From assembly GCA_017438975.1 (NCBI GenBank), contig JAFRUH010000026.1:53921-117920 (forward strand): a stretch of DNA of 64,000 bases, read 5' to 3'. Shown piece after piece: positions 1 through 64,000 of this stretch (within the stretch, counting starts at the first letter, position 1; the number at the start of each line of letters is the position of its first letter). The translations under genes were made by a program, and so were the position numbers. The notes beneath the pieces were generated by a model that was given only the letters and a program-made list of their open reading frames with translations, made no database searches and was not told the DNA's origin. The stretch comes from Bacteroidales bacterium. Its GTDB lineage: Bacteria > Bacteroidota > Bacteroidia > Bacteroidales > UBA932.

Positions 1-1
1 C

Positions 2-1129
2 AAGTCCATCGCCGTCGAGTCCTACCCGCTGGACGATCCGGACACCCAGATCATGTTCGGAGCCGTCGCCCAGTCCTTCTCCATCGACGACCAGATCCAG
101 CTCGTCGAGGAAGATGTGATCGGGACCCTGAGTTCGACCCTCGAAGGCAGTTTCAAGGTCTTCGTAGGGAGCCGGAGGGCGACGACCGCGATCGACAAGA
201 TCTTCAACAGCCTCGGCATCGCGATCGCGAAGAAGTACTTCCTGCCGGATGTCGTCGCGGAGACCGTTCTCAGCGAAGAGGAGAAGGACAACGGAGTCGC
301 CCTGATCGATTTCGGCGCCGGTGTCACCTCCGTCGCAATCTATCACGGCGGAATCATGCGCCATTACGCGGCCATCCCCTTCGGCGGACGATCCATCACC
401 TCGGATATCCGGAGCGAATGCTCCATCTCCGAGAAACTGGCCGAGAATATCAAGCTCGCCTATGGTGCCTGCCTCCCGAGCCGGCTCTCCAGCCTAAGCG
501 AAAAGATCATCCAGATCCGCTACGAGGACGCACCGTACAAGGAGGTCCCGGTCAAGTACCTCTCCGAAATCATAGACGCGCGCGCCCGTGAAATCATCGA
601 CGCCATCCTCTTCGGCATCCAGGAGAGCGGACTCGAGAAGGCGCTCCGGAGCGGCATCGTCCTGACCGGCGGCGGAGCAAACCTCGCCAACCTGAAAAAT
701 CTCATCAAGGATATGAGTGGTTACAATGTCCGGGTCGGCTATCCGAAGCACCTGTTCTCCGCATCGGGCTGCCTGGGCGTGTACGACCCGTCCGCCACTT
801 CGGCGATCGGTATGCTGCTCGCCGCCAAGCGGGACAATCTCCCTGACTGTGCGATGGCGCCGGAAGCCCCGAAGGTGGAAGTCCCCGCCGAAGAGCCGGC
901 CTGGGAGGAAGCGGTTCCCATCGCCCAGATGACGGAAGAGGAATTCATCCACGGCACTTCGGGCAAACTGATCGAAGACGAGGCCTTCGGGGAGCCGGTC
1001 AAGCCGCAGAAGAAACCCAAGGCCCCGAAGACCCCGAGCGTATTCTGGAAAAAGATCAACGTCAAGCTGAGCGGACTGAAGGGCGGACTCGACAAACTGT
1101 ATACGGATATTACGGACGACAACATTTAG
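2..1129 (+). CDS. ftsA: Cell division protein FtsA, C-terminal part (cut by window edge)
   Basis: Actin-like ATPase that tethers FtsZ filaments to the inner face of the membrane at the division site. The frame is open to the left edge, so the N-terminal part lies outside. Visible are the second phosphate-binding region of the actin fold (IDFGAGVTSVAIYHGG, about 80 residues after the first Met) and the adenosine motif GIVLTGGGANL. The tail is long and rich in Pro, Glu and Lys, and ends in a basic/amphipathic stretch that probably serves as the membrane-binding helix. The stop is 4 bases before ftsZ, so the two are co-transcribed, the usual end of the division and cell-wall cluster. Identity is secure from motifs and from the neighbour. 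Confidence 0.93.
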   Translation, partial: KSIAVESYPLDDPDTQIMFGAVAQSFSIDDQIQLVEEDVIGTLSSTLEGSFKVFVGSRRATTAIDKIFNSLGIAIAKKYFLPDVVAETVLSEEEKDNGVALIDFGAGVTSVAIYHGGIMRHYAAIPFGGRSITSDIRSECSISEKLAENIKLAYGACLPSRLSSLSEKIIQIRYEDAPYKEVPVKYLSEIIDARAREIIDAILFGIQESGLEKALRSGIVLTGGGANLANLKNLIKDMSGYNVRVGYPKHLFSASGCLGVYDPSATSAIGMLLAAKRDNLPDCAMAPEAPKVEVPAEEPAWEEAVPIAQMTEEEFIHGTSGKLIEDEAFGEPVKPQKKPKAPKTPSVFWKKINVKLSGLKGGLDKLYTDITDDNI

Positions 1130-1133
1130 GAAT

Positions 1134-2369
1134 ATGGAACTCGATAAGGATTTCATCGTTTTCAGAGACTGGAACATGGAGAATTCGATCATCAAGGTCA
1201 TCGGTGTGGGCGGAGGCGGTTGCAACGCCGTTACCTATATGTACAACCAGAAGATAGAAGGTTGCAGTTTCATTGTCTGCAATACCGACTCGCAGGCGCT
1301 CCAGAAGAGCAACGTGCCCGTCAAGATCCAGCTCGGAGAAGGACTCGGGGCCGGAACGGACCCGACCAGCGGCCGGAACGCCGCCCTGGATTCGCAGGAC
1401 ACGATCGCGAAGATCGCCCTTGACAGCGGGACCAAGATGCTCTTCATCACCGCAGGTCTCGGCGGCGGAACGGGGACCGGCGCTTCGCCCGTCATCGCCG
1501 AAATGGCCAAGAAACGGGGCATCCTCACGGTCGCCGTCGTCACCCTCCCCTTCAGCAACGAGGGCAGCGAATTCCAGTCCAAGGCCATCGACGGCGTACG
1601 CGAACTGGAGAAGAATGTCGACAGCCTCCTCATCATCAACAATGACAAGCTCTATGAATTCTACGGGGACGAACTGATCCAGGATGCCTTCCCGAAAGCG
1701 GACGAAGTGCTTGCCACCGCCGTGAGGGGCATCATCGAGATCATCAGCAAGCCGGGATACATCAACGTCGACTTCAAGGATGTGACCAATATGATGAAGA
1801 GCAGCGGCATGGCCCTGATGGGATGCGGCACGGGAACCGGAGAGCACCGTCTCGAGGACGCCGTCCGCGGCGCGTTCGAGTCTCCGCTCCTCAATGACTT
1901 CGACCTCAAGACGGCGAAGAACGTCCTGATCAACATCACGGCTTCCCGGAATGAGAAGGGAATCAAGATGAGCGACCTCGACCAGATCAACAAGATGATC
2001 AGCGAATACACGGGCAGCGCCAACAAGTTCAAGCGGGGCATCATCTACGACGATGATCCCGAATGCGGCGACCTGGTCAAGATCACGGCCATCGCGACCG
2101 GATTCGACATGGGCAGGCTCGGGGACATCACCGACGTCAACCTCGGGAACCTGATCATCCTCGACCCGGATTTCACTTATACCCCCAGCCATGCGGAGAA
2201 GGGCGCGGAAATCGACCTGCCGGAGATTACGACCATCAAGATCGGCCCCGGGACGAACACGACCTGCACCTTCAACTACGATCCCGCGGAACCTCCGTGC
2301 CTGTATGTCAGCCCGGGACAGTCCCTGAGCGACCTGGAAAGTACCCCTGCAATCAGAAGAAAGAAATAG
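1134..2369 (+). CDS. ftsZ: Cell division protein FtsZ
   Basis: Tubulin-like GTPase that polymerises into the cytokinetic Z ring. The 411-residue protein has the nucleotide-binding GVGGGGCN near residue 24-31, the tubulin signature GGGTGTG at 110-116, and the T7-loop NVDFKDV that completes the GTPase site across subunits. The last residues, TPAIRRKK, fit the short conserved C-terminal peptide (PAxxRR/K) that binds FtsA. A linker of about 70 residues separates it from the globular core, which is short for Bacteroidota. The ATG lies 4 bases after the ftsA stop; gltX begins 2 bases after this stop, so three genes form one transcript. Confidence 0.97.
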   Translation: MELDKDFIVFRDWNMENSIIKVIGVGGGGCNAVTYMYNQKIEGCSFIVCNTDSQALQKSNVPVKIQLGEGLGAGTDPTSGRNAALDSQDTIAKIALDSGTKMLFITAGLGGGTGTGASPVIAEMAKKRGILTVAVVTLPFSNEGSEFQSKAIDGVRELEKNVDSLLIINNDKLYEFYGDELIQDAFPKADEVLATAVRGIIEIISKPGYINVDFKDVTNMMKSSGMALMGCGTGTGEHRLEDAVRGAFESPLLNDFDLKTAKNVLINITASRNEKGIKMSDLDQINKMISEYTGSANKFKRGIIYDDDPECGDLVKITAIATGFDMGRLGDITDVNLGNLIILDPDFTYTPSHAEKGAEIDLPEITTIKIGPGTNTTCTFNYDPAEPPCLYVSPGQSLSDLESTPAIRRKK

Positions 2370-2371
2370 CT

Positions 2372-4048
2372 ATGGAAAGAAGAACAAGAGTCAGATTCGC
2401 CCCGTCGCCGACCGGACCGCTGCATATGGGCGGTGTCCGTACGGCCCTGTATAACTATCTTTATGCCAAGCAGAAAGGCGGTGATTTCATCATCCGCATC
2501 GAAGATACCGATTCCCACCGTTTCGTCCCGGGCGCAGAAGAGTACATCATCGAAGCCCTGAATTGGTGCGGAATCATACCCGACGAGGGAGTGGACGCGA
2601 ACGGAAAGGTCGTAGAGACCCCGTCCGAGCGCCATCCCCACGCCCCCTACCGCCAGTCCCAGCGACGCGACATATACCGCAAGTATGCGGAAGACCTCGT
2701 TTCCGCCGGCTGGGCCTACTATGCGTTCGACACCCCCGAAGAACTCGAGGAGCGACGCAAGGAGGCCGAGTCCCGGGGGAACACTTTTATTTATAACCTC
2801 ACGACCCGTAAGTCCCTCCGGAATTCCCTGACACTCAGCGAAGAGGAAACCCGTCGCCTGGTGGAAGAGACTTCCGGATGGACGGTACGGTTCAAGATGC
2901 CCGAGAACCGGGTCGTCAAGATGGACGACCTGATCCGCGGTCACATCGAAGTCAACACAGGGACCCTGGATGACAAGGTACTCTGGAAAAGGGCGGACGA
3001 ACTTCCGACCTATCACCTCGCGAACATCGTGGATGACCATCTGATGGAGATATCAGAGGTCATCCGCGGCGAGGAATGGCTTCCCTCCCTCCCCCTCCAC
3101 TACCTCCTGTACGAGGCCTTCGGATGGACCGATACGATGCCGCGTTTCGCCCACCTTTCCCTCCTGCTCAAGCCGGACGGGAAGGGAAAACTGTCGAAAC
3201 GGGACGGCGACCGTCTCGGATTCCCGGTATTCCCGCTGAAGTGGGTCAGTCCGGACGGTGAAGTCTCCCGCGGCTACCGTGAAGACGGGTATTTCCCGGA
3301 GGCGTTCGTGAACATGCTCGCCTTCCTCGGATGGAATCCCGGCGGAGAGCGGGAACTCTATACGATCGACGAACTGGTCGACGTCTTTTCGCTGGAACGG
3401 GTCGTCAAATCCGGCGCCCGGTTCAATGCCGAAAAGGCAAAGTGGTACAACAAGGAATACCTCCGCCTCAAGAGCGACGCGGAGCTCGCGAAACTCTTCG
3501 TCCCGGTTCTCGAAAGCCACGGTATCCAGGTTGTGGAGTGCCCCGCCTGCGCCCTGACGGCCGGGGCCGAACTGTCTCCGGAAGGATTTGATTTCAAGAA
3601 CCATATCTTCACCCTCGACTATGTAGAAAGGGTCGTCTCCCTGGTCAAGGAGAGGGCGACCTTCGTGGAGGACCTCTGGACGGCGTCGAAATGCCTGTTC
3701 GTCCGTCCGGAAGAATACGTGCAGAAGGATGTCGACAAGTTCTGGAAACTCGAGAATTACGACTGCGCCTTCGAGGTGACCCAGTTCATCACGGGGGCCG
3801 AGTTCGGTTATGACGATATCGATCCGTACTACCGGGGTCCCCTCGGGAAAGCGGCCGTCGAAGAAGCCCTGGAGGGCTATATCAAAATGCGGGAATATCC
3901 GATGGGAAAGACGATGAACTGCCTGAGGCTCGCCCTGACGGGCGCTTCGAGCGGTCTCGGCATCGCCGACATCATCTCTTTCATCGGACGGGCCGAAACC
4001 GCCGAAAGGATGGGACTGGCCGCAGACCGCCTGGGAAGGATCCAATGA
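2372..4048 (+). CDS. gltX: Glutamyl-tRNA synthetase
   Basis: Class I aminoacyl-tRNA synthetase that charges tRNA-Glu with glutamate. The start chosen is the ATG 2 bases after ftsZ, because the protein then opens directly with the family N-terminus RVRFAPSPTGPLHMGG, whose HMGG is the HIGH motif (residues 18-21). The second ATP site, KLSKR (KMSKS class), follows in the middle, then the alpha-helical anticodon-binding half. The 558-residue length is slightly above the 470-520 usual in many bacteria, as is common in Bacteroidota. Frame continues upstream of this ATG inside ftsZ, but that part has no family similarity and is rejected. A hairpin terminator follows. Confidence 0.96.
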   Translation: MERRTRVRFAPSPTGPLHMGGVRTALYNYLYAKQKGGDFIIRIEDTDSHRFVPGAEEYIIEALNWCGIIPDEGVDANGKVVETPSERHPHAPYRQSQRRDIYRKYAEDLVSAGWAYYAFDTPEELEERRKEAESRGNTFIYNLTTRKSLRNSLTLSEEETRRLVEETSGWTVRFKMPENRVVKMDDLIRGHIEVNTGTLDDKVLWKRADELPTYHLANIVDDHLMEISEVIRGEEWLPSLPLHYLLYEAFGWTDTMPRFAHLSLLLKPDGKGKLSKRDGDRLGFPVFPLKWVSPDGEVSRGYREDGYFPEAFVNMLAFLGWNPGGERELYTIDELVDVFSLERVVKSGARFNAEKAKWYNKEYLRLKSDAELAKLFVPVLESHGIQVVECPACALTAGAELSPEGFDFKNHIFTLDYVERVVSLVKERATFVEDLWTASKCLFVRPEEYVQKDVDKFWKLENYDCAFEVTQFITGAEFGYDDIDPYYRGPLGKAAVEEALEGYIKMREYPMGKTMNCLRLALTGASSGLGIADIISFIGRAETAERMGLAADRLGRIQ

Positions 4049-4069
4049 TCACCCGAATACTTTCTTCAG

Positions 4070-4108
4070 CCGGGCAGGAGTCGTGGTGATTCCGGCCCGG
4101 TATTTTTT
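4070..4108 (+). terminator. Intrinsic terminator after gltX
   Basis: CCGGGC pairs with GCCCGG (4070-4075 with 4095-4100), continued inward by GGAGTC with GATTCC, then a run TATTTTTTA. It closes the ftsA-ftsZ-gltX transcript; the T run reaches the stop codon of the convergent GH125 gene. Confidence 0.8.
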
Positions 4109-5498
4109 ACAGGGAGTTCAGAAGTCCGAGCTTGCCGTCGGCAAGAAGTTTGAGAACGAGTTCGCCGAAAAGGGTGTTCTGCCAGGCAAACCAGTCGCGG
4201 GTATACTTCAAAGGGTTGTCCTTGTGGAAGGATTCGTGGATGAATCCCTTCCCGGCGTCGGTCGAAAGGAGCATCTCCAGACAGGAGCGGATTTCAGCGT
4301 CGTCCGTCGAGGTGAAAGCCCGCATCATGATGCTCATCGGCCAGATCATGTCGACCCCGATGTGCGGTCCCCCGATTCCTTCCGCAGCCTTCCCCCTAAA
4401 GAAATAGGGATTGCTTTCGCTCAGGACGAAACGCCTGGTATTCAGATAGACGGGGTCGTCTGCGGGAACATCTCCGAGGTATGGCATGGCAAGAAGGCTC
4501 GGCACATTCGCGTCATCCATCAGGTAGCGGTTCCCGAATCCGTCGACCTCGAAAGCATAGATGGGGCCGAAGTCGGGATGGTCATGGACGGCGTAGCGTT
4601 TCAGGGCGGCTTCGACTTCTTCCGCGAGGGCGAGGCATTCCTTCGCAAGGCGTTTCTCCCGGTTGACCTTCCGGAGGATCTCCGCCGCCTTCCGGAGCGA
4701 AGAAACGGCGAAGAAGTTCGACGGGACGAGGAACTCGAACTGGGTCGCATCATCGGAAGGACGGAACGCCGAGGCGATCAAGCCGACCGGACGGACGGGA
4801 TGGCCGTAGCCGCTGTTGGACTTGGTGTCGAGCTGGGCGGTAGTCCTGCGCTGGAAATGGTAGGGACCTTGTCCATCCTTCCGCTGCTGGTCCCGGAAGG
4901 TCGCGAGGATCTTCCGGACAGCCTCCAGCCAGGTTTTCCCGAAAACGGAGGCGTCTCCCGTTACCTGCCAGTAGTGGTAGGCCAGCCGGATGGGATAGCA
5001 GAGGGAATCGATCTCCCACTTCCGCTCATGGAGGTTCGGGTCCATATCCGTCAGGTCCTGCTGCCAGCCGGTGCCGGTCGGGCCGTCGTTGAACGCATTG
5101 GCGTAGGGGTCGATGCAGATCAGGGAGAACTGGCAGTTGATGACCCCTGCGAGCATTTTCCGAAGATGCTCATCCTGAGGCGCCAGGGCCACATAGGGCC
5201 ATACCTGGGCGCCCGAGTCCCGGAGCCACATGGCGTGGATGTCCCCGGTATAGACGAAGGTCCGGCGGCGATCCTCGTCGTAATGGACGGTCGTGTCGAG
5301 GGTATTCGGGAAGCAGTTCCCGAACATCCAGGCGAGTTTCGGATTCGTCAGGAGGGACTGGACCTCGGCAATCGTCTTCTCCACCGCATCGGAAACGAAA
5401 AGACGGTCCCGGGGTGCGGGACGGCAGGATGTATAGGTCTGGGCATGCAGGGTCCATCCGAAAAGGGTCAGGACGGAAAGGAGGAGGATGCGTTTCAT
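4107..5498 (-). CDS. GH125 exo-alpha-1,6-mannosidase, secreted
   Basis: Glycoside hydrolase family 125 removes terminal alpha-1,6-mannose from N-glycan or fungal mannan fragments. The 463-residue protein starts with a Sec signal peptide (cleavage likely after LHAQ), so it acts in the periplasm or outside. Family marks are MWLRDSGAQVWPY, the cluster GTGWQQD, and near the C-terminus GFIHESF followed by DWFAWQNTLFGEL; the Glu of HESF matches the catalytic base of the family. It is the last gene of an operon with truB, rpiB and an HPr-kinase-like gene (3-base gap from truB), not part of a typical polysaccharide locus, so its partner enzymes are elsewhere. Confidence 0.9.
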   Translation of the reverse strand: MKRILLLSVLTLFGWTLHAQTYTSCRPAPRDRLFVSDAVEKTIAEVQSLLTNPKLAWMFGNCFPNTLDTTVHYDEDRRRTFVYTGDIHAMWLRDSGAQVWPYVALAPQDEHLRKMLAGVINCQFSLICIDPYANAFNDGPTGTGWQQDLTDMDPNLHERKWEIDSLCYPIRLAYHYWQVTGDASVFGKTWLEAVRKILATFRDQQRKDGQGPYHFQRRTTAQLDTKSNSGYGHPVRPVGLIASAFRPSDDATQFEFLVPSNFFAVSSLRKAAEILRKVNREKRLAKECLALAEEVEAALKRYAVHDHPDFGPIYAFEVDGFGNRYLMDDANVPSLLAMPYLGDVPADDPVYLNTRRFVLSESNPYFFRGKAAEGIGGPHIGVDMIWPMSIMMRAFTSTDDAEIRSCLEMLLSTDAGKGFIHESFHKDNPLKYTRDWFAWQNTLFGELVLKLLADGKLGLLNSL

Positions 5499-5501
5499 GG
5501 C

Positions 5502-6509
5502 TTATTCGGAAAGGAGGAAGAGGACTTCCTCAAGGGAAAGGGTATTGTCGATGGAATAGGTTCCGCTGCGGGTGCGGACGAGGGAGTCGAGATGGGCACC
5601 GCTTCCGAGGGCCTCCCCGAGGTCGCGGGCGAAGGCGCGGATATAGGTGCCTTTGCTGCAGGCGATGCGGATCCGGGCGAGCGGAAGGCCTTGAAGGTCA
5701 GCTGTATCCGCCACATGTATCCGCGAGGACGCAGTACCGGTATCCCCTACTTTCGGAGAGGGGGTCTCTCCTGAAACCCAAGTCCCTCCCGGAATCTCGG
5801 GCCCGTCGTCCGATAGTGAACTATCGTCCATCGTTTCCTCCGATTCCGGGCCCCTCCCGTTCATGAGGCCACGGGCGGCCACAGGTTTCAGGAGAGACCC
5901 CCTCTCCGAAACGGGGCCACCGGGCGTCGCCGCGCACGCAGAAAAGGAAAGCAGTTCCAGGGCGGAGATTTCGATCTTCGCGCACCGGAGCGTCTCCAGG
6001 GCGGCCGCATCGAAATCCTCCCCTGCCGACTCCCCTCTCTGCACCTTGCGGTACATCCTCCGGGCCATCTCATACGCCCGAACCCCGTCGACCGACTTCG
6101 CGCTGAAAAGCGGAGCGACCTGCTCCTGGACCCCGAGAAAGGACGGCAGGACAGCCTCGACTGCCTCCCGCGTTACATGTTCATAGGGGAAACGGCGGTC
6201 GACCTCTTTCTCGAGGTCATAGGAAGGCGTCGTCGCACCGAACCGGATTCCGGCGACGTATTCCTTGTCATGGGACTGAAGTTCCTCGGCCCGCTTGGTC
6301 GCATTCCCGATGCAGACGAGCAGAATTCCCGTCGCGAGCGGGTCCAGCGTCCCGGCGTGGCCGACTTTCAGGTTTTTTTTGCCGAAGTGACGGATGGCGG
6401 CGTACTTGACCTTCCGGATTACATCGGCGGAGGTCCACCGGTACGGCTTGTCCACGGGCAGGACAATCCCGTCCGGATAGTCGTCGATGGACCTGGAGAA
6501 TTTATCCAT
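5502..6509 (-). CDS. truB: tRNA pseudouridine-55 synthase TruB with in-frame palindromic insert
   Basis: Converts U55 of the T-loop of tRNAs to pseudouridine. The N-terminal region has the catalytic motif GHAGTLDPLATG, with the nucleophile Asp56, and the later KEY and CSKGTYIRAF blocks of the family. The protein is 335 residues, clearly longer than the 230-250 usual in this phylum. The excess sits between ELLSF (about residue 189) and LARIRIACSKG (about residue 277); residues 200-253 are encoded exactly by a 161-bp palindromic element (see the repeat at 5751). The insertion is in frame, in a loop before the conserved strand, so activity may persist. The start overlaps the end of rpiB by 8 bases. 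Confidence 0.94.
   Translation of the reverse strand: MDKFSRSIDDYPDGIVLPVDKPYRWTSADVIRKVKYAAIRHFGKKNLKVGHAGTLDPLATGILLVCIGNATKRAEELQSHDKEYVAGIRFGATTPSYDLEKEVDRRFPYEHVTREAVEAVLPSFLGVQEQVAPLFSAKSVDGVRAYEMARRMYRKVQRGESAGEDFDAAALETLRCAKIEISALELLSFSACAATPGGPVSERGSLLKPVAARGLMNGRGPESEETMDDSSLSDDGPEIPGGTWVSGETPSPKVGDTGTASSRIHVADTADLQGLPLARIRIACSKGTYIRAFARDLGEALGSGAHLDSLVRTRSGTYSIDNTLSLEEVLFLLSE
5751..5911 (-). repeat. In-frame palindromic element, copy 1 (inside truB)
   Basis: A perfect 28-bp inverted repeat (5751-5778 with 5884-5911) flanks about 105 bp that hold nested dyads: CCCGGAATC at 5788-5796 with GATTCCGGG at 5842-5850, and the core CGATAG-TGAA-CTATCG at 5811-5826. The whole could fold into one long hairpin. 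On the coding strand it adds a Gly/Ser/Pro/acidic peptide ending GETPSPK to TruB without shifting the frame. Its right half is related to the element at 52310-52435: both have GGGCCCCTCCC followed by a similar 35-base tract up to the right arm. I read both as members of one dispersed family. Confidence 0.88.
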
Positions 6510-6936
6510 TGCAGGGAATCTTCGCGATCCGGCGGGCGTGGCGTCCCCCTTCGAATGCGGTCCCGAGCCAGGTGTTCAGAATCCGGGTCGCCATCTGATA
6601 GGAGATGAAGCGGGCGGGGAGAACGAGGACATTGGCATTGTTGTGGGCCTTGACGAGGCGGCCGATTTCACTGTTCCAGGCCAGTCCGGCCCGGATACCC
6701 TGATGCTTGTTCAGGGTGATGGCCATCCCGTTCCCGGTCCCGCAGAGGGCGATGCCGGCATCCACCGAGCCGCTCTCGACGGCGGCTGCGAGCGGGTGGG
6801 CGAAATCCGAATAATCGACGCTCACGTCGGAATCCGTTCCGAAATCAACGGTCTCATAACCCTTGGACTGCAGGAGTCGGACCAGCTTTACTTTGTAGGC
6901 ATAGCCTGCATGGTCGTTGCAAATACCGATTTTCAT
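6502..6936 (-). CDS. rpiB: Ribose-5-phosphate isomerase B
   Basis: Interconverts ribose 5-phosphate and ribulose 5-phosphate in the non-oxidative pentose phosphate pathway; allose 6-phosphate is an alternative substrate in some RpiB/AlsB enzymes. The 144-residue protein has the family start KIGICNDHAGY, the active-site cysteine in ALCGTGNGM (Cys65), and the GxxxR and HNNANVLVLPAR blocks. It begins 1 base after the HPr-kinase-like gene and overlaps the start of truB by 8 bases, so translation of the three is probably coupled. Confidence 0.95.
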   Translation of the reverse strand: MKIGICNDHAGYAYKVKLVRLLQSKGYETVDFGTDSDVSVDYSDFAHPLAAAVESGSVDAGIALCGTGNGMAITLNKHQGIRAGLAWNSEIGRLVKAHNNANVLVLPARFISYQMATRILNTWLGTAFEGGRHARRIAKIPCNG

Positions 6937-6937
6937 A

Positions 6938-8038
6938 TCAGAGGTTTTTGTTCATCAATCCGCGGAAACAGACTTCGACCGCTTCCCGGTCCGGACGGCA
7001 GGACAGCTTGTAGCATGGAATCTCCATCGCCGCCTTCTCGATCGTCGGGACCAGGAAGTCCATGATCTCCCGGCTCCAGCGGATCGTGGAGACCGCCGCG
7101 ACGACGCTGGCGTAGGCATGGAGCCCGGCAAGACGCTCAATCCGGTTTTCAGGGGCCTGCTCAAGACGCACCAGGGCGCGGATCGGAGCCGAGATATTGC
7201 GGTAGCAGAGGGTCTTTCCGCTCCAAGGCGTACCGAAAACCCGCGCTTCCCCGTCGACGAACCGGATGACGGGATTGTCGTCGTTCATCAGGTCGCAGCC
7301 GGGGACATTCTCCAGCCAGAGGCGGCTGTGGGTGCTTTTTCCCGTACCGCTGACCCCGAAAAAGAGCTGTCCCTTCCCCTCGTACCGGATGACCGAGGAA
7401 TGGAGAAGGATCGTATGGAAAGGGGCTGTCGCAAAGGTAAAGAGGATCATCAGGCTCGTGTTGAGCTGCATCATCGTGGTCCTGCTTCCAATCCCTTCCC
7501 GGGGGTAATAGACCCCGGCTTTGGCATCCGTTCCCATCACGAAGACGCCTGCGCTGACGTTCTCCTCGGGGAAGAACTCGTACGCGATCCGGTCCCCGTT
7601 ACGGTAGCCGTACAGGAAGGGCGGGGTGGCATCGACCGAGACGACCCGTTCCCCGCCGAGAGCGGCCGCTCCCGCCCGGAATTCTTCCGGGACGGGGCCT
7701 TTGACCTCCAGGGTGAACAGGGCCTCTCCGGTATCCTCCGTTTCAAACGGGGCGAACTGGACGAAGTCGAGCGCATGGCGGAAAGCGTCCCGCTCCGCAT
7801 CGGACCAGCTTTCCCAGAGGTCCCGCGTCATCCGCTGCTTCCCCATCAGCTGGGCATTCGGGGCAAGCTGGTCCAGCCGGTCGGCGGGGACCGGAAGGAC
7901 ACCGAGGTCTCCCCCTTCCCGAAGGATGGCGACTATCTCTTCCTGCTCTTGCGTCAGGGACTTGAACGTCCAGGGAGCTTGCAGCACGACCCGGACACGA
8001 TGGCCGGCGATGCAATAGGTTCTGCTTTCCGATTTCAT
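6938..8038 (-). CDS. HPr kinase / PEPCK-fold family protein
   Basis: A 366-residue protein whose C-terminal half carries a P-loop GVSGTGKST (about residues 228-236) followed by NDDNPVI, the arrangement seen in HPr kinase/phosphorylase and its relatives in Bacteroidota. The N-terminal half has no domain I recognise. True HPr kinase acts on Ser46 of HPr, but most Bacteroidota members of this wider family have no known substrate, so the kinase role is inferred from fold alone. I start at the ATG at 8038; an upstream TTG at 8047 would lie within 2 bases of the likely promoter box. First gene of the operon with rpiB, truB and GH125. Confidence 0.72.
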   Translation of the reverse strand: MKSESRTYCIAGHRVRVVLQAPWTFKSLTQEQEEIVAILREGGDLGVLPVPADRLDQLAPNAQLMGKQRMTRDLWESWSDAERDAFRHALDFVQFAPFETEDTGEALFTLEVKGPVPEEFRAGAAALGGERVVSVDATPPFLYGYRNGDRIAYEFFPEENVSAGVFVMGTDAKAGVYYPREGIGSRTTMMQLNTSLMILFTFATAPFHTILLHSSVIRYEGKGQLFFGVSGTGKSTHSRLWLENVPGCDLMNDDNPVIRFVDGEARVFGTPWSGKTLCYRNISAPIRALVRLEQAPENRIERLAGLHAYASVVAAVSTIRWSREIMDFLVPTIEKAAMEIPCYKLSCRPDREAVEVCFRGLMNKNL

Positions 8039-8044
8039 ACTGTA

Positions 8045-8076
8045 CAAAGATGGCCAAAAAGATTGAATAAAGCAAA
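8045..8076 (-). promoter_or_regulatory. Candidate promoter for the HPr-kinase-like/rpiB/truB/GH125 operon
   Basis: On the minus strand TTTG (8073-8076), 20 bases, then CATCTTTG (8045-8052): a perfect -33 box and one mismatch to the -7 box TAnnTTTG. The predicted start point falls within a few bases of the ATG at 8038, so the mRNA would be nearly leaderless. Confidence 0.55.
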
Positions 8077-8107
8077 ATCAGGGCGGCCCGGAAAGGGTCG
8101 CCCTGAT
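8077..8107 (-). terminator. Terminator of the SusCD-metallopeptidase operon
   Basis: ATCAGGGCG-CCC pairs with GGG-CGCCCTGAT around a short GGAAA loop; on the minus strand it is followed by TTTTGCTTTATT. It lies 21 bases after the stop of the BACON lipoprotein gene. Confidence 0.8.
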
Positions 8108-8127
8108 CAGAGAAGCGCGCCGGATGA

Positions 8128-9660
8128 CTATTCGGCCGCGCGGGTCATCTCGAACGGGAGCGGAATCACGCCGCTGGAGACACTTGTGTTCAGGGAATAC
8201 GTACTCCCATTTGAAATCCGGTAGAAATACAGCCGGAAGGCATCGAAATTATAATCGACACCATCGGAGGTCCGGATTCCCGGAGTGATCGTTATCGTCT
8301 TGTAATCCTCGGAGAATCTGGCGGTAAAGATCGTATAGGTACCGGTAACGCGGGACCAGGAAGTTCCGTTCTTGGTATAGAGTCCCTGCGGATACATATA
8401 GCAATCGCCGTAGGATTCACTGTACACGAAGGTCTTTCCGTTCTGGGCATGGAACTCGATGCTGCCGTCTTCCTTGTACTGCAGTTTTAGGGCGGCCGCA
8501 TCGTTGTTGACGATGGAAGTCGTCGTCAGGGAATTCATTCCCCTGACCGTCAGGGTCTCGAATTCCACGTCGCTGTCGTCCTTGGTAATCGTCCAGACTT
8601 CGGAGCCGGTAAAGGTCTGACCGGTATACGGTACGGTCCTTCCGCTGATGTTCCAAGTTCCAGTCCACTTGTAATACGGCGGTTCGCGGTCCTCGATGGC
8701 GAGGTCGACATAACCCCAACGGCCGGTCACATAACCGTCGTCCTGGTAACCGACAAAGATGACATAGACATCCGAGTCGGCGTCGAGATCGTAGTACGTT
8801 CCGGTCACGTCTCCGGTCGTCAGGCCTTCGGCAAAGGACGAAAGCTGGCCGCTTTCCACTTTGGCCATGATCTCGTTCTTCTTCTCGACGGCAACGACGG
8901 AGAAGGCATAGTCCTCGAGATCCGTCACCTTGGACTTGCTCACGATGTCATATACGTACTTCTCACCCGAAACAGCAGAGGAAATGCTGATGACGTCGGA
9001 CTGATGCGGATACTCGTAACCGCCGTCCGTGACGGAAGCCGACCAGGCGTCGGTCACGAGGACGGTCTCAGGATACTGAAGGACGTTGAAGGCCCCGGCA
9101 TGTTCACCGACCTTATAATTGACGACTCCCAAACGGGTTCCGGCCAGGGGATTCTTGTCAATCGTGATCTTGATGATACCCTTTTCCTCGTCTACCGAGA
9201 CATGGATCCAGTTCACCGCCGAATTCATGCTGACGGGCATATTGGAGACGAAGTTGAACTCCTTGACCGTGCCTTCGGCCGGAGAGGTCAGGTCGGCCAT
9301 GTCGAGTCCGCCGATGACCTCGCCGAACTGCTGGGCGGTCAGGGAAATCTTATCATCGCCGGACTTGATGGTAATCTTGGCGTACCGGTTTTCCTTTTCT
9401 GTCCATTGGGGAACGGTCACGTTGACGGTCATTCCGCTGACAGAAACGTTACACCAGGGACGGTCGGCCGTGGCTGTGATGGAAGACTCGGCTTCCACGA
9501 CGATCGTACCCGTACCTCCCTGAGGCATGAAGACGATATCCTGGCTTACGACGGTGATGTTGTTGTTGATCTCGTAAGTCGGCTGCTCTTCCTGGCAGGA
9601 GACCGCCAGCAGGGCGGCTCCGGCCAATATGATAGTTAGATACTTTTTCATAGGCTTCAT
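8128..9660 (-). CDS. BACON-domain surface lipoprotein
   Basis: 510 residues with a lipoprotein signal (Cys22 after LLAVS). Residues about 40-110 form a BACON domain, recognisable by TATADRPWCNVSVSGMTV and the closing KISLTAQQFG; a second, more divergent repeat seems to follow to about residue 200 (INWIHVSVDEEKG and FNVLQYPE). The C-terminal 300 residues are beta-rich and unassigned. BACON domains occur in Bacteroidota surface proteins and are thought to bind glycans or mucin, but not in all cases. Last gene of the SusCD operon, 1 base after the DUF4302 gene. An alternative ATG at 9651 would shorten the signal by three residues and is equally good. Confidence 0.8.
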   Translation of the reverse strand: MKPMKKYLTIILAGAALLAVSCQEEQPTYEINNNITVVSQDIVFMPQGGTGTIVVEAESSITATADRPWCNVSVSGMTVNVTVPQWTEKENRYAKITIKSGDDKISLTAQQFGEVIGGLDMADLTSPAEGTVKEFNFVSNMPVSMNSAVNWIHVSVDEEKGIIKITIDKNPLAGTRLGVVNYKVGEHAGAFNVLQYPETVLVTDAWSASVTDGGYEYPHQSDVISISSAVSGEKYVYDIVSKSKVTDLEDYAFSVVAVEKKNEIMAKVESGQLSSFAEGLTTGDVTGTYYDLDADSDVYVIFVGYQDDGYVTGRWGYVDLAIEDREPPYYKWTGTWNISGRTVPYTGQTFTGSEVWTITKDDSDVEFETLTVRGMNSLTTTSIVNNDAAALKLQYKEDGSIEFHAQNGKTFVYSESYGDCYMYPQGLYTKNGTSWSRVTGTYTIFTARFSEDYKTITITPGIRTSDGVDYNFDAFRLYFYRISNGSTYSLNTSVSSGVIPLPFEMTRAAE

Positions 9661-11016
9661 TTATTGACGGACGAATGAAGTAATGTACAGAAGGGAATGC
9701 GCACCGGTTTTCCAGAACCAGTCCTCCGAGACGTATCCGACACTGTCGCTGGTGGAGAATGAATTCCGGCTGAGGAAAAACAGAGCGAACGAATCGGTTC
9801 CCCTGGCCCATTTCCCGTTATCCGACATCGTAATCGTATCGGCACCGTCGATGGTAGAGAGGACTCCCTTCATGCCGTAGTTCTGGGAGAGGGAAGAGTA
9901 ACCCGTAGCTTCGGAACGGCATCCCATCAGGATATAGTAACCCGTAGCCGGATCCGCTTCCTTAAGCATATGCTGGGTCCGGATTGAAATCGTACCCGTC
10001 CCGAGATCATATTCCGCGAGCACTTCCAATTTGTCGTGAAGACCGGAGATCAGGTATGACTTGCCGGGGGCATACTCCTTGAACTGCACGCCCGGGAGGG
10101 TCTGGCCCTTGTTATAGTTGAGGGTCCAGTTCCCGAGGAAGGAAGAGTAGGAACGCCAGCCTTCCGGAAGCGATCCCTGCAGGACCATGTCCGGATACTC
10201 CGTGGAAGTCAGCGTCGCCTTGTCCCTGTCGAACTTGAAGGAGGAGAAGGTATAGTCCCCCATCGTCAGGTCCTTGTAGAAACGGAGTCCTTCCGGGGTG
10301 AAGTTGTACGCAACCGTCTTGGCGTTGTCCGCATCTCCGTTGAGGGTAATCGTCGCCTGGCGGGCATTGAGATCCAGCTTGATATGAGCCGGCTGGCCCT
10401 TGAACGATCCGTCGAAGGAACTCATGAAGACCAGTTCGCTCGTCTCGGCACTCTGCGTGGCATACTGCTCGGGAGAGACCGTGAGCGGGTACATCTTATA
10501 GTAGTTCAGCGAACGTTTGCCCTTCAGGATGACTTCCTCCGGCGTATGTTTGAGTACGAGGAACTCGAAATCTCCCTTGTACGCCTGGTAGTTGCCGGTC
10601 TCCCCGTACAGGTTCTTGCTGCTCCCGGAAGGAGTGGCGAAATAATGCAGATTGTAATTGAAGTCATCGAACGCGATGACAGGGCCGTCATCACTGGCCA
10701 TCTTATAGAGGGACGTGCAGGAAGCGCTGCCGAGGACCTCGTTCCAAACGGTCACTTTGGTGTCCGTGAAGGTCATCGTCATGACGAAACCGCCGATTCC
10801 CTGCGCCCCGGCATTGTAACCGGCGCCACCGTTGGGATAATAGTACATGACCCAACCCTGGCTGGAACCTGTCAGGACTTTCTGGATATCGACCAGCGTT
10901 TCTGCCATTCTTACGGAAGAAGACTTCTCGAAGAGATCTTCTTCCTGGTAAAGGCAGGAGACCAGCGACATCGAGGCGAAAACCGAGATCAAAAGGTATG
11001 TAAGTATCTTTTTCAT
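9661..11016 (-). CDS. DUF4302 family lipoprotein
   Basis: 451 residues with a lipoprotein signal (Cys21 after SLVS). The opening after the signal (EEDLFEKSSSVRMAETLVDIQKVLTGSSQGW, quoted here only as its ends EEDLFEKSSS and SSQGW) and the following YYYPNGG are typical of DUF4302, a family found downstream of SusC/SusD genes with Mx1-type metallopeptidases. Function is not known; a role as a surface-exposed accessory binding protein is inferred from its neighbours. It begins 12 bases after the metallopeptidase gene. Confidence 0.82.
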   Translation of the reverse strand: MKKILTYLLISVFASMSLVSCLYQEEDLFEKSSSVRMAETLVDIQKVLTGSSQGWVMYYYPNGGAGYNAGAQGIGGFVMTMTFTDTKVTVWNEVLGSASCTSLYKMASDDGPVIAFDDFNYNLHYFATPSGSSKNLYGETGNYQAYKGDFEFLVLKHTPEEVILKGKRSLNYYKMYPLTVSPEQYATQSAETSELVFMSSFDGSFKGQPAHIKLDLNARQATITLNGDADNAKTVAYNFTPEGLRFYKDLTMGDYTFSSFKFDRDKATLTSTEYPDMVLQGSLPEGWRSYSSFLGNWTLNYNKGQTLPGVQFKEYAPGKSYLISGLHDKLEVLAEYDLGTGTISIRTQHMLKEADPATGYYILMGCRSEATGYSSLSQNYGMKGVLSTIDGADTITMSDNGKWARGTDSFALFFLSRNSFSTSDSVGYVSEDWFWKTGAHSLLYITSFVRQ

Positions 11017-11028
11017 AATGCTTTTTCC

Positions 11029-11952
11029 TTAATTGATTGCAAGAGAGGTAAGGTCGACCTGTCCGGCTTTGACATCCTCCTGACGCCGCAGGATCGTCGC
11101 CCGGAGCTGATCCAGGTCGATGTCGAAAGTAACCTTCATATAAGACTTGACCAGATCCAGTTTCGCCTTGATGAGGGTGGCGCCTGCGGCTCCGGCCTCT
11201 ATCAACAACCCATCCCAGTACTCCTGAGGGTTGGTTACGTAGATGGACATCATTTCGGCGAAATCTTCACGGTCGGAATGCTGGGCATAGGAGGAGATGA
11301 ATCCACGCTCCAGATAGCCGACATTGTAGGGCGAGTTGCTCCAGTCGCTGGCGACGTAATCGTTCGGCGTGATCTGACTGAACTCGACCGGGAAGTCCTT
11401 GGTCTGGTTCAGGATATGCGTGAACTCATGGTGGATGGTCTTGATGTAGTAGTGATTCAGACCACGGGCCGTATCATAATTCGGATTGAACGTTCCGGCC
11501 AGAACCTTGGGAATCCAGTTGACACCGGTCAGGAGGATCTTCTTTCCGCCTTCGGCGGTACCGAGGATCATCGTTCCGTTGTTGTTGTACTCCCATTCCC
11601 CGATGACGAAGAACATCTTCGGGAAGTACTGGCGGGTGAAATTCACGCCGGCCACCTCGTCATAGGAATCGATGCAGAGATACTTGACAAGATGGGCCAT
11701 GATGACAGCATTGTCATAGGACGCAGGGATCGTATAATAGGAGCGGTTCGACTCGTCGATCTGATAACGATACTTGAAATTAATGTTATAAGGATTGACG
11801 AAATTCGCTTCCAGCCATTTGTCGAAATCATTCTGGATATAATTATCCATCACGATAATACTGTCCTTGTCGAGGGGTTCATCCTTCCGGCAGGAAGAGA
11901 ACGTCACGGCAAACAGGGCGGAAACCAGTGCTAATACTATATATTTTTTCAT
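11029..11952 (-). CDS. Putative zinc-binding metallopeptidase lipoprotein (Mx1-like)
   Basis: 307 residues, lipoprotein signal with Cys21. The zinc site is HEFTH (residues 175-179), inside TIHHEFTHILNQ, with a likely third ligand about 50 residues later in DREDFAEMM. This matches the Bacteroidota putative zinc-binding metallopeptidase family that sits beside SusC/SusD. By family and signal it should act on the cell surface or in the periplasm, cutting proteins or peptides before import by the adjacent SusCD. It is preceded by susD (17-base gap) and followed by the DUF4302 gene. Confidence 0.87.
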   Translation of the reverse strand: MKKYIVLALVSALFAVTFSSCRKDEPLDKDSIIVMDNYIQNDFDKWLEANFVNPYNINFKYRYQIDESNRSYYTIPASYDNAVIMAHLVKYLCIDSYDEVAGVNFTRQYFPKMFFVIGEWEYNNNGTMILGTAEGGKKILLTGVNWIPKVLAGTFNPNYDTARGLNHYYIKTIHHEFTHILNQTKDFPVEFSQITPNDYVASDWSNSPYNVGYLERGFISSYAQHSDREDFAEMMSIYVTNPQEYWDGLLIEAGAAGATLIKAKLDLVKSYMKVTFDIDLDQLRATILRRQEDVKAGQVDLTSLAIN

Positions 11953-11969
11953 ATTCGTTCCTCCTTCAT

Positions 11970-13580
11970 TTAGTTACGGGGATTCGGCTGAAGACCGGCA
12001 TCAATACATTTCTGGGGGACCTGGATGGCCTGGCGCGGGTCGCGGTACTCCATCGTATCCTCGATTCGGTCGACATTGCCGTTGGAGTCGACGTAACGGC
12101 GGTAGATCGTAATGCCATAGCGCTTGATATCGAACCAGCGGTCACCGTTGCCCCACCTTTCGGCGCGGCGGAAACGGAGAAGCAGCTGGAGCATGCTCTC
12201 CTGGACGGAGCCTTCTGCATCGATGGCGAAAGCCGGGTGCAGGTGCTTCTTCTGGGTCGGCTTGTCCCAGAGATAATAGTTCATGCCGTTTTCGAATTCC
12301 TGGATGCTCTCGGGGGTCAGTTTGATCTCCGACATCCCTTCAGGGATGGTATAGAAGTTATTGGCCCAGAGATTCAGGTCCTCACAGGCTGAAGCGTACT
12401 GCTTCAGCAGAATCTTGGCCTCCGCCCGGATCAGCAGGGTTTCATCAGTCGTAAGGGCGGGGAAAATTCCGCGGTAATATCCGGTTCCGGTCACCTGGTT
12501 CGTAGTCTGGAACTGGTAGAACACCTTCCAGAGAAGGACGTAACTGAGCGAGCCGCTGTTGTATCGGCGGGGACGGAAAACGATATCCGACATGGTCACG
12601 CCGGTCAGCTTCCAGGGGAGCGGAGCAATCAGGTCTTCGGTCGTGGCGATCTCGTTCGTGTAGCCATAATACTTGGAGGACCCGGATGTGTTCCTATACA
12701 GGGTATATCCCAGATTGCTGTAGGCAGAGGTCATCAGCAGGTTGCATTTGTTGTCCGAGCTGTTGTACAGCGTCCTTCCTTCAGAAATGCTGGAAGCATT
12801 GGCCTGAAGATACGCATAATCGCGGAGCAGGCTTTTCGGAGCGGATCCGAGACAGTCATCGGCATATTTCAGTGCGAGATCCCATTTCTCATAATAGAGA
12901 TAGAACTTCGCCGCGAAGGCATTGGCAGCCTGGCGGGTGAAATGCCATTTCGGAACATCGTAATTATCCCCGACATACTTGATGCCTTCCTGGATATCCG
13001 CATCGATCTTCGCGTAGACATCCGCCACGGTTCCGCGCACATATTCGGGATTCAGGCCCTTCTCCGGCGTTTCCATATACGGGATGCCGAGGTCGGTCGC
13101 ACTGTGCTGGGAATCGTAGTGGAGACAGAAAACGTTGACAAGGATGAAGTGGGCATAGGCACGGCAGATCAGGGCTTCGCCGTAGGCCTCGGCGATCCGG
13201 GAACTGACGGTCGGTCCGCCCATCGCCTCGATGGCTTCAAGCGCCTGGTTGGCGCAGGCAATCACGCTCCAGCCGTCGGACCAGATAGCTTCCGGATCCG
13301 AGTTGTTCGACATCGTAACATCTTTCCAGTTCCAGAGTTCGTGGAAGAAATCGCCGGGGGAGCCGGAAACGACAGCCGCATTGTTGTCCAGCTGGTCGGA
13401 CATGTATTCGGTAACGGTGACATACCAGTGGGTAGAATAGGCGGACCTCAGAAGGGCCGTCACCTTTTCTTCCGTATCGATTTCGGTACGGTTGTCCGGC
13501 ATGGTATCGAGATATTTGTCGCAGGAAGACAGGCAGATCGCTGCACACGCAAGAGCGTAAATATATCTTTTCATTTTCAT
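11970..13580 (-). CDS. SusD/RagB-family nutrient-binding lipoprotein
   Basis: Surface lipoprotein that forms the lid of a SusC transporter and captures its ligand. Signal ends LSSC with Cys20, followed by DKYLDTMPDNR, typical of the family. The body has the tetratricopeptide-like helices (WSDGWSVIACANQALEAIE; AYGEALICRAYAHFILVNVF) and the closing RRAERWGNGDRWFDIKRYG and YRDPRQAIQVPQ. I start at the ATG at 13580; a TTG upstream is unlikely, and an ATG at 13574 is also possible. It lies 12 bases after susC. The ligand is unknown, but the downstream metallopeptidase points to peptides. Confidence 0.93.
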   Translation of the reverse strand: MKMKRYIYALACAAICLSSCDKYLDTMPDNRTEIDTEEKVTALLRSAYSTHWYVTVTEYMSDQLDNNAAVVSGSPGDFFHELWNWKDVTMSNNSDPEAIWSDGWSVIACANQALEAIEAMGGPTVSSRIAEAYGEALICRAYAHFILVNVFCLHYDSQHSATDLGIPYMETPEKGLNPEYVRGTVADVYAKIDADIQEGIKYVGDNYDVPKWHFTRQAANAFAAKFYLYYEKWDLALKYADDCLGSAPKSLLRDYAYLQANASSISEGRTLYNSSDNKCNLLMTSAYSNLGYTLYRNTSGSSKYYGYTNEIATTEDLIAPLPWKLTGVTMSDIVFRPRRYNSGSLSYVLLWKVFYQFQTTNQVTGTGYYRGIFPALTTDETLLIRAEAKILLKQYASACEDLNLWANNFYTIPEGMSEIKLTPESIQEFENGMNYYLWDKPTQKKHLHPAFAIDAEGSVQESMLQLLLRFRRAERWGNGDRWFDIKRYGITIYRRYVDSNGNVDRIEDTMEYRDPRQAIQVPQKCIDAGLQPNPRN

Positions 13581-13592
13581 AACTCGCAAATA

Positions 13593-16500
13593 TTAAAGAC
13601 CTATCTTCAGGGTAAGGGTAAACTGTCTCGGGACAGGGACGGCGACACCGCCGGAATTGAAGAATTCCGGATCCTGACCGTTCAGTTTCTTGTCGGCGTA
13701 GAGCAGGCAGAGGTTGGTCGCCTGCAACTTGAGAGAGAGGTTGTTCATCTTCATCTTCTTCACGAAGTTCTTCGGAAGGTCATAGGAAAGGGATACTTCC
13801 TTGAGACGGATGAAGTCTCCTTTGGCGATACGTTCGGTAGAGAAATTGTATGCGTTGTACGCATAGCTGAGGTTGCTGTAGTTGTAGGACTGCATGCGGG
13901 ATGCGATGACCGGGATCGTCGTGACATTCTCGTCGCCCGGGACCGTCCAGCGGTTCTTGAATTCCCTCGGCATGGAGGTAAGGTCCGAATAGCTGGAGCG
14001 GAAAACCTGGTCGAGACGGATGACGTTTCCGAAGGAACCGGTGATGAACACATTCAGTCTAAGGCCCTTCCACTCGAAGGTGTTGCCGATGGAACCGACG
14101 CCGGTCGGATCGGCGGTACCCTCATACTGGAGATACTTGAGCTGTTCCGGGTCGGAAAGCTGGAAGTTGATGCCGGTGGTCGTCACCTTTCCGTCCGGAC
14201 CGTAGAAGGTCGGAATACCTTCCTCGTTGAGGCCGGCGAAGGGGATCGAGAAGATCGAGTGGTTGGTAAAGCCCTCCTGGGCGAAACCGCTGCCCTTGAC
14301 GAGATCGATCACCCGCTTGGTGGAACCGGTATTCAGCTTGGTAATCATGTTGTGGGAGTGCGACCAGATGAAGTTCGTGGTCCACTTGAAGTCCTTCGAC
14401 CGGACATTCTGGGTCGTGAGGGAAAGTTCGTAACCGCCGGATTTCATCGCCGCGACGTTACCGTATTTGGTAACTTCACCGCCGATACCCATCGTATTGG
14501 TGATACCGATGAGGTCGAAGTTGTTACGCTTGTACCAGTCGGCCACGAAGTTGATCCTGTTGTCGAGGAAACCGAGTTCGATACCGAGGTTGAGCTCGTG
14601 CTTCTTCTCAAAGGTCAGGTCCGGGTTGGCGAGACGGGAGATGTCGATGGCCGTTTCCATGTCTCCGGCCGCAGGACGCCAGATGTTTCCGGCTCTATAG
14701 ACGGCGTTGGAGTTGGTGACCCAGGACGGGCCGCTTTCCGCCGTCAGGGAATAGGAAGCCTTGAGGGCGGCGTGGCTGAGGGTCGGCTGGAGCGGACGCA
14801 TCCAGGGCTCGTCGGAGACGTTCCAGCGGCCGGACACGTTCCAGGTCGGGAGCCAGCGGGCGGTGCGGGAATGGCCGAGACGGTTGGATCCCTCGTAACG
14901 CATGGTCCCGTTGACGCTGTACTTGCCCTTGTAAGAATAGTTGACCGTTCCGAAGAAGGCCGCCCGGCGCTCGTGGGTATTGTCCAGGGTGTAATAGTCC
15001 GCACCATTTTCCGCATCTTTCTTGAAAACCTTATAGTACCAGCTCGGGACTTCACCCATGCTGTACTGCATGCCCCAGCCACGGAACCAGGTCCCATGGC
15101 GGTCGTTGGAGTTGACCTCCATACCGCCGTAGGCGCTGACCTGATGGATGGATGCGAACGTATGATTGTAGTTCGCGGAGAGACGGAAGTCCCAGCCGTT
15201 CATCTTATTGTCGGTCTTCTGGAAGATACCGCCGTTCGGAAGGACGGACTCCGGAAGGGCGTAACGGATGTCGGGATCCGTATACATATAGGAGTTGTTG
15301 TCCCGGATCGTCGTCGTATAGTCGGCGCGGTAGGCCTGGGCCTGGTTGGACTCGTCGAGGATGTAGTGCTCGCGGGAGCTGCCCGAATACTTGGAAGCGA
15401 CGAGGGCGGCGACTTCGAGGTCGCGGAAGACCTTCCACTTCAATTCGCCCTGGAACCGGAGGTTCGTGACGTCCAGGTCCATGTAGTTGTTCTCCAGCTC
15501 GTAGAGGATGTTGAAGGGAGCGTAGTTACGGGTATAGAACACGTCCGGATCGAGGGTCCTGGAGGTATTCAACGCGTAGGAATACGGGTTGATATCGAAG
15601 GCGCGGGTGACTTCACCGCTGACTACGTTCACCGTACTTCCGAGGGTTCCCGGAGCGCGCTGCTGCCGGTAGGAAGCGTTGGCGATCATGTTGAGGGAGA
15701 GGTTCGGGAGGAGCTTGTAGGTGGAGTTGATATTCGCCGTATAGCGCCTGACGGAGCTCTGGTCGGTCCATCCCTGGTCGTCCATGACCGACATCGAGGC
15801 GTAGTAGTTGCCCTTGTCGGTACCGCCGCTCATGGAGATGGAGTGGTTGTGCTGGACATTGTACTTGAAGAGGATGTCGAACCAGTCGGTGTTGCGGTAC
15901 TCGGCGGCGCGGAGATATTCGGCCTTGGCCTCGTTCGTATTCGCGATCGCGAACTGGCCGGAGACCGGGTCATAGGTGCCGAGGAGTTCGTACATCTTTC
16001 CGTAGACACCGCTCGCGGAAGCGTTCGCTGTCGACGCGTAGTTCAGCCATCCCTTCTGCTCCAGTTCCTGGTAGATACCCATCTGGTCCTGGGAGTTCAT
16101 GATGTTGAAGGTTGCATAACTCGGCTTCCGGCGGATGGTGTATTCACCGGTATAGCTGATCGAGCTGTGGCCGGTGCGGCCCTTCTTCGTGGTGACGACG
16201 ATAACGCCCGCCATGGCGCGCGCGCCATAAATAGAGGTAGCGGAACCGTCCTTGAGGATGTCGAAGCTTTCGATATCGTCGGAGTTCAGACCGGCGATCG
16301 CCGAGGAGATCAGCGTGTTGGCATCACCCGAGCTGAGGTCTTCCGCATCGATGTCGACAATGTCTTCCATGATGACGCCGTCGACGACCCACAGCGGTTT
16401 CGAGGAACCGTAGATGGAAGTCGCACCGCGGACGCGGATCTTCGGGGCGGTACCGAACGTACCGGAAACGTTCTGGACGGAAACGCCGGCGACGCGGCCT

Positions 16501-16937
16501 TCCAGGGAACGGGAAATGTCCGCCATACCGCTGATCTTGGTGTCATCAGCGTCGAGTTTCACGGCGGAACCGGAGAAGATTCGCCGGTCGACCTGGGTCA
16601 TACCGGTGACGACCGCCTGTTCCAACATTTCTGAATCCGGATTCAAGACCACGTTCACGAAATCCTTCACGGGCACTTTGACTTCTTCGTACCCCATGAA
16701 TGATACAACGATGTTCTTGGCTCCGGCGGGTACTTTGTCAAGGACAAAGTTACCGTCGAGATCTGTGGTCGTTCCGACTTTCTGGTAGCCTTCAGCCATG
16801 ACGAAAGCGCCTGCTACGGGCTGGTTGTCATCGGATGCGATGACATGGCCCTTCACCGTCTTCGTCTGTGCATAGGATACCCCTCCGAGGAGGATCGCAG
16901 CGACACAAAGGATCAAGGTTAGTAATTTTGAACGCAT
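13593..16937 (-). CDS. SusC/RagA-family TonB-linked outer membrane transporter
   Basis: 1114-residue TonB-dependent transporter. After the signal peptide comes a carboxypeptidase-regulatory-like domain (about residues 25-110), then the plug with GAT-SIYGSSKPLWVVDGV and FDILKDGSATSIYGARAMAGVIVVTTKKG, then the 22-strand barrel ending in the aromatic-terminated RQFTLTLKIGL. No STN signalling domain precedes the plug, so it is not expected to talk to an ECF sigma/anti-sigma pair, and none is nearby. The TGMTQVDRRIFSGSAV segment resembles the SusC subgroup found with DUF4302 and Mx1 metallopeptidases. First gene of its operon, with a clear promoter about 65 bases upstream. Confidence 0.95.
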   Translation of the reverse strand: MRSKLLTLILCVAAILLGGVSYAQTKTVKGHVIASDDNQPVAGAFVMAEGYQKVGTTTDLDGNFVLDKVPAGAKNIVVSFMGYEEVKVPVKDFVNVVLNPDSEMLEQAVVTGMTQVDRRIFSGSAVKLDADDTKISGMADISRSLEGRVAGVSVQNVSGTFGTAPKIRVRGATSIYGSSKPLWVVDGVIMEDIVDIDAEDLSSGDANTLISSAIAGLNSDDIESFDILKDGSATSIYGARAMAGVIVVTTKKGRTGHSSISYTGEYTIRRKPSYATFNIMNSQDQMGIYQELEQKGWLNYASTANASASGVYGKMYELLGTYDPVSGQFAIANTNEAKAEYLRAAEYRNTDWFDILFKYNVQHNHSISMSGGTDKGNYYASMSVMDDQGWTDQSSVRRYTANINSTYKLLPNLSLNMIANASYRQQRAPGTLGSTVNVVSGEVTRAFDINPYSYALNTSRTLDPDVFYTRNYAPFNILYELENNYMDLDVTNLRFQGELKWKVFRDLEVAALVASKYSGSSREHYILDESNQAQAYRADYTTTIRDNNSYMYTDPDIRYALPESVLPNGGIFQKTDNKMNGWDFRLSANYNHTFASIHQVSAYGGMEVNSNDRHGTWFRGWGMQYSMGEVPSWYYKVFKKDAENGADYYTLDNTHERRAAFFGTVNYSYKGKYSVNGTMRYEGSNRLGHSRTARWLPTWNVSGRWNVSDEPWMRPLQPTLSHAALKASYSLTAESGPSWVTNSNAVYRAGNIWRPAAGDMETAIDISRLANPDLTFEKKHELNLGIELGFLDNRINFVADWYKRNNFDLIGITNTMGIGGEVTKYGNVAAMKSGGYELSLTTQNVRSKDFKWTTNFIWSHSHNMITKLNTGSTKRVIDLVKGSGFAQEGFTNHSIFSIPFAGLNEEGIPTFYGPDGKVTTTGINFQLSDPEQLKYLQYEGTADPTGVGSIGNTFEWKGLRLNVFITGSFGNVIRLDQVFRSSYSDLTSMPREFKNRWTVPGDENVTTIPVIASRMQSYNYSNLSYAYNAYNFSTERIAKGDFIRLKEVSLSYDLPKNFVKKMKMNNLSLKLQATNLCLLYADKKLNGQDPEFFNSGGVAVPVPRQFTLTLKIGL

Positions 16938-17001
16938 AAATATTGATATTTGGTATAATCAAAAAACGCTGACGAAAACCAGTTCATCAGTGTTATTATC
17001 G

Positions 17002-17032
17002 CAAAATTATAAAACATCCTCTGATTTGCAAA
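17002..17032 (-). promoter_or_regulatory. Promoter of the first SusCD operon
   Basis: Minus strand: TTTG (17029-17032), 19 bases, TAATTTTG (17002-17009). Both boxes match the Bacteroidota sigma-70 consensus exactly. It gives a 5' leader of roughly 60 bases before susC and is back to back with the promoter of the gene at 17092. Confidence 0.85.
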
Positions 17033-17073
17033 CGGATTCCGGAAAAATTGCACAAATTTTGTAATATTATTCC

Positions 17074-17081
17074 TATCTTTG
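17074..17081 (+). promoter_or_regulatory. -7 promoter box for the gene at 17092
   Basis: TATCTTTG fits TAnnTTTG and lies 11 bases before the ATG, so the transcript would have a leader of only a few bases. No exact TTTG at 19-21 bases upstream; AATTG lies close. Confidence 0.6.
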
Positions 17082-17091
17082 GATAATATGA

Positions 17092-17949
17092 ATGGCTGAA
17101 AATATGAAAAAATATCTGTTTATACTTTCCTTTTTCATCCTTCTGACCGGTACCGCTTCCGGCCAGGGGCATATCATGACCCGCAAATACAGGCTCTCCG
17201 ACTTCACGGACAAAATCACCAAGGTCGTCCTCAGCGGCAACGAAATGTCCGACGGAGCGTTCCGGCAATCGGTCATGGACCGGTGGACCCTCTCCCCTTT
17301 CGAATTCTGCACCGCGGCCGATTTCAAGAAACTCATGAAATCCGCCGACCACTATTTCCTGGTCGTCTCCGAAGGGAAGGACGGAGAAGGTGACGGGGCC
17401 GGCATCCGGTTCCTCTCCCTCTATAAGGGCGGGGCTGCCGAGCTGAACGACCTCATGCTGGTCATTTCCATCCCGGTCGGGAACACGGCCGGCGTCACCG
17501 GACGGGAACTGGTGTTCATGCCCGCGTTCGTCGATATCGTGCAGGACTATACCCGGGAGGCGATGGAAAAGGAAGTCAACGGCTATACGAGCCTGACCCG
17601 GTACAACGCCAATTACCGCAAAGACGGGAAGATCAAGCGGATCTGCTTCGCCGAGGGCGACATCGCTCCGGCCGTCAACGAGCCTTTCCGGGAAAAGAAC
17701 ATGGACGCGGACATGATGATCCTCCCCTCCGACGAAGCCGACAAGAACCTCCTGGACGGGACCTTCAACACCCTCGTCAGCTATACGGTTTTCCCGGAGA
17801 CGCCGGAGAACGGCTCCGTCGGATACCTGATGCTGATCGAGGCCGATACGCATTCCTTATATTATTACCGGAAGCAGAAGGTGTCCCGCACCGAAACGGC
17901 AGGATTCCTGCCCTCTGATATCAAGACGCTCGGAAGGGGACGCAAATGA
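17092..17949 (+). CDS. Secreted protein of unknown function
   Basis: 285 residues with a Sec signal peptide (hydrophobic 10-22, cut likely after ASGQ). I do not recognise a domain. The mature part is a mixed alpha/beta protein; around LVVSEGKDGEGDGAGIRFLSLYKGG it looks like a beta-sheet core, and the C-terminus is basic. It overlaps the start of the M16 peptidase gene by 4 bases (ATGA), so the two are translationally coupled and probably work together; the M16 protein itself has no signal peptide. ATGs at 17092 and 17104 are both possible; the second gives a cleaner MKKYLFILSF signal. Confidence 0.75.
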   Translation: MAENMKKYLFILSFFILLTGTASGQGHIMTRKYRLSDFTDKITKVVLSGNEMSDGAFRQSVMDRWTLSPFEFCTAADFKKLMKSADHYFLVVSEGKDGEGDGAGIRFLSLYKGGAAELNDLMLVISIPVGNTAGVTGRELVFMPAFVDIVQDYTREAMEKEVNGYTSLTRYNANYRKDGKIKRICFAEGDIAPAVNEPFREKNMDADMMILPSDEADKNLLDGTFNTLVSYTVFPETPENGSVGYLMLIEADTHSLYYYRKQKVSRTETAGFLPSDIKTLGRGRK

Positions 17950-19175
17950 TCACGGGACAGACACGGGAAGGCGTCCGTTACGCCGTCCGCCAGGGAGGTC
18001 GGGCGGCGGCTTATTGTGCCCTCAGCATCCGCTGCGGCACGCGCGATGAGGCAGGGTACCCCTCCGGCATCGCCCATTTCGCGGAACATACGGTCTTTCG
18101 GGGGACTGAAAAGAAATCGGCCGCCCGGATCAACAGCTGCCTGGACCGGCTGGGGGGAGAACTGAACGCCTATACGACCAAGGAAGAGATCGTCATCCAC
18201 GCCACGGTCCTCAAGGAGGATCTCCGGAAAGCCATGGACCTCCTGCTCGAACTCGCTACCGTCCCGACCTTCCCGGATGAGGAAATCGAGACGGAACGGG
18301 GTGTCGTCCTGGAAGAAATCATTTCCTACAAGGACTCCCCCTCCGACGATATCTACGACCGATTCGAGGAAGCCCTGTTCGCGGGCCACCCCCTGGGAAC
18401 GCCGATCCTCGGAACCCTCAAGTCCGTCAAGAAAATAACCCCCTGCGACCTCAAGGCCTTTGTCCGGGAGCGTTTCATCCCCTCGGCAATGGTCCTGACC
18501 GTCGTCTCCCCGCTCGGGGAGGAAAAGGTGGAAAAGGAGATCCGCAGGTGCACGGAACGATGGTTCCCCAGAATTTCCGGAGAACCCGGGGCGGAAAGGA
18601 CGCCCGTTCCCGTTCCGGAACCTTTCTTCGACCGCGCCGTCGAAAAACGGAACCACGAGACAAACGCCGTGATCGGCGGTCTCGCCCCATCGCTCTATGA
18701 CGGGGAAAAGCGGCTGGCGGCTATCCTTCTCGCAAACCTTCTCGGCGGGCCGGCCTCGAATTCCCTCCTCGGTCAGGTACTTCGCGAAAAGAACGGTTGG
18801 GTCTACGGCGTGGAATGCAGCTATACCCAGTATGCCGACACGGGTATCATGGCCATCACCTTCGGCTGCGACCGCCCGAATCTCGAACGCTGTCTCGCCG
18901 AGACGGAACGGATCCTCCGGAAACTCCGGACGGATCTCCTGGGACCCCGGAAGCTCAAGGAAGCCAAGAAACAGTTGCTCGGTCAGCTTGCCATCGGCTC
19001 CGAGAGCGGAGAAACCCAGTGCCTGTCCATGGGAAAGAGCCTTCTTTCCTTCGGCCGGATCCCCTCCACGGAAGAAAACCGCCGCGCGATCGAAAACGTT
19101 ACGGCGGAAGATATACGGGAAGCGGCCCGCCGGATCTTCCCGGAGGGCCGCACCTGCCGCCTGATCTACAAATAG
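17946..19175 (+). CDS. M16 family (insulinase-like) zinc peptidase
   Basis: 409-residue peptidase with the inverted zinc motif HFAEH (residues 44-48) and the third ligand Glu about 76 residues on, in ERGVVLEE. The C-terminal half has the M16 partner domain with RxxY-like REKNGWVYGV, as in single-chain mitochondrial-processing-peptidase-type proteins. It has no visible signal peptide, so it is predicted to be cytoplasmic and to degrade imported peptides, although some relatives are exported. Coupled to the upstream secreted protein by a 4-base overlap. The gene runs convergent with the GH109-like gene 9 bases beyond. Confidence 0.9.
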   Translation: MITGQTREGVRYAVRQGGRAAAYCALSIRCGTRDEAGYPSGIAHFAEHTVFRGTEKKSAARINSCLDRLGGELNAYTTKEEIVIHATVLKEDLRKAMDLLLELATVPTFPDEEIETERGVVLEEIISYKDSPSDDIYDRFEEALFAGHPLGTPILGTLKSVKKITPCDLKAFVRERFIPSAMVLTVVSPLGEEKVEKEIRRCTERWFPRISGEPGAERTPVPVPEPFFDRAVEKRNHETNAVIGGLAPSLYDGEKRLAAILLANLLGGPASNSLLGQVLREKNGWVYGVECSYTQYADTGIMAITFGCDRPNLERCLAETERILRKLRTDLLGPRKLKEAKKQLLGQLAIGSESGETQCLSMGKSLLSFGRIPSTEENRRAIENVTAEDIREAARRIFPEGRTCRLIYK

Positions 19176-19184
19176 GCGGTATCG

Positions 19185-20564
19185 CTATTCCGCGAAAGCG
19201 TAGCGGAATCCATCCAGCTTGTTCCAGGCTCCCCGGGTGAAATCCGGGAAGGCGACCGGCGCCCCGTCGTGCTCGAGGGAGATCCGGTCCAGGGCGCCGA
19301 TGCAGGACCATTCCGCCAGATCGTACACGTCGATGTCCAGCGGCAAACCGTGGTTCAGACAGTACACAAGGCGGTAGTCCATGATGAAGTCCATGCCGCC
19401 GTGGCCGCCGACTTTCTTCGCAAGTTCGGTAATCCCTTCTTCAAGCAGAGGGTTCGGGAACCGACGGACCAGGGAATCCAGCTGGGCCGGAGTCATGGGA
19501 CGGTGGACATTGAGATTATCGAGCGAGGGCACTTCCTTGGGAGCCGAATCAGGACGAAGAAGGACCTGCTGGACCGGATATTTCCCGGCGTATCCTTCCG
19601 TTCCCACCAGCTGGTACATCCGGCTATACGGGCGCGGGGTCATGACATCGTGCTCGAGCAGGATGCTCTTCCCCTTCTCCGTCCGGATCATCGACATGGT
19701 CACGTCCCCGCTGGCGAAATCCTTGGGATCAAGCCCCCGGTCAGCCATGTGCTTTTTCCCGTTGAAGGAGTCTGTATCCATGGAAACCAGGGTCTTGAGC
19801 CGGTCTCCGCGGTGGATGTTCAGGACCTGGCAGACCGGGCCGAAGCCGTGGGTCGCATACAGGTCGCCCCGGAGCTTGCTGTTCTCCAGGAGCCGCCAGT
19901 TGGCCGCATACTGGTCCCAGAACTCGTCCAGGTTATGGTTGTAGGCGCCTTCTGCATGGATAATCTCGCCGAAGACCCCGGCCTGGGCCAGTGCAAGCAT
20001 CTTCAGTTCGAAGAAATCATAGCAGCAGTTCTCGAGGATCATGCAATGCCGGCGGGTCTGCTCGGACTTGTCCACGAGCGCCCAGCACTCTTCGAGGGTC
20101 AGCGCCGAAGGGACTTCGATCGCGACGTGCTTGCCATGCTCCATCGCGCACATCGCGACCGGGAAATGATGGGCCCAGTCGGTGCAGACATAGACCAGGT
20201 CGACGCCCGGATCCGCACAGAGCTCCTCATAGGACTTCTCCTCCCCGGAATATCCTTTCGCAGAAAGACCCTTTTCCTCGAGGAAAGAAAGACTCTTGAC
20301 GGTCCTGTCTGTCAGCACGTCGCAAACCGCGGCGATATGGCAGCCGGGAACATAGCTCAAGCGCCTGACGGCATCCCCGCCCCGCATCCCGAGACCGACC
20401 ACGCCGACCCCGACATCCGCAATCGGTTCTGCAGCGAATTGCAACATGTCCGTCTGGCCCGCAGCCCTTGCCGGGACCGGAGTCCGGATTACGCCCTGTT
20501 TCTTCCCACAAGAGAGGAAAAGCAGGAGCGATACCGCCACGAGGAAGAATAATCTACGACCCAT
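19185..20564 (-). CDS. Gfo/Idh/MocA-fold lipoprotein, GH109-like
   Basis: 459 residues with a lipoprotein signal (Cys19). The N-terminal Rossmann fold shows VGLGMRG and later YVCTDWAHHFPVAMCAMEHGKHVAIEVP. In the C-terminal domain, the cluster around NHNLDEFWDQYAANWRL and YATHGFGPVCQ is characteristic of GH109, whose founding members remove terminal alpha-N-acetylgalactosamine by an NAD-dependent redox mechanism. Many Bacteroidota carry several such paralogues of unproven activity, so the substrate is a guess. It follows metG by 11 bases and may be read from that transcript. Confidence 0.82.
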   Translation of the reverse strand: MGRRLFFLVAVSLLLFLSCGKKQGVIRTPVPARAAGQTDMLQFAAEPIADVGVGVVGLGMRGGDAVRRLSYVPGCHIAAVCDVLTDRTVKSLSFLEEKGLSAKGYSGEEKSYEELCADPGVDLVYVCTDWAHHFPVAMCAMEHGKHVAIEVPSALTLEECWALVDKSEQTRRHCMILENCCYDFFELKMLALAQAGVFGEIIHAEGAYNHNLDEFWDQYAANWRLLENSKLRGDLYATHGFGPVCQVLNIHRGDRLKTLVSMDTDSFNGKKHMADRGLDPKDFASGDVTMSMIRTEKGKSILLEHDVMTPRPYSRMYQLVGTEGYAGKYPVQQVLLRPDSAPKEVPSLDNLNVHRPMTPAQLDSLVRRFPNPLLEEGITELAKKVGGHGGMDFIMDYRLVYCLNHGLPLDIDVYDLAEWSCIGALDRISLEHDGAPVAFPDFTRGAWNKLDGFRYAFAE

Positions 20565-20575
20565 ATACTTGATGA

Positions 20576-22768
20576 TTAATTGATTACAGCTCCGTTTGCA
20601 AGGACCTCCTGCGGGGTGATGAAACGCATCTTGCCATCCCCCTGCTTGGCCATCAGGATCATCCCCTTCGACTCGATGCCCCGGATTTTGCGCGGGGCTA
20701 GGTTCGCCAGGATGCAGATCTGTTTCCCGACCATATCCTCGGGTGCATAATACTCGGCGATGCCGGAAACAATCGTCCGGGTATCGATGCCGGTATCGAT
20801 CGTCAGCTTGAGCAGTTTGTCCGTCTTCGGAACCCGCTCCGCTTCGAGGACGGTCGCCGTCCGGATATCCATCCGGGTGAAATCGTCATAGGAGATTTCC
20901 TCTTTCTGCGGTTCGACTTTCCTGGCGGCTTCTTCCGCAAGTTTCGCCTTTTCAGCGGCCTCGCGGGCCTCCTTGATTGCGTTCAGCCGGGCGATCTGGG
21001 CGTCTACGGTGTCGTCTTCGATCTTCTGGAAAAGGAGTTCCGGCTCTCCCAGTTTGTGGCCGGGACCGAGAATCTCCGGATTGCCCAGCTGGTTCCAGGT
21101 CAGCAGCGGCAGGCCGGGCACGATCAGCATCTTCCCTTTCCGGCGGGTATGCAGCGCGCTTCCTTCCCCTTCCGCAAAGAAATTCGCCGTCGGACGGCCT
21201 TCGCCGGCCCGGTAGTCCATGCCCGCATCGATGGCGACCCTCAGGATCGAGCGCAACTTTTCGGCCGAGAACGGGGTGAAGGGTTCGAAGGCGATCGCGA
21301 GGTCCGCGCAGATCTGGAGGCAGGTATAGAGGATCGAAGCGGTCCTGTCCATATCCGTCTTCGCAACCTTCCACGGCTCGGCGTCGGAGATGTACTTGTT
21401 GCCGATCCGGGCGATGTTCATGGCCTCTTTCAGGGCTTCGCGGAAATGGTAGGTTTCGATATAATTCTCAAGCGCTTCCCGGCAGGGAACGATCGAAGCA
21501 AGGGTTTCCGCATCGACGGGCTCCGGCTTGAGGTTCTGCGGGACGACTCCCCCGAAGTACTTGTGGGTCAGGACCACGGCGCGGTTTACGAAGTTCCCGA
21601 AGATGGCGACCAGCTCGGAATTGTTCCGCTGCTGGAAGTCCTTCCAGGTGAAATCATTGTCCTTCGTTTCGGGGGCGTTTGCGGTCAGCACGTAGCGGAG
21701 CACGTCTTCCTTCCCCGGGAAATCCCGCAGGTACTCGTCGACCCAGACGGCCCAACCGCGGGAAGTCGAGATCTTGTCCCCCTCGAGATTGAGGAACTCG
21801 TTCGAAGGGACATTGTCCGGAAGGACATAATCCCCGTAGGCCTTCATCATGGACGGGAAGACGATGCAATGGAAGACGATATTGTCCTTTCCGATGAAAT
21901 GGACCAGGCGGGTATCCTCCGACTTCCACCATTTTTCCCAACTTTCGGGAAGGAGTTCCTTCGTGTTGGAGATGTACCCGATCGGCGCATCGAACCAAAC
22001 GTAGAGGACCTTCCCTTCCGCCCCTTCCACGGGTACGGGGACGCCCCAATCGAGGTCCCGGCTGACGGCCCGGGGCTGCAGGCCTCCGTCCAGCCAGCTC
22101 TTGCACTGGCCGTAGACATTGCTCTTCCATTCCTTGTGCTGCTCGAGGATCCATTCCCGCAGCCAGGGCTCATACTTGTCGAGCGGGAGATACCAGTGCA
22201 CGGTCTTCCTCTTCTCGAGGGCGCCGCCGCTGAGGCGGGAATGCGGGTCGATCAGCTCTTCGGGGCTGAGGGTGCTGCCGCACTTCTCGCACTGGTCCCC
22301 GTAGGCGTGCGGATTGCCGCACTTGGGGCAGGTTCCCTCGATATAGCGGTCGGCCAGGAAGGTCCCGGCCTCGACATCGTAGTACTGCTCGCTTTCCCGG
22401 GTGATGAATTTCCCTTCATCGTAGAGTTTCCGGAAGAACTCGGAGGCGTTTTCGTCGTGCACCGCGGAGGTCGTACGGGAATAAATGTCGAAATTGATCC
22501 CGAGGCCGACGAAGGCATCCTTCATGATCTTGTGGTACTTGTCCACGATATCCTGCGGGGTAACGCCCTGCTCGCGTGCCTTGATCGTGATCGGAACGCC
22601 GTGCTCGTCCGAGCCGCAGACGAAAACGACATCCTCTCCCCGGAGCCGCAGATAGCGGACATAGATGTCGCCGGGGACATATGCGCCGGCCAGGTGGCCG
22701 ATATGGACCGGCCCGTTCGCATACGGAAGGGCGCAGGTCACGAGGGTTCTCTTGAATTTCTTCTTCAT
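20576..22768 (-). CDS. metG: Methionyl-tRNA synthetase with C-terminal tRNA-binding domain
   Basis: Class I synthetase that charges initiator and elongator tRNA-Met. Start chosen at the ATG overlapping the dnaG stop by 4 bases, because the protein then begins [25 protein letters not shown] with HIGH at residues 22-25 (sequence given only by its ends). A zinc knuckle CPKCG-x9-CEKCG follows, then KISTSR (KMSKS class). After a charged Lys/Glu helix, the last 110 residues form a Trbp111-like OB fold ([18 protein letters not shown]) that helps dimerisation and tRNA binding. 730 residues, normal for the long form in Bacteroidota. A longer reading frame upstream is only an overlap with dnaG. Confidence 0.97.
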
Positions 22769-24762
22769 ATCTGTCTGTCCATTTTTTCCCTGCCGAGGCG
22801 GATGTTGATCTTCCGCTTCTTGGCATTGACGGATTCTATTTCTTTCAATATGTCTGCCTGGTCCTCCGGCGACGCGGTCGATAGTTCCCGCATCAGGATC
22901 GTCAGGCGGGACTGCATCATCTTGTCGTGGTAGACCAGGATGGCCCTGGGCACGAAGCTGGTCAGCCACGAGGAATGGGCGGTCAGGGCGCGGGAGAAAT
23001 CCCCCACCGACAAGCGGTACTGCTCTTCGAAAAGCCGGGCGGTCGTCGCGGCGATTCCCCGGTCCTCCCCGTCGAGGAGGGTCCGGATGATCTGGTCCTG
23101 GGAATACCCTTCGTCATAGAGTTGGAAATACCGTTCATAGACGATCCTGTAGGCCGTATTCACGAAAGGAGCGCCGTCGAGGGCCGCATCTATGAAGTCG
23201 GCGACGGTCTGGGGCTCCTCCCCGGCGTAGAACTCGGAATCGGAGGGGAAGTCGAGGGGCGTCGTCCCGTCCCGGAGGATGAAAGAGAGCAGTTCCTGCT
23301 CGCTCGGGGCAACGACGGGATCCTCTTCGATCCGTACAGCCTCCTGAGGAGCCGCAGGAACCGGAGCCATTTCTTCCTCAGACTGAGGCGCTTCCGGAGA
23401 TGGAACCGATTCTTCGGGGCGGTCCGCTGCGCGGGAGGCCTCTGCCCTCCGCTCTTCCAGGTCCTTTTCGCGGGTCTTTCGGATCCGGTCGAAGAGAATA
23501 TCGGACTCGATGCCGAATTTTTGGGCGCAGTCTCCTACGTAGACTGACCGCTTGATGGCATCGGGAATGCCTGCGATCGTATCTGCGATGTCATTGATCA
23601 CCATCGCCTTCTTCAAAGGGTCCCTACCGGCGTCCTCGAGGAGGAGGTCGGTCTTGAACCCGATGAAATCCCGCTCGTTCTCCGCGATGAATTCCTGCAC
23701 CTCGGCGAGGGTATGTTTCCGGGCGAAGGAATCGGGGTCGTCTCCGTCGGGCAGGAGCACGATCTTGACGTTCATGTCCTCCTTCAGGACCATGTTAATC
23801 CCCCGCAAGGCGGCGTGGATCCCGGCGGAATCCCCGTCGTACATGATCGTCACGTTCGGGGTGAAACGCTTCATCAGGCGGATCTGTTCGACCGTCAGCG
23901 AAGTCCCGCTCGAAGCGACGGTATTGAGGATGCCGAGCTGGTGCATGGACAGGACATCGAGGTAGCCCTCGACGAGATAGACCTTGTCCATCTTCGCCAT
24001 TTCGTTCTTGGCGAAATAGATCCCGTAGAGAGAACGGGACTTGACGTATATCTCCGACTCCTTGGAATTGACGTATTTCGCAACGGACTTGTCCGTCTTG
24101 AGGGTCCTTCCGCCAAAGGCGATGATCCGGCCGCTGACCGAATGGACCGGGAACATGACCCGCTCGTAAAACCGGTCATAGAGGGTGCCGTCGTCGCGGC
24201 GGGCGCAGAGACCGGTCTCGAAGAGATACTCGTCCCGGAACCCTTCCGCACGGGCTGCCTTCGTAAAGTTGTCCCTTCCCTGCGGAGCCCATCCGAGCCC
24301 GTATTTCGCGATGGTCTCGTCCTCGAGGCCGCGGGAATGGAAATACGCGAGACCGATGGAGCGCCCCTCCTGGGTGGAAAGCTGTTCCCGGAAGAATTTC
24401 CCTGCGAATTCAGACACGACAAGCAGGCTCTCGTGCCGCTGGCGGGCGGCGATCTCCTCGGCCGTCTCCTCCTTCTCCTGGATCGTGATATGGTATTTGT
24501 TGGCGATGTACCGGAGGGCTTCCGTGAAGGTCAGCCGCTCGTAATCCATCAGGAAACCGACCGCAGAACCGGCTTTCCCGCATCCAAAGCACTTGTAGAT
24601 GCCCCTCGAGGGTTCGACGTGGAATGACGGGGTCTTTTCATTGTGGAAGGGACAGCACGCCCAATAACTGCTGCCCTGACGTTTCAGGGTAACGAAATCC
24701 CCAACGATATCTTCAATCTTGACGGTATCGAGGATGAGCTGTACTGTCTCCTGCGGTATCAT
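22765..24762 (-). CDS. dnaG: DNA primase DnaG
   Basis: Makes RNA primers at the replication fork. The N-terminal zinc finger has Cys37, His40, Cys58 and Cys61 (CCPFH ... CFGCG). The central Toprim domain shows [10 protein letters not shown] (acidic Glu) and IMYDGDSAG (Asp-x-Asp). Residues about 440-500 are a Glu/Pro-rich linker, then a C-terminal helicase-binding region with weak conservation. 665 residues, normal. Both ends overlap neighbours by 4 bases (small membrane protein upstream, metG downstream), so the unit small-ORF/dnaG/metG is tightly coupled. This differs from the rpsU-dnaG-rpoD cluster of other bacteria. Confidence 0.96.
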
Positions 24763-25058
24763 TCCTTGGTAAAGTCCACTTCCTTCGCGTCGGAAAGATC
24801 CGTAATCTGGATCTTCCCGTCTCCGGGATTGTCCGAAGAAGGTCTGTCCGTCCGCTCCTCGCGGGGGGCCTGCCGCTTCTCTTCCGCCTGCTTTTCGCGG
24901 GCGATGACCATAAGGTCACGGATCGCGATGAAGACGAAAACACCGCCTATGATGATAAAGAAACCCCTCCGGGTTCCCAGCAAGAGGAGTCCCATGACCA
25001 GTACGACGACGGCCTTGAGAATCCTGGATTTTCTGCTTGTGTATCCGAATGTAAACAT
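24759..25058 (-). CDS. Small membrane protein of unknown function
   Basis: 99 residues. Two hydrophobic stretches separated by a short RR turn (AVVVLVMGLLLLGT and FFIIIGGVFVFIAI) predict a hairpin in the inner membrane; the remainder is a charged, Glu/Arg/Asp-rich cytoplasmic tail. I do not recognise a family. The start is the ATG at 25058; an upstream TTG lies inside the promoter box and is rejected. The 4-base overlap with dnaG shows coupling but not function. Confidence 0.72.
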   Translation of the reverse strand: MFTFGYTSRKSRILKAVVVLVMGLLLLGTRRGFFIIIGGVFVFIAIRDLMVIAREKQAEEKRQAPREERTDRPSSDNPGDGKIQITDLSDAKEVDFTKE

Positions 25059-25064
25059 ATCCCG

Positions 25065-25096
25065 CAAAATTAAACAATTCTGCGTTAATTGGCAAC
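25065..25096 (-). promoter_or_regulatory. Promoter for the small-ORF/dnaG/metG operon
   Basis: Minus strand: GTTG (25093-25096; one mismatch to TTTG), 20 bases, TAATTTTG (25065-25072), a perfect -7 box. It overlaps the 3' end of recQ and places the start point within a few bases of the ATG at 25058, again a nearly leaderless mRNA. Confidence 0.68.
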
Positions 25097-27295
25097 CTCG
25101 CAGAGGAACTTGATGCGGACCAGGCGGATTTCCTCCTCATCATAGTCGCTTCCGAGGTCGCGCATGGCGTCGGCGACCGAATCGGAAAGGGCCTCGTCGT
25201 GGAAATAGGCGTAGATCTCGTCCACGACGTCGTCGTCGAGGTTTTCCCGGATATAATAGTCCAGGTTCAGCTTCGTGCCGGAGGAGACGATCGCCTCGAT
25301 TTCGGACAGGAGGGTGTCCATGTCCATTCCCTTGGCGGCGGCGATGTCCTCGAGATCCATCCGGCGGTCGATGCTCTGGATGATGAAGACTTTGTTCACG
25401 GATTTGTGGGCGATGGTCTTGACCACGAAATCGTCCGGCCGCATGATCTCGTTCTCGTCCACGTACATCTGGATCAGTTCGATGAAATCCTTGCCGTATT
25501 TCTTCGCCTTCCCTTCCCCGACGCCCTGGCAGTTCCTCAGTTCGTCATAGGTGATGGGATACATGATCGACATGTCTTCGAGGGAAGGGTCCGAGAAGAT
25601 GATCCACGGCTGGAGCTTCAGCTCGCGGGCGAGGTCCTTCCGCAGGTCCTTCAGCATCGCGAGGAGAACCGGATCGCCACCTCCGCCGCCTTTCATGACA
25701 CTGGCGGGGATATCGTCGTCGTCATCGTCGACATCGGCGCCGTCCGAGAATGCCCGGTCCTCGACAAGCATCAGCTCGGTCGGGTGCTCCAGGAAGGCCC
25801 TGCCGGCGGGGGTCACGGAGATGAGTCCGTAGGTCTCGATCTCCTTGTCGAGCAGGTGCAGGATCAGCCCCTGGTGGAGGACGGCGGACCAGAACTTGAC
25901 GGAATGGTCCCGACCCGCACCGAAAAGCTCCAGCTTGTCGTGGCGGTAGGACTTGATCAGGGCGTTGGTCTGCCCCGCGAGGATATTGGCGATATGGGTG
26001 ATCTTGAAATGCTCGGGAAGGGATTCGATGAGCTCGATGACAAGGGCCATCTCCTCCCGCCCGTCAAAGCGGACTTTCGGATGCAGGCAGTTGTCGCAGC
26101 AGCCGCAGTTCTCCTGGGGATAGTCTTCGCTGAAGTAATTGAGCAGCAATTTCCTGCGACACTGGCTGGACTCGGCGTAGGCGACGGTTTCGGCAAGGAG
26201 CTGGCGACCGATCTCCTGCTCGGCGATCGGTTTCCCCTGCATGAACTTTTCGAGCTTCTGGATATCCTTGTAGCTGTAGTAGGTGATGCAGAGTCCCTCC
26301 TGTCCGTCCCGTCCCGCCCGTCCGGTCTCCTGGTAATAGCCCTCCAGGCTCTTGGGAATGTCGTAATGGATGACGAACCGGACGTCCGGCTTGTCGATGC
26401 CCATTCCGAAGGCAATCGTCGCGACGATGACGTCGATCTCCTCCATCAGGAACTTGTCCTGGTTCTCCGTCCGGGTCTTCGCATCCAGCCCGGCATGGTA
26501 CGGGAGGGCCTTGATGCCGTTGATGCTCAGCGTCTGGGCCATCTCCTCGACTTTCTTCCTGCTGAGACAGTAGATGATGCCGGACTTGCCGGGATTCTGG
26601 CGGATGAACTTGATGATGTCCTTTTCCGGATCGACCTTGTCCCGGATCTCATAATACAGGTTCGGGCGGTTGAAGGAGGACTTGAAGACCGTGGCGTCCT
26701 GGATCCGGAGGTTCTTGAGGATGTCGCTCTGGACCTTGAGGGTCGCCGTCGCGGTCAGGGCGATGATCGGAGCCGGCTGGATGCCTTCGATGATCGAACG
26801 GATCTTCCGGTATTCGGGGCGGAAATCATGGCCCCATTCTGAGATGCAATGGGCCTCGTCAATGGCGTAGAAGGAGATCCTGATCTCGCGGAGGAGGGCG
26901 ATATTTTCTTCCTTCGTCAGGGATTCAGGCGCTACATAGAGCAGTTTCGTCACGCCGGACAGAAGGTCCCGGCGCACCTCCGCGATCTGTCCTCTTCCGA
27001 GGGAGGAGTTCAGGAAATGGGCGATACCGTCCTCTTCGTGCGAGACGAACCCGCGGATCGCGTCGACCTGGTTTTTCATCAGGGCGATCAGCGGGGAAAT
27101 CACGATCGCCGTTCCTTCCATCACGAGGGCCGGCAGCTGGTAGCAAAGCGACTTGCCGCCTCCGGTCGGCATCAGCACAAAGGCATCCTTCCCGCTTATC
27201 AGGTGGTTGATAATGCGTTCCTGGTCACCCTTGAAGGAATCGTAACCGAAAAATTCTTTGAGACGGTCATGAAGAAGGGAGGAATCGACGGACAT
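25085..27295 (-). CDS. recQ: ATP-dependent DNA helicase RecQ
   Basis: 3'-5' superfamily 2 helicase used in recombination and fork repair. Start set at the ATG giving MSVDSSLLHDRLKEFFGY, which opens directly with the helicase domain. Visible are Walker A MPTGGGKS (42-49), DEAH in AIDEAHCISEWGHDFRPEY, motif VI QETGRAGRDG, and the RQC zinc site C-x16-CGCCDNC. After an acidic linker (DVDDDDDD) comes an HRDC domain (PITYDELRNCQGVGEGKAKKYG) and a further 130 residues typical of Bacteroidota RecQ. 736 residues, as usual for the phylum. A reading frame further upstream contains no conserved sequence. Confidence 0.96.
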   Translation of the reverse strand: MSVDSSLLHDRLKEFFGYDSFKGDQERIINHLISGKDAFVLMPTGGGKSLCYQLPALVMEGTAIVISPLIALMKNQVDAIRGFVSHEEDGIAHFLNSSLGRGQIAEVRRDLLSGVTKLLYVAPESLTKEENIALLREIRISFYAIDEAHCISEWGHDFRPEYRKIRSIIEGIQPAPIIALTATATLKVQSDILKNLRIQDATVFKSSFNRPNLYYEIRDKVDPEKDIIKFIRQNPGKSGIIYCLSRKKVEEMAQTLSINGIKALPYHAGLDAKTRTENQDKFLMEEIDVIVATIAFGMGIDKPDVRFVIHYDIPKSLEGYYQETGRAGRDGQEGLCITYYSYKDIQKLEKFMQGKPIAEQEIGRQLLAETVAYAESSQCRRKLLLNYFSEDYPQENCGCCDNCLHPKVRFDGREEMALVIELIESLPEHFKITHIANILAGQTNALIKSYRHDKLELFGAGRDHSVKFWSAVLHQGLILHLLDKEIETYGLISVTPAGRAFLEHPTELMLVEDRAFSDGADVDDDDDDIPASVMKGGGGGDPVLLAMLKDLRKDLARELKLQPWIIFSDPSLEDMSIMYPITYDELRNCQGVGEGKAKKYGKDFIELIQMYVDENEIMRPDDFVVKTIAHKSVNKVFIIQSIDRRMDLEDIAAAKGMDMDTLLSEIEAIVSSGTKLNLDYYIRENLDDDVVDEIYAYFHDEALSDSVADAMRDLGSDYDEEEIRLVRIKFLCEVAN

Positions 27296-27394
27296 AGGTA
27301 AGTTGAATTTTGTGTAATTTAGCCAATAATCGGATAATCTCCAAATTTTTACTTTCTTTTTATTTTCAATAAAAAAAACATACGGTTTTCGGAA

Positions 27395-27402
27395 TAATTT
27401 TG
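27395..27402 (+). promoter_or_regulatory. -7 promoter box for the FKBP/DUF3127 operon
   Basis: TAATTTTG fits TAnnTTTG and lies 65 bases before the ATG. The -33 region is an A-rich tract without an exact TTTG. Confidence 0.55.
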
Positions 27403-27466
27403 CGATATTTGCAGATTGTACGGTCAAGACCGGAAAAAGTTGACAACAAACTAATTATTCAAGGAT

Positions 27467-28213
27467 ATGAAAATTTACAGAATCTTTGCAATCGCATCAG
27501 CCGCCGTGCTGATCGCGGCCTGCGGCGGAAAAGCCGTAGAAGGCACGAAAGACGTGCAGGCCCTCTTCCCGTCCAAGGGCCAGATCGACTCCGTCAGCTA
27601 CCTGATGGGCGTCAATTTCGGAACGACCCTCAAGGGCAACAACTTCGGCGATCTCAACTACGCCGAAATGGTAAAGGGCATCAAGGACTTCATGAACGCT
27701 GAAGGCACCAACTACCAGGATTCCGCCTTCCTCGCCCAGTTCAAGATCAACCCCATGACCATGAACGAAATCATCCAGGCTTATCTTGACAGGCGCACGG
27801 ACTACGTCGCCGCCCTCAACCGGGAAAAAGGCGAGAAGTTCCTTGCTGCCAACAAGGTAAAGGAAGGAATCGACACGACGGCTTCCGGTCTCCAGTACAA
27901 GATCCTCGAGCCGGGCAATGATGTCCATCCGACCGAGGTCGACACCGTCTGGGTCAACTACAAGGGCACCCTCATCGACGGTACCGTTTTCGATGAGAAC
28001 GAGAACATCCGCTTCACCCTCAACCGCGTGATCCGGGGATGGACCGAAGGTATCCAGCTCCTCGGCGAAGGCGGCAAGGCCCAGCTCTTCATCCCTTCGG
28101 ATCTCGCTTACGGCATCCAGGGCAACCGCGGCATCGAACCGAACTCGACCCTGATCTTCGACGTCGAGCTCCTCAAGGTCGGAAAATTCGTCGAGCCTGA
28201 AGAAAAGAAGTAG
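27467..28213 (+). CDS. FKBP-type peptidyl-prolyl isomerase lipoprotein
   Basis: Folding catalyst at the cell envelope. The 248-residue protein has a lipoprotein signal (Cys19 after LIAA), a helical N-terminal dimerisation region of about 110 residues as in FkpA/Mip proteins, and a C-terminal FKBP domain (VNYKGTLIDGTVFDENEN, VIRGWTEGIQLLGEGGKAQLFIPSDLAYG given in part, and the closing LIFDVELLKVG). The Tyr, Asp and Trp residues that line the proline pocket are present. The DUF3127 gene follows after 6 bases. Confidence 0.92.
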   Translation: MKIYRIFAIASAAVLIAACGGKAVEGTKDVQALFPSKGQIDSVSYLMGVNFGTTLKGNNFGDLNYAEMVKGIKDFMNAEGTNYQDSAFLAQFKINPMTMNEIIQAYLDRRTDYVAALNREKGEKFLAANKVKEGIDTTASGLQYKILEPGNDVHPTEVDTVWVNYKGTLIDGTVFDENENIRFTLNRVIRGWTEGIQLLGEGGKAQLFIPSDLAYGIQGNRGIEPNSTLIFDVELLKVGKFVEPEEKK

Positions 28214-28219
28214 CGCATT

Positions 28220-28612
28220 ATGGCCGCTCTTGAAATCGAAGGGAGGATCGCCTCCAAACTTGCACTCCAGTCCGGACAGTCCGCACGCGGTGCGTGGTCC
28301 CGGCAGGATTTCGTCCTCGAATACCAGGACGGCTCCTTCCCGGTCAGCGTCTGCTTTACGGCCTGGGGGGAAGACAAGGTCAATGAACTGAACCGTTTCC
28401 AGGTCGGAGACAAGGTAAAAGTCTCCTTCAACCTCCGGGGAAGGGAGTATAACGGCCGCTGGTACAACGATCTCCGCATCTGGAGAATCACCCCCGCGGA
28501 CGCCGCCCCGCAGGCTCCTGCCGGAGCTCCCGCTCCCCAGGACCAGGCGCCGGCTCCGACGTTCGCCGACCTGCCTCCCGCAACCGGAGTGGAAGACGAC
28601 CTTCCGTTCTAG
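28220..28612 (+). CDS. DUF3127 OB-fold protein with an SSB-like acidic tip
   Basis: 130 residues. The first 90 form the compact beta-barrel of DUF3127 (EIEGRIASKL ... GDKVKVSFNLRGREYNGRWYNDLRIWRI), a Bacteroidota family that resembles single-stranded DNA-binding proteins. A Pro/Ala linker follows, and the protein ends DDLPF, closely like the DDIPF tip with which SSB recruits repair and replication proteins. By inference it binds single-stranded DNA and docks partners such as RecQ, whose gene is 1 kb away. Direct DNA binding is not shown by the sequence. Confidence 0.85.
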   Translation: MAALEIEGRIASKLALQSGQSARGAWSRQDFVLEYQDGSFPVSVCFTAWGEDKVNELNRFQVGDKVKVSFNLRGREYNGRWYNDLRIWRITPADAAPQAPAGAPAPQDQAPAPTFADLPPATGVEDDLPF

Positions 28613-28635
28613 CGCTCCAGACGATGAATCAACAC

Positions 28636-28665
28636 AACGGGGCCGGCTGATCAGCCGGCCCCGTT
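28636..28665 (+). terminator. Terminator after the FKBP/DUF3127 operon
   Basis: A perfect 15-bp dyad: AACGGGGCCGGCTGA pairs with TCAGCCGGCCCCGTT. The downstream tract ACTTGTTTA is only moderately T-rich. Confidence 0.75.
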
Positions 28666-28716
28666 ACTTGTTTATCCGCCGTTATTCCGGATAGGGATTC
28701 TTCTTCAGTCATACAA

Positions 28717-28800
28717 TTAAAAACCGGTTCCCCTCCCCAAGGGAACCGGTTTCACGGTATATAAAACGAACTTAACAAATAGACATATTGTTCATATGTC
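28717..28800 (-). ncRNA. Candidate small RNA of about 85 nt
   Basis: The stretch 28613-28889 has no protein gene. On its minus strand an exact promoter (28806-28836) is followed at once by a 7-bp hairpin GACATAT/ATATGTC (28782-28800), about 28 bases of A/T-rich, probably single-stranded sequence, and a strong intrinsic terminator: a 12-bp perfect stem AAACCGGTTCCC/GGGAACCGGTTT (28721-28752) with a T run. Promoter, folded 5' end, open linker and terminator form the layout of an independent trans-acting small RNA. The alternative is that the hairpin merely terminates the AraC gene 138 bases upstream; the separate promoter argues against this. Confidence 0.6.
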
Positions 28801-28805
28801 CATGG

Positions 28806-28836
28806 CAAAGTTAGCACTTATCCATCAATTTCCAAA
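28806..28836 (-). promoter_or_regulatory. Orphan promoter in front of the candidate small RNA
   Basis: Minus strand: TTTG (28833-28836), 19 bases, TAACTTTG (28806-28813), an exact match in both boxes. It fires away from any protein gene on that strand, towards the hairpin-terminator unit at 28717-28800. Confidence 0.75.
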
Positions 28837-28889
28837 TTATTTTCACATTTTTAAGTTATTAAATTATTTTACTTTCAAAATGAAAGAAT

Positions 28890-29819
28890 TTACCCGTTAC
28901 GGTATTCAGACGGGGTCATTCCCGTATGCGCCTTGAAAAACTTGTAAAAGACGGACTGATTCGGGAAATTGAGCCTGTAGACAATCTCCTTGACGGTACA
29001 GTCCGAGTATTTAAGCAGATTCTTCGCCTCCAGGATAACGAAAGAATCGACCCACTCGGGCGCCGACCGCCCGGAAACCTGACGGATCAGTTTCGACAGG
29101 TATTTCGGAGTCAGGTTGAGTTTCGAAGCGTAGAAGGCCATGTTCCGCTCCGAAGTGTGATAATCGGTCACCAGGGAGATGAACCGGTCGAAGATTTGGT
29201 TGAGACGGGCCGTCCGGCTGTCCTGCGGCGCGGGGACCGGAATATCGTTCGCGTTCCAGATATCCGCGGCCAAATAAGTCAGCGAGGAAAGGAGCGAACT
29301 GAGGACATCCGTCCGGTTCGACAGGGTGGAGTTGACGATCTTGCGGGAGAGGTCGAAATAAGTCTCCACCATTTCAATCTGAGTGTCGATCAGCGTGACG
29401 CAGGGCGTCTTGAACATCTTGAACGACTCCTGATAGGACTTCCTGAAATCAAAGCGGAGACCCGAGAAGAATGCCCTCGAAGCGAAGAGGAAGACGAGAT
29501 CCAGATCGCCGGCGCGGGAAGGACTGTCCAGGGAGAGGCTGATGATATTCCGGGGGATGTTGATGAAAATCATGTTCGGTCCCACCTCGAAAGATTTCAG
29601 GTTGAGATTCAGCCGGAAACGACCATTCCTGCATAGGCAACAGATATATCCCTCGAAACGGATCGGACAGGACATCAGCGACATGATGGCGTTCGTCCGC
29701 TCGAGATCGTCCCCTTTCACTTCGCAGAAGAGGATATCATCTCCGATACCGAACTCGGTGAAAGCGCAGCAGCGTTTCCAGAGCTGGTCGATGGTAATGG
29801 TCAGAAATGATTCATCCAT
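28890..29819 (-). CDS. AraC-family transcriptional regulator
   Basis: 309 residues. The C-terminal 100 residues carry the two helix-turn-helix units of the AraC family (NMAFYASKLNLTPKYLSKLIRQVSG and CTVKEIVYRLNFPNQSVFYKFFKAHTGMTPSEYR, given here by their key parts). The N-terminal 190 residues form a cupin-like sensor half with no ligand I can name. It starts 12 bases after the MBL-fold hydrolase gene and is probably co-transcribed with it, so that gene is a plausible target. The stretch after its stop is AT-rich with no gene. Confidence 0.9.
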   Translation of the reverse strand: MDESFLTITIDQLWKRCCAFTEFGIGDDILFCEVKGDDLERTNAIMSLMSCPIRFEGYICCLCRNGRFRLNLNLKSFEVGPNMIFINIPRNIISLSLDSPSRAGDLDLVFLFASRAFFSGLRFDFRKSYQESFKMFKTPCVTLIDTQIEMVETYFDLSRKIVNSTLSNRTDVLSSLLSSLTYLAADIWNANDIPVPAPQDSRTARLNQIFDRFISLVTDYHTSERNMAFYASKLNLTPKYLSKLIRQVSGRSAPEWVDSFVILEAKNLLKYSDCTVKEIVYRLNFPNQSVFYKFFKAHTGMTPSEYRNG

Positions 29820-29831
29820 TGCAAGTCCGTA

Positions 29832-30899
29832 TTATTTATAGTCATACCATTCCCCCCAGGACATCAGGACCCAGGGGATATCGACCTCATAGATATACCG
29901 GTTCTTGTAGAGGGTCATCCAGTAGGCTTCCCTGTGGTCGATGCCATGGCCAAGTTCATTTTCATGCTGCGTAAGGAGCAGGCGAGGCGAAAAGTCTGCC
30001 AGATGCTCGTTGAAATCATGGATCCAGCAGTCCATCGTGAGGACATCGATCCGAGGAAGTCTCTTATGGATATCCTTCAGCCAGACCAGGTCGCTCTTGT
30101 CTTTCACGGACTGGTCCCCCGTCGCGGCTACCACTTTCCCGTTAGGAAGGGTGATGACCCAGATATTGTTGTGGACCTTGCTCTGATGGCCGGGCAGGGC
30201 ATAGACATTGAGTTTCCCCTTCGGGTGGTCGATATCGAAATCCCGAATCTCACCGTCGAACCAGACATGATGGACCTTCGGGTCATCCTTGAAGATCTCG
30301 TCGGTCGCCCAGATCGGCACGTTACGCTTATGGCATAGGTCGCGGACATTCGGGTCGAAATGGTCCCCGTGGTTGTGGGTATAGAAAAGGATGTCGATCT
30401 TGTCCACGATACGGCTCATGATCTCGTCCGGGATCAGGACGCCGTGTCTGCCGTTCAGGTCGACGGCGACGGTCATGTCCCTCGTACGGAAAAGCATCCC
30501 GCAATTGTATAACTTATAGATTCTCAGGCTGTTCTTTCCCTTGAAAGGCTTATTCAGGTCGTCGATTACGAGTTCCATCCTCCTCGCCATGTAATCCAGC
30601 ACGGCAGGATTCTCCTTCGGATTCGGTTCATGGGTCACGGCGTCGAGCATCAGGAAGGCCATCTCCCGTTCCGGGGAGACTTTCCCGGACGGCGGATTCC
30701 GGTTGAAAGCCTGATTAGCGAGATCCAGCATATACCAGGCCTGGTGCTCGAGATACAGTTCGGAATGGTCCCAGTACTCCTTGAGATAACGGTGTCCGGG
30801 AACGGCTTGGGGATTCGGCTGCTCCTGCGCACGGAGGGAAAGGGATGTCAGGGCGATGAGGATAGCGATGAAAAAAGGGGAAGATTTCCGAGAAAACAT
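29832..30899 (-). CDS. Secreted MBL-fold metallo-hydrolase
   Basis: 355 residues with a Sec signal peptide (cut after LRAQ). The metal site THNHGDHFD (HxHxDH) is present, with later ligand candidates ALPGHQS and ATGDQS. About 110 residues precede the metallo-beta-lactamase domain, with YNCGMLFRTRDMTVAVDLN leading into it, an arrangement seen in UlaG-like and related Bacteroidota periplasmic hydrolases. The substrate is unknown. A -7 box lies 16 bases upstream, divergent from the M48 peptidase promoter. Confidence 0.8.
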   Translation of the reverse strand: MFSRKSSPFFIAILIALTSLSLRAQEQPNPQAVPGHRYLKEYWDHSELYLEHQAWYMLDLANQAFNRNPPSGKVSPEREMAFLMLDAVTHEPNPKENPAVLDYMARRMELVIDDLNKPFKGKNSLRIYKLYNCGMLFRTRDMTVAVDLNGRHGVLIPDEIMSRIVDKIDILFYTHNHGDHFDPNVRDLCHKRNVPIWATDEIFKDDPKVHHVWFDGEIRDFDIDHPKGKLNVYALPGHQSKVHNNIWVITLPNGKVVAATGDQSVKDKSDLVWLKDIHKRLPRIDVLTMDCWIHDFNEHLADFSPRLLLTQHENELGHGIDHREAYWMTLYKNRYIYEVDIPWVLMSWGEWYDYK

Positions 30900-30914
30900 A
30901 GTCAGACGTTTTCA

Positions 30915-30922
30915 CAAATATA
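30915..30922 (-). promoter_or_regulatory. -7 promoter box for the MBL-fold hydrolase and AraC genes
   Basis: Minus strand TATATTTG, 16 bases before the ATG; no exact -33 box at the expected distance. Confidence 0.5.
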
Positions 30923-30948
30923 ACAAAATGCATCTGAAAAAAAAATCC

Positions 30949-30956
30949 TATATTTG
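30949..30956 (+). promoter_or_regulatory. -7 promoter box for the M48 peptidase gene
   Basis: TATATTTG, 26 bases before the ATG at 30982. It is divergent from the identical box at 30915-30922, so the two promoters share about 25 bases of A-rich sequence. Confidence 0.55.
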
Positions 30957-30981
30957 CAAAGACCTTTAGATGTAACATCGC

Positions 30982-31749
30982 ATGAAAAAGACACTTGCAC
31001 TCGTTCTCAGCGCCGCGCTCCTGTGCTCCTGCGCGAACATGAACTACAACTACCTCCTGTCCGGAGGTCTCAAGGCCCTCCAGGCCGCCGCACTGACCGA
31101 TGCCCAGATCCAGGAGTATGTGCATCAGTACGTCGCCCAGCTCGACGCCCAGAGTCCTGTGCTCGGAGAGAACGACGCTTATACCAAAAGGCTCCGGAAA
31201 ATCACGTCCGGCCTGACCCAGGTTGACGGCATTCCTCTCAATTTCAAGGTCTACAAGACAAATCAGGTCAATGCCTTCGCCTGCGCCGACGGCAGCGTAC
31301 GCGTTTATTCGGGACTGATGGACCTGATGAACGACAACGAAGTGCTCGGAGTCATCGGCCATGAAATCGGCCATGTTGCCCTCAAGCATACCAAGAAAGA
31401 AATGCAGGCGGCGATGGTAACCTCCGCCGGGATGGACGTCCTCGCTTCGACCAACCAGAACGTTGCCATCCTGACCCAGTCACAGCTCGGGGCGATCGGG
31501 GAAACCATCCTCAACGCCCAGTATTCCAAGAAACAGGAAAGCGCGGCGGACGACTACGCCTATGCCTTCCTCAAGGCGGCAGGAAAAAGTCCGGCCTGCC
31601 TGGCAGCCGGACTGACGAAATTGCAGAGTCTGGAAAACAGCGGCGGCAACAGCAGCGCCCTCGTCAACAAACTCTTCTCCTCCCATCCCGACACCGAGGC
31701 CCGCATCCTCCGCGTCAAGCAGAAACTGGCCCAGGACGGGATCAAATAA
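30982..31749 (+). CDS. M48-family metallopeptidase lipoprotein
   Basis: 255 residues with a lipoprotein-type signal (Cys15 or Cys17 in LLCSCAN). The zinc motif HEIGH is at residues 127-131 (VLGVIGHEIGHVALKH) and a downstream Glu in KKQESAADDYA is the third ligand, as in BepA/LoiP-type periplasmic M48 peptidases, which clear misfolded outer membrane proteins. Short version with no TPR domain. The gene converges on the GDPD-like gene with a 3-base gap. Confidence 0.9.
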   Translation: MKKTLALVLSAALLCSCANMNYNYLLSGGLKALQAAALTDAQIQEYVHQYVAQLDAQSPVLGENDAYTKRLRKITSGLTQVDGIPLNFKVYKTNQVNAFACADGSVRVYSGLMDLMNDNEVLGVIGHEIGHVALKHTKKEMQAAMVTSAGMDVLASTNQNVAILTQSQLGAIGETILNAQYSKKQESAADDYAYAFLKAAGKSPACLAAGLTKLQSLENSGGNSSALVNKLFSSHPDTEARILRVKQKLAQDGIK

Positions 31750-31752
31750 GGT

Positions 31753-32574
31753 TTATTTGCCTCTCTTTGCCTTCAGCCACGCAACGGCTTCGGCGGGCTT
31801 GTCGGTATTGATCCAGTCAAGGCCGAGTTTTACCGACATTTCCCAGGCTGCAGGGCAATCCGGGAAGTCCCAGAGCCGGAAGGTCGTACCGATCTTGTGG
31901 GCGGCATCAATGGCAGCCTTGATCTTTGCCTGATCTTCGGAACTCATCTCCCCTTCTCCGTTCCATTCGGTATAGATGGTCGCCTTGTCGCTGATCATCG
32001 CCACTTTCGACGCTTCTTTCTCTGAAAGGGTCATATTCGAGATGCCATCATAATACAACCACTCGGGGAAGTCTTCCTGGTGGTTCTCGATAATATCCGG
32101 CAGATTGGTCACGAGCAGCTTGACGGCATTGGGATTGTTCTCTACGTCGAACATCGGGAGATAACCTTCCGTCTCAATCATCTCGACCAGTCTTGATACG
32201 GAGGCATGCTGATCCCGCTTCATATCCACCATGAGCCAGAGTGGAGTCCCGTCGGAATAGGGCTTTCCTCCATTCTTGTCCCACTCCTTCTTCAGGGGCT
32301 CCAGGTACATGCTCCGCAGCGTACGCTCGGGAACGATGACGAGTTCCTTCTTCAGATGGGCTACATACAGGTCGCCGTCAACAAGGTAGACATCAGCCTC
32401 GATCGACGGAGTGAAAGCATTATAGGCTCCATAGAAAGGATTCGCCTGGACATAGTCGTTGTGGCTGTGGACCTCGATGTTGTCATAATTGAGTTTTTCA
32501 CTCTTGCATCCGGTCAGGAGAAACGCCGGAATAAGAAGAATTGCGAGAATCAGTTTCGAGTGGATAGTTTTCAT
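31753..32574 (-). CDS. GDPD-like phosphodiesterase lipoprotein
   Basis: 273 residues with lipoprotein signal (Cys23). The body opens EVHSHNDYVQANPFYGAYN, continues EADVYLVDGDLYVAH and later MVDMKRD, and ends WDFPD ... GLDWINTDKP. This is the TIM-barrel pattern of the PLC-like/glycerophosphodiester phosphodiesterase superfamily, where the His, Glu and Asp residues bind a divalent metal and cleave glycerophosphodiesters. The next gene upstream on the strand is a decayed phosphate-ester transporter of the GlpT/UhpT type, which would have taken up the product. Confidence 0.78.
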   Translation of the reverse strand: MKTIHSKLILAILLIPAFLLTGCKSEKLNYDNIEVHSHNDYVQANPFYGAYNAFTPSIEADVYLVDGDLYVAHLKKELVIVPERTLRSMYLEPLKKEWDKNGGKPYSDGTPLWLMVDMKRDQHASVSRLVEMIETEGYLPMFDVENNPNAVKLLVTNLPDIIENHQEDFPEWLYYDGISNMTLSEKEASKVAMISDKATIYTEWNGEGEMSSEDQAKIKAAIDAAHKIGTTFRLWDFPDCPAAWEMSVKLGLDWINTDKPAEAVAWLKAKRGK

Positions 32575-32611
32575 GTTATCATATATTTAATTGGTTGATA
32601 TTTCAATCGGG

Positions 32612-33733
32612 TCAGTCGGTCATCGCGACTTCGCTCTTCCAGGGAAGCGCGCACAAGATGATGGCCAACACGCCGGCAAGCGGGAAAATCGCCAGGGCGA
32701 CATCCCACCCGGCATTCTGTATGATCGAGCCCATCACGATCTTGGCGATGATTGCATCCCCGAAGAGATAACCGAACAGGCCGACAAAACCGGCGGCCGT
32801 ACCCGCCGCGTTCTTCGGGACCAGATTGAGAGCCTGTACACCGACCAGCGCGACAGGACCATAGATGCAGAATCCCGTCAGAATGAGAGCGATATAGATG
32901 AGCACCTTCTAAAGGGCGAGATTGCCTCCAGCCAGATTGCCGGACTGCCAGTACAGGACGGCGCCAATCAGGACGATTCCCATGAACAGGACATTGGGCG
33001 GAGCGCAGCGGCCTTTGAAGAACTTCGTGGATACCCAGCCGCAGACGATTGTCCCGAAGATGCCGACATAATTGTGGATCGAAAAAGCCAGGTTGCTCTC
33101 CGAAGGAGACATGATTCCGGCCTCCTGAAGATAGGTCGGAGCCCAGTCCCCCACCCCGTAGCGGAGCAGGGAGATGAAGATATTGGCTCCGGCCACGGCC
33201 CACAGAAGCTTATTTTTGAAAATATAGTCGACAAGGAGCATTTTGAACGGAATCTTGTCCGTATCCTTGACATCGGTCTTGACGCCGGAATAATCTTTCC
33301 GGAAATCATTGATCGAAGGAAGGCCGCAGGACTGGGGTGTATCGCGGATCAGCCACCAGCAGATCAGGGCGACCAGCAGGGCGACCAGCGAGGGCAGGAT
33401 AAACGCTCCCCTCCAATTCTGAGCGGCTGGAAAGCCCAAGGCTACGATCATCGCCATTCCTGCCGTTGAGAGAAGGCCCAGCGACCCTCCTCCGAAATTA
33501 TGTCCGGTATTCCAAACCGACATCTTGAAACTCCGCTCATTCTGCGAGAACCAATGGGCCATGATCCGTCCGCACGGAACTTCCGGGCGTCGGAACGGTC
33601 CGAGATGCTGCCCAGGATGAACTTGCTGAATGCATAGGCAATCGAAACGGCGGACATGGCTACGCCGATCTGGGCCTTGGTGATCAGTAGGGAGAAGCGG
33701 TTTCGGCGGCTGAGGGTCCAGGAATCTTGCCAT
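32612..33733 (-). pseudogene. Broken GlpT/UhpT-type sugar-phosphate or glycerol-3-phosphate antiporter
   Basis: Remains of a 12-helix major facilitator. Recognisable pieces on the minus strand are ITKAQIGVAMSAVSIAYAF, PCGRIMAHWFSQNERSF followed by MSVWNTGHNFGGGSLGLL, and the C-terminal helices to KSEVAMTD. It is broken in at least three ways: the N-terminal helices are missing or garbled where it abuts the stop of the acyl-CoA dehydrogenase gene; after DARKF about 50 residues are deleted with a frameshift near 33585; and a TAG stop interrupts GGNLAL/KVLIY at 32909-32911. Three separate lesions make simple sequencing error unlikely. The GDPD-like gene downstream is intact. Confidence 0.88.
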
Positions 33734-33739
33734 AGGCCA

Positions 33740-35455
33740 CTATTCTTCTACCGCGCGGAAGGACGGGAGTTCTTCTTTGTCGAAGGAGAAGATGTAGGCG
33801 CTCTTGCCGGCGACGGTTTCTTCCGCCATACGGACATAGACCTTCGCGGAGCGGAGGAAAAGGTCCGGGGCGGCGGTCGCGTCGGCAAGGATCAGAAGCG
33901 ACATCATGATCTCGCCCGTCATGTCATAGAGTCTCCGGGCGAGGAAGTCCTGGACCTCCTGGTCTCCGGCCTCCTTGACGGCGGCGACGCTCTTCTCATA
34001 GGTATCGACCATCGAGGCGACCCTCTCCTTGAGCGGCTCGAGCTCGCCGAGGACCGGTTCTTCCAGCATTTCACGCATGATCGAAAGGTAGGTCCCGTTC
34101 GTGATGTACCGGACCGCAGCGACGACCTGCAGCTGGGTCGTACCTTCGTAAATCGAGAAGATACGAGCGTCACGGAAGAGGCGCTGGCACTTGTACTCCA
34201 TGATGAAACCGGAGCCGCCATGGACCGAAATCGCGTCGTACGCATTCTGGTTGGCATACTCGGAGGTCATTCCCTTGGAAAGCGGCGTGAAGGCATCCGC
34301 GAGACGGGTATACTTTTTCATTTCGGCACGCTCCTCGGGTTCGAGCTTGCGTTCGCGCTGGATATCCTCGAGGGCCTTGTAGATATCTACGTAACGGGCC
34401 GTCTGATAGAGCAGGGAACGTCCGGCATCGAGCTTCGCCTTCATCCGGGAGAGCATGTCGTAGACGCCCGGGAAGTGGTTGATCGTCTGGCCGAACTGGG
34501 CGCGCTCGGCGGCATAGCGGACCGCCTCGTTGTAAGCTTCCTGGCTGAGACCCGAACTCTGGGCGCCGATGCCGAGCCGGGCCCCGTTCATCAGGGCCAT
34601 GACATACTTGATCAGGCCGAGCCGGCGCTCGCCGCACAGTTCCGCACGGGCGTTCTTATAGGTCAGTTCGCAGGTCGGGGAGCCGTGGATGCCGAGCTTG
34701 TGCTCGATATGGCGCACGTTGACCCCGCCCTGGCGCTTGTCATAGATGAACATGGACAGGCCGCGGCCGTCGCGGGTCCCTTCCTCGCTGCGGGCAAGGA
34801 CGAGATGGATGTCGGAATCGCCGTTGGTGATGAACCGCTTGACACCGTTCAGGAGCCAGCATCCTTCTTCTTCGCTCCATGTGGCCTTGAGCATGACGCT
34901 CTGGAGATCCGATCCGGCATCTGGCTCGGTCAGGTCCATGGACATGGTCTCCCCGGCGCAGATGCGCGGAATGAACCGCCGGCGCTGCTCTTCTGAGCCG
35001 AACTCATAGAGGGTATCGCAGCAGCTCTGAAGGCTCCAGATGTTCTGGAAGCTCGAATCGGCGGCCGAAACGACCTCGCTGGCCATGCTGAATACAACGT
35101 TCGGGACATTCAATCCGCCGTAGCGGCGCGGCATCGTAAGGCCCCAGAGGCCGGCCTTGCGGGTCGCCTCGAGGTTCTCGAAGGTCTTGGAGGCGTAGAT
35201 CATGCGTCCGTTCTCGAGATGCGGCCCTTCCAGGTCCACGCTCTCGGAATTCGGGGCGATGACATTCGCTGCGATGTCCCCGGCGATTTCCAGCAGGCGG
35301 CGGTAGTTCTCGATGCAATCCTCATAATCGACCGGAGCTTCCGCATACTTTTCCTTTTCGGAGAAACCGCGCTCCTTGAGCTCGACGATACGGCGCATCA
35401 GGGGATGATTGAGATGGAATCCGATTTCCGGATGGTCGGTATAGTAATTTGCCAT
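33740..35455 (-). CDS. Acyl-CoA dehydrogenase, long Bacteroidales form
   Basis: FAD enzyme that oxidises acyl-CoA to enoyl-CoA, passing electrons to ETF. 571 residues, longer than the 380 of the basic family because of an N-terminal extension and a helical C-terminal part. FAD and substrate-loop blocks MSMDLTEPDAGSDLQ, RFITNG and QAYGGSGF-like ISVHGGSGFIMEY are visible; the catalytic base is the Glu of IYEGTTQLQ. It is the third gene of an operon with etfB and etfA (12-base gap), an arrangement conserved in Porphyromonas and relatives. Direction in vivo may be reductive (crotonyl-CoA to butyryl-CoA) rather than oxidative. Confidence 0.93.
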   Translation of the reverse strand: MANYYTDHPEIGFHLNHPLMRRIVELKERGFSEKEKYAEAPVDYEDCIENYRRLLEIAGDIAANVIAPNSESVDLEGPHLENGRMIYASKTFENLEATRKAGLWGLTMPRRYGGLNVPNVVFSMASEVVSAADSSFQNIWSLQSCCDTLYEFGSEEQRRRFIPRICAGETMSMDLTEPDAGSDLQSVMLKATWSEEEGCWLLNGVKRFITNGDSDIHLVLARSEEGTRDGRGLSMFIYDKRQGGVNVRHIEHKLGIHGSPTCELTYKNARAELCGERRLGLIKYVMALMNGARLGIGAQSSGLSQEAYNEAVRYAAERAQFGQTINHFPGVYDMLSRMKAKLDAGRSLLYQTARYVDIYKALEDIQRERKLEPEERAEMKKYTRLADAFTPLSKGMTSEYANQNAYDAISVHGGSGFIMEYKCQRLFRDARIFSIYEGTTQLQVVAAVRYITNGTYLSIMREMLEEPVLGELEPLKERVASMVDTYEKSVAAVKEAGDQEVQDFLARRLYDMTGEIMMSLLILADATAAPDLFLRSAKVYVRMAEETVAGKSAYIFSFDKEELPSFRAVEE

Positions 35456-35467
35456 GACGGTTCCTCC

Positions 35468-36490
35468 TTATTTGCTGTTCTGTTTGTAATACTTGATCAG
35501 TTTCGGAATGACTTCCTCCACCGTTCCGACGATCACATAATCCGCAATCCGGTTGATCGGGGCGTCGGGATCGCTGTTGATGCTGATGATGATGCCGCTC
35601 TCCTGCATACCGGCGATGTGCTGGATCTGACCGCTGATTCCGCAGGCGATATAGACCTTCGGATGGACGGTCACACCGGTCTGGCCGATCTGGCGGTCAT
35701 GGTCGCAGAATCCCGCATCCACGGCGGCGCGGGAGGCGCCGACCTCGGCATGGAGCACCCGGGCGAGATCGAAAAGCATGTCGAAGCCTTCCCTGCTTCC
35801 CATTCCGTACCCGCCGGAAACGACGATTGATGCCCCTTTGAGGTTATGCTTCGAGGCTTCGACGTGGTGGTCGAGAACCTTGACGACATAGGCTTCCGGA
35901 GAGACATACTTCCCTACCTCGGGATAGACGACCTCCCCGCGGGCCTTTCCTTCATAGACAGCCTTCTGCATGACGCCGGAACGGACGGTCGCCATCTGGG
36001 GACGGTGCTCAGGATTGACGATCGTCGCGACGATATTGCCACCGAAAGCGGGGCGGATCTGGTAGAGGAGATTGTCATAGGTCTGCTTCGTCCTGGCATC
36101 GGTATAGGAGCCGATCTCCAACTGGGTACAGTCGGCAGTCAGGCCGCTCGTCAGGGACGAGGAGACCCGCGGGCCGAGGTCACGGCCGATAACGGTCGCG
36201 CCCATCAGGCAGATCTGCGGCTTTTCCTCCTTGAACAGGTTCACAAGGATATCCGTATGGGGTGCGGACGTATACGGGAAAAGGTCTTTCCCGTCGAAAA
36301 CGAAGAGTTTGTCGACGCCGTACGGGAGGATCTGTTCCTCCACTTTCCTCCGGATGCCGGTTCCGGCGACGACGGCATGGAGCTCCACGCCGAGTTCGGA
36401 GGCGAGCTTGCGGCCCTTGGTCAGCAATTCCTGGGAGACCTCCGCTACGGTCGTCCCCTCTATCTCGCAATATACAAATACGTTGTTCAT
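35468..36490 (-). CDS. etfA: Electron transfer flavoprotein alpha subunit
   Basis: FAD-carrying subunit of ETF. 340 residues with the C-terminal FAD-binding domain pattern GSREGFDML, VGASRAAVDAGF, QIGQTGVTVHPKVYIACGISG and NSDPDAPI. The N-terminal half is the usual Rossmann-like domain I. It sits between etfB (4-base gap) and the acyl-CoA dehydrogenase gene, its obvious electron partner. The sequence does not by itself tell whether the pair is of the bifurcating kind. Confidence 0.95.
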   Translation of the reverse strand: MNNVFVYCEIEGTTVAEVSQELLTKGRKLASELGVELHAVVAGTGIRRKVEEQILPYGVDKLFVFDGKDLFPYTSAPHTDILVNLFKEEKPQICLMGATVIGRDLGPRVSSSLTSGLTADCTQLEIGSYTDARTKQTYDNLLYQIRPAFGGNIVATIVNPEHRPQMATVRSGVMQKAVYEGKARGEVVYPEVGKYVSPEAYVVKVLDHHVEASKHNLKGASIVVSGGYGMGSREGFDMLFDLARVLHAEVGASRAAVDAGFCDHDRQIGQTGVTVHPKVYIACGISGQIQHIAGMQESGIIISINSDPDAPINRIADYVIVGTVEEVIPKLIKYYKQNSK

Positions 36491-36494
36491 AATC

Positions 36495-37364
36495 CTACCC
36501 GATAATCTTTTCGTCCAACAATTCCCTGATCATGCCTTCGATGTCGGCATCGGACGCAGTCAGCGTCTTGCTTTCCTTGGCCTGGAAAACGATGTTCTGC
36601 ACGCTCTTGACCTTGGTCGGAGAACCGGCGAGACCGCACTGGGCGGGGTCTCCGCCGACATCGGCGACGCTCCATTGGTTCAGGGTCAGATAGTCCCGTT
36701 CCGCATAGAGATCCGCCCTGGGATCATCGGCGGGACGCTCGAGCGGGCAGGTCGCATACTTGTATTTCATGACGAGACGGACGTTCTGCGGGCGGCACGG
36801 GGCGGCACTGCCGTTGACGGTTACGAGCACCGGGAGCGGCACTTCGACCGTTTCGACGCCTCCGTCGATGTGGCGGCGGATCGTCGCGACCCGGTTTTCA
36901 ATCTTCAGGATCTCCTCGGCATAGGTCACCTGGTTCAGTCCCAGTTTCTGCGCGACCTGGGGGCCGACCTGCGCGGTATCGCCGTCGATGGCCTGACGGC
37001 CTCCGATGACAAGGTCCACCTCGCCGATCTTGCGGATCGCCGTCGCGAGGGCGTAGGAGGTGGCCAGGGTATCCGCCCCGGCGAAGAGCCGGTCGGTCAG
37101 GAGCCATCCGGTGTCGGCGCCCCGGTAAAGGCCCTCCCGGATGATTTCCCCGGCACGGGGAGGTCCCATCGTCAGCACGCCGACCGTAGAGCCGGGATGC
37201 TTATCCTTGAGGCGGAGCGCCTGCTCCAGCGCATTGAGATCGTCGGGATTGAAAATCGCGGGAAGGGCTGCGCGGTTGACGGTCCCCTCGGGGGTCATTG
37301 CATCCTTTCCCACGTTGCGGGTGTCCGGCACTTGTTTCGCCAGGACGACAATTTTCAGACTCAT
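36495..37364 (-). CDS. etfB: Electron transfer flavoprotein beta subunit
   Basis: 289-residue partner of EtfA that binds AMP or a second FAD. Start set at the ATG giving MSLKIVVLAKQVPDTRNV, the standard family start; a longer frame upstream has no similarity. Other family marks: NPDDLNALEQALRL, GRQAIDGDTAQVGPQVA (in part) and LPVLVTVNGSAAPCRP. First gene of the etfB-etfA-acd operon, 31 bases behind an exact promoter. Confidence 0.95.
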   Translation of the reverse strand: MSLKIVVLAKQVPDTRNVGKDAMTPEGTVNRAALPAIFNPDDLNALEQALRLKDKHPGSTVGVLTMGPPRAGEIIREGLYRGADTGWLLTDRLFAGADTLATSYALATAIRKIGEVDLVIGGRQAIDGDTAQVGPQVAQKLGLNQVTYAEEILKIENRVATIRRHIDGGVETVEVPLPVLVTVNGSAAPCRPQNVRLVMKYKYATCPLERPADDPRADLYAERDYLTLNQWSVADVGGDPAQCGLAGSPTKVKSVQNIVFQAKESKTLTASDADIEGMIRELLDEKIIG

Positions 37365-37394
37365 ATTCTGTTCGCGTTTGGTTTTAGCAACACA

Positions 37395-37426
37395 CAAAAT
37401 TAGCCTTTTTTTGGCGGATAAACAAA
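37395..37426 (-). promoter_or_regulatory. Promoter of the etfB-etfA-acd operon
   Basis: Minus strand: TTTG (37423-37426), 20 bases, TAATTTTG (37395-37402), exact in both boxes. Confidence 0.85.
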
Positions 37427-37427
37427 T

Positions 37428-37454
37428 CGGGCCGCCCCCACAGGGAGCGGCCCG
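37428..37454 (-). terminator. Terminator after the S9 peptidase gene
   Basis: CGGGCCGC pairs with GCGGCCCG around an 11-base loop, followed on the minus strand by ATTTGTTTA. It ends the second SusCD operon and touches the -33 box of the etfB promoter. Confidence 0.7.
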
Positions 37455-37465
37455 GCCTGTCACCA

Positions 37466-39427
37466 TCAGGGATTTCCTGAGTTCTTTTCGATGAACTGGA
37501 GGATGGTCCGGTAGTAAAGCATTTGATTCTCAATGCCTTTATAACCGTGACCCTGACCCTTCATGACGAGGAACTCCACCGGGGATCCCTGCCTTTTAAG
37601 CGCATCGTACAGCATCTGCGAGCCGCCGATATGTACGCGGTCGTCATGGTCCCCGTGGATCAGCAGCAGCGGACCGCTGATCTTGTCCACATGATTGATC
37701 GGTGAACGGTCCATCAACTTTTCCTTCTCGGTCACCGGGTCGCCGGCCTCAAGATAATCCCAGTCGGGAATGTTGGAGTGATAGTGCTCCCAAATGATAT
37801 CGCTGAAGCCGGCCACCGCCACTCCGAAGCCGAATGGGAAGGATGCCTTGAATCCGTTGACCTCGCCGGGGAAGGTCATCAGCCGCATGGTCTCGTAGCC
37901 TCCGTGGCTCATCCCGAAGCAGCCGACCCTTTCAGGCGGAATGCCCAGCATCTCGGAGACATAGCGGGCGCAATAGATCATGTCGATCGTCTCGTTGCCG
38001 CCGAGGTCATGGTCGTTCAAGGCCGCGAAATCCCGGCCGAAACCGCTGGAACCGCGGGGTGAAGCGCTCAGGACATACATTCCCGCCGCGGTGAAGATCT
38101 GATGTTCGATGTCGTAGCCGTTCTCACCGCCGTAGAAGGACATGACCATGAGCCTGGCCTGGTCTTTGGGCAGCGGGTTGTCGGAGACCATCAGGTAGGC
38201 GTGCAGCATACGGGTGGTTCCGGTCGCCGGATCCATGTCAAAGGTCGGGATGGACAGCTTTTCGGCGTGGGAAGCGATCATCGATTTCCGGGTCACTTCG
38301 GGGAGATCGACAACGACGGACTGCTTCAGCGCCTTTCCGTCAAAGCTCACCTTCCAGATCTGGAAGAGAATGTCCGTCGCGCCGGCCCTGAAGAACATGG
38401 CATCGCCTACGGTGGTCTGGAAGGTCAGGGTGGCGGGATACATTTCGGACGCGACCTCCTCCCCTTCAGGGGTAAGGACGACCACCCGGGAGCCTTCGGG
38501 ACTGGTGGACACGGCGGCGAGGTATTTCACGCCCCCGACCTCGATCCATCTCGCATCGATATCCTGCTTGTAGTCGGTAACTTGCCTGACGGTACCCTTA
38601 CCCCGGTCATACCGGTACAGGTTGGCGAACCCCGTCTTGTCCGCAAGGAAAAAGGCCTCGTCGTCCGAATACCAGGGGGAGATGACCGCACAGCCGCTCA
38701 GGCTGCCTTCCATGTCCGGATCGGTCACCACCTTATACTCGCCGGTAGCGAAGTCCAGGTAGGCGATGTTGGTGTAGGTCCTGTTCGCGTTCCGGAGGAC
38801 CGTGAGCATCGCACCGTCATCGGCGGGACTCATTGCGATCTCCGTCCATGTCATCCTGAAATCCGGATTGTCCGTGCAGATGAGCCGGTCCTCGCCGGTC
38901 ACGACGTCCAGCACGTGGAACTCGTCCACATGATCGTCTTCCGTCTGGGAGATCCGAGCTACATAGGCCGCCTTCGTCTTGTCATCGTTGAAACTCCAGC
39001 CGTAGATGTACGGAACATCCGTGAAACACTCGGTCTTCCCGGTCGCCGGATCCATCCGGTAGAGGTCGATCTTTTCGTCGTTGGCCTGGTCGCCCATCCA
39101 GTACAGCCGGCCGTCCTTTTCATTCCATTCTGGATTCCAGAAGTTCTTTTCCGCCCAGTTGTCGGACGAAATGACCTTCCCCTGCCCGATATCCGTGCTC
39201 TCCGAAAGGTCCAGCATCAGGAGCGGGTTGCCCTCGGTCTGGCGGACATAGATCAGTTTCGTAGCGTCATCGGACAGATTGAAGCCCCAGGTGGAATACG
39301 GGAAGCCCTCCAGGAAGGACTTGACCGGGACGCTGCGTCCCAGGAACTCCACGTCCCCCTCCGTTTTCGGGGAACAAGAGAATGCTGCCGATATCAGCAG
39401 CATTCCCCAGATAATCACCTTTTTCAT
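37466..39427 (-). CDS. S9 family (DPP4-like) prolyl oligopeptidase lipoprotein
   Basis: Serine peptidase that typically removes dipeptides from proline-containing peptides. 653 residues, lipoprotein signal with Cys18. The N-terminal part is a beta-propeller with WD-like repeats (SPADDGAML, SPWYSDDEAFF, STSPEGSR); the C-terminal alpha/beta-hydrolase domain has the nucleophile Ser507 in GMSHGG, an Asp in HGDHDDRV (about 595) and His627 in GQGHGY. The ATG overlaps the susD stop by one base (TAATG), so it belongs to this uptake operon and probably trims captured peptides at the envelope. Confidence 0.92.
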   Translation of the reverse strand: MKKVIIWGMLLISAAFSCSPKTEGDVEFLGRSVPVKSFLEGFPYSTWGFNLSDDATKLIYVRQTEGNPLLMLDLSESTDIGQGKVISSDNWAEKNFWNPEWNEKDGRLYWMGDQANDEKIDLYRMDPATGKTECFTDVPYIYGWSFNDDKTKAAYVARISQTEDDHVDEFHVLDVVTGEDRLICTDNPDFRMTWTEIAMSPADDGAMLTVLRNANRTYTNIAYLDFATGEYKVVTDPDMEGSLSGCAVISPWYSDDEAFFLADKTGFANLYRYDRGKGTVRQVTDYKQDIDARWIEVGGVKYLAAVSTSPEGSRVVVLTPEGEEVASEMYPATLTFQTTVGDAMFFRAGATDILFQIWKVSFDGKALKQSVVVDLPEVTRKSMIASHAEKLSIPTFDMDPATGTTRMLHAYLMVSDNPLPKDQARLMVMSFYGGENGYDIEHQIFTAAGMYVLSASPRGSSGFGRDFAALNDHDLGGNETIDMIYCARYVSEMLGIPPERVGCFGMSHGGYETMRLMTFPGEVNGFKASFPFGFGVAVAGFSDIIWEHYHSNIPDWDYLEAGDPVTEKEKLMDRSPINHVDKISGPLLLIHGDHDDRVHIGGSQMLYDALKRQGSPVEFLVMKGQGHGYKGIENQMLYYRTILQFIEKNSGNP

Positions 39428-40938
39428 TACTTTCTCCAGAATTCGTTCTGATCCGCGGGCGTGAGCGCCTTATTGTAGAGCATCTCAACATCCGGTATCG
39501 GGAGCATGAAGCGGGGGCTGTCGGCCGGGAGGGTCTTGACAGTGGACCAGTGCTCGGGATCCGGCGAACGATCCAGACTCTGGTGCAGACGCTTGATGTC
39601 CTGCAGGCGGAATCCTTCGCCGTAGAGCTCCTTGCGGCGCTCTATATAGATATTCTCCAGGGAGGCGTCGGTCGGAGAAGCGCCGCGGGCGGTCTGCAGG
39701 GCATTCAGCACGCTCTTGGCATTGCCGCCCGTATGGGCATCGCACTCGGCCTTGATGAGGTAAGCCTCCGCGATGCGGGCCAGCGGGAAGTCGGCGTCGC
39801 CGATGAACAGATCCTTGTGGCTGAACTTGCTCGTGAACCAGCCGTCCTCCTCATAGAAGTAGAAGGGGAACAACTTGCGGCAGTCCGAATCCTCGAAACG
39901 GTTGCGGAAACGCGTGGTAAAGCGCACGGTGCTGTAACCGTAGAGCGGTTCTTCGAAGTAATTGACCTCTTCTTCCGTATCCAGATACTGCAAGTCACTG
40001 GGATTGGCCTTTCCTTTCTCGTCGGCGCTGAAAGCGCTCTTCGCGAGGTAATAGAATGACGGAAGGGAAGCGTAGTAGTTGGAGGTCGTCTGGTTGAACT
40101 CGAAGCCCATCAGCCATTCTCCGTTCGGCTCGTAGAATCCGCTCTGGTACTCGGCCTGGCTCATAAGGTTGCTGCCGTCAAACGTACCGGAGGCCGCCTC
40201 AGAGGCATATTTCGCCGCATTGGCATAGTCAGCCATGTCCAGATAGGCGCGGGCCATGAACAGGGCGCAGCTCTTCGGAGTGAAATAATAAGTGTTGGCG
40301 TCACTGCAGTTCTTCCGTCCGTATTCCAGGTCTTCCAGGATGAGCGCATAGGTATCCTTGATGCTGGAACGGCCGATATGCTCGGAAGCGGCATTCGCCG
40401 GAACCTTGTGGAGAATGACACCAGGACCGTCCGGATTGGACGTATACGTAGCCGCGAACAGGCGGATGAGGCGAAGGTACATGAATCCTCTCAGGGCATG
40501 GGCCTGGGCAAGCAGGTTCTGCTTGGTCGCGCCCTCCGGCATGCTCTCGGAATAATAGATGATATTGTTGGCGATATCGATCCCCTTGTAATCGTATTCC
40601 CAGATGGAATTGGCATATCCGAACCACCAGGGATCCTCTCCCGGCACCTGCGAATAGGTATAGGAATACAGGTTCCAGTTGTAGGTATCGATTCCGTAGT
40701 TGCCGTTCGTCATGAGGGCGTCCTCGCCCATCACGTCGGACATGACGGAACTCAGGGTGAAAGTCAGGTAGTTGCCGATATAGGCCACGCCGGCGTTCAG
40801 GGCAGTCTGGGCCGACGCGACATCGGAAAAGATCTGCTCGTCGGAAATGGCGTTGGAAGGGACGGGGCTCAGCACGTCCTTGGAACAGGAAGAAAGGCCG
40901 ATAAGGGCGATGGCTGCGATGTATAAAATCTTTTTCAT
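39427..40938 (-). CDS. SusD/RagB-family nutrient-binding lipoprotein
   Basis: 503 residues, lipoprotein signal LIGLSSC with Cys18. Family pattern: helical repeats around YKGIDIANNIIYYSE and LLAQAHALRGFMYLRLIRLFA, IKDTYALILEDLEYG, and the closing IYIERRKELYGEGFRLQDIKR and RFMLPIPDVEMLYN. It forms the lid of the SusC encoded 11 bases upstream. Not closely similar to the first SusD of this window; the ligand is unknown but the coupled S9 peptidase suggests peptides. Confidence 0.94.
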   Translation of the reverse strand: MKKILYIAAIALIGLSSCSKDVLSPVPSNAISDEQIFSDVASAQTALNAGVAYIGNYLTFTLSSVMSDVMGEDALMTNGNYGIDTYNWNLYSYTYSQVPGEDPWWFGYANSIWEYDYKGIDIANNIIYYSESMPEGATKQNLLAQAHALRGFMYLRLIRLFAATYTSNPDGPGVILHKVPANAASEHIGRSSIKDTYALILEDLEYGRKNCSDANTYYFTPKSCALFMARAYLDMADYANAAKYASEAASGTFDGSNLMSQAEYQSGFYEPNGEWLMGFEFNQTTSNYYASLPSFYYLAKSAFSADEKGKANPSDLQYLDTEEEVNYFEEPLYGYSTVRFTTRFRNRFEDSDCRKLFPFYFYEEDGWFTSKFSHKDLFIGDADFPLARIAEAYLIKAECDAHTGGNAKSVLNALQTARGASPTDASLENIYIERRKELYGEGFRLQDIKRLHQSLDRSPDPEHWSTVKTLPADSPRFMLPIPDVEMLYNKALTPADQNEFWRK

Positions 40939-40949
40939 GATCCGTCAAA

Positions 40950-43900
40950 TTAGAAAGTGATATTTACACCCAGGGTATAAGTCCTGCTGAGCGGAATGTA
41001 GTTTGCGTAGGCGTCATAACCGCCGATACCGAAGATGTCGATGTCGTCGTAACCCTTGTAACCCTTGTCCTTGAACACGGTGAAGAGGTTGTCGGCATTC
41101 AGGTAGAACCGTACTCCCGAGACCGCCTTGACCTTCTGGAGAAGGCTCTTGGGCAGGCTGTACGACAGATTCACATTCTTGAGTTTCAGATAGGTCGCAT
41201 CGTACAGGAAACGGGAACTGGGCGAGTTGCTGGCGTTGTCGTTCGAGTTGATATATTTCGGGACATCCGTATTCTTGTTGGAAGGAGACCAGGCCCTCAT
41301 TTCGTCGATGCTGATGTTCTTGCCGGAGTTGTTGCCTTCGTGCATCAGGTTGGCGTAGAGGCTGTCAAAAAACTTGCCGCCAAGATTGTAGTAGAACATG
41401 AAGGAAAGGTTCAGGCCCTTCCAGGAAAGGCTGTTCGTCAAGGAACCGAAGCCCCACGGCGTCGCCCTTCCCTGCATCTCGTAATCGGCCAGACTGTAAT
41501 TGTTGGTCGTCCCGTCGGCGGTCTTCCAGAGCGGATCGCCGTTGGCGGGGTCGACACCCGCCCAGGTAGGCATATAGAATTCGTACTGGCTCTTCCCCAC
41601 TTTCCAGATCTTCTTGGTGTCGCCCATGGTGATATCGTCGTCACCCGCGAGATCCAGGATCTTGTCGGCATTGTAGGAGAAGTTGAAATTCACGTCCCAG
41701 GCGAAGTCCCGGGTCTGGACCGGAGTCCCGTTAAGGACCAGTTCGACACCCTGGTTCTGCACCTTGGCGAGGTTCATCATGACGCTTGTGATACCGTCGG
41801 CCGCAGGAAGCGGGAAGTCGTAGAGGAGGTCGTCGGAGACCTTCCTGAAGAATTCGACGGATCCCGTCAGGCGGTTCTTCCACAGGCCGAAATCAAGACC
41901 GATGTTCAGCATCTTCTGCTTTTCCCATCTCAGGTCCGGATTGGCCAGGGAGGTATGGGCGAGACCGGAGTTGCTTCCATACTGGTAGGAGTCGCTGGCC
42001 GTCCAGAGGCCGAGGGACTGATAACGGCCGACACCCGCATTGTTTCCGGAGGTACCGTAGCTGACGCGGAACTTGAGGTCGCTCAGCCAGTCCACATCCC
42101 GGAAGAAATCTTCCTGCTTGGCCCTCCAGGAGGCGCCGACGCTGAAGAAGTTACCCCACTTGTTGTTATCGCCGAAGACAGACGAACCGTCCCGACGGAA
42201 GGATCCCGAAAGGAAGTATTTCTCGGCATAGTTGTATTCGGCGTGTCCCAGCCAGGACATCAGGACCGCCTGGGTGTACCAGGAAGTGATGGACTGGGGC
42301 TTGCTGGCGCCGGCGAGTTCCGTCATGAAGTCGAAGGCGAAGCCGGTCGCGGAACCGTCGAAGCGGGTAATCTTGCTCTGCCAGTATTCATAACCGGCCA
42401 GCGCCGAGACGGAGTGGTCGCCGAAGGACCGGTTGAAATTGAGCGTCGTGGTGCTCGTGAACATCAGGTCGGAAGTCTGGGTACGGCCGCCGCGGCCGCT
42501 GTAGGCCGGTCCGTCTCCATGGTACTTGTTCCAATAATAGGTATCGTATACGGAGACATAATCGGGCGAGAAGACCGTCTTCGCGGTAAGGCCGTCCATC
42601 AGCTTCGCCTCGGCGAAGAAGGATGCCAGCAGGCGGGCCGTATTGGCCCGGTTGATGTTCATTTCCGGGATGGCCAGCGGGTTGAAGTCACGGGAGGCCG
42701 GGTTGACCCAGTTGTACTGCTTGTTTCCGTCAGCGTCCAGCACATACTGCCCGTTCGAGTCCACAATATAAACAGGGACGGCGTTCGGGAAGGAGAGGGC
42801 GTTGAAGAGCGGGGACGCACCCGCGCTCTGGGAGACCTCGGAATTCTGCACGGCATAGGAGAAGACCACGTTCATTCCGCCCTTGAGCCATGAATTCACC
42901 TGCGCTTCGATATTGGACTTGCCGGAATACCGGGTGTAGCGGGCGGTCGGGGTGGTTCCCGTCTGGTCGAAGTAACCGGCGGAGAAGAAGTAATTGATCT
43001 TGTCCGTACCGCCGGAATAGCTGACATTGTAGTCCTGGGAGTAACCCTTCTTCATGACCTCGCTCTGCCAGTCGGTATTGATGATGTTCTTCGCACTGGA
43101 AACCAGGTTCCCGCTGGCGTCGAAGGGGTTGTCGATGTTGAACGGGTTCCAGGAGAACGTTCCCTGTGTCTGCTGGTTGGCCCATACATAGTCCTTTCCA
43201 TTGGCAGCGGCCTGCTCCAGGTAATTTCCATAGACAAGCTTGTAGTAATCGGTGGAACTGGCCACCTCATACTGCCTGGGGACGGAAGACATGCCCACAG
43301 CGGCGTGGAAGTTCACATGGCCCTGGCCGGCCTTGCCACTCTTTGTCGTGATGATGACGACACCGTTGGCGGCACGGGAGCCGTAGAGGGAAGCGCCCGC
43401 CGCATCCTTCAGGACCGTGATGGACTCGATGTCCTGCGGGTTGATGCTGGAAAGGATACTGGTCGTCGTATTGGCGTCGCTGGCGTTCTTGGAATAGTTG
43501 CTGCTGGTGGTCGCGACTCCGTCAATGACATACAGCGGTTCTGATGAAGCGTTCAGCGAACCGGTACCCCGGATGCGGAAGGTCGAGGCGGCGCCCGGCT
43601 GACCGGAGGCCGTGCTCACCTGCAGACCGGCGACCTTTCCCTGGAGAGCCTGCTCTACGGAGGACACGGGTTTCTGGCTCAATTCTTCGGAACGGACCAT
43701 GGTCGCGGAACCCGCGTAGGAACTCTTCTTGGCCGTACCGTAGGCGACGACGATCGTCTCGTCCAGGAATTCAGCGCTCGGGGAAAGCTCCACGTTGAGA
43801 AGCCGCTGTCCGCGGATCGGAACCTGCATGGTCTCGAAGCCGATGGAGGAGAAAATGAGGATACCGTCCGAAGGGGCGGTAATGGAATAGTTGCCATCGA

Positions 43901-44069
43901 AATCTGACACTACACCGTTGGCGGTGCCGCTGACGACAACGGCGGCTCCGGGTACCGGATCCCCCGACTGGGCGTCAGTCACTACTCCCTTCACCGTTAT
44001 GTTCTGGGCATTGGCCACGGAGCACAGGGCGAATAGCAGAATCGAAATCAAAAGCAGAATTCTTTTCAT
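40950..44069 (-). CDS. SusC/RagA-family TonB-linked outer membrane transporter
   Basis: 1039 residues. Signal peptide ending VANAQ, then a carboxypeptidase-regulatory-like domain (GVVTDAQSGDPVPGAAVVVSG), the plug (LQGKVAGLQVSTASGQPG, ITVLKDAAGASLYGSRAANGVVIITTKSG in part) and the barrel, ending YTLGVNITF. There is no STN domain and no adjacent sigma/anti-sigma or hybrid sensor gene, so regulation must be by the long leader or from elsewhere. First gene of the SusC-SusD-S9 operon. Confidence 0.95.
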   Translation of the reverse strand: MKRILLLISILLFALCSVANAQNITVKGVVTDAQSGDPVPGAAVVVSGTANGVVSDFDGNYSITAPSDGILIFSSIGFETMQVPIRGQRLLNVELSPSAEFLDETIVVAYGTAKKSSYAGSATMVRSEELSQKPVSSVEQALQGKVAGLQVSTASGQPGAASTFRIRGTGSLNASSEPLYVIDGVATTSSNYSKNASDANTTTSILSSINPQDIESITVLKDAAGASLYGSRAANGVVIITTKSGKAGQGHVNFHAAVGMSSVPRQYEVASSTDYYKLVYGNYLEQAAANGKDYVWANQQTQGTFSWNPFNIDNPFDASGNLVSSAKNIINTDWQSEVMKKGYSQDYNVSYSGGTDKINYFFSAGYFDQTGTTPTARYTRYSGKSNIEAQVNSWLKGGMNVVFSYAVQNSEVSQSAGASPLFNALSFPNAVPVYIVDSNGQYVLDADGNKQYNWVNPASRDFNPLAIPEMNINRANTARLLASFFAEAKLMDGLTAKTVFSPDYVSVYDTYYWNKYHGDGPAYSGRGGRTQTSDLMFTSTTTLNFNRSFGDHSVSALAGYEYWQSKITRFDGSATGFAFDFMTELAGASKPQSITSWYTQAVLMSWLGHAEYNYAEKYFLSGSFRRDGSSVFGDNNKWGNFFSVGASWRAKQEDFFRDVDWLSDLKFRVSYGTSGNNAGVGRYQSLGLWTASDSYQYGSNSGLAHTSLANPDLRWEKQKMLNIGLDFGLWKNRLTGSVEFFRKVSDDLLYDFPLPAADGITSVMMNLAKVQNQGVELVLNGTPVQTRDFAWDVNFNFSYNADKILDLAGDDDITMGDTKKIWKVGKSQYEFYMPTWAGVDPANGDPLWKTADGTTNNYSLADYEMQGRATPWGFGSLTNSLSWKGLNLSFMFYYNLGGKFFDSLYANLMHEGNNSGKNISIDEMRAWSPSNKNTDVPKYINSNDNASNSPSSRFLYDATYLKLKNVNLSYSLPKSLLQKVKAVSGVRFYLNADNLFTVFKDKGYKGYDDIDIFGIGGYDAYANYIPLSRTYTLGVNITF

Positions 44070-44171
44070 GTGAAAGGTAGTTATAATAGTTAAACATTGA
44101 AAGCATCGGAAAAACCCGACAGAAGGACGACAAAAAATATTGATTTACACTACTATAATAGGATTCGATAG

Positions 44172-44203
44172 CAAATTTATGAAATAATAAACCAGAATCC
44201 AAA
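44172..44203 (-). promoter_or_regulatory. Promoter of the second SusCD operon
   Basis: Minus strand: TTTG (44200-44203), 20 bases, TAAATTTG (44172-44179), exact in both boxes. It predicts a 5' leader of about 100 bases in front of susC, long for this phylum and a possible site for small-RNA control. The rest of the gene-less stretch 44070-44434 is AT-rich; apart from this promoter and the tsf terminator I see nothing in it. Confidence 0.82.
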
Positions 44204-44350
44204 CTCACAAAAACAGTATTTTGATAACAGACTGGAAAATATAAGGTAATTAAAGTAACAGTCTGAAAGCATCTTTATACCAAAAAGGCCAAAAAAGCCA
44301 ATTGACGCCCTGAAAACGATATAAATCGATAAGATGTTAAGAAAATGTTA

Positions 44351-44382
44351 CAAAAAGGCCGTCCCGCAAACGGGACGGCCTT
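44351..44382 (-). terminator. Terminator of the rplM-rpsI-rpsB-tsf operon
   Basis: AAGGCCGTCCCG (44355-44366) pairs with CGGGACGGCCTT (44371-44382), 4-base loop, then TTTTG on the minus strand. It lies about 50 bases after the tsf stop. Confidence 0.88.
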
Positions 44383-44434
44383 GATTCCTGTATCTCAGCG
44401 GGACGGGAGAACCCGTCAGGCGTGAAGAATAGAA

Positions 44435-45427
44435 TTAGTCGCTAAGGGAGAAACGCTTGAAAGCGAGCACCTTGGCCTCTTTGTCGACGGCGGCGAGGGC
44501 GGCCTTCACGGTCTCCTTGTTATCGCTGAGCTGATACTCCTGCTCCTCGAGGGTGTTCTCCTTGAGGAACTTGGCGATACGGCCGTTCGCGATGTTCTGG
44601 ATCATCTGCTCCGGGAGGCTGGCGGCCTTCTCGGCGGAGACGGTCTTGATGATTTCGCGGGCCTGGTCGGCCTGGGCGGGAGTCAGCCAACCCTTGGCGG
44701 TGTTGGACTCGATATGATCCTCGCTGTCGACGTGGGCAGGATTGATACCGACCTTCTTGAGGGCGGCGTCGACGGCCTTCTGGACCTGCTCGTCGCGGGT
44801 CTTCTGGACAGCGATGGTACGCTCGGACTCGAGGACCTCGGCGGGAACCGAAGCGGCGTCGACAGCGACCGGATTCATGGAAGCGACCTGCATGGCGATA
44901 CCCCTTGCGATGGCGTACGGAACCTCCTTGTTGAAGGCGACGATCGCACCGAGTTTGCCGTTGAAATGGACATACTCGGAAACGAACGGGGCTTCGAGAG
45001 CGGCATAGTAGGCGAGAACATGCTTCTCACCGGTCTTGCCGGCCTGATTGGTGATATCCTCTTCGATGGTATAACCGTCGGCGAGCTTGACAGCCTTGAG
45101 GGCCTCGATATCGGTAGGGAACGTAGCGATGGCGGCGTCGGCGATGTTGCCGGCGAGGGCCTTGAAATCAGGCGTAGCCGCTACGAAGTCGGTCTCGCAG
45201 CCGAGGCAGACGAGGACGACCTTTCCACCGTTGACGCGGGAAAGGACGGCACCCTGGGTCGTCTCATTGTCACCACGCTTGGAAAGGGTGGACTTGCCTT
45301 TTTCGCGAAGGATCTCGACGGCGCGCTTGAAGTCGCCTTCGGCCTCGGTAAGGGCGTTCTTGCAATCCATCATTCCCGCGCTGGTCATGTCGCGGAGCTT
45401 CTTGATATCTGCTAATGAGATAGCCAT
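44435..45427 (-). CDS. tsf: Elongation factor Ts
   Basis: Guanine-nucleotide exchange factor for EF-Tu. 330 residues. The N-terminal UBA-like module (LADIKKLRDMTSAGMMDCKNAL) and the EF-Tu-contact motif TDFVA (79-83) are intact, as is the repeated core domain. C-terminal LSD ends the protein. It follows rpsB after 21 bases in the usual rpsB-tsf order. Confidence 0.97.
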   Translation of the reverse strand: MAISLADIKKLRDMTSAGMMDCKNALTEAEGDFKRAVEILREKGKSTLSKRGDNETTQGAVLSRVNGGKVVLVCLGCETDFVAATPDFKALAGNIADAAIATFPTDIEALKAVKLADGYTIEEDITNQAGKTGEKHVLAYYAALEAPFVSEYVHFNGKLGAIVAFNKEVPYAIARGIAMQVASMNPVAVDAASVPAEVLESERTIAVQKTRDEQVQKAVDAALKKVGINPAHVDSEDHIESNTAKGWLTPAQADQAREIIKTVSAEKAASLPEQMIQNIANGRIAKFLKENTLEEQEYQLSDNKETVKAALAAVDKEAKVLAFKRFSLSD

Positions 45428-45448
45428 AATGTTTCCTTTATTAATAGA

Positions 45449-46294
45449 TTATTCTTCAGTTTTGGGAGCCTCTTCGGCAGGGGCGGCTTCAACTTCAGCT
45501 TCGGCTTCGGTGTCGACCTTCACGCTTCTGCGCGGACGGAGCTTCTTCTGGCCCTGGGCGGCCTGCTCCTGGGTTTCAGCCTCAGCATCAGTCTTCTCCT
45601 TTTCGAGCTTCCTCTCGTCGAGACCTTCCTGGATAGCCTTGCAAAGGACGTCCATGATCAGCTCGATGGACTTCGTTGCATCGTCATTCGCCGGAATCAC
45701 GTAATCAATCGGAGTGGGATCGCAACAAGTATCAACCATGGCGATAACCGGGATGTTCAGACGGTTTGCCTCTTTGACGGCATTGGCCTCTTTCTGGACG
45801 TCCACTACGAAAAGTGCGGAAGGGAGACGGCTCATATCCCTGATGGAACCGAGGTTCTTCTCAAGTTTGGCTCTCTGGCGCTCCACCTGGAGACGCTCTC
45901 TCTTGGCAAGCTTGTCGAAAGTACCATCTTCTTTCATCTTGTCGATGGTGTTCATCTTCTTGACAGCCTTGCGGATGGTAGGGAAGTTGGTGAGCATTCC
46001 GCCCGGCCAGCGCTCGGTAACGGAAGGCATATTGACGGACAGAGCTTTTTCAGCTACGACCTCTTTGGCCTGCTTCTTGGTAGCCACGAAGAGGATCTTG
46101 CGGCCGGAACGGGCCAGTTCCTTCATGGCCTCGGCGGCCTCGTCAATCTTGACGACAGTCTTGTGCAGGTCGATGATGTGGATCCCGTTCCTCTCGATGA
46201 AGATATAGGGGGCCATCTTAGGGTTCCATTTGCGGGCGAGATGTCCGAAATGAGCACCTGCATCAAGCAATTCTTGGAAATTTGTTCTAGACAT
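45449..46294 (-). CDS. rpsB: 30S ribosomal protein uS2
   Basis: 281 residues. The conserved uS2 body (FQELLDAGAHFGHLARKWNPKMAPYIF, KILFVATKKQAKEVV and the VIAMVDTCCDP loop, quoted in part) is followed by a 45-residue Glu/Ala-rich and Lys/Arg-containing tail that is common in Bacteroidales. It is separated from rpsI by a 226-base gap, unlike the short gaps elsewhere in this operon. Confidence 0.97.
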   Translation of the reverse strand: MSRTNFQELLDAGAHFGHLARKWNPKMAPYIFIERNGIHIIDLHKTVVKIDEAAEAMKELARSGRKILFVATKKQAKEVVAEKALSVNMPSVTERWPGGMLTNFPTIRKAVKKMNTIDKMKEDGTFDKLAKRERLQVERQRAKLEKNLGSIRDMSRLPSALFVVDVQKEANAVKEANRLNIPVIAMVDTCCDPTPIDYVIPANDDATKSIELIMDVLCKAIQEGLDERKLEKEKTDAEAETQEQAAQGQKKLRPRRSVKVDTEAEAEVEAAPAEEAPKTEE

Positions 46295-46520
46295 TTCTTT
46301 GTAATTGTTTGTAGTTCATTCTACTTTCCCAGAAGGGTTTCATTTGTCCTCCGGGGACTCTTTTCTTCAATTCCGGAGCAGTGACCTTGTCAGTCTCCGG
46401 GATTTTCCGCAGTTCGGCAATCTTCCAGCAGCTCCGGAGAATTCCCATCCTCCCGTGAGGTCCGAAGATTTCCAACCGGACTGTGCTTTTTTCAGTAAAT
46501 CCAGCGGTTCTGTCGTGCGA
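46295..46520 (-). other. Leader-sized gap between rpsI and rpsB
   Basis: 226 bases without a convincing gene. On the minus strand it contains several GGAG/CTCC-type complementary segments, for example TCCGG near 46370 and CTCCGGAG around 46434, and could hold a structured leader for uS2 autoregulation. I could not resolve a single stable fold and see no promoter matching TAnnTTTG. A 62-codon frame that runs into rpsB looks like chance. Confidence 0.35.
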
Positions 46521-46910
46521 TTAACGCTTGCTGAACTGGAAGCGACGACGTGCGCCAGGCTGACCGGGTTTCTTACGCTCGACCTCACGGGGATCACGGG
46601 TGAGGAAGCCGGCGGCCTTCAGGGCGGGACGGTAGGCCTCTTTGTCGATCTCGCAAAGAACGCGGGCGATTCCGAGCCTTACTGCCTCAGCCTGACCTTT
46701 GGTACCGCCGCCAACGAGGGTAACCTTGATGTCAAACTGACCTGCCGTACCGGTAACGTCGAGGGGCTGGTTCACGATGTACTGCAGGGAAGCCTCCTTG
46801 AAATAATCGGCGAGTTCCCGGCCGTTGATCACGATACTGCCTTTGCCCGGCACTGCATAAACACGAGCGACGGCTGATTTACGTCTTCCAAGGGCGTGTT
46901 TCTGTTCCAT
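46521..46910 (-). CDS. rpsI: 30S ribosomal protein uS9
   Basis: 129 residues with the family start ALGRRKSAVARVY, the central GGG-TKGQAEAVRLGIARVL and the basic end ARRRFQFSKR that reaches the P-site tRNA. It begins 9 bases after rplM in the universal rplM-rpsI order. Confidence 0.98.
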   Translation of the reverse strand: MEQKHALGRRKSAVARVYAVPGKGSIVINGRELADYFKEASLQYIVNQPLDVTGTAGQFDIKVTLVGGGTKGQAEAVRLGIARVLCEIDKEAYRPALKAAGFLTRDPREVERKKPGQPGARRRFQFSKR

Positions 46911-46919
46911 TTGCTCTGT

Positions 46920-47372
46920 TTAAATTTCGTTTAACTTAATGGGTTTGGGATTCTGGGCCTGGTGCGGATGCTCGGGACCTGCATAAACGTACAGGTTGTT
47001 GATGAGCTTGTCACCAAGACGGGTTTTCGGGAGCATCCCCTTGACGGATCTCCTGACGAGTTCGGTGGGCCGCTTGGCGAGGATCTCGCGCGGGGTCGTG
47101 AAACGCTGTCCGCCCGGATAACCGGTGTAGCGTACGTAAACCCTGTCGGTCATCTTCTTTCCGAGAAGGCGAACCTTGTCGGCGTTGATGACGATGACGT
47201 TGTCACCGCAGTCGACGTGGGGCGTGAAGCCCGGCTTGTTCTTGCCGCGGAGGACAAGAGCAACCCTCGATGCGAGACGGCCGAGGACGAGATCTGTAGC
47301 ATCAATGACCACCCACTCTTTCTTCACAGTCGCCGCATTGAGCGATACTGTCTTGTAGCTTTGTGTGTCCAC
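46920..47372 (-). CDS. rplM: 50S ribosomal protein uL13
   Basis: 150 residues: KKEWVVIDATDLVLGRLAS, NKPGFTPHVDCGDNVIVINADKVRLLG (in part) and the closing VYAGPEHPHQAQNP are diagnostic. The only start fitting the family N-terminus (DTQSYKTVS) is a GTG at 47372; no ATG is available nearby. An unusual start codon in a highly expressed gene may reflect translational tuning. It follows an exact promoter with a hairpin between. Confidence 0.97.
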   Translation of the reverse strand: MDTQSYKTVSLNAATVKKEWVVIDATDLVLGRLASRVALVLRGKNKPGFTPHVDCGDNVIVINADKVRLLGKKMTDRVYVRYTGYPGGQRFTTPREILAKRPTELVRRSVKGMLPKTRLGDKLINNLYVYAGPEHPHQAQNPKPIKLNEI

Positions 47373-47406
47373 TGTCTTGATCTTTAATGGTTTATAACTA
47401 AAAATT

Positions 47407-47433
47407 GCGATCCCTACACATTATAGGGGTCGC
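47407..47433 (-). terminator. Hairpin between hisIE and rplM (his terminator or rplM leader)
   Basis: Minus strand GCGACCCCTA pairs with TAGGGATCGC (one mismatch, 7-base loop), followed by AATTTTTAG. As a terminator it would close the histidine operon, 50 bases after its stop. It overlaps the rplM -7 box at its upstream edge, so a transcript from that promoter would contain only part of the upstream arm; an intact hairpin forms only on read-through RNA from the his operon. Confidence 0.6.
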
Positions 47434-47463
47434 AAAGGTACGAAAAAAATTCGGTTCTGCAAA
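47433..47463 (-). promoter_or_regulatory. Promoter of the rplM-rpsI-rpsB-tsf operon
   Basis: Minus strand: TTTG (47460-47463), 19 bases with an A/T-rich spacer, TACCTTTG (47433-47440); exact in both boxes. Confidence 0.85.
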
Positions 47464-47485
47464 ATCCTTTTCGACAGACCGGATT

Positions 47486-48106
47486 TTATTTTCCGTGGCG
47501 GGAAAGCAGTTCTCGCTGCAGGTCGGCCAGGCTGACTCCCATCGCCACGTTCAGCACGAGCAGGTGGTACAGCAGGTCCGAGGCCTCGTAGACATAGCGG
47601 TCCCGGTTCCCGGTCGAAGACTCGAGGATCGTCTCGACGGCTTCTTCCCCGACCTTCTGGGAGATCTTCTTGATCCCCTTTTCGAAGAGGTGGGTCGTAT
47701 AGTGTCCCTCGGGCATTTCGGCCCGGCGGCTCCGGATCACCCCTTCGAGCGTTCCGAGGAAACCTTCCTCGGCAGGCGTGTCGAAACAGGAGACCGTCCC
47801 CCGGTGGCAGGCAGGCCCGTCGGGGCGCACCCGGACGAGGAGGGTATCCGCGTCGCAGTCGGGATAGACGGAAACCAAGTGGAGGAAGTTCCCGCTGGTC
47901 TCCCCCTTGGTCCACAGTTGTTTCCGGGAACGGCTCCAGAAGGTGACGAGCCCAGTTTCCAGGGTCTTCTCATAAGCTTCGGGGTTCATGTATCCGAGCA
48001 TCAGGACCTTCCCCGTCGCATCGTCCTGGACGATGGCGGGCAGCAGTCCGTCGGCGTTCTTCGCAAAATCCAATGCAATCTTTTCCATATCTGTCAATAA
48101 TATCAT
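47486..48106 (-). CDS. hisIE: HisIE: phosphoribosyl-AMP cyclohydrolase / phosphoribosyl-ATP pyrophosphatase
   Basis: Steps 2 and 3 of histidine synthesis in one protein. Residues about 10-115 are the HisI cyclohydrolase with the zinc-binding DCDADTLL and GPACHRG segments; residues about 120-206 are the all-helical HisE pyrophosphatase (KISQKVGEEAVETILE). 206 residues, normal for the fused form. An ATG at 48088 (MEKIALDF) is an alternative start. Last gene of the his operon, 5 bases after hisF. Confidence 0.95.
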   Translation of the reverse strand: MILLTDMEKIALDFAKNADGLLPAIVQDDATGKVLMLGYMNPEAYEKTLETGLVTFWSRSRKQLWTKGETSGNFLHLVSVYPDCDADTLLVRVRPDGPACHRGTVSCFDTPAEEGFLGTLEGVIRSRRAEMPEGHYTTHLFEKGIKKISQKVGEEAVETILESSTGNRDRYVYEASDLLYHLLVLNVAMGVSLADLQRELLSRHGK

Positions 48107-48111
48107 TCAAA

Positions 48112-48867
48112 TCAAAGGCGGACGGGAATCCCCCGCTCCGCAAGGGCGGCCTTCAGGACCGGAATCGGAATCTCCCCGTAATGGAAGATGCTGGCTGCCA
48201 GCGCCGCGTCTGCCTTTCCTTCAGTCAGAACCTCTGCGATGTCATCGATGCTCCCTGCCCCGCCGGAAGCGATCACGGGAATCGTCAGGCTGTCGCAGAG
48301 CCGGGCGAAAGTCCGGACAGGGTATCCCTTTTTCGTCCCGTCGTGGTCCATGGACGTGAAGAGGATCTCCCCGGCGCCGCGTTCCTGGGCCTCGCGGGCC
48401 CATGTGAACAGTTCCCGGTCGGTGGGACGGCTCCCGCCGTGGGTCGTCGCCATCCACCGGTCACCGACCATCCGCGCGTCGATCGCGACGACGACGAACT
48501 GGTTCCCGAAGTGGGAAGCGATCTCATCGATGAGCCCCGGGGTGCGGATGGCCGCGCTGTTGACGCTGACCTTGTCGGCCCCGGCCTCGAGCAGCCTCGC
48601 GGCGTCGGCAAGGGAGGAAATCCCTCCGCCCACCGTGAAGGGAATGTCGATCCGGGCCGAGATCTCCGAGACCAGCTGCGTAAAGGTCCTCCTGCCCTCC
48701 AGGGTGGCGCTGATGTCCAGGTAGACCAGTTCGTCCGCCCCCTCCCGGGCATATTTCGCCCCGAGTCCGACGGCGTCGCCGACCTCCCGGAGTCCGAGGA
48801 AATGGACCCCCTTGACCGTCTTCCCGTCCCGGACGTCCAGGCACGGAATGATCCGTTTGGCTACCAT
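48112..48867 (-). CDS. hisF: Imidazole glycerol phosphate synthase cyclase subunit HisF
   Basis: TIM-barrel subunit that uses ammonia from HisH to form imidazole glycerol phosphate and AICAR. 251 residues beginning KRIIPCLDVRDGKTVKGVHF, with the two catalytic aspartates (in CLDVRDG and VAIDARMVG) and the phosphate-binding ASGGAGS. It overlaps hisA by 7 bases. Confidence 0.97.
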   Translation of the reverse strand: MVAKRIIPCLDVRDGKTVKGVHFLGLREVGDAVGLGAKYAREGADELVYLDISATLEGRRTFTQLVSEISARIDIPFTVGGGISSLADAARLLEAGADKVSVNSAAIRTPGLIDEIASHFGNQFVVVAIDARMVGDRWMATTHGGSRPTDRELFTWAREAQERGAGEILFTSMDHDGTKKGYPVRTFARLCDSLTIPVIASGGAGSIDDIAEVLTEGKADAALAASIFHYGEIPIPVLKAALAERGIPVRL

Positions 48868-49574
48868 GCTGCGAGTTCCTCCAAGGTTATCTTCTTTTCA
48901 TATAGGGCTTTCCCGACGATGACCCGCGGCACGCCCGCTTCTTCGAGGGCGCGGATGTCGCCGATGGAACCGATACCGCCGCTCGCCGTAAAGGTCACCT
49001 CCGGGAAAAGGTCCATCAGTTCCCGGTAGAGCGGCACGTCGGCGCCGCTGAACATCCCGTCCCGCGCGATCTGGGTCACGATGACCTCCTTCAGGGCCGG
49101 GAGGAAGAGCCGGATCAGGTCTTCGATTCCCTGCTCCGTCGTTTCGGTCCATCCCCTGGTCGCGACGGCCTTTCCCCTTACGTCCGCCCCGAGGACGATC
49201 CGTTCCGGCCCGAAACGCTTCAGGGCTTCCCGGGCGAAAGACGGATCCGTCGCGGCGACGGTCCCGAGGATCACATGGCCGGCTCCGGCCGAAAAGATTG
49301 CGTCCAGATCGGCGGAGTTCTGGATCCCACCGCCCCATTCGATGTCGAGGTCCCCCCTCTCGGAGAGGGCTTTCAGGACGTCCAGGTTCCGGGGCGCTCC
49401 CACCTTAGCTCCCTCGAGGTCGACGGCATGGATCCGGGTCAGGCCGGCGGCGGCGAACAGGTCAGCCATTTCGGACGGAGTCTCCGGATAGGTGCTCCGG
49501 CGGGCGAAATCCCCCTGGGACAGGCGCACGCAGCGCCCTTCGATGATATCGATGGCCGGGATGATCTGGATCAT
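48861..49574 (-). CDS. hisA: HisA: ProFAR isomerase
   Basis: Opens the ribose ring of ProFAR, step 4 of the pathway. 237-residue half-barrel repeat protein with PAIDIIEGRCVRLSQGDF, the catalytic Asp in AIDI and in VLGADVRG, and the phosphate loop ASGGIGS. It overlaps hisF downstream by 7 bases and hisH upstream by 4. Confidence 0.97.
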   Translation of the reverse strand: MIQIIPAIDIIEGRCVRLSQGDFARRSTYPETPSEMADLFAAAGLTRIHAVDLEGAKVGAPRNLDVLKALSERGDLDIEWGGGIQNSADLDAIFSAGAGHVILGTVAATDPSFAREALKRFGPERIVLGADVRGKAVATRGWTETTEQGIEDLIRLFLPALKEVIVTQIARDGMFSGADVPLYRELMDLFPEVTFTASGGIGSIGDIRALEEAGVPRVIVGKALYEKKITLEELAAW

Positions 49575-50158
49575 AGGGCAAGGAAATTCTGAAGGATGCG
49601 CTCCCCCGCGGAACCGCTTTTCTCGGGATGGAACTGCGTCCCGAAGAACCGGTCCCGGCAGAGGGCGGCGCTGAAAGAGACTCCGTGGGAAGTCTCGGCT
49701 ATCGTATCCGGGCAGATCCCGGCGTAGTAGGAATGGACATAATAGACATAGGTTCCCTCCTCCAGTCCGGCGAAAAGGGGCGGCCGGAGGGTGGTGAGGG
49801 TGTTCCAGCCCATGTGCGGGATCTTCAGGTCGCCGGATGGCCGGAACCGCTGCACGGCGGTCCGGAAGACGCCGAGACCTTCCGCGTTCCCTTCCTCCGT
49901 CCTTTCGCAGAGGATCTGCATGCCGACGCAGATTCCGAGTACGGGGCGCTCCAGCGAGAGAATGACCCGGTCGAGGCCCGACTCCCGGAGGCTCTCCAGG
50001 GCAACGGACGCATCTCCGACTCCCGGAAGGATGACCTTGTCCGCGGCCCGCAGGAGGTCCTCCCGGGCCGTCAGGACAACGTCTTCCGCTCCGCAGCGCC
50101 TGAGCGCGTTCAAAACGGACCGCACGTTGCCGGCTTCATAATCGACCACTGCGATCAT
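49571..50158 (-). CDS. hisH: Imidazole glycerol phosphate synthase glutaminase subunit HisH
   Basis: Class I glutamine amidotransferase partner of HisF. 195 residues with VVDYEAGNVRSV, the nucleophile Cys in GICVGMQ, and the His-x-Glu pair in GTQFHPEKSG. Overlaps hisB and hisA by 4 bases each. Confidence 0.97.
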   Translation of the reverse strand: MIAVVDYEAGNVRSVLNALRRCGAEDVVLTAREDLLRAADKVILPGVGDASVALESLRESGLDRVILSLERPVLGICVGMQILCERTEEGNAEGLGVFRTAVQRFRPSGDLKIPHMGWNTLTTLRPPLFAGLEEGTYVYYVHSYYAGICPDTIAETSHGVSFSAALCRDRFFGTQFHPEKSGSAGERILQNFLAL

Positions 50159-51279
50159 AGGACCCCCTTGCTGCTCGGAATGTCATACCGGAACGGATCT
50201 TGCCGCACGGCGGCCCCGAGCGTTCTGGCGAAGGCCTTGAAGACGGACTCGGCGAGGTGATGGTTGTTTCCGCCACGGGCCCGGATGTGGAGGTTGCAGC
50301 GGAGAGCCGTGCAGAGGGACTGGAAGAAATGGCTGTACATTTCCGTCGGTGTATCTCCCACATATTCCCGCGTGAAAGGCACATCCCAGCTGAAATCCGT
50401 CCGTCCCCCGAGGTCCATAAGCACCAGGGCGTCGCAGTCGTCCATAGGCAGGGCGAACCCGTAGCGCCCGATTCCGCGCCGGTCGCCGAGGGCTTCGAGA
50501 ATGGTCTCCCCGAGGGTGATCGCGATGTCTTCCATCGTGTGATGCTCGTCGATGTCCAAATCTCCGGACGCCTCGACCTGCAGGGATATGCCGCTGTGGT
50601 GGGGAATCTGGTCGAGCATATGGTCCAGGAACCGCAGGCCGGTCGAAACGGAGGAGTCCATCCTTCCGTCCAGGTCCACCGCGACGCGGATCCGGGTCTC
50701 CCGGGTCACCCGCTCCCGCACTGCGCGGCGCACGCCCCGGCGGATATACTCGGCGATTTCGGCCCAGTCGTTGGTGACGAGTTCGCAGGAGAGGCCTTCT
50801 TCCGCGATGAGCGGAGCCGCCGTCTCCGGATCGGAGAGGAGGATCGCCCTTGCGCCGAGGTTCACCGCCAGGCGGACATCGGTCAGCCGGTCGCCGATGA
50901 CATAGCTCCCGGCGAGGTCCCATTTCCCGTCCAGATAGTCTGTGAACATGCCGGTCCCGGGTTTCCGGTTCGGCGAATGGTCTTCAGGCATGGAGGGATC
51001 GATCAATTCGTCATCGAAGACGACTCCTTCCCCCGCGAGGGTCTCTTTCATGAGGCTGTGGGAGGGGAGGAAAGTCTCCGTAGGAAAAACTTCGCTCCCG
51101 AGACCATCCTGGTTGGATGCCAGAACCATGCGAAAAGGCAGGGGACGCAGGGTCCTGAGCGCAGAGATGGCCCCGGGGACGAAGTGGAACTTGTCCAAAC
51201 TGTCAATCTGCTCATCGTCGGGTTCCCGGAGGATCGTCCCGTCGCGGTCGATGATGAGTAATTTACGAATTTCGTCCAT
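50155..51279 (-). CDS. hisB: HisB: histidinol-phosphatase / imidazole glycerol phosphate dehydratase
   Basis: Bifunctional protein of 374 residues. The N-terminal 170 residues are a HAD phosphatase (nucleophile IDRDGT, later KPGTGMF and GDRLTDVRLA); the C-terminal 190 are the manganese dehydratase with HMLDQIPHHSG, DEHHTMEDIA and the second HHLAES site. It overlaps the HisD-HisC gene by 17 bases and hisH by 4. Confidence 0.97.
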   Translation of the reverse strand: MDEIRKLLIIDRDGTILREPDDEQIDSLDKFHFVPGAISALRTLRPLPFRMVLASNQDGLGSEVFPTETFLPSHSLMKETLAGEGVVFDDELIDPSMPEDHSPNRKPGTGMFTDYLDGKWDLAGSYVIGDRLTDVRLAVNLGARAILLSDPETAAPLIAEEGLSCELVTNDWAEIAEYIRRGVRRAVRERVTRETRIRVAVDLDGRMDSSVSTGLRFLDHMLDQIPHHSGISLQVEASGDLDIDEHHTMEDIAITLGETILEALGDRRGIGRYGFALPMDDCDALVLMDLGGRTDFSWDVPFTREYVGDTPTEMYSHFFQSLCTALRCNLHIRARGGNNHHLAESVFKAFARTLGAAVRQDPFRYDIPSSKGVL

Positions 51280-53725
51280 AAGCAGAAAGGGATTGGATCA
51301 TTTTGTCATTTTCTTCCGGGGTGCCGACGGTCAGGCGGAGGGCCGGGCCGCAGCCCCGGGTCGTGGAACGGTCCCGGACGATGATGCCGTCCGAGATCAG
51401 GTGGGCATAGAGTCCCTTCGGGTCAGGGGTCTGGACGAGGAGGAAGTTGGCGTCGCTCGGGAAGATCTTCTTGATGAAGGGAAACTCTTTCAGCCGCTTC
51501 TCGAGCCGTTTCCGCTCGCTCCGGATCAGGTCGATTTCCTTCCGGGTCTTTTCGGGGTCCAGGAGCCTCGCCGCGAGGGAGAGGGTGTCCGTACCGATAT
51601 TATAGGGGTATCGTACGCGGTCGAACAGGGTGATCAGTTCCGGTGCCGCCAGAGTCAGGCCGATCCGCAGTCCCGCGAGTCCCCAGGCCTTGGAGAGCGT
51701 CTGGAGGATAATCAGGTTCGGATATTCGTCCAAGAGCGGAATGAGGGATCCTTTTTCGGAGAAGTCCGCATAAGCTTCGTCGAGAACGACCATCCCGGGG
51801 AATCTTTCCAGCAGCGTCCGGATGTCCGTTTCGGGAAAGGAGTTCGCCGTCGGGTTGTTCGGGGAACAGACGAAAAGAAGCTTGGAATTCGCGTCCGCGG
51901 CCGCGAGGATTCTCCCGACAGGCAGGGAGAAGTCTGGGTTCAGGGCGATAGGCCTGGCCTCGATATCATTGGTATCCGCCGCGACCCGGTACATGCCGTA
52001 GCTCGGGGCGATCATCAAGGCGTTGTCGATCCCCGGCCGGCAGAAGACCCGGTAGCACAGGTCGATCGATTCATCGCTGCCGTTTCCGAGGAAGACCCTT
52101 TCCGGGGCGACTCCCTTCAGGGAGGCGATCCGCTTGAGAAGAGTGCTTCGGAGGGCGCGGGCCGGATACCGGTTCATGTCCTCTTCGCCGAAGGGATTCT
52201 CATTGGCGTCGAGGAGGATACCGAGTTCTCCCTGGTATTCGTCACGGGCCGTCGAGTAGGGCAAGAGGTTCCGGATGTTCTCCCGTACGAGAGAGAGGGA
52301 CGCCGCTTCCGGGGAAGGGGTATCGGCCTCCGAACCGTCTCCGCTCCGCTCCGACCCCTCCCAGGCCGAGCCTGGGCCCCTCCCTCTTACATGGCCGAGG
52401 GTAGCCATGGGTTCTGAGTCCGATACCCCTTCCCCAAGGCGTCCCTCCGCTTCGTCCAGCCGGACGAGGACGGCTTCGGCGTGGGCATCGAGCCCTTCGG
52501 CCCGGGCCATCTCCACGATGGTCCCCCCGATCCGGGAAAGCCCCTCGCGCGTAAGGGACTGATACGTAATCGCATGCATGAACTGTTCGACACCGAGTCC
52601 GCTCCATGCCGTCGCAAGACCGAGGGTCGGCAGGGTATGGTTCGTCCCGCTGGCATAGTCGCCGGCGCTCTCCGGGGAATAAGCTCCGAGGAATACGCTT
52701 CCGGCAGCTGTAACCCGTTCCGAAACAGCTTCGGGATCCTCGACGGAGAGGATCAGATGCTCGGGCGCGTAGAAGTTGGCGAAATCGATGCGGTCGTCGG
52801 GATCGGAAAGTACGATGATCCGGCTCTCGGAAAGGGCTCCGTCCACGATGCTCTCCCGGGGAAGCAGCGCCTTCCGGCGTTCGACTTCCGAAAGAGCCTT
52901 TTCCGCCATTGCCCGGTCCGGGCAGACCAGAAGCACCTGGCTGTCAGGCCCGTGCTCCGCCTGCGAGAGCAGGTCGGCCGCAATGAAACGGACATCGGCG
53001 GAAGCGTCCGCAAGCACCATCACTTCCGAAGGGCCGGCCGGCATATCGATGGCCGTACCCTCCCGGGCGACCTGCTGCTTGGCCTGGAGGACATACCGGT
53101 TGCCCGGTCCGAAGACCTTGTCGACCTTCGGGACGGTTGCGGTTCCATAGGCCATGGCCGCGATCGCCTGGGCACCGCCGATCTTACAGACGGTTCCGAT
53201 GCCGCAGAGACGGGCGGCGAAAAGCAGCGCCGGCGCGATCTTGCCGTCTTTCCCCGGGGGGGTGCAGAGGACCCGTTCCGGACATCCGGCGATCGCAGCC
53301 GGGATTCCGAGCATCAGGACCGTCGAAAAGAGCGGAGCCGACCCGCCCGGGATATAGAGACCGACCCGGCGGACCGGCAGGAAGCGGCGGCGGCAGACGA
53401 TACCGCGCCCGTCATCCCATACCGAATCCGAAGGAACCTGGGTCGCGTGGAAGGCACGGATCCGGGCGTAAGCCTCCCGGATCGCCGCTTTCAGCGATTC
53501 GGGGACGGCTGCTTCCGCTTCCTCGAACTCCTCTTCCGTAACCAGGAGCGGAGACGGGACCCATCCTTCGATGGAGCGGATCACATCTTCCAGGGCGGAG
53601 TCTCCCCCCTCCCGGATCCTGCGCAGGATTCCGTCGACCCTCTCCTCGAGGACGGCGTCTTCCCGATGGACCCTCCGGGCGAGGGCCTCCCATTCCGACC
53701 GTTCAGGCTCTACGTAAATGTTCAT
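51263..53725 (-). CDS. hisDC: HisD-HisC fusion joined by a palindromic element
   Basis: One 820-residue frame. Residues 1-425 are histidinol dehydrogenase (zinc ligands Gln255, His258, Asp356, His415, spaced as in E. coli; catalytic APEHL at 320-324). Residues 475-820 are histidinol-phosphate aminotransferase, with DANENPFG, SPNNPT and the PLP lysine 679 in LSKAWGL. The two enzymes are normally separate neighbours in this phylum. Residues 431-472, which lie exactly between them, are encoded by a palindromic element (see 52310). The insertion seems to have replaced the stop-start junction and fused the genes. Each domain looks complete. The order in the operon, after hisG and before hisB, is the standard one. 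Confidence 0.93.
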   Translation of the reverse strand: MNIYVEPERSEWEALARRVHREDAVLEERVDGILRRIREGGDSALEDVIRSIEGWVPSPLLVTEEEFEEAEAAVPESLKAAIREAYARIRAFHATQVPSDSVWDDGRGIVCRRRFLPVRRVGLYIPGGSAPLFSTVLMLGIPAAIAGCPERVLCTPPGKDGKIAPALLFAARLCGIGTVCKIGGAQAIAAMAYGTATVPKVDKVFGPGNRYVLQAKQQVAREGTAIDMPAGPSEVMVLADASADVRFIAADLLSQAEHGPDSQVLLVCPDRAMAEKALSEVERRKALLPRESIVDGALSESRIIVLSDPDDRIDFANFYAPEHLILSVEDPEAVSERVTAAGSVFLGAYSPESAGDYASGTNHTLPTLGLATAWSGLGVEQFMHAITYQSLTREGLSRIGGTIVEMARAEGLDAHAEAVLVRLDEAEGRLGEGVSDSEPMATLGHVRGRGPGSAWEGSERSGDGSEADTPSPEAASLSLVRENIRNLLPYSTARDEYQGELGILLDANENPFGEEDMNRYPARALRSTLLKRIASLKGVAPERVFLGNGSDESIDLCYRVFCRPGIDNALMIAPSYGMYRVAADTNDIEARPIALNPDFSLPVGRILAAADANSKLLFVCSPNNPTANSFPETDIRTLLERFPGMVVLDEAYADFSEKGSLIPLLDEYPNLIILQTLSKAWGLAGLRIGLTLAAPELITLFDRVRYPYNIGTDTLSLAARLLDPEKTRKEIDLIRSERKRLEKRLKEFPFIKKIFPSDANFLLVQTPDPKGLYAHLISDGIIVRDRSTTRGCGPALRLTVGTPEENDKMIQSLSAYGRNS
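52310..52436 (-). repeat. In-frame palindromic element, copy 2 (linker of HisD-HisC)
   Basis: Inverted arms 52311-52336 and 52410-52435 pair over 26 bp with two mismatches; the core CCCAGGC-CGA-GCCTGGG (52360-52376) is a perfect 7-bp dyad. The tract from GGGCCCCTCCC (52374-52384) to the right arm matches the corresponding part of the truB element at about 30 of 48 bases. Encoded residues 431-472 contain P-x-A-x2-G-x3-GRGPxS and end in ADTPSPE, as the truB copy ends in GETPSPK. Orientation and reading frame agree in both copies. Confidence 0.86.
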
Positions 53726-53727
53726 GA

Positions 53728-54600
53728 TCAGTCAATTACCTTATCCACATTCAATATCAGGATTCCCTCGGCGCCGATGCTCTTCAACTGTTCCACCGTC
53801 TTCCAGAGGGATTTTTCAGAGATTACCGAATGGACCGAACTCCATCCCTTGGCGGCCAGGGGCATGACGGTCGGGCTCCGCATGGCGGGGAGCAGGCCGA
53901 AGACCTCGGAAAGGCGCTCGTCGGGGATGTTCATCAGGATATATTTCTTGCCCCGGCTCTCCCCCACCGCATCGAAACGGAAAAGGATCGAATCGAGAAG
54001 GGAGCGTTTTTCCGCCGGAAGGTCTTTCCGAACGATCAGGACAGCCTCGCTTTCCAGGACGACTTCCACTTCCCTCAACCCGTTGGAAACCAGCGTTCCC
54101 CCCGAAGAAACGATGTCGAAGATGGCATCCGCGATCCCCGCGGCGGGAGCGATTTCGACGGAACCCTTGATCACTCGGATCTCCGTGTCGATGCCCTTCC
54201 GGGAAAGGAATCCCTTCAGGACGGATGGATAGGATGTCGCGACGGACTTGCCGTGGAACCATTCCAGGCCGGGATAGTCGACCGATTTGGGAACGGCGAG
54301 GGAAATGCGGCACTTCCCGAATCCCAGTTTCCGGAGGACTTCCACGTTCGCTCCGGTCTCGGCCACTTCGTTGAATCCGACGATACCGATGTCGGCGGCG
54401 CCGTCTTCCACGACTCCGGGGATGTCGTCATCCCTCAGATACAGGACCTCGAGCGGGAAATCCGCCGCCCTGCCGAGGAACTTTCTCTTGGCGTCATCGA
54501 CATCGATGCCCGCATCCTTGAGGAGTTTGAGGCTGTCTTCGTTCAGCCTTCCTTTCGATTGGATCGCCAATCGGATCGTACTTCCGTCCATGTCTGTCAT
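53728..54600 (-). CDS. hisG: ATP phosphoribosyltransferase HisG, long form
   Basis: First, committed step of histidine synthesis. 290 residues: the catalytic part opens IRLAIQSKGRLNEDSLKLL and includes GFNEVAETGANVEVL and the PRPP loop IADAIFDIVSSGGTL; the last 75 residues form the ACT-like domain that binds histidine for feedback inhibition. Start at the ATG at 54600; the alternative ATG at 54591 is three codons in. First structural gene of the operon, after the attenuator; hisDC follows after 2 bases. Confidence 0.96.
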   Translation of the reverse strand: MTDMDGSTIRLAIQSKGRLNEDSLKLLKDAGIDVDDAKRKFLGRAADFPLEVLYLRDDDIPGVVEDGAADIGIVGFNEVAETGANVEVLRKLGFGKCRISLAVPKSVDYPGLEWFHGKSVATSYPSVLKGFLSRKGIDTEIRVIKGSVEIAPAAGIADAIFDIVSSGGTLVSNGLREVEVVLESEAVLIVRKDLPAEKRSLLDSILFRFDAVGESRGKKYILMNIPDERLSEVFGLLPAMRSPTVMPLAAKGWSSVHSVISEKSLWKTVEQLKSIGAEGILILNVDKVID

Positions 54601-54607
54601 TAAATAT

Positions 54608-54642
54608 AAAAAGGGAGACTTACCAATTCTGGCAAGTCTCCC
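54608..54642 (-). terminator. Attenuator terminator of the his operon
   Basis: Minus strand GGGAGACTTGCC pairs with GGTAAGTCTCCC (12 bp with one G-U pair, 6-base loop), followed by TTTTTATATTT. It lies 29 bases after the leader peptide stop and 8 bases before hisG, so it ends transcription unless an alternative fold forms; TATCTGC and GCAGAGATA just upstream could supply it. Confidence 0.85.
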
Positions 54643-54670
54643 GGATATCTCTGCCTGCAGATACCGTCGC

Positions 54671-54724
54671 TTACCAGATAGGGAAAATCCGGTGATGATG
54701 GAGATATGCAAGGCTCAATGTCAT
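54671..54724 (-). CDS. hisL: His leader peptide
   Basis: A 17-codon frame, MTLSLAYLHHHRIFPIW, with three consecutive His codons (CAT CAT CAC, codons 9-11). Together with the following terminator hairpin this is a classic ribosome-dependent attenuator: shortage of charged tRNA-His would stall the ribosome on the His codons and free the antiterminator. Three His codons is fewer than the seven of E. coli. The likely transcription start is only a few bases before the ATG, so the leader message is almost leaderless. Confidence 0.85.
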   Translation of the reverse strand: MTLSLAYLHHHRIFPIW

Positions 54725-54732
54725 ACTGAATG

Positions 54733-54763
54733 CAAAATTAATAATTTAATTTAATAATGCAAA
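54733..54763 (-). promoter_or_regulatory. Promoter of the histidine operon
   Basis: Minus strand: TTTG (54760-54763), 19 bases of pure A/T apart from one G, TAATTTTG (54733-54740); exact in both boxes, 9 bases before the leader ATG. Confidence 0.88.
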
Positions 54764-54785
54764 AATTTCCTTGAAGATAAAGGGG

Positions 54786-55400
54786 TTACAATTCAGGCAT
54801 GATCAGGGCGGCGAGATCGGCTCCGGGTTCGTAATGAAGGGCCCGCATGCCGACGGAGAGAGCAGCCTCGACATTCGCCTTGGAATCGTCCACGAAAAGG
54901 ATTTCCTCCGGCGGAAGGCCGATCTGGCAGATTGCCTCGAGGAAGAAATCCGCACCGGGTTTCATCAGGTGCATCTGGTAGGAGAGGAACTCTTTCCGGA
55001 TCTTGTTTTTCCAGTCGAACCCGTTTTCATCGAAATAGCGGTGGGTGATGTCCATCGCGATCGGGTTGTTGTTGGAAAGGAAGTAGAGCGGATACTTTTC
55101 CGCCAGGGCATCCATGAGGTCCGTCTTTTCCTTGGGAACGCCGGTGATGAAGGTCTGCAGGCAACGGAAGACGTCCTCGGGACGTGTCCCCTCGCGGGAC
55201 TCCGCTGCAATCGCTTTGCAGAATTCCTCCGCAGTCCGGGTGCCCCGTTCCATTTCCCCGAAAATGCCTTTCTGTTCAGACAGGCCCAGCATTTCCTCCA
55301 TCCGGGGATAGCCGATTTCCTCCCGGAATGCTTTTAAGCAACGGGCGGCATCCAGGTCTGCCAGGACGCCGCCGATATCGAAAACGATCGCCTTGATCAT
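54786..55400 (-). CDS. HAD-superfamily hydrolase, glucose-1-phosphatase-like
   Basis: 204-residue HAD subfamily IA phosphatase. Motif I is VFDIGGVL, lacking the second Asp of DxD, as in the YihX-like alpha-glucose-1-phosphatase group; motif II is FLSNNN, the lysine lies in HLMKPG and motif IV is LFVDDSKANVEAA. Substrate unproven. It starts 3 bases after the TlpA-like gene and ends 23 bases before the his promoter. Confidence 0.86.
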   Translation of the reverse strand: MIKAIVFDIGGVLADLDAARCLKAFREEIGYPRMEEMLGLSEQKGIFGEMERGTRTAEEFCKAIAAESREGTRPEDVFRCLQTFITGVPKEKTDLMDALAEKYPLYFLSNNNPIAMDITHRYFDENGFDWKNKIRKEFLSYQMHLMKPGADFFLEAICQIGLPPEEILFVDDSKANVEAALSVGMRALHYEPGADLAALIMPEL

Positions 55401-55403
55401 CTT

Positions 55404-56501
55404 CTATTTGAGATAAAAATCAACCGTCTTGACGATATCCTCGCCGGTGAGACCGCGGCGGATGATCTTGCCGTCAGGCCCGAAAAGGATCACGTGCGGA
55501 AGCGTGATGACTCCGTAGATCCGGGCGGCCTCGGTCGCGTCATGGATGCACGTCCAGGGAATATGGCGATTCACAACAGCGGCCATCGTGGACTCGGGCT
55601 CATCCCATACGGCGACGCCGAGGACCATGAAACGGTCCCCTTCGAACCGGTCGTAGGCTTCCTTGATAAAAGCCCGCTCGGCATCGCAGGGACGGCTCCA
55701 GCTCGCCCAGAAATCAACGAGGACATATTTCCCTTTCCCGACATAATCGGAGAGGCGGATCTCCTTTTTGCCGTCCTTGACGGTGAAATCCTTGAAGGGC
55801 ATTCCTTCGTCCGTGGCCATCAGGGCGCGGATGTTGTCGCGGACCGTGGAAACGGTTCCGGACGCGATGACGGCCGGGGACATCGTGGAGATCAGGGAAT
55901 CCAGCTCTTCGTTGGGAATCTTGCCGCGAAGCTTCAAGATCGCGTCGGCCCCGATATAATTGTCCTTTTCCTGCTCCGCCCTCTTCCGGTACTCGTCGAG
56001 AACCAGCTTCTGGAAATCCTGCGTAGCGACGGTGACGATGGAATCACGGGCTTCCGGGGAAAGATCCGCCCTGCCGCGGGCATCCTGCACTTTCCGGGAG
56101 TAATCGGACGCAGACTGCATTTCAAAATCCTTGTTGGCGAGCATCCGGTAATTGATCGAGGACTTCTTGTCCGAAGAAAGCGCCGGCTTGCTTCCGGTCA
56201 TGTCGACCGTCAGGGCCGTACCGTCGGGGATGAAGGTGCAACCTTTGGCGCCGAATCCTTTCCCGAGGGAGACCGTACCGGAAACCGCCGGGTTCGACGG
56301 AACGGCGAACGTAACGACATTATTGACGGCTGCCACATTCGTGTCCAGCTTAAAATCAACTACTTGAATCCTCGCGGATTTCACTCCTTCCGGAAGGAGG
56401 ATCTGAAGTTTGGTATTCGGGAGGCGGGAGCATCCGGCCATGAGAGCCAGCATGCCGACTGCGACACTTCCGAAAACAACCTTGATGAATCTATTGTTCA
56501 T
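55404..56501 (-). CDS. TlpA-like thioredoxin-fold lipoprotein lacking one active-site cysteine
   Basis: 365 residues with lipoprotein signal (Cys24 in LMAGC). The N-terminal 110 residues resemble the DUF4369-type beta domain that often precedes AhpC/TSA-like thioredoxin folds in Bacteroidota; a helical stretch follows, then the thioredoxin domain with YVLVDFWASWSRPC and the cis-Pro loop TLPHVILFG. The usual WCxxC is WSRPC here (Ser269, Cys272), so it cannot form the normal disulphide and may act as a reductase of another kind, an isomerase-like binder, or be inactive. Co-transcribed with the HAD gene (3-base gap). Confidence 0.86.
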   Translation of the reverse strand: MNNRFIKVVFGSVAVGMLALMAGCSRLPNTKLQILLPEGVKSARIQVVDFKLDTNVAAVNNVVTFAVPSNPAVSGTVSLGKGFGAKGCTFIPDGTALTVDMTGSKPALSSDKKSSINYRMLANKDFEMQSASDYSRKVQDARGRADLSPEARDSIVTVATQDFQKLVLDEYRKRAEQEKDNYIGADAILKLRGKIPNEELDSLISTMSPAVIASGTVSTVRDNIRALMATDEGMPFKDFTVKDGKKEIRLSDYVGKGKYVLVDFWASWSRPCDAERAFIKEAYDRFEGDRFMVLGVAVWDEPESTMAAVVNRHIPWTCIHDATEAARIYGVITLPHVILFGPDGKIIRRGLTGEDIVKTVDFYLK

Positions 56502-56550
56502 AGTATAAACGATTTAACTGATTACTGCCTTCATTCATTCGCAAAACATG

Positions 56551-56558
56551 CAAATATA
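56551..56558 (-). promoter_or_regulatory. -7 promoter box for the TlpA-like/HAD genes
   Basis: Minus strand TATATTTG, 50 bases before the ATG; no exact TTTG at 19-21 bases upstream. Confidence 0.5.
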
Positions 56559-56671
56559 ATCATTTTTTCACTAATTCTCCCGCATTTCTCCTCCCCTGCA
56601 TCTCCGTTATACTCTCCGGGCCCGTTCGTTTCCATCTCTTTGCCAGGCTTTTATCATTCCGGATCCGTCCC

Positions 56672-56838
56672 CTATCATCAATAATTCACGCAAACTGTTC
56701 ACAGTTAACAACTTACGATTTATTTCCATGATAGCCCCCTCCTCCATAAGGCCCCCCCTATCAAAGGGACTATTAAAACAAAACGCTGACTATCAACATC
56801 TTAAACACCATTTTTCGATAGCCCACTTGATAGCCCCC
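56672..56838. repeat. Cluster of GATAG/CTATC short repeats beside the transposase gene
   Basis: The gene-less stretch 56502-56909 holds six copies of the pentamer GATAG or its complement: CTATC at 56672, 56758 and 56790, GATAG at 56730, 56817 and 56829. Three of the GATAG copies are followed by CCC or CCCCC. They form possible stems GATAG-N23-CTATC (56730-56762) and CTATC-N22-GATAG (56790-56821). The minus strand is G-rich here (runs of 7, 2, 2 and 5 G). By chance about one copy would be expected in this length at most. A separate dyad AACTGT-TC-ACAGTT lies at 56693-56706. I see no gene or terminator in the rest. Confidence 0.6.
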
Positions 56839-56909
56839 AGGGGAAAACAGCCATAGTGAGAGAGATTACCGATGCCTCCGGAAAAAAGAGACAGCCCCCG
56901 GGAGAGCCC

Positions 56910-57839
56910 TTACCGAAGCAGGTGCCTCAGGCGTTCCGAAGGAATGTGAACCACCCGCTGCAACTGGGCGACGGAAGCACCCTTCGCCAAAAGATCTTTA
57001 CAAACCTGCACTTTCTGGTATTCATTCAACCGCTGGATATCCTTCGTCCCGAACAGGTCCAGGGACTTTGCCTTGGCGACTTCCCGCAGCGACTGGACCG
57101 ATACCTCCAAAGCGACCGACCGCTGGATCTGTTCCTCTGCCTCTGCCGTTTTTTTGCCGGTCAGGTATCTCAGGAAGGACTCCGGCGTACGGAAAATGGA
57201 ATTGACCCTTATATAGTCTGTATACCAGACCGGGCAGATAAGGCCCCGGTCATCCGCCCGCCACTCCTGCGGAACCGGGACGTTGGTATGGAAAACACGA
57301 CGCTGTTCCAGGATGTTCCCGAATTCCGGGATCGGCCTCCCGTACGCGAGAAGCATCCGATAGTCGGCAAAATATACCTTCGCCGTACTCCAGTCATCCC
57401 ACCACGGCATAAAAGGCAGCCCCGAGTCAAAGGAATTCTTGATCACATATGCAATCCTGTTCCTGAGGCTATACTCAGTCTCTATCGGCAGAATGGACAA
57501 TTCAAGGGAAGGCTGGGGACAGACGGCCATCCCCTCGCGTTTCCTTCTGAACCGGATCTGCCCTTTTGCATGCTCCACATGCCGGTTCAGAAAGAGCCGG
57601 CAGTCTTCATAATTGCCGCTAAGAACGTGGTGTTCGTGAGAATCATTCAGCTTGGATGCCAGAACGGTCACTCCGCAGTTGCGGGCAAGAATGCCGGTCA
57701 TGTTCATCCCCACGACGAAATCTTCTTCGCTTTCATACAGGTCGAAGGTTGGAATGCCTTTGGTCATGGCATGGTAGCAGTCCTGGATCTTTGGAGAACG
57801 GTCGACCCACTGCCCGGGGACATCAGGTAAAGAATTCAT
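56910..57839 (-). CDS. Y1/RAYT-like (REP-associated) transposase-family protein
   Basis: 309 residues. The arrangement YHAMTKGIP - EEDFVVGM - GVTVLASKLNDSHEHHVLSG - IAYVIKNSFDSGLPF-x-WSTAKVYF follows the single-tyrosine HUH fold of IS200-like and REP-associated transposases: the metal site HUH is His68-Glu69-His70 and Tyr131 is the candidate nucleophile. The C-terminal 45 residues (LNEYQKVQVCKDLLAKGA ... IPSERLRHLL) form a helix-turn-helix often found in Bacteroidota members. No IS ends flank it, so it is probably an immobile, host-maintained copy, as RAYTs are. Match to the family is from pattern only. Confidence 0.65.
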   Translation of the reverse strand: MNSLPDVPGQWVDRSPKIQDCYHAMTKGIPTFDLYESEEDFVVGMNMTGILARNCGVTVLASKLNDSHEHHVLSGNYEDCRLFLNRHVEHAKGQIRFRRKREGMAVCPQPSLELSILPIETEYSLRNRIAYVIKNSFDSGLPFMPWWDDWSTAKVYFADYRMLLAYGRPIPEFGNILEQRRVFHTNVPVPQEWRADDRGLICPVWYTDYIRVNSIFRTPESFLRYLTGKKTAEAEEQIQRSVALEVSVQSLREVAKAKSLDLFGTKDIQRLNEYQKVQVCKDLLAKGASVAQLQRVVHIPSERLRHLLR

Positions 57840-57908
57840 AGTCTAAGTATTTTTCACGAAGGTGCGAAAAACTCCGCATGATTGCAATTCTCAGTCCGGG
57901 AATTTTGT

Positions 57909-57916
57909 TATATTTG
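57909..57916 (+). promoter_or_regulatory. -7 promoter box for the ypfJ-nagB operon
   Basis: TATATTTG, 44 bases before the ATG at 57960. TTG lies near the -33 position but at about 24 bases. Confidence 0.55.
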
Positions 57917-57959
57917 TGAATTGAATCAGAATTGAATAAGAACAAATAAAAGTACGATT

Positions 57960-58832
57960 ATGAAACTTGACGGAAGACGCGAAAGCGGCAATGTAGAAGA
58001 CCGCAGAGGCATGAGCGGCGGCACCGCCGCCGGATTGGGCCTCGGAGGCATCGTTATCGTCGGCCTCATCACCCTGATGATGGGCGGCAACCTCGGCGAC
58101 ATCCTCAGGAATGTCAGCAACATGGGCGGGGTTTCCTCCGGGGCGCCCACGACCCAGACCCGCGAATTCACGGCCCAGGAACAAGAACTGGCCACCTTTT
58201 CCAAGCAGATCCTCGCCAGTACCGAAGACATCTGGAGCGCCTACTTCTCCAAGTACAACCTCGGCACCTACCGGAATCCGACCCTCGTCCTCTACACAGG
58301 CTCCACATCTACCAGCTGCGGGACCGGCCAGGCGGCCATGGGCCCTTTCTACTGCTCCGCCGATGAGAAACTCTACATCGACCTGAGCTTCTTCTCGACG
58401 ATGAAACGGCAGCTCGGCGCCGACGGCGACTTCGCCTATGCCTATGTCATCGCCCACGAGGTCGGCCACCATGTCCAGAATCTCCTCGGAACCCTCGGCA
58501 AGGCCCATAACCAGATGGCCCGGATGAACAAGACCGACGCCAACCGGATGAGCGTAAGGATCGAGCTCCAGGCCGACTTCTATTCCGGAATCTGGGCCCA
58601 TTATGAGAACTCCGTGTTCAAGTCCATCGAGGAGGGAGACCTCGAGGAAGCGATCCGCTGCGCCTCCGTCATCGGCGACGACTACCTCCAGAAGAAATCC
58701 CAGGGTTTCGCCGTCGAGGATTCCTTCACCCACGGCACCGCCCAGCAGCGCATGCGCTGGCTCAAGAAAGGCATGGTGACCGGGGATATCAGCCAGGGTA
58801 ACACCTTCGCCCTACAGGACAACCAACTGTAA
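57960..58832 (+). CDS. ypfJ: YpfJ-type neutral zinc metallopeptidase
   Basis: 290-residue membrane protein of the YpfJ/KPN_02809 family. The start MKLDGRRESGNVEDRRG and the single transmembrane helix (GLGGIVIVGLITLMMGG, about 26-43) are typical; the zinc motif is HEVGH (166-170), followed by RIELQADFYSGIWAH with the third ligand. Function of the family is poorly known. It heads an operon with the amino-sugar genes (17-base gap), with which it has no obvious link. Confidence 0.93.
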   Translation: MKLDGRRESGNVEDRRGMSGGTAAGLGLGGIVIVGLITLMMGGNLGDILRNVSNMGGVSSGAPTTQTREFTAQEQELATFSKQILASTEDIWSAYFSKYNLGTYRNPTLVLYTGSTSTSCGTGQAAMGPFYCSADEKLYIDLSFFSTMKRQLGADGDFAYAYVIAHEVGHHVQNLLGTLGKAHNQMARMNKTDANRMSVRIELQADFYSGIWAHYENSVFKSIEEGDLEEAIRCASVIGDDYLQKKSQGFAVEDSFTHGTAQQRMRWLKKGMVTGDISQGNTFALQDNQL

Positions 58833-58849
58833 ACCAAGAGGTCCCGACC

Positions 58850-60775
58850 ATGAAACATTTTACGCTTCCCTACGAAGGAGGACTGATTGGAAAAGGCCTT
58901 CCTTCCGGTATTCTGCACAGCTACGAGAAGATCCATGCGGAAATCTTCCCGGAAGCCGCCGATGCTGCCACCGTCGTCGCCAACCTGATCGTGGAAGCGG
59001 TCCGCGAGGCTCCCCGGGGTCGTCTCTTCAAGCTCGGCCTTACGACCGGAAGGACCCCGGAACCTCTCTACAATGAACTCGTACGCCGGTTCGAGGCCGG
59101 AGAGATTTCGTTCAGGAATACGGAAATCATCTCCATCGACGAATATTATCCTTCCAACCGGGGTGACCGCCAGAGCCGGAACAACCTGCTCCATGAAACC
59201 CTCCTCGACAAGATCAACGTCCTTCCGGAGAATATCCATATCCCGGACGGGACCGTCCCTCAGGACAAAGTATCGGCCTACTGCGCCGGATTCGACAGGA
59301 TCGCAAGGGGGATGGACCTCCTCGTCATCGGCGTCGGCGAACAGGGCCAGATCGGATTCAACGAGTCCGGCTCGACGGAAAAGAGCCGCACCCGCACCGT
59401 CCGTCTCTCCTACAAATCCCGGAAGCGCCAGGCGAAGAACTTCAACGGAGACATCGCCGCGACGCCCGAAGCCGCGATCACGGTCGGTATCGGGACCATG
59501 CTCTCCGCCCGGAAGATCATCCTGATGGCCTGGGGCGAGAACAAGGCCAACGTCGTAAAGGCCGTTTCCGAGAGCGCCGAAGACATCACCTGTCCCGCCT
59601 CGCTCCTCCAGCAGCACGATGACATCACCCTCTATGTCGATGAGACGGCCGGAAGCCTGCTGACCCGAGTGACGGCCCCCTGGCTCGTCGGTCCCTGCGA
59701 CTGGACGCCCAAGTTCATCCGGAAAGCCGTCGTCTGGCTCTGCCAGACTGTCGGGAAACCGATCCTGAAACTGACCGAGAAGGACTATCTCGACAATTCC
59801 CTCGGGGAACTCCTCGAGAAATTCGGACCTTTCGACAAAATCAACATCGAGGTCTTCAACGACCTCCAGCATACGATCACCGGGTGGCCCGGCGGCAAGC
59901 CGAATGCGGACGACAGCACCCGCCCGGTCGCAGCCGTCCCCTTCCCGAAGACCGTCCTCATCTTCTCCCCGCACCCGGACGACGATGTCATCTCGATGGG
60001 CGGAACCTTCATCCGGCTGGTCAGCCAGGGTCACAATGTCCATGTCGCCTACGAGACCTCCGGCAATGTCGCCGTCCACGACGACGTTGTCCTCCAGCAT
60101 ATGGACGCGGCCTTCCAGCTCGGTTTCGCCGACAAATTCGACGAGGTGAAGGCCTTGATCGACAGCAAGGTCCCCGGAGCACCCGAGCCGAGAGCCCTCC
60201 TCAACATCAAGGGAGCCATCCGCCGCAGCGAAGCCCGCGGCGCAGTCCGTTCCTTCGGCCTCGACGACCGCAACAACGCCCACTTCCTCAACCTCCCCTT
60301 CTATGAATCCGGAGGTATCAAGAAACTCCCCCGCACCCAGGCGGACATCGATATCATCAAGCGCCTCATGAACGAAATCCGGCCCCATATGATCTTCATG
60401 GCCGGAGACCTGGCGGATCCACACGGGACCCACAGGGTCTGCACCGAAGCCGCCCTCGAGGCTCTCGACCAACTCCGGGAGGAGAACGAGGGATGGGCGA
60501 AGGAGGTCCATGTCTGGCTCTACCGCGGGGCATGGATGGAATGGGAACTGGGACGGGTCGACATGGCCGTTCCGCTCAGCCCGGGCGAACTGATCAAGAA
60601 ACGCCACGCGATCTTCCGCCATCTCTCGCAGAAAGACATCGTCCCCTTCCCGGGCGACGATCCCCGTGAATTCTGGCAGAGGGCCGAAGAACGCACCCAG
60701 AACACCGCCAAGCTCTACGACGAGCTCGGCATGGCAGAATACCAGGCAATCGAAGTTTTCCTTAAATTATATTAA
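58850..60775 (+). CDS. NagB-like domain fused to a PIG-L deacetylase domain
   Basis: 641 residues. Residues 30-300 have the glucosamine-6-phosphate deaminase fold (LGLTTGRTPEPLYNEL, IISIDEYYP, FNESGS), but the active-site GEDGH is GEQGQ: the residues matching Asp141 and His143 of NagB are Gln165 and Gln167, while Glu172 is kept. Residues 365-641 are a PIG-L/LmbE deacetylase with the metal motif SPHPDDD (373-379) and DPHGTHR. Such fusions occur in Bacteroidota. The first domain may bind a sugar phosphate without deaminating it, while the second removes an N-acetyl group. nagB follows after 2 bases. Confidence 0.88.
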   Translation: MKHFTLPYEGGLIGKGLPSGILHSYEKIHAEIFPEAADAATVVANLIVEAVREAPRGRLFKLGLTTGRTPEPLYNELVRRFEAGEISFRNTEIISIDEYYPSNRGDRQSRNNLLHETLLDKINVLPENIHIPDGTVPQDKVSAYCAGFDRIARGMDLLVIGVGEQGQIGFNESGSTEKSRTRTVRLSYKSRKRQAKNFNGDIAATPEAAITVGIGTMLSARKIILMAWGENKANVVKAVSESAEDITCPASLLQQHDDITLYVDETAGSLLTRVTAPWLVGPCDWTPKFIRKAVVWLCQTVGKPILKLTEKDYLDNSLGELLEKFGPFDKINIEVFNDLQHTITGWPGGKPNADDSTRPVAAVPFPKTVLIFSPHPDDDVISMGGTFIRLVSQGHNVHVAYETSGNVAVHDDVVLQHMDAAFQLGFADKFDEVKALIDSKVPGAPEPRALLNIKGAIRRSEARGAVRSFGLDDRNNAHFLNLPFYESGGIKKLPRTQADIDIIKRLMNEIRPHMIFMAGDLADPHGTHRVCTEAALEALDQLREENEGWAKEVHVWLYRGAWMEWELGRVDMAVPLSPGELIKKRHAIFRHLSQKDIVPFPGDDPREFWQRAEERTQNTAKLYDELGMAEYQAIEVFLKLY

Positions 60776-60777
60776 CA

Positions 60778-61569
60778 ATGAAAGTCATTATCAGAGACAA
60801 CCAGCATGAGGCCTCCATCTGGGCCGCCCATCATATCGCGAACGCCATCAAGGCAAAGGCCGCCGTCACCGGCGAACCTTTCGTCCTCGGCCTTGCCACC
60901 GGTTCGACCCCGATCGAGACCTATGCCGAACTGATCCGTATGTACAAGGCCGGCGAAATCTCCTTCAAGAACGTCGTCACCTTCAACATGGACGAATATG
61001 TCGGCCTGCCGGTCGAGCACCCGGAGAGCTACCACAGTTTCATGTACAAGTACCTCTTCGACCACATCGACATTCCCCGCGCGAATATCCATATCCTCGA
61101 CGGCAACGCCCCGGATCTCAAGGCGGAATGCGACCAGTATGAGAAATCCATCGCCGCGGCCGGCGGAGTCGACCTCTTCCTCGGCGGCGTCGGCGAAGAC
61201 GGCCACCTCGCCTTCAACGAGCCTTACTCCTCCCTCCAGTCCCGGACCCGCGTCATGACCCTGACTTATGACACCCTCCTCGTAAACTCCCGGTTCTTCG
61301 AGAATGACATCAACAAGGTCCCGAAGCAGGCCATGTCCGTCGGTGTCGCGACCGTCCTCGATTCCCGTGAGGTCCTGATCCTCGCCTTCGGCCACAAGAA
61401 GGCCCGCGCCATCCAGCAGGCCGTCGAAGGCCCGATGACCCATGTCGTGACCCTCTCCGCCCTCCAGAACCATCCCTGTGGCACCGTCGTCGTCGACGAA
61501 CTCGCAGCCGGAGAGCTGAAAGTCAACACCTACAAGTATTTCAAACAGATCGAAGAAGCTGAAAAGTAG
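60778..61569 (+). CDS. nagB: Glucosamine-6-phosphate deaminase
   Basis: Converts glucosamine 6-phosphate to fructose 6-phosphate and ammonia. 263 residues; the catalytic residues fall at the E. coli numbers: Asp72 (NMDEY), Asp141 and His143 (GVGEDGHLAFNEP) and Glu148. It sits between the NagB/PIG-L fusion and the FAD oxidoreductase with gaps of 2 and 1 bases. With a deacetylase next to it, the operon could feed N-acetylglucosamine 6-phosphate into glycolysis. Confidence 0.97.
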   Translation: MKVIIRDNQHEASIWAAHHIANAIKAKAAVTGEPFVLGLATGSTPIETYAELIRMYKAGEISFKNVVTFNMDEYVGLPVEHPESYHSFMYKYLFDHIDIPRANIHILDGNAPDLKAECDQYEKSIAAAGGVDLFLGGVGEDGHLAFNEPYSSLQSRTRVMTLTYDTLLVNSRFFENDINKVPKQAMSVGVATVLDSREVLILAFGHKKARAIQQAVEGPMTHVVTLSALQNHPCGTVVVDELAAGELKVNTYKYFKQIEEAEK

Positions 61570-61570
61570 C

Positions 61571-62932
61571 ATGAAAACGTATCTCGAACCGCAACGGGAG
61601 CTTCCCGTAAGGGCCGAAGTCGACATCCTGGTCGTCGGAGGCGGTCCCTCCGGGATCATGGCTGCCCGCGCCGCCGCCCGGAAAGGACACAAGGTCCTGC
61701 TCATCGAAAGCCGGGGATACCTGGGCGGAAACCTGACCCTGGGTCTTCCGATCCTCGCCTATCTCGACATCAACGGAAAACAGTGCATCCGGGGATATGC
61801 CCAGGACCTGATCGACCGCCTCGCGGCCCGGGGCTGCGCAGGCCCGCACGTCCCCTGCAAGAACCATATGAGCCTGACGATCATCGATCCCGAAGAGGTC
61901 AAGACCGTTGCCCTTGAAATGATGGAAGAAGCCGGGGTCGAAGTGCTGATGTATGTCTTCTGCTCCGACGTGATCATGGACGGGGATGCCGTAAAGGGCG
62001 TCATCATCGAGAGCAAGGCCGGACGCGAGGTCATCTTCGCCAAGACGGTGATCGACTGCACCGGAGACGGTGATGTCGCGACACGCGCCGGTGTCGAGAT
62101 GCACAAGGGCGACGAGAACGGCGGCATGCAGCCCCCTACCCTGATGTACTCCGTCAGGAAGGTGGACATGGCCCGTTTCCGCGACGCCCTCGTCAACCAC
62201 CGTGACGTCTTCGACATGGACGTCATGCCTCCCGAACAGTTCGCAAAGCGCTATTTCATCACCGTCGGTCTCCGGAACCAGATCAACCAGGCCAATGCGG
62301 CCGGACTGGACATCCCGGTCGCCCGGACGATCCTCATCACGGGTCTGAAAGACGACCAGATCTGGGTCAACATGTCCCGGGTCAGCGGTGTCGATTCGAC
62401 CCTCCCCGAGAGCTACACCTTCGGCGAGATCGAAGCACGCCGGCAGATGTACCGGATCAACGAATACCTCCGGAAATATGTCCCCGGTTTCGAGAACCTG
62501 GAGGTCGAGAAGGTAGCCCCCTTCCTCGGAATCCGCGAGAGCCGGGTCATGGTCGGGAAATATGTCCTGACCGCAGAGGATATCCTGACGAGCCGCCGGT
62601 TCGAGGATGTCATCACCGTCGCCGGCTACCCGGTCGACATCCACCACTCGACGGGGAGCGACTGCACGATGCTTTTCGCGAAGGACAACCACGACATCCC
62701 CTACCGCTGCCTCGTTCCCGAGAAGGTCGAGAACCTGCTCGTCGCCGGGCGCTGTTCCTCCTTTACCCACGAGGCGATGGCCGGAACACGGGTCATGTCA
62801 ACCTGCATGGGCCTCGGACAGGCCGCGGGGACGGCGGCTTGCATCGCCCTCGCCGACGGCGTCAAACCCTCGGAAGTCAATGTAAAGGAAGTCCAGAAGG
62901 AACTCCTGGAAGAAGGGGCCTTCCTGGGATAG
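61571..62932 (+). CDS. FAD-dependent oxidoreductase (FAD_oxidored family)
   Basis: 453 residues with the dinucleotide motif VVGGGPSGIMAARAAARKGHKVLLIE (GxGxxG at 23-28, motif cited by position), the inner VIDCTGDGDVATRAG and the C-terminal FAD block NLLVAGRCSSFTHEAMAGTRVM (in part). This is the PF12831-type group, often found with sugar catabolism genes and sometimes secreted; here no signal peptide is seen. Substrate unknown. Last gene of the operon. Confidence 0.88.
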   Translation: MKTYLEPQRELPVRAEVDILVVGGGPSGIMAARAAARKGHKVLLIESRGYLGGNLTLGLPILAYLDINGKQCIRGYAQDLIDRLAARGCAGPHVPCKNHMSLTIIDPEEVKTVALEMMEEAGVEVLMYVFCSDVIMDGDAVKGVIIESKAGREVIFAKTVIDCTGDGDVATRAGVEMHKGDENGGMQPPTLMYSVRKVDMARFRDALVNHRDVFDMDVMPPEQFAKRYFITVGLRNQINQANAAGLDIPVARTILITGLKDDQIWVNMSRVSGVDSTLPESYTFGEIEARRQMYRINEYLRKYVPGFENLEVEKVAPFLGIRESRVMVGKYVLTAEDILTSRRFEDVITVAGYPVDIHHSTGSDCTMLFAKDNHDIPYRCLVPEKVENLLVAGRCSSFTHEAMAGTRVMSTCMGLGQAAGTAACIALADGVKPSEVNVKEVQKELLEEGAFLG

Positions 62933-62965
62933 AAAAAACGACGGGTCAGTTCCCGTCGTTTTTTT
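62933..62965. terminator. Bidirectional terminator
   Basis: AAAAAACGACGGG pairs with CCCGTCGTTTTTTT around TCAGTT, giving a T run on both strands. It ends the amino-sugar operon and the convergent DUF1573 gene. Confidence 0.9.
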
Positions 62966-63353
62966 ATTCGGTCAGGTTTCCCCGGAAAGTGACATACAGG
63001 AGCTCGGGCTCTCCGTTTGTACAGATGGCCAGCCTGTGGCGGAACTTCCCGGACTTATAGGGATTGAACGTCACGGTCACCGTATCGGTCTGGCCCATTT
63101 TCAAGGGCTGGTCCGAATGCTCCGGGACAACGCAGTAGCAGCCGGGAACGATGGCTGTGATCAGGAGTTCGCCCTCTCCCTGGTTCCTGTACGGGAACTT
63201 GAAGGTATAGGAGATTCCCTTCTCATAGGGCAGGTCTCCCGTTTCAATCACATATGTATCAAAAACCGGCTTGGAAACCTTCAGCGGGTTTCCAGCCTCT
63301 ATCGTTACGGCCCCGAGGAGCAGGGCCGCCAGGATTGTCCATACTCTTTTCAT
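62964..63353 (-). CDS. DUF1573 family periplasmic protein
   Basis: 129 residues with a Sec signal peptide (MKRVWTILAALLLGAVTIEA). The mature part is one immunoglobulin-like beta-sandwich: YTFKFPYRNQGEGELLI, then AIVPGCYCVV, and VTVTFNPYKSGKFRHRL, the pattern of DUF1573, an ASH/PapD-like domain common in Bacteroidota. Function unknown. The start is the ATG at 63353; the TTG upstream at 63377 overlaps the promoter box and is rejected. Stands alone. Confidence 0.84.
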   Translation of the reverse strand: MKRVWTILAALLLGAVTIEAGNPLKVSKPVFDTYVIETGDLPYEKGISYTFKFPYRNQGEGELLITAIVPGCYCVVPEHSDQPLKMGQTDTVTVTFNPYKSGKFRHRLAICTNGEPELLYVTFRGNLTE

Positions 63354-63374
63354 CCTTCTTCTGTTCTTGAGCGA

Positions 63375-63406
63375 CAAAGTTAGAAAATATGCCTGAATTA
63401 ATCAAA
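63375..63406 (-). promoter_or_regulatory. Promoter of the DUF1573 gene
   Basis: Minus strand: TTTG (63403-63406), 20 bases, TAACTTTG (63375-63382); exact in both boxes, 22 bases before the ATG. Confidence 0.85.
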
Positions 63407-63414
63407 AATCAGGC

Positions 63415-63521
63415 CTATTTGAAGTAGTCGTACTCTCCCGTCAGTTTCCGGACGGTTTCGAGTTCGCCAGCCTTGATGTATTTCTCCAGCATCTTGAGGC
63501 TGCTGTGGCCGGTAATGCGCC
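63415..63521 (-). pseudogene. Tyrosine recombinase C-terminal remnant
   Basis: On the minus strand the last 34 codons before a TAG read RITGHSSLKMLEKYIKAG and on to GEYDYFK. ITGHSS carries the second catalytic His of tyrosine integrases and the Tyr of EKYIKA fits the nucleophile. Upstream the frame meets a TGA at 63529-63531 and the family similarity stops at about 63520, where an unrelated plus-strand frame begins. It is the tail of an integrase cut off by a rearrangement or by an assembly joint. Confidence 0.7.
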
Positions 63522-64000
63522 AAGGTTGTCAAGAACGTTGACGGTGTCGAGCTGAAGAACCAGCTGATCGCCACGATTGACAACTCTGCTACCGCTACCG
63601 ACAAGGAGACTGGCAAGACCTACCAGGCCAACTCCATCACCCTGAACAAGGATGGCGTTCTCGCCAAGATGTTCCTCAACGAGGCTAGAACCTCCCTGCA
63701 CGTCTTCATCGGCGCCTTCGGCGAGGTCTGCGAGGATCCTGAGAAGACGGTTGAAATTACCTTCAAGGGTAAGGAATACTATGAGGCTCAGTACATCCGT
63801 CCGATCGACATTACCGATATCGCTCAGGATCACTTCATCGACGGTGTCAACCAGACTGCGAAGGAGAAAGATCCTGCAACTGGCGAGGAGACTGAGGTTA
63901 CCAAGCAGGTCCCTGTCGGCCACTACAGCTACTGGACCTTCTACGGACCGTTCGAGATCACGATCGACAAGAGCACCGTCAGATGGGATGCTGAAGGTTC
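63519..64000 (+). CDS. Headless fragment of a probable surface protein (runs off the right edge)
   Basis: An uninterrupted plus-strand frame follows an in-frame TAA at 63513-63515, has no ATG near its beginning, and stays open to the edge (about 160 codons). The translation (VVKNVDGVELKNQLIATIDN, ARTSLHVFIGAFGEV, GHYSYWTFYGPFEITID) is polar and beta-rich, like repeats of secreted Bacteroidota proteins; I do not recognise the family. Codon choice differs from the rest of the window: GCT, GGT, GTT and GAT are much more frequent. This suggests another origin, by transfer or by a chimeric joint. Confidence 0.55.

Follow-up and report, generated by a model that had tools for sequence, protein, structure and literature searches.

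The two long palindromes that lie in frame in truB and in a fused hisD-hisC gene of the window (the whole stretch of 64,000 nucleotides of contig JAFRUH010000026.1 that was analysed) belong to a dispersed family of elements of a Bacteroidales genus. Its copies have a core in common, carry paired arms that differ from locus to locus, occur at around thirty per genome in the window's genome and its closest relative and sit mostly behind the 3' ends of genes; at sites shared by these two genomes the interior is often inverted and the two arms have changed jointly, and one empty site and several apparent deletion remnants were found. Our best explanation, which we hold to be probable, is a non-autonomous REP/RPE-like family that spreads as hairpins and has its arms renewed and its core flipped by template switching. 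The kind of element is known, and both the family and the way it behaves count as new within the literature searched: no description of the family, its flipping or its four-frame reading was recognised in the full texts among the matches listed, a collection with subscription papers mostly outside it.

Among the ten inverted repeats listed for the window, the two best are the arms of copy 1 and copy 2 (Table 1) and the other eight are 71–83% complementary. Two palindromes with long inverted arms and a common 11-base identity had been proposed from the sequence alone, and both could be confirmed in place, the common 11-mer being GGGCCCCTCCC at the two core motif positions of Table 1. Both copies indeed have the same element orientation and frame, giving the peptides ..NGRGP.. 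and ..VRGRGP.. and in both cases the end TPSP. In the TruB protein of the window the Pfam domains TruB_N (residues 45–152) and TruB_C_2 (291–330) flank the insert, and the HisD-HisC fusion is one frame of 820 residues with Histidinol_dh at 19–423 and Aminotran_1_2 at 516–813. Searched by BLAST against the genome that holds it, copy 1, which is long and diverged for the family, matched nothing beyond its own sequence and arms.

Table 1: Features of the window that belong to the two copies and their host genes (positions within the window).
Feature	Position	Strand	Basis
truB (tRNA pseudouridine synthase B), holds copy 1 in frame	5502..6509	-	translation; Pfam
Palindromic element, copy 1 (161 bp, sense on minus)	5751..5911	-	model R1 match, E 1.1e-4
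Copy 1 outer arm, 28 nt, 100% complementary to 5884-5911	5751..5778		inverted-repeat search
Copy 1 perfect hairpin within long variable stem	5811..5826		read from sequence
Copy 1 core motif, GGGAGGGGCCC on minus	5848..5858	-	sequence position
Copy 1 hairpin 1, GGCCgcccgtGGCC on minus	5867..5880	-	by eye; taken as stem 1 counterpart (alignment A2)
Copy 1 outer arm, partner of 5751-5778	5884..5911		inverted-repeat search
Fused hisD-hisC, copy 2 at junction	51263..53725	-	translation; Pfam
Copy 2 of the palindromic element	52311..52435	-	model R1, E 6.7e-22
Copy 2 outer arm, 26 nt, 92% complementary to 52410-52435	52311..52336		inverted-repeat search
Copy 2 variable hairpin 2	52360..52376		sequence; covarying stem
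Copy 2 core motif, GGGAGGGGCCC on minus	52374..52384	-	sequence position
Copy 2 hairpin 1 (loop TACCCTC side of ACCCTC loop)	52390..52409	-	sequence; covarying stem
Copy 2 outer arm, partner of 52311-52336	52410..52435		inverted-repeat search

Draft assemblies were used throughout, with the 2.8 Mb draft of the window's own genome (G000) and its closest relative among those searched (G239) at the centre; the nearest TruB relatives of the window are MAGs named Bacteroidales or Bacteroidia, many of them from ruminants. The core pattern GGGAGGGGCCCN{3,33}GGGAGGGG occurs at 22 places in G000 and nowhere in the backward control, so its recurrence is not due to chance, and it is present in 12 of 149 genomes of the taxonomic family. 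This motif pattern was needed first, BLAST of copy 1 being insufficient, and led to a covariance model (R1) built from 43 copies. With it we found 32 copies in G000 and 33 in G239, with only copy 1 and copy 2 reaching E 1e-3 within the window, and at least one copy in 71 of 80 genomes of the genus with a completeness of 90% or more (0 to 40 per genome, 978 matches in total). The claim of the sequence-only reading that this lineage has a palindromic family of its own is therefore borne out by the core pattern, by the copies of G000 and by the range across the genus. Neither of the two outcomes that would have spoken against it was seen, an absence of further copies or the same inserts in relatives with ordinary protein conservation and no palindrome, although in the hisD-hisC copy of G239 arm pairing is no longer detectable. 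Seven loci gave no match in Rfam 15 at the gathering score (three matches seen elsewhere were far under the gathering scores), the core pattern had no match in viral contigs and copy L193 none in plasmids and phages.

Read 5' to 3', the element consists of an outer arm whose end is usually ..GAAACC, stem 1 and its loop ACCCTC, TAAGAGGGAGGGGCCC, a variable stem 2, GGGAGGGG, stem 3 and the second outer arm (typically starting GGTTTC..), which makes three inner stems and long arms within about 100–180 bp. The near-invariant core is flanked by arms of mostly 20–34 bp that pair almost perfectly and differ in sequence from copy to copy. Arms are present in 108 of 109 copies with a median of 27; they reach 20 or more in 91 of these 108, and 40 of the 91 are perfect. 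In the alignment of 43 copies 86.5% of the cells are paired, compared to 72.6% in shuffled alignments and 39–54% in slid structures, and both sides have changed in 242 cells of arms and stems versus 84.7 in shuffles. None of 500 shuffles reached any of the five covariation measures, some of which relatedness alone can raise above shuffles. The ACCCTC loop and an invariant GAGGG downstream could form a pseudoknot, which is only an idea because its five pairs never vary. At the base of hairpin 3 the sequence GACG (CGTC on the other strand) is found in 33 of 43 copies and GTAG occurs on either strand in 8 of 43, neither being invariant. Some model matches (L206, L219, L233, L235, L240) measure about 136–142 bp, and alignment of two of them, L233 and L240, shows an insert of about 40 bp, also palindromic, nested within stem 2.

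We compared the sites that are occupied in only one of the two genomes (11 in G239, 10 in G000) for L197, L239, L227, L230 and L254 and in part for L219 and L228. One clean filled/empty pair was obtained, L230 in G239 and L344 in G000, in which 6 bp lie between the matched flanks and the empty site has no arms; no target-site duplication is visible at this one clean site, and among the copies compared no donor pair with clean ends was found and no movement was seen. The insert L239 lies in a Mur ligase gene whose counterpart in G000 has 40 bp between the matched flanks and no insert, L343 looks like a partly deleted remnant, and L261, the G239 counterpart of L197, is a hairpin made of arms only. 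L201 and L243 had no counterpart match in the stretches searched, the flank search for L199 ended near G239 contig ends before an empty site was obtained, and at the G000 counterpart of L228 the two neighbours are separated by about 3.2 kb of different sequence and not by an empty site (L346, G000:C18:17000-23000).

As the arms differ at nearly every locus, the core might be thought to insert into pre-existing hairpins such as terminator stems, the arms then being target DNA and for this reason locus-specific, and the arms-only hairpin L261 would fit such an origin. We have set this aside as very improbable on the basis of the empty site L344, which has no hairpin, and of the sequence content of the arms. 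Anchored at their inner ends, 75 arms have a positional motif in common whose outer 17 positions carry 7.24 bits, far above the shuffles (mean 1.13, maximum 1.42 bits), so the arms are not random target DNA, and their inner ends GAAACC/GGTTTC are part of the family sequence. The other remnants, L343 as well as L036 and L049 in truB, resemble partial deletions.

At truB a match lies in the variable stretch between the domains in 23 of 80 loci of relatives (E values of 1e-5 or lower for 22 of them and 0.0048 for L030), with 12 copies in one orientation and 11 in the other, and fragments are kept at this stretch in several other loci including L036 and L049. On the TruB tree, which is weakly resolved with 36 of 77 inner branches open, presence changed at least 17 times, a soft count. 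The sequence-only reading had looked to truB and hisD/hisC of relatives for clean insertion sites and target duplications: truB gave variable occupancy and remnants, and the clean empty site, without a duplication, came from elsewhere. The same stretch of truB also harbours other short palindromes or palindrome-like inserts unlike the family (L026, L057, L034, L042 and L051). A different in-frame repeat (VIPSEVEGS / CHSERSEES) is located before the FDAA/FDSA stretch in the truB of two relatives (L008 1717-2697, L016 3001-3966), and a related peptide VIPSEAKES is found elsewhere in the protein of a third (L005 3001-3966); we take this VIPSEVEGS-type repeat to be a widespread bacterial repeat.

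Genes around the copies were called with a codon-usage caller trained on the window, which miscalled at least L242. For the 65 copies of G000 and G239 it places 28 between convergent and 24 between co-directional genes, none between divergent genes and 10 in genes, with one neighbour uncalled in the remaining 3; the 10 are a lower bound, L242 being called intergenic and its ortholog L217 in a gene, and 5 of the 32 copies of the window's genome are called in genes. Counting each shared site once gives 43 sites with 20 convergent, 14 co-directional, 0 divergent, 7 in genes and 2 unplaced, and the baseline of 51 gene pairs in the window has 7 convergent and 6 divergent. Of the 28 convergent copies, 20 have both ends within 22 bp of predicted gene ends. 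A further 44 copies form a second set, taken not at random but from the top of the score list (40 stretches in 18 other genomes); it has 24 copies in genes, 13 co-directional, 3 convergent, 3 divergent and 1 unplaced, so that 3 of its 19 intergenic copies with both neighbours called sit between genes called divergent. The orientation of the copies relative to the gene is mixed, and L254 adjoins an apparently ordinary T-tract terminator. The term protein-invading, which had been used for the family, is therefore correct in that many proteins carry a copy in frame, but describes only a part of the copies, the rest being mostly behind gene 3' ends.

Taking both sets together, 34 of 109 copies lie in predicted genes, and 27 of these 34 hosts were scanned against Pfam (7 from G000 and G239, including TruB and HisD-HisC, and 20 of 24 from the second set, with 7 hosts left out), each of which matched a family. 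Named by our reading of these Pfam families, the hosts are TruB, histidinol dehydrogenase with aminotransferase, RsmH/MraW, TrmB-like, Mur ligase and TilS-like proteins, RibF (L241, L281, L272, L304), an alanine-racemase-N (YggS-like) protein, glycosyltransferase 2, shikimate kinase, formyltransferase, a TruA-like protein, a GH95 protein, PG_1098-like proteins and others. Many inserts are spanned or flanked by the Pfam match, as for PF01171, which matches residues 2–225 over 182 positions around an insert at 136–177. An AlphaFold2 model of TruB, of low overall confidence (mean pLDDT 65.6, shallow alignment of 14 sequences), gives the insert region a mean pLDDT of about 29–49 per block between better strands.

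It had further been suggested that the element is selected for staying open in one frame, and examination of the frames in the 34 in-gene copies did not bear this out: four frames, two in each orientation, are used about equally. In the sense orientation 7 copies are read in phase 1 (..VRGRGP..) and 7 in phase 2 (..KREGP..), in the antisense orientation 8 in phase 1 (..GPLPL..), 7 in phase 2 (..WAPPSY..) and 1 in phase 0; the remaining 4 had no anchor match and have peptides that look like phase 1. Since one DNA core is kept and different peptides are read from it, it is not conserved for a peptide. Sense phase 0 is rarely open (4 of 70 copies between genes, 1 of 30 within them), as the conserved TAA would lead one to expect. 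For antisense phase 0 the open copies number 25 of 70 between genes and 14 of 30 within them, the latter as many as for antisense phase 2, yet this phase is used only once, so openness alone cannot explain the use of frames. Inverting the element in silico leaves the host frame open in 21 of 33 in-gene copies versus 34.5% of 1975 control segments (p 0.0007), the controls being segments of the same genes with unmatched G+C (elements 0.64, genes 0.60) and the copies partly non-independent. That the two inserts of the window are just ordinary evolving linkers or chance palindromes has practically no probability left: the linkers of TruB and HisD-HisC are poorly conserved, as this would have it, but it is refuted by the count of the core pattern and by a DNA core that recurs 32 times in G000, mostly outside genes and with four frames read, which places the conservation at the DNA level.

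The second site of the window is not a loop within one gene, as insertion at tolerant loops would have it, but the junction of hisD and hisC, which are separated by a stop codon in 26 of 29 loci of relatives examined. In G000 and G239 a single reading frame runs through both genes and the element lies where they join; it may have caused the fusion. In L135 and L136 an unrelated 74 bp palindrome joins hisD and hisC in frame, an independent fusion at the same junction.

G000 and G239 share 22 sites, whose aligned stretches are 76–92% identical, and at 10 of them the interior is inverted; in truB the G239 copy (L004/L256) runs opposite to the window copy between arms that hardly differ. Over 21 scored pairs the mean agreement is 97% between the two arms within a copy and 69% (median 75%) between the two genomes for a given arm. 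Arms were recognised through their complementarity, which raises the 97%, but the difference is wide and can be seen in the alignments, and together with the covariation it supports the proposed turnover of arms with pairing preserved. Much arm sequence common to different loci was seen only for L228 and L243. The 91 copies with arms of 20 or more have 82 mismatches in 2518 arm pairs, and on known RNA strands these include 16 G-U and 24 A-C mismatches (p 0.27); there is no G-U excess, and the type of mismatch gives no support to the idea that the arms are maintained for RNA pairing. Counting ties, 15 of 22 cores find their best G239 match in the ortholog; the mean identity is 0.90 for orthologous cores and 0.75 for paralogs. 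Cores at 0.90 next to arms at 0.69 are not predicted by neutral decay after insertion, which means that each core is selected or that cores are renewed, and so a separate constraint acts on the core. For L204/L245 the ortholog core has rank 19 of 33 and for L212 rank 8, and some of the flips such as these may actually be replacements.

Polymerase template switching between inverted repeats is reported in PMC8604942 as a source of homogenised arms and inverted spacers, and it explains best both the flips and the joint change of the arms. If the flips and new arms were instead the result of repeated independent insertions at hot sites, one would understand the few pairs that differ in core as well as arms (L204/L245, and L207 and L211 with their G239 partners, which contain a nested insert) and the occupancy of truB with its two orientations and many presence changes. 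We nevertheless regard this as improbable, as inverted pairs often have like arms (85% for L194/L225, 78–81% for L203/L231 and 93% for L224/L256) and for 6 of the 10 inverted pairs (L194, L195, L205, L216, L222 and L224) no G239 core matches better than the ortholog.

A structured 3'-end element that is useful to the host, for example a terminator, an mRNA-stabilising or a protein-binding hairpin, with selection on RNA structure at each site and in-gene copies as by-products, would agree with the absence of divergent neighbours among the 52 intergenic copies of G000 and G239 and among the 43 distinct sites, with orthologous cores that are conserved one by one and with the strong covariation. 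It appears unlikely to us, although less so than repeated insertion, in view of the lacking G-U excess, the mixed orientation to the gene and the inversions at shared sites, the nearly one third of copies within reading frames, the apparent terminator beside L254, the lack of a matching Rfam family and the three divergent intergenic copies of the second set.

Proteins of the Y1_Tnp family (PF01797) are encoded in 59 of the 80 genus genomes, and the median number of copies is 12 in genomes with and 1 in genomes without them. The subfamily of L311 is present in 46 of 80 genomes, namely in 33 of 36 with 10 or more copies and in 13 of 44 with fewer, and in none of the 9 genomes that have no copies; G164, G210 and G234 are rich in copies and do not have it. 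This association is based on genome counts in which kinship is uncontrolled. The proteins of L223 and L311 contain DHYH/DHIH and YLDNNP/YVGNNG, which resemble the HuH and Y motifs listed in PMC6006769, a paper that covers the TnpAREP subclasses of Bacteroidetes. Two kinds of Y1_Tnp, MPDHIH-like and MSNHVH-like, exist in the genus (L309–L338; 10 of 30 loci gave a protein to the motif search), and in G000 the RAYT-like gene of L223 (1974-2939, minus strand; DHYH, YLDNNP) ends 90 bp from the end of a copy-bearing trmB-like gene. RAYT genes flanked by copies (REPtrons) were not encountered, a copy being present in roughly 3 kb around only 1 of 30 Y1_Tnp loci; two further pairs that their coordinates place close together (G000:C28 and G227:C3), not seen flanking on both sides, may be no more than chance. 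We see about an even chance that a RAYT-like HUH protein moves the element in trans, the link being correlative.

In the template-switching reading that we favour, copies would spread as hairpin-forming single strands and be cut and pasted in trans, most likely by the co-occurring RAYT-like HUH transposase. The arms of an inserted copy could fold during replication, and a polymerase switching template between them would copy one arm onto the other and invert the interior, leaving the arms near-perfect yet free to drift and the core flipped in place, with a separate constraint presumably keeping the core. Landings in genes would survive where the element is open and lies in a linker or loop, and many landings and flips may be tolerated, each strand of the core offering more than one frame that can be open; one landing between hisD and hisC would now be within a single fused gene. 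It is quite possible, although we would not lean towards it, that this is a mobile element shaped for life in proteins, with all its information in a short core readable in several frames and both orientations, arms of little fixed sequence that mainly pair, are rewritten all the time and flip the core via template switching, and a role as a steady source of in-frame peptides and of gene fusions at operon junctions.

A gut Bacteroidales genus would have a Rickettsia-like habit on the scale of the whole genus, and its shared sites allow one genome to be set against another. Arm complementarity amid divergence (template switching versus RNA selection), readability in several frames and the fusion of neighbouring genes become testable questions with this family, and the orientation of an insert and its arm sequence at a shared site are unreliable markers of independent insertion.

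Compared to known systems, the family resembles bacterial MITEs such as ERIC, BOX, Correia and BrickBuilt as short non-coding mobile repeats with terminal inverted repeats. The terminal inverted repeats of MITEs are common to their copies, whereas the arms described here are copy-specific with a weak motif in common and have mainly their pairing kept, and no target duplication was found at the one clean site. Protein-invading palindromes are best known from Rickettsia, where their spread and their tolerance by proteins are still open questions. Like the Rickettsia palindromic elements (RPEs), the family has palindromes of about 100–150 bp in frame in unrelated housekeeping genes, even in truB, and dozens of copies; it differs by its lineage, by being read in four frames, by inversion at shared sites and by the 5 of 32 copies called in genes in the window's genome, a distinction made by description. 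RPEs are about 150 bp long, and PMC10969869, which reviews them, gives dozens of copies and a conserved peptide for each RPE; such a favoured frame or conserved peptide was not found across the 34 in-gene copies. According to PMC3733652, RPE-1 lies in truB of R. conorii and REPs in the truB genes of several bacteria, and REPs are found behind genes and between convergent genes, often less than 20 bp from gene ends, and some within ORFs. With REP/RAYT systems the family has in common the position at 3' ends and between convergent genes (no divergent neighbours at 34 distinct intergenic sites of G000 and G239, 3 of 19 in the second set), copies within ORFs including truB and a co-occurring RAYT-like HUH protein. 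REPs are, however, hairpins of 20–40 bp with a GTAG or CGTC tag according to PMC3733652, our elements have about 100–180 bp and no invariant tag, and RAYT genes are rarely near the copies. Coding palindromes in the mitochondria of Nematomorpha are likewise inverted repeats within coding DNA, and a dispersed family with a conserved core is undescribed in the abstracts of PMC6649704 for these and of PMC8604942 for yeast. The template-switched inverted repeats of yeast too lie in genes and combine homogenisation of the arms with inversion of the spacer.
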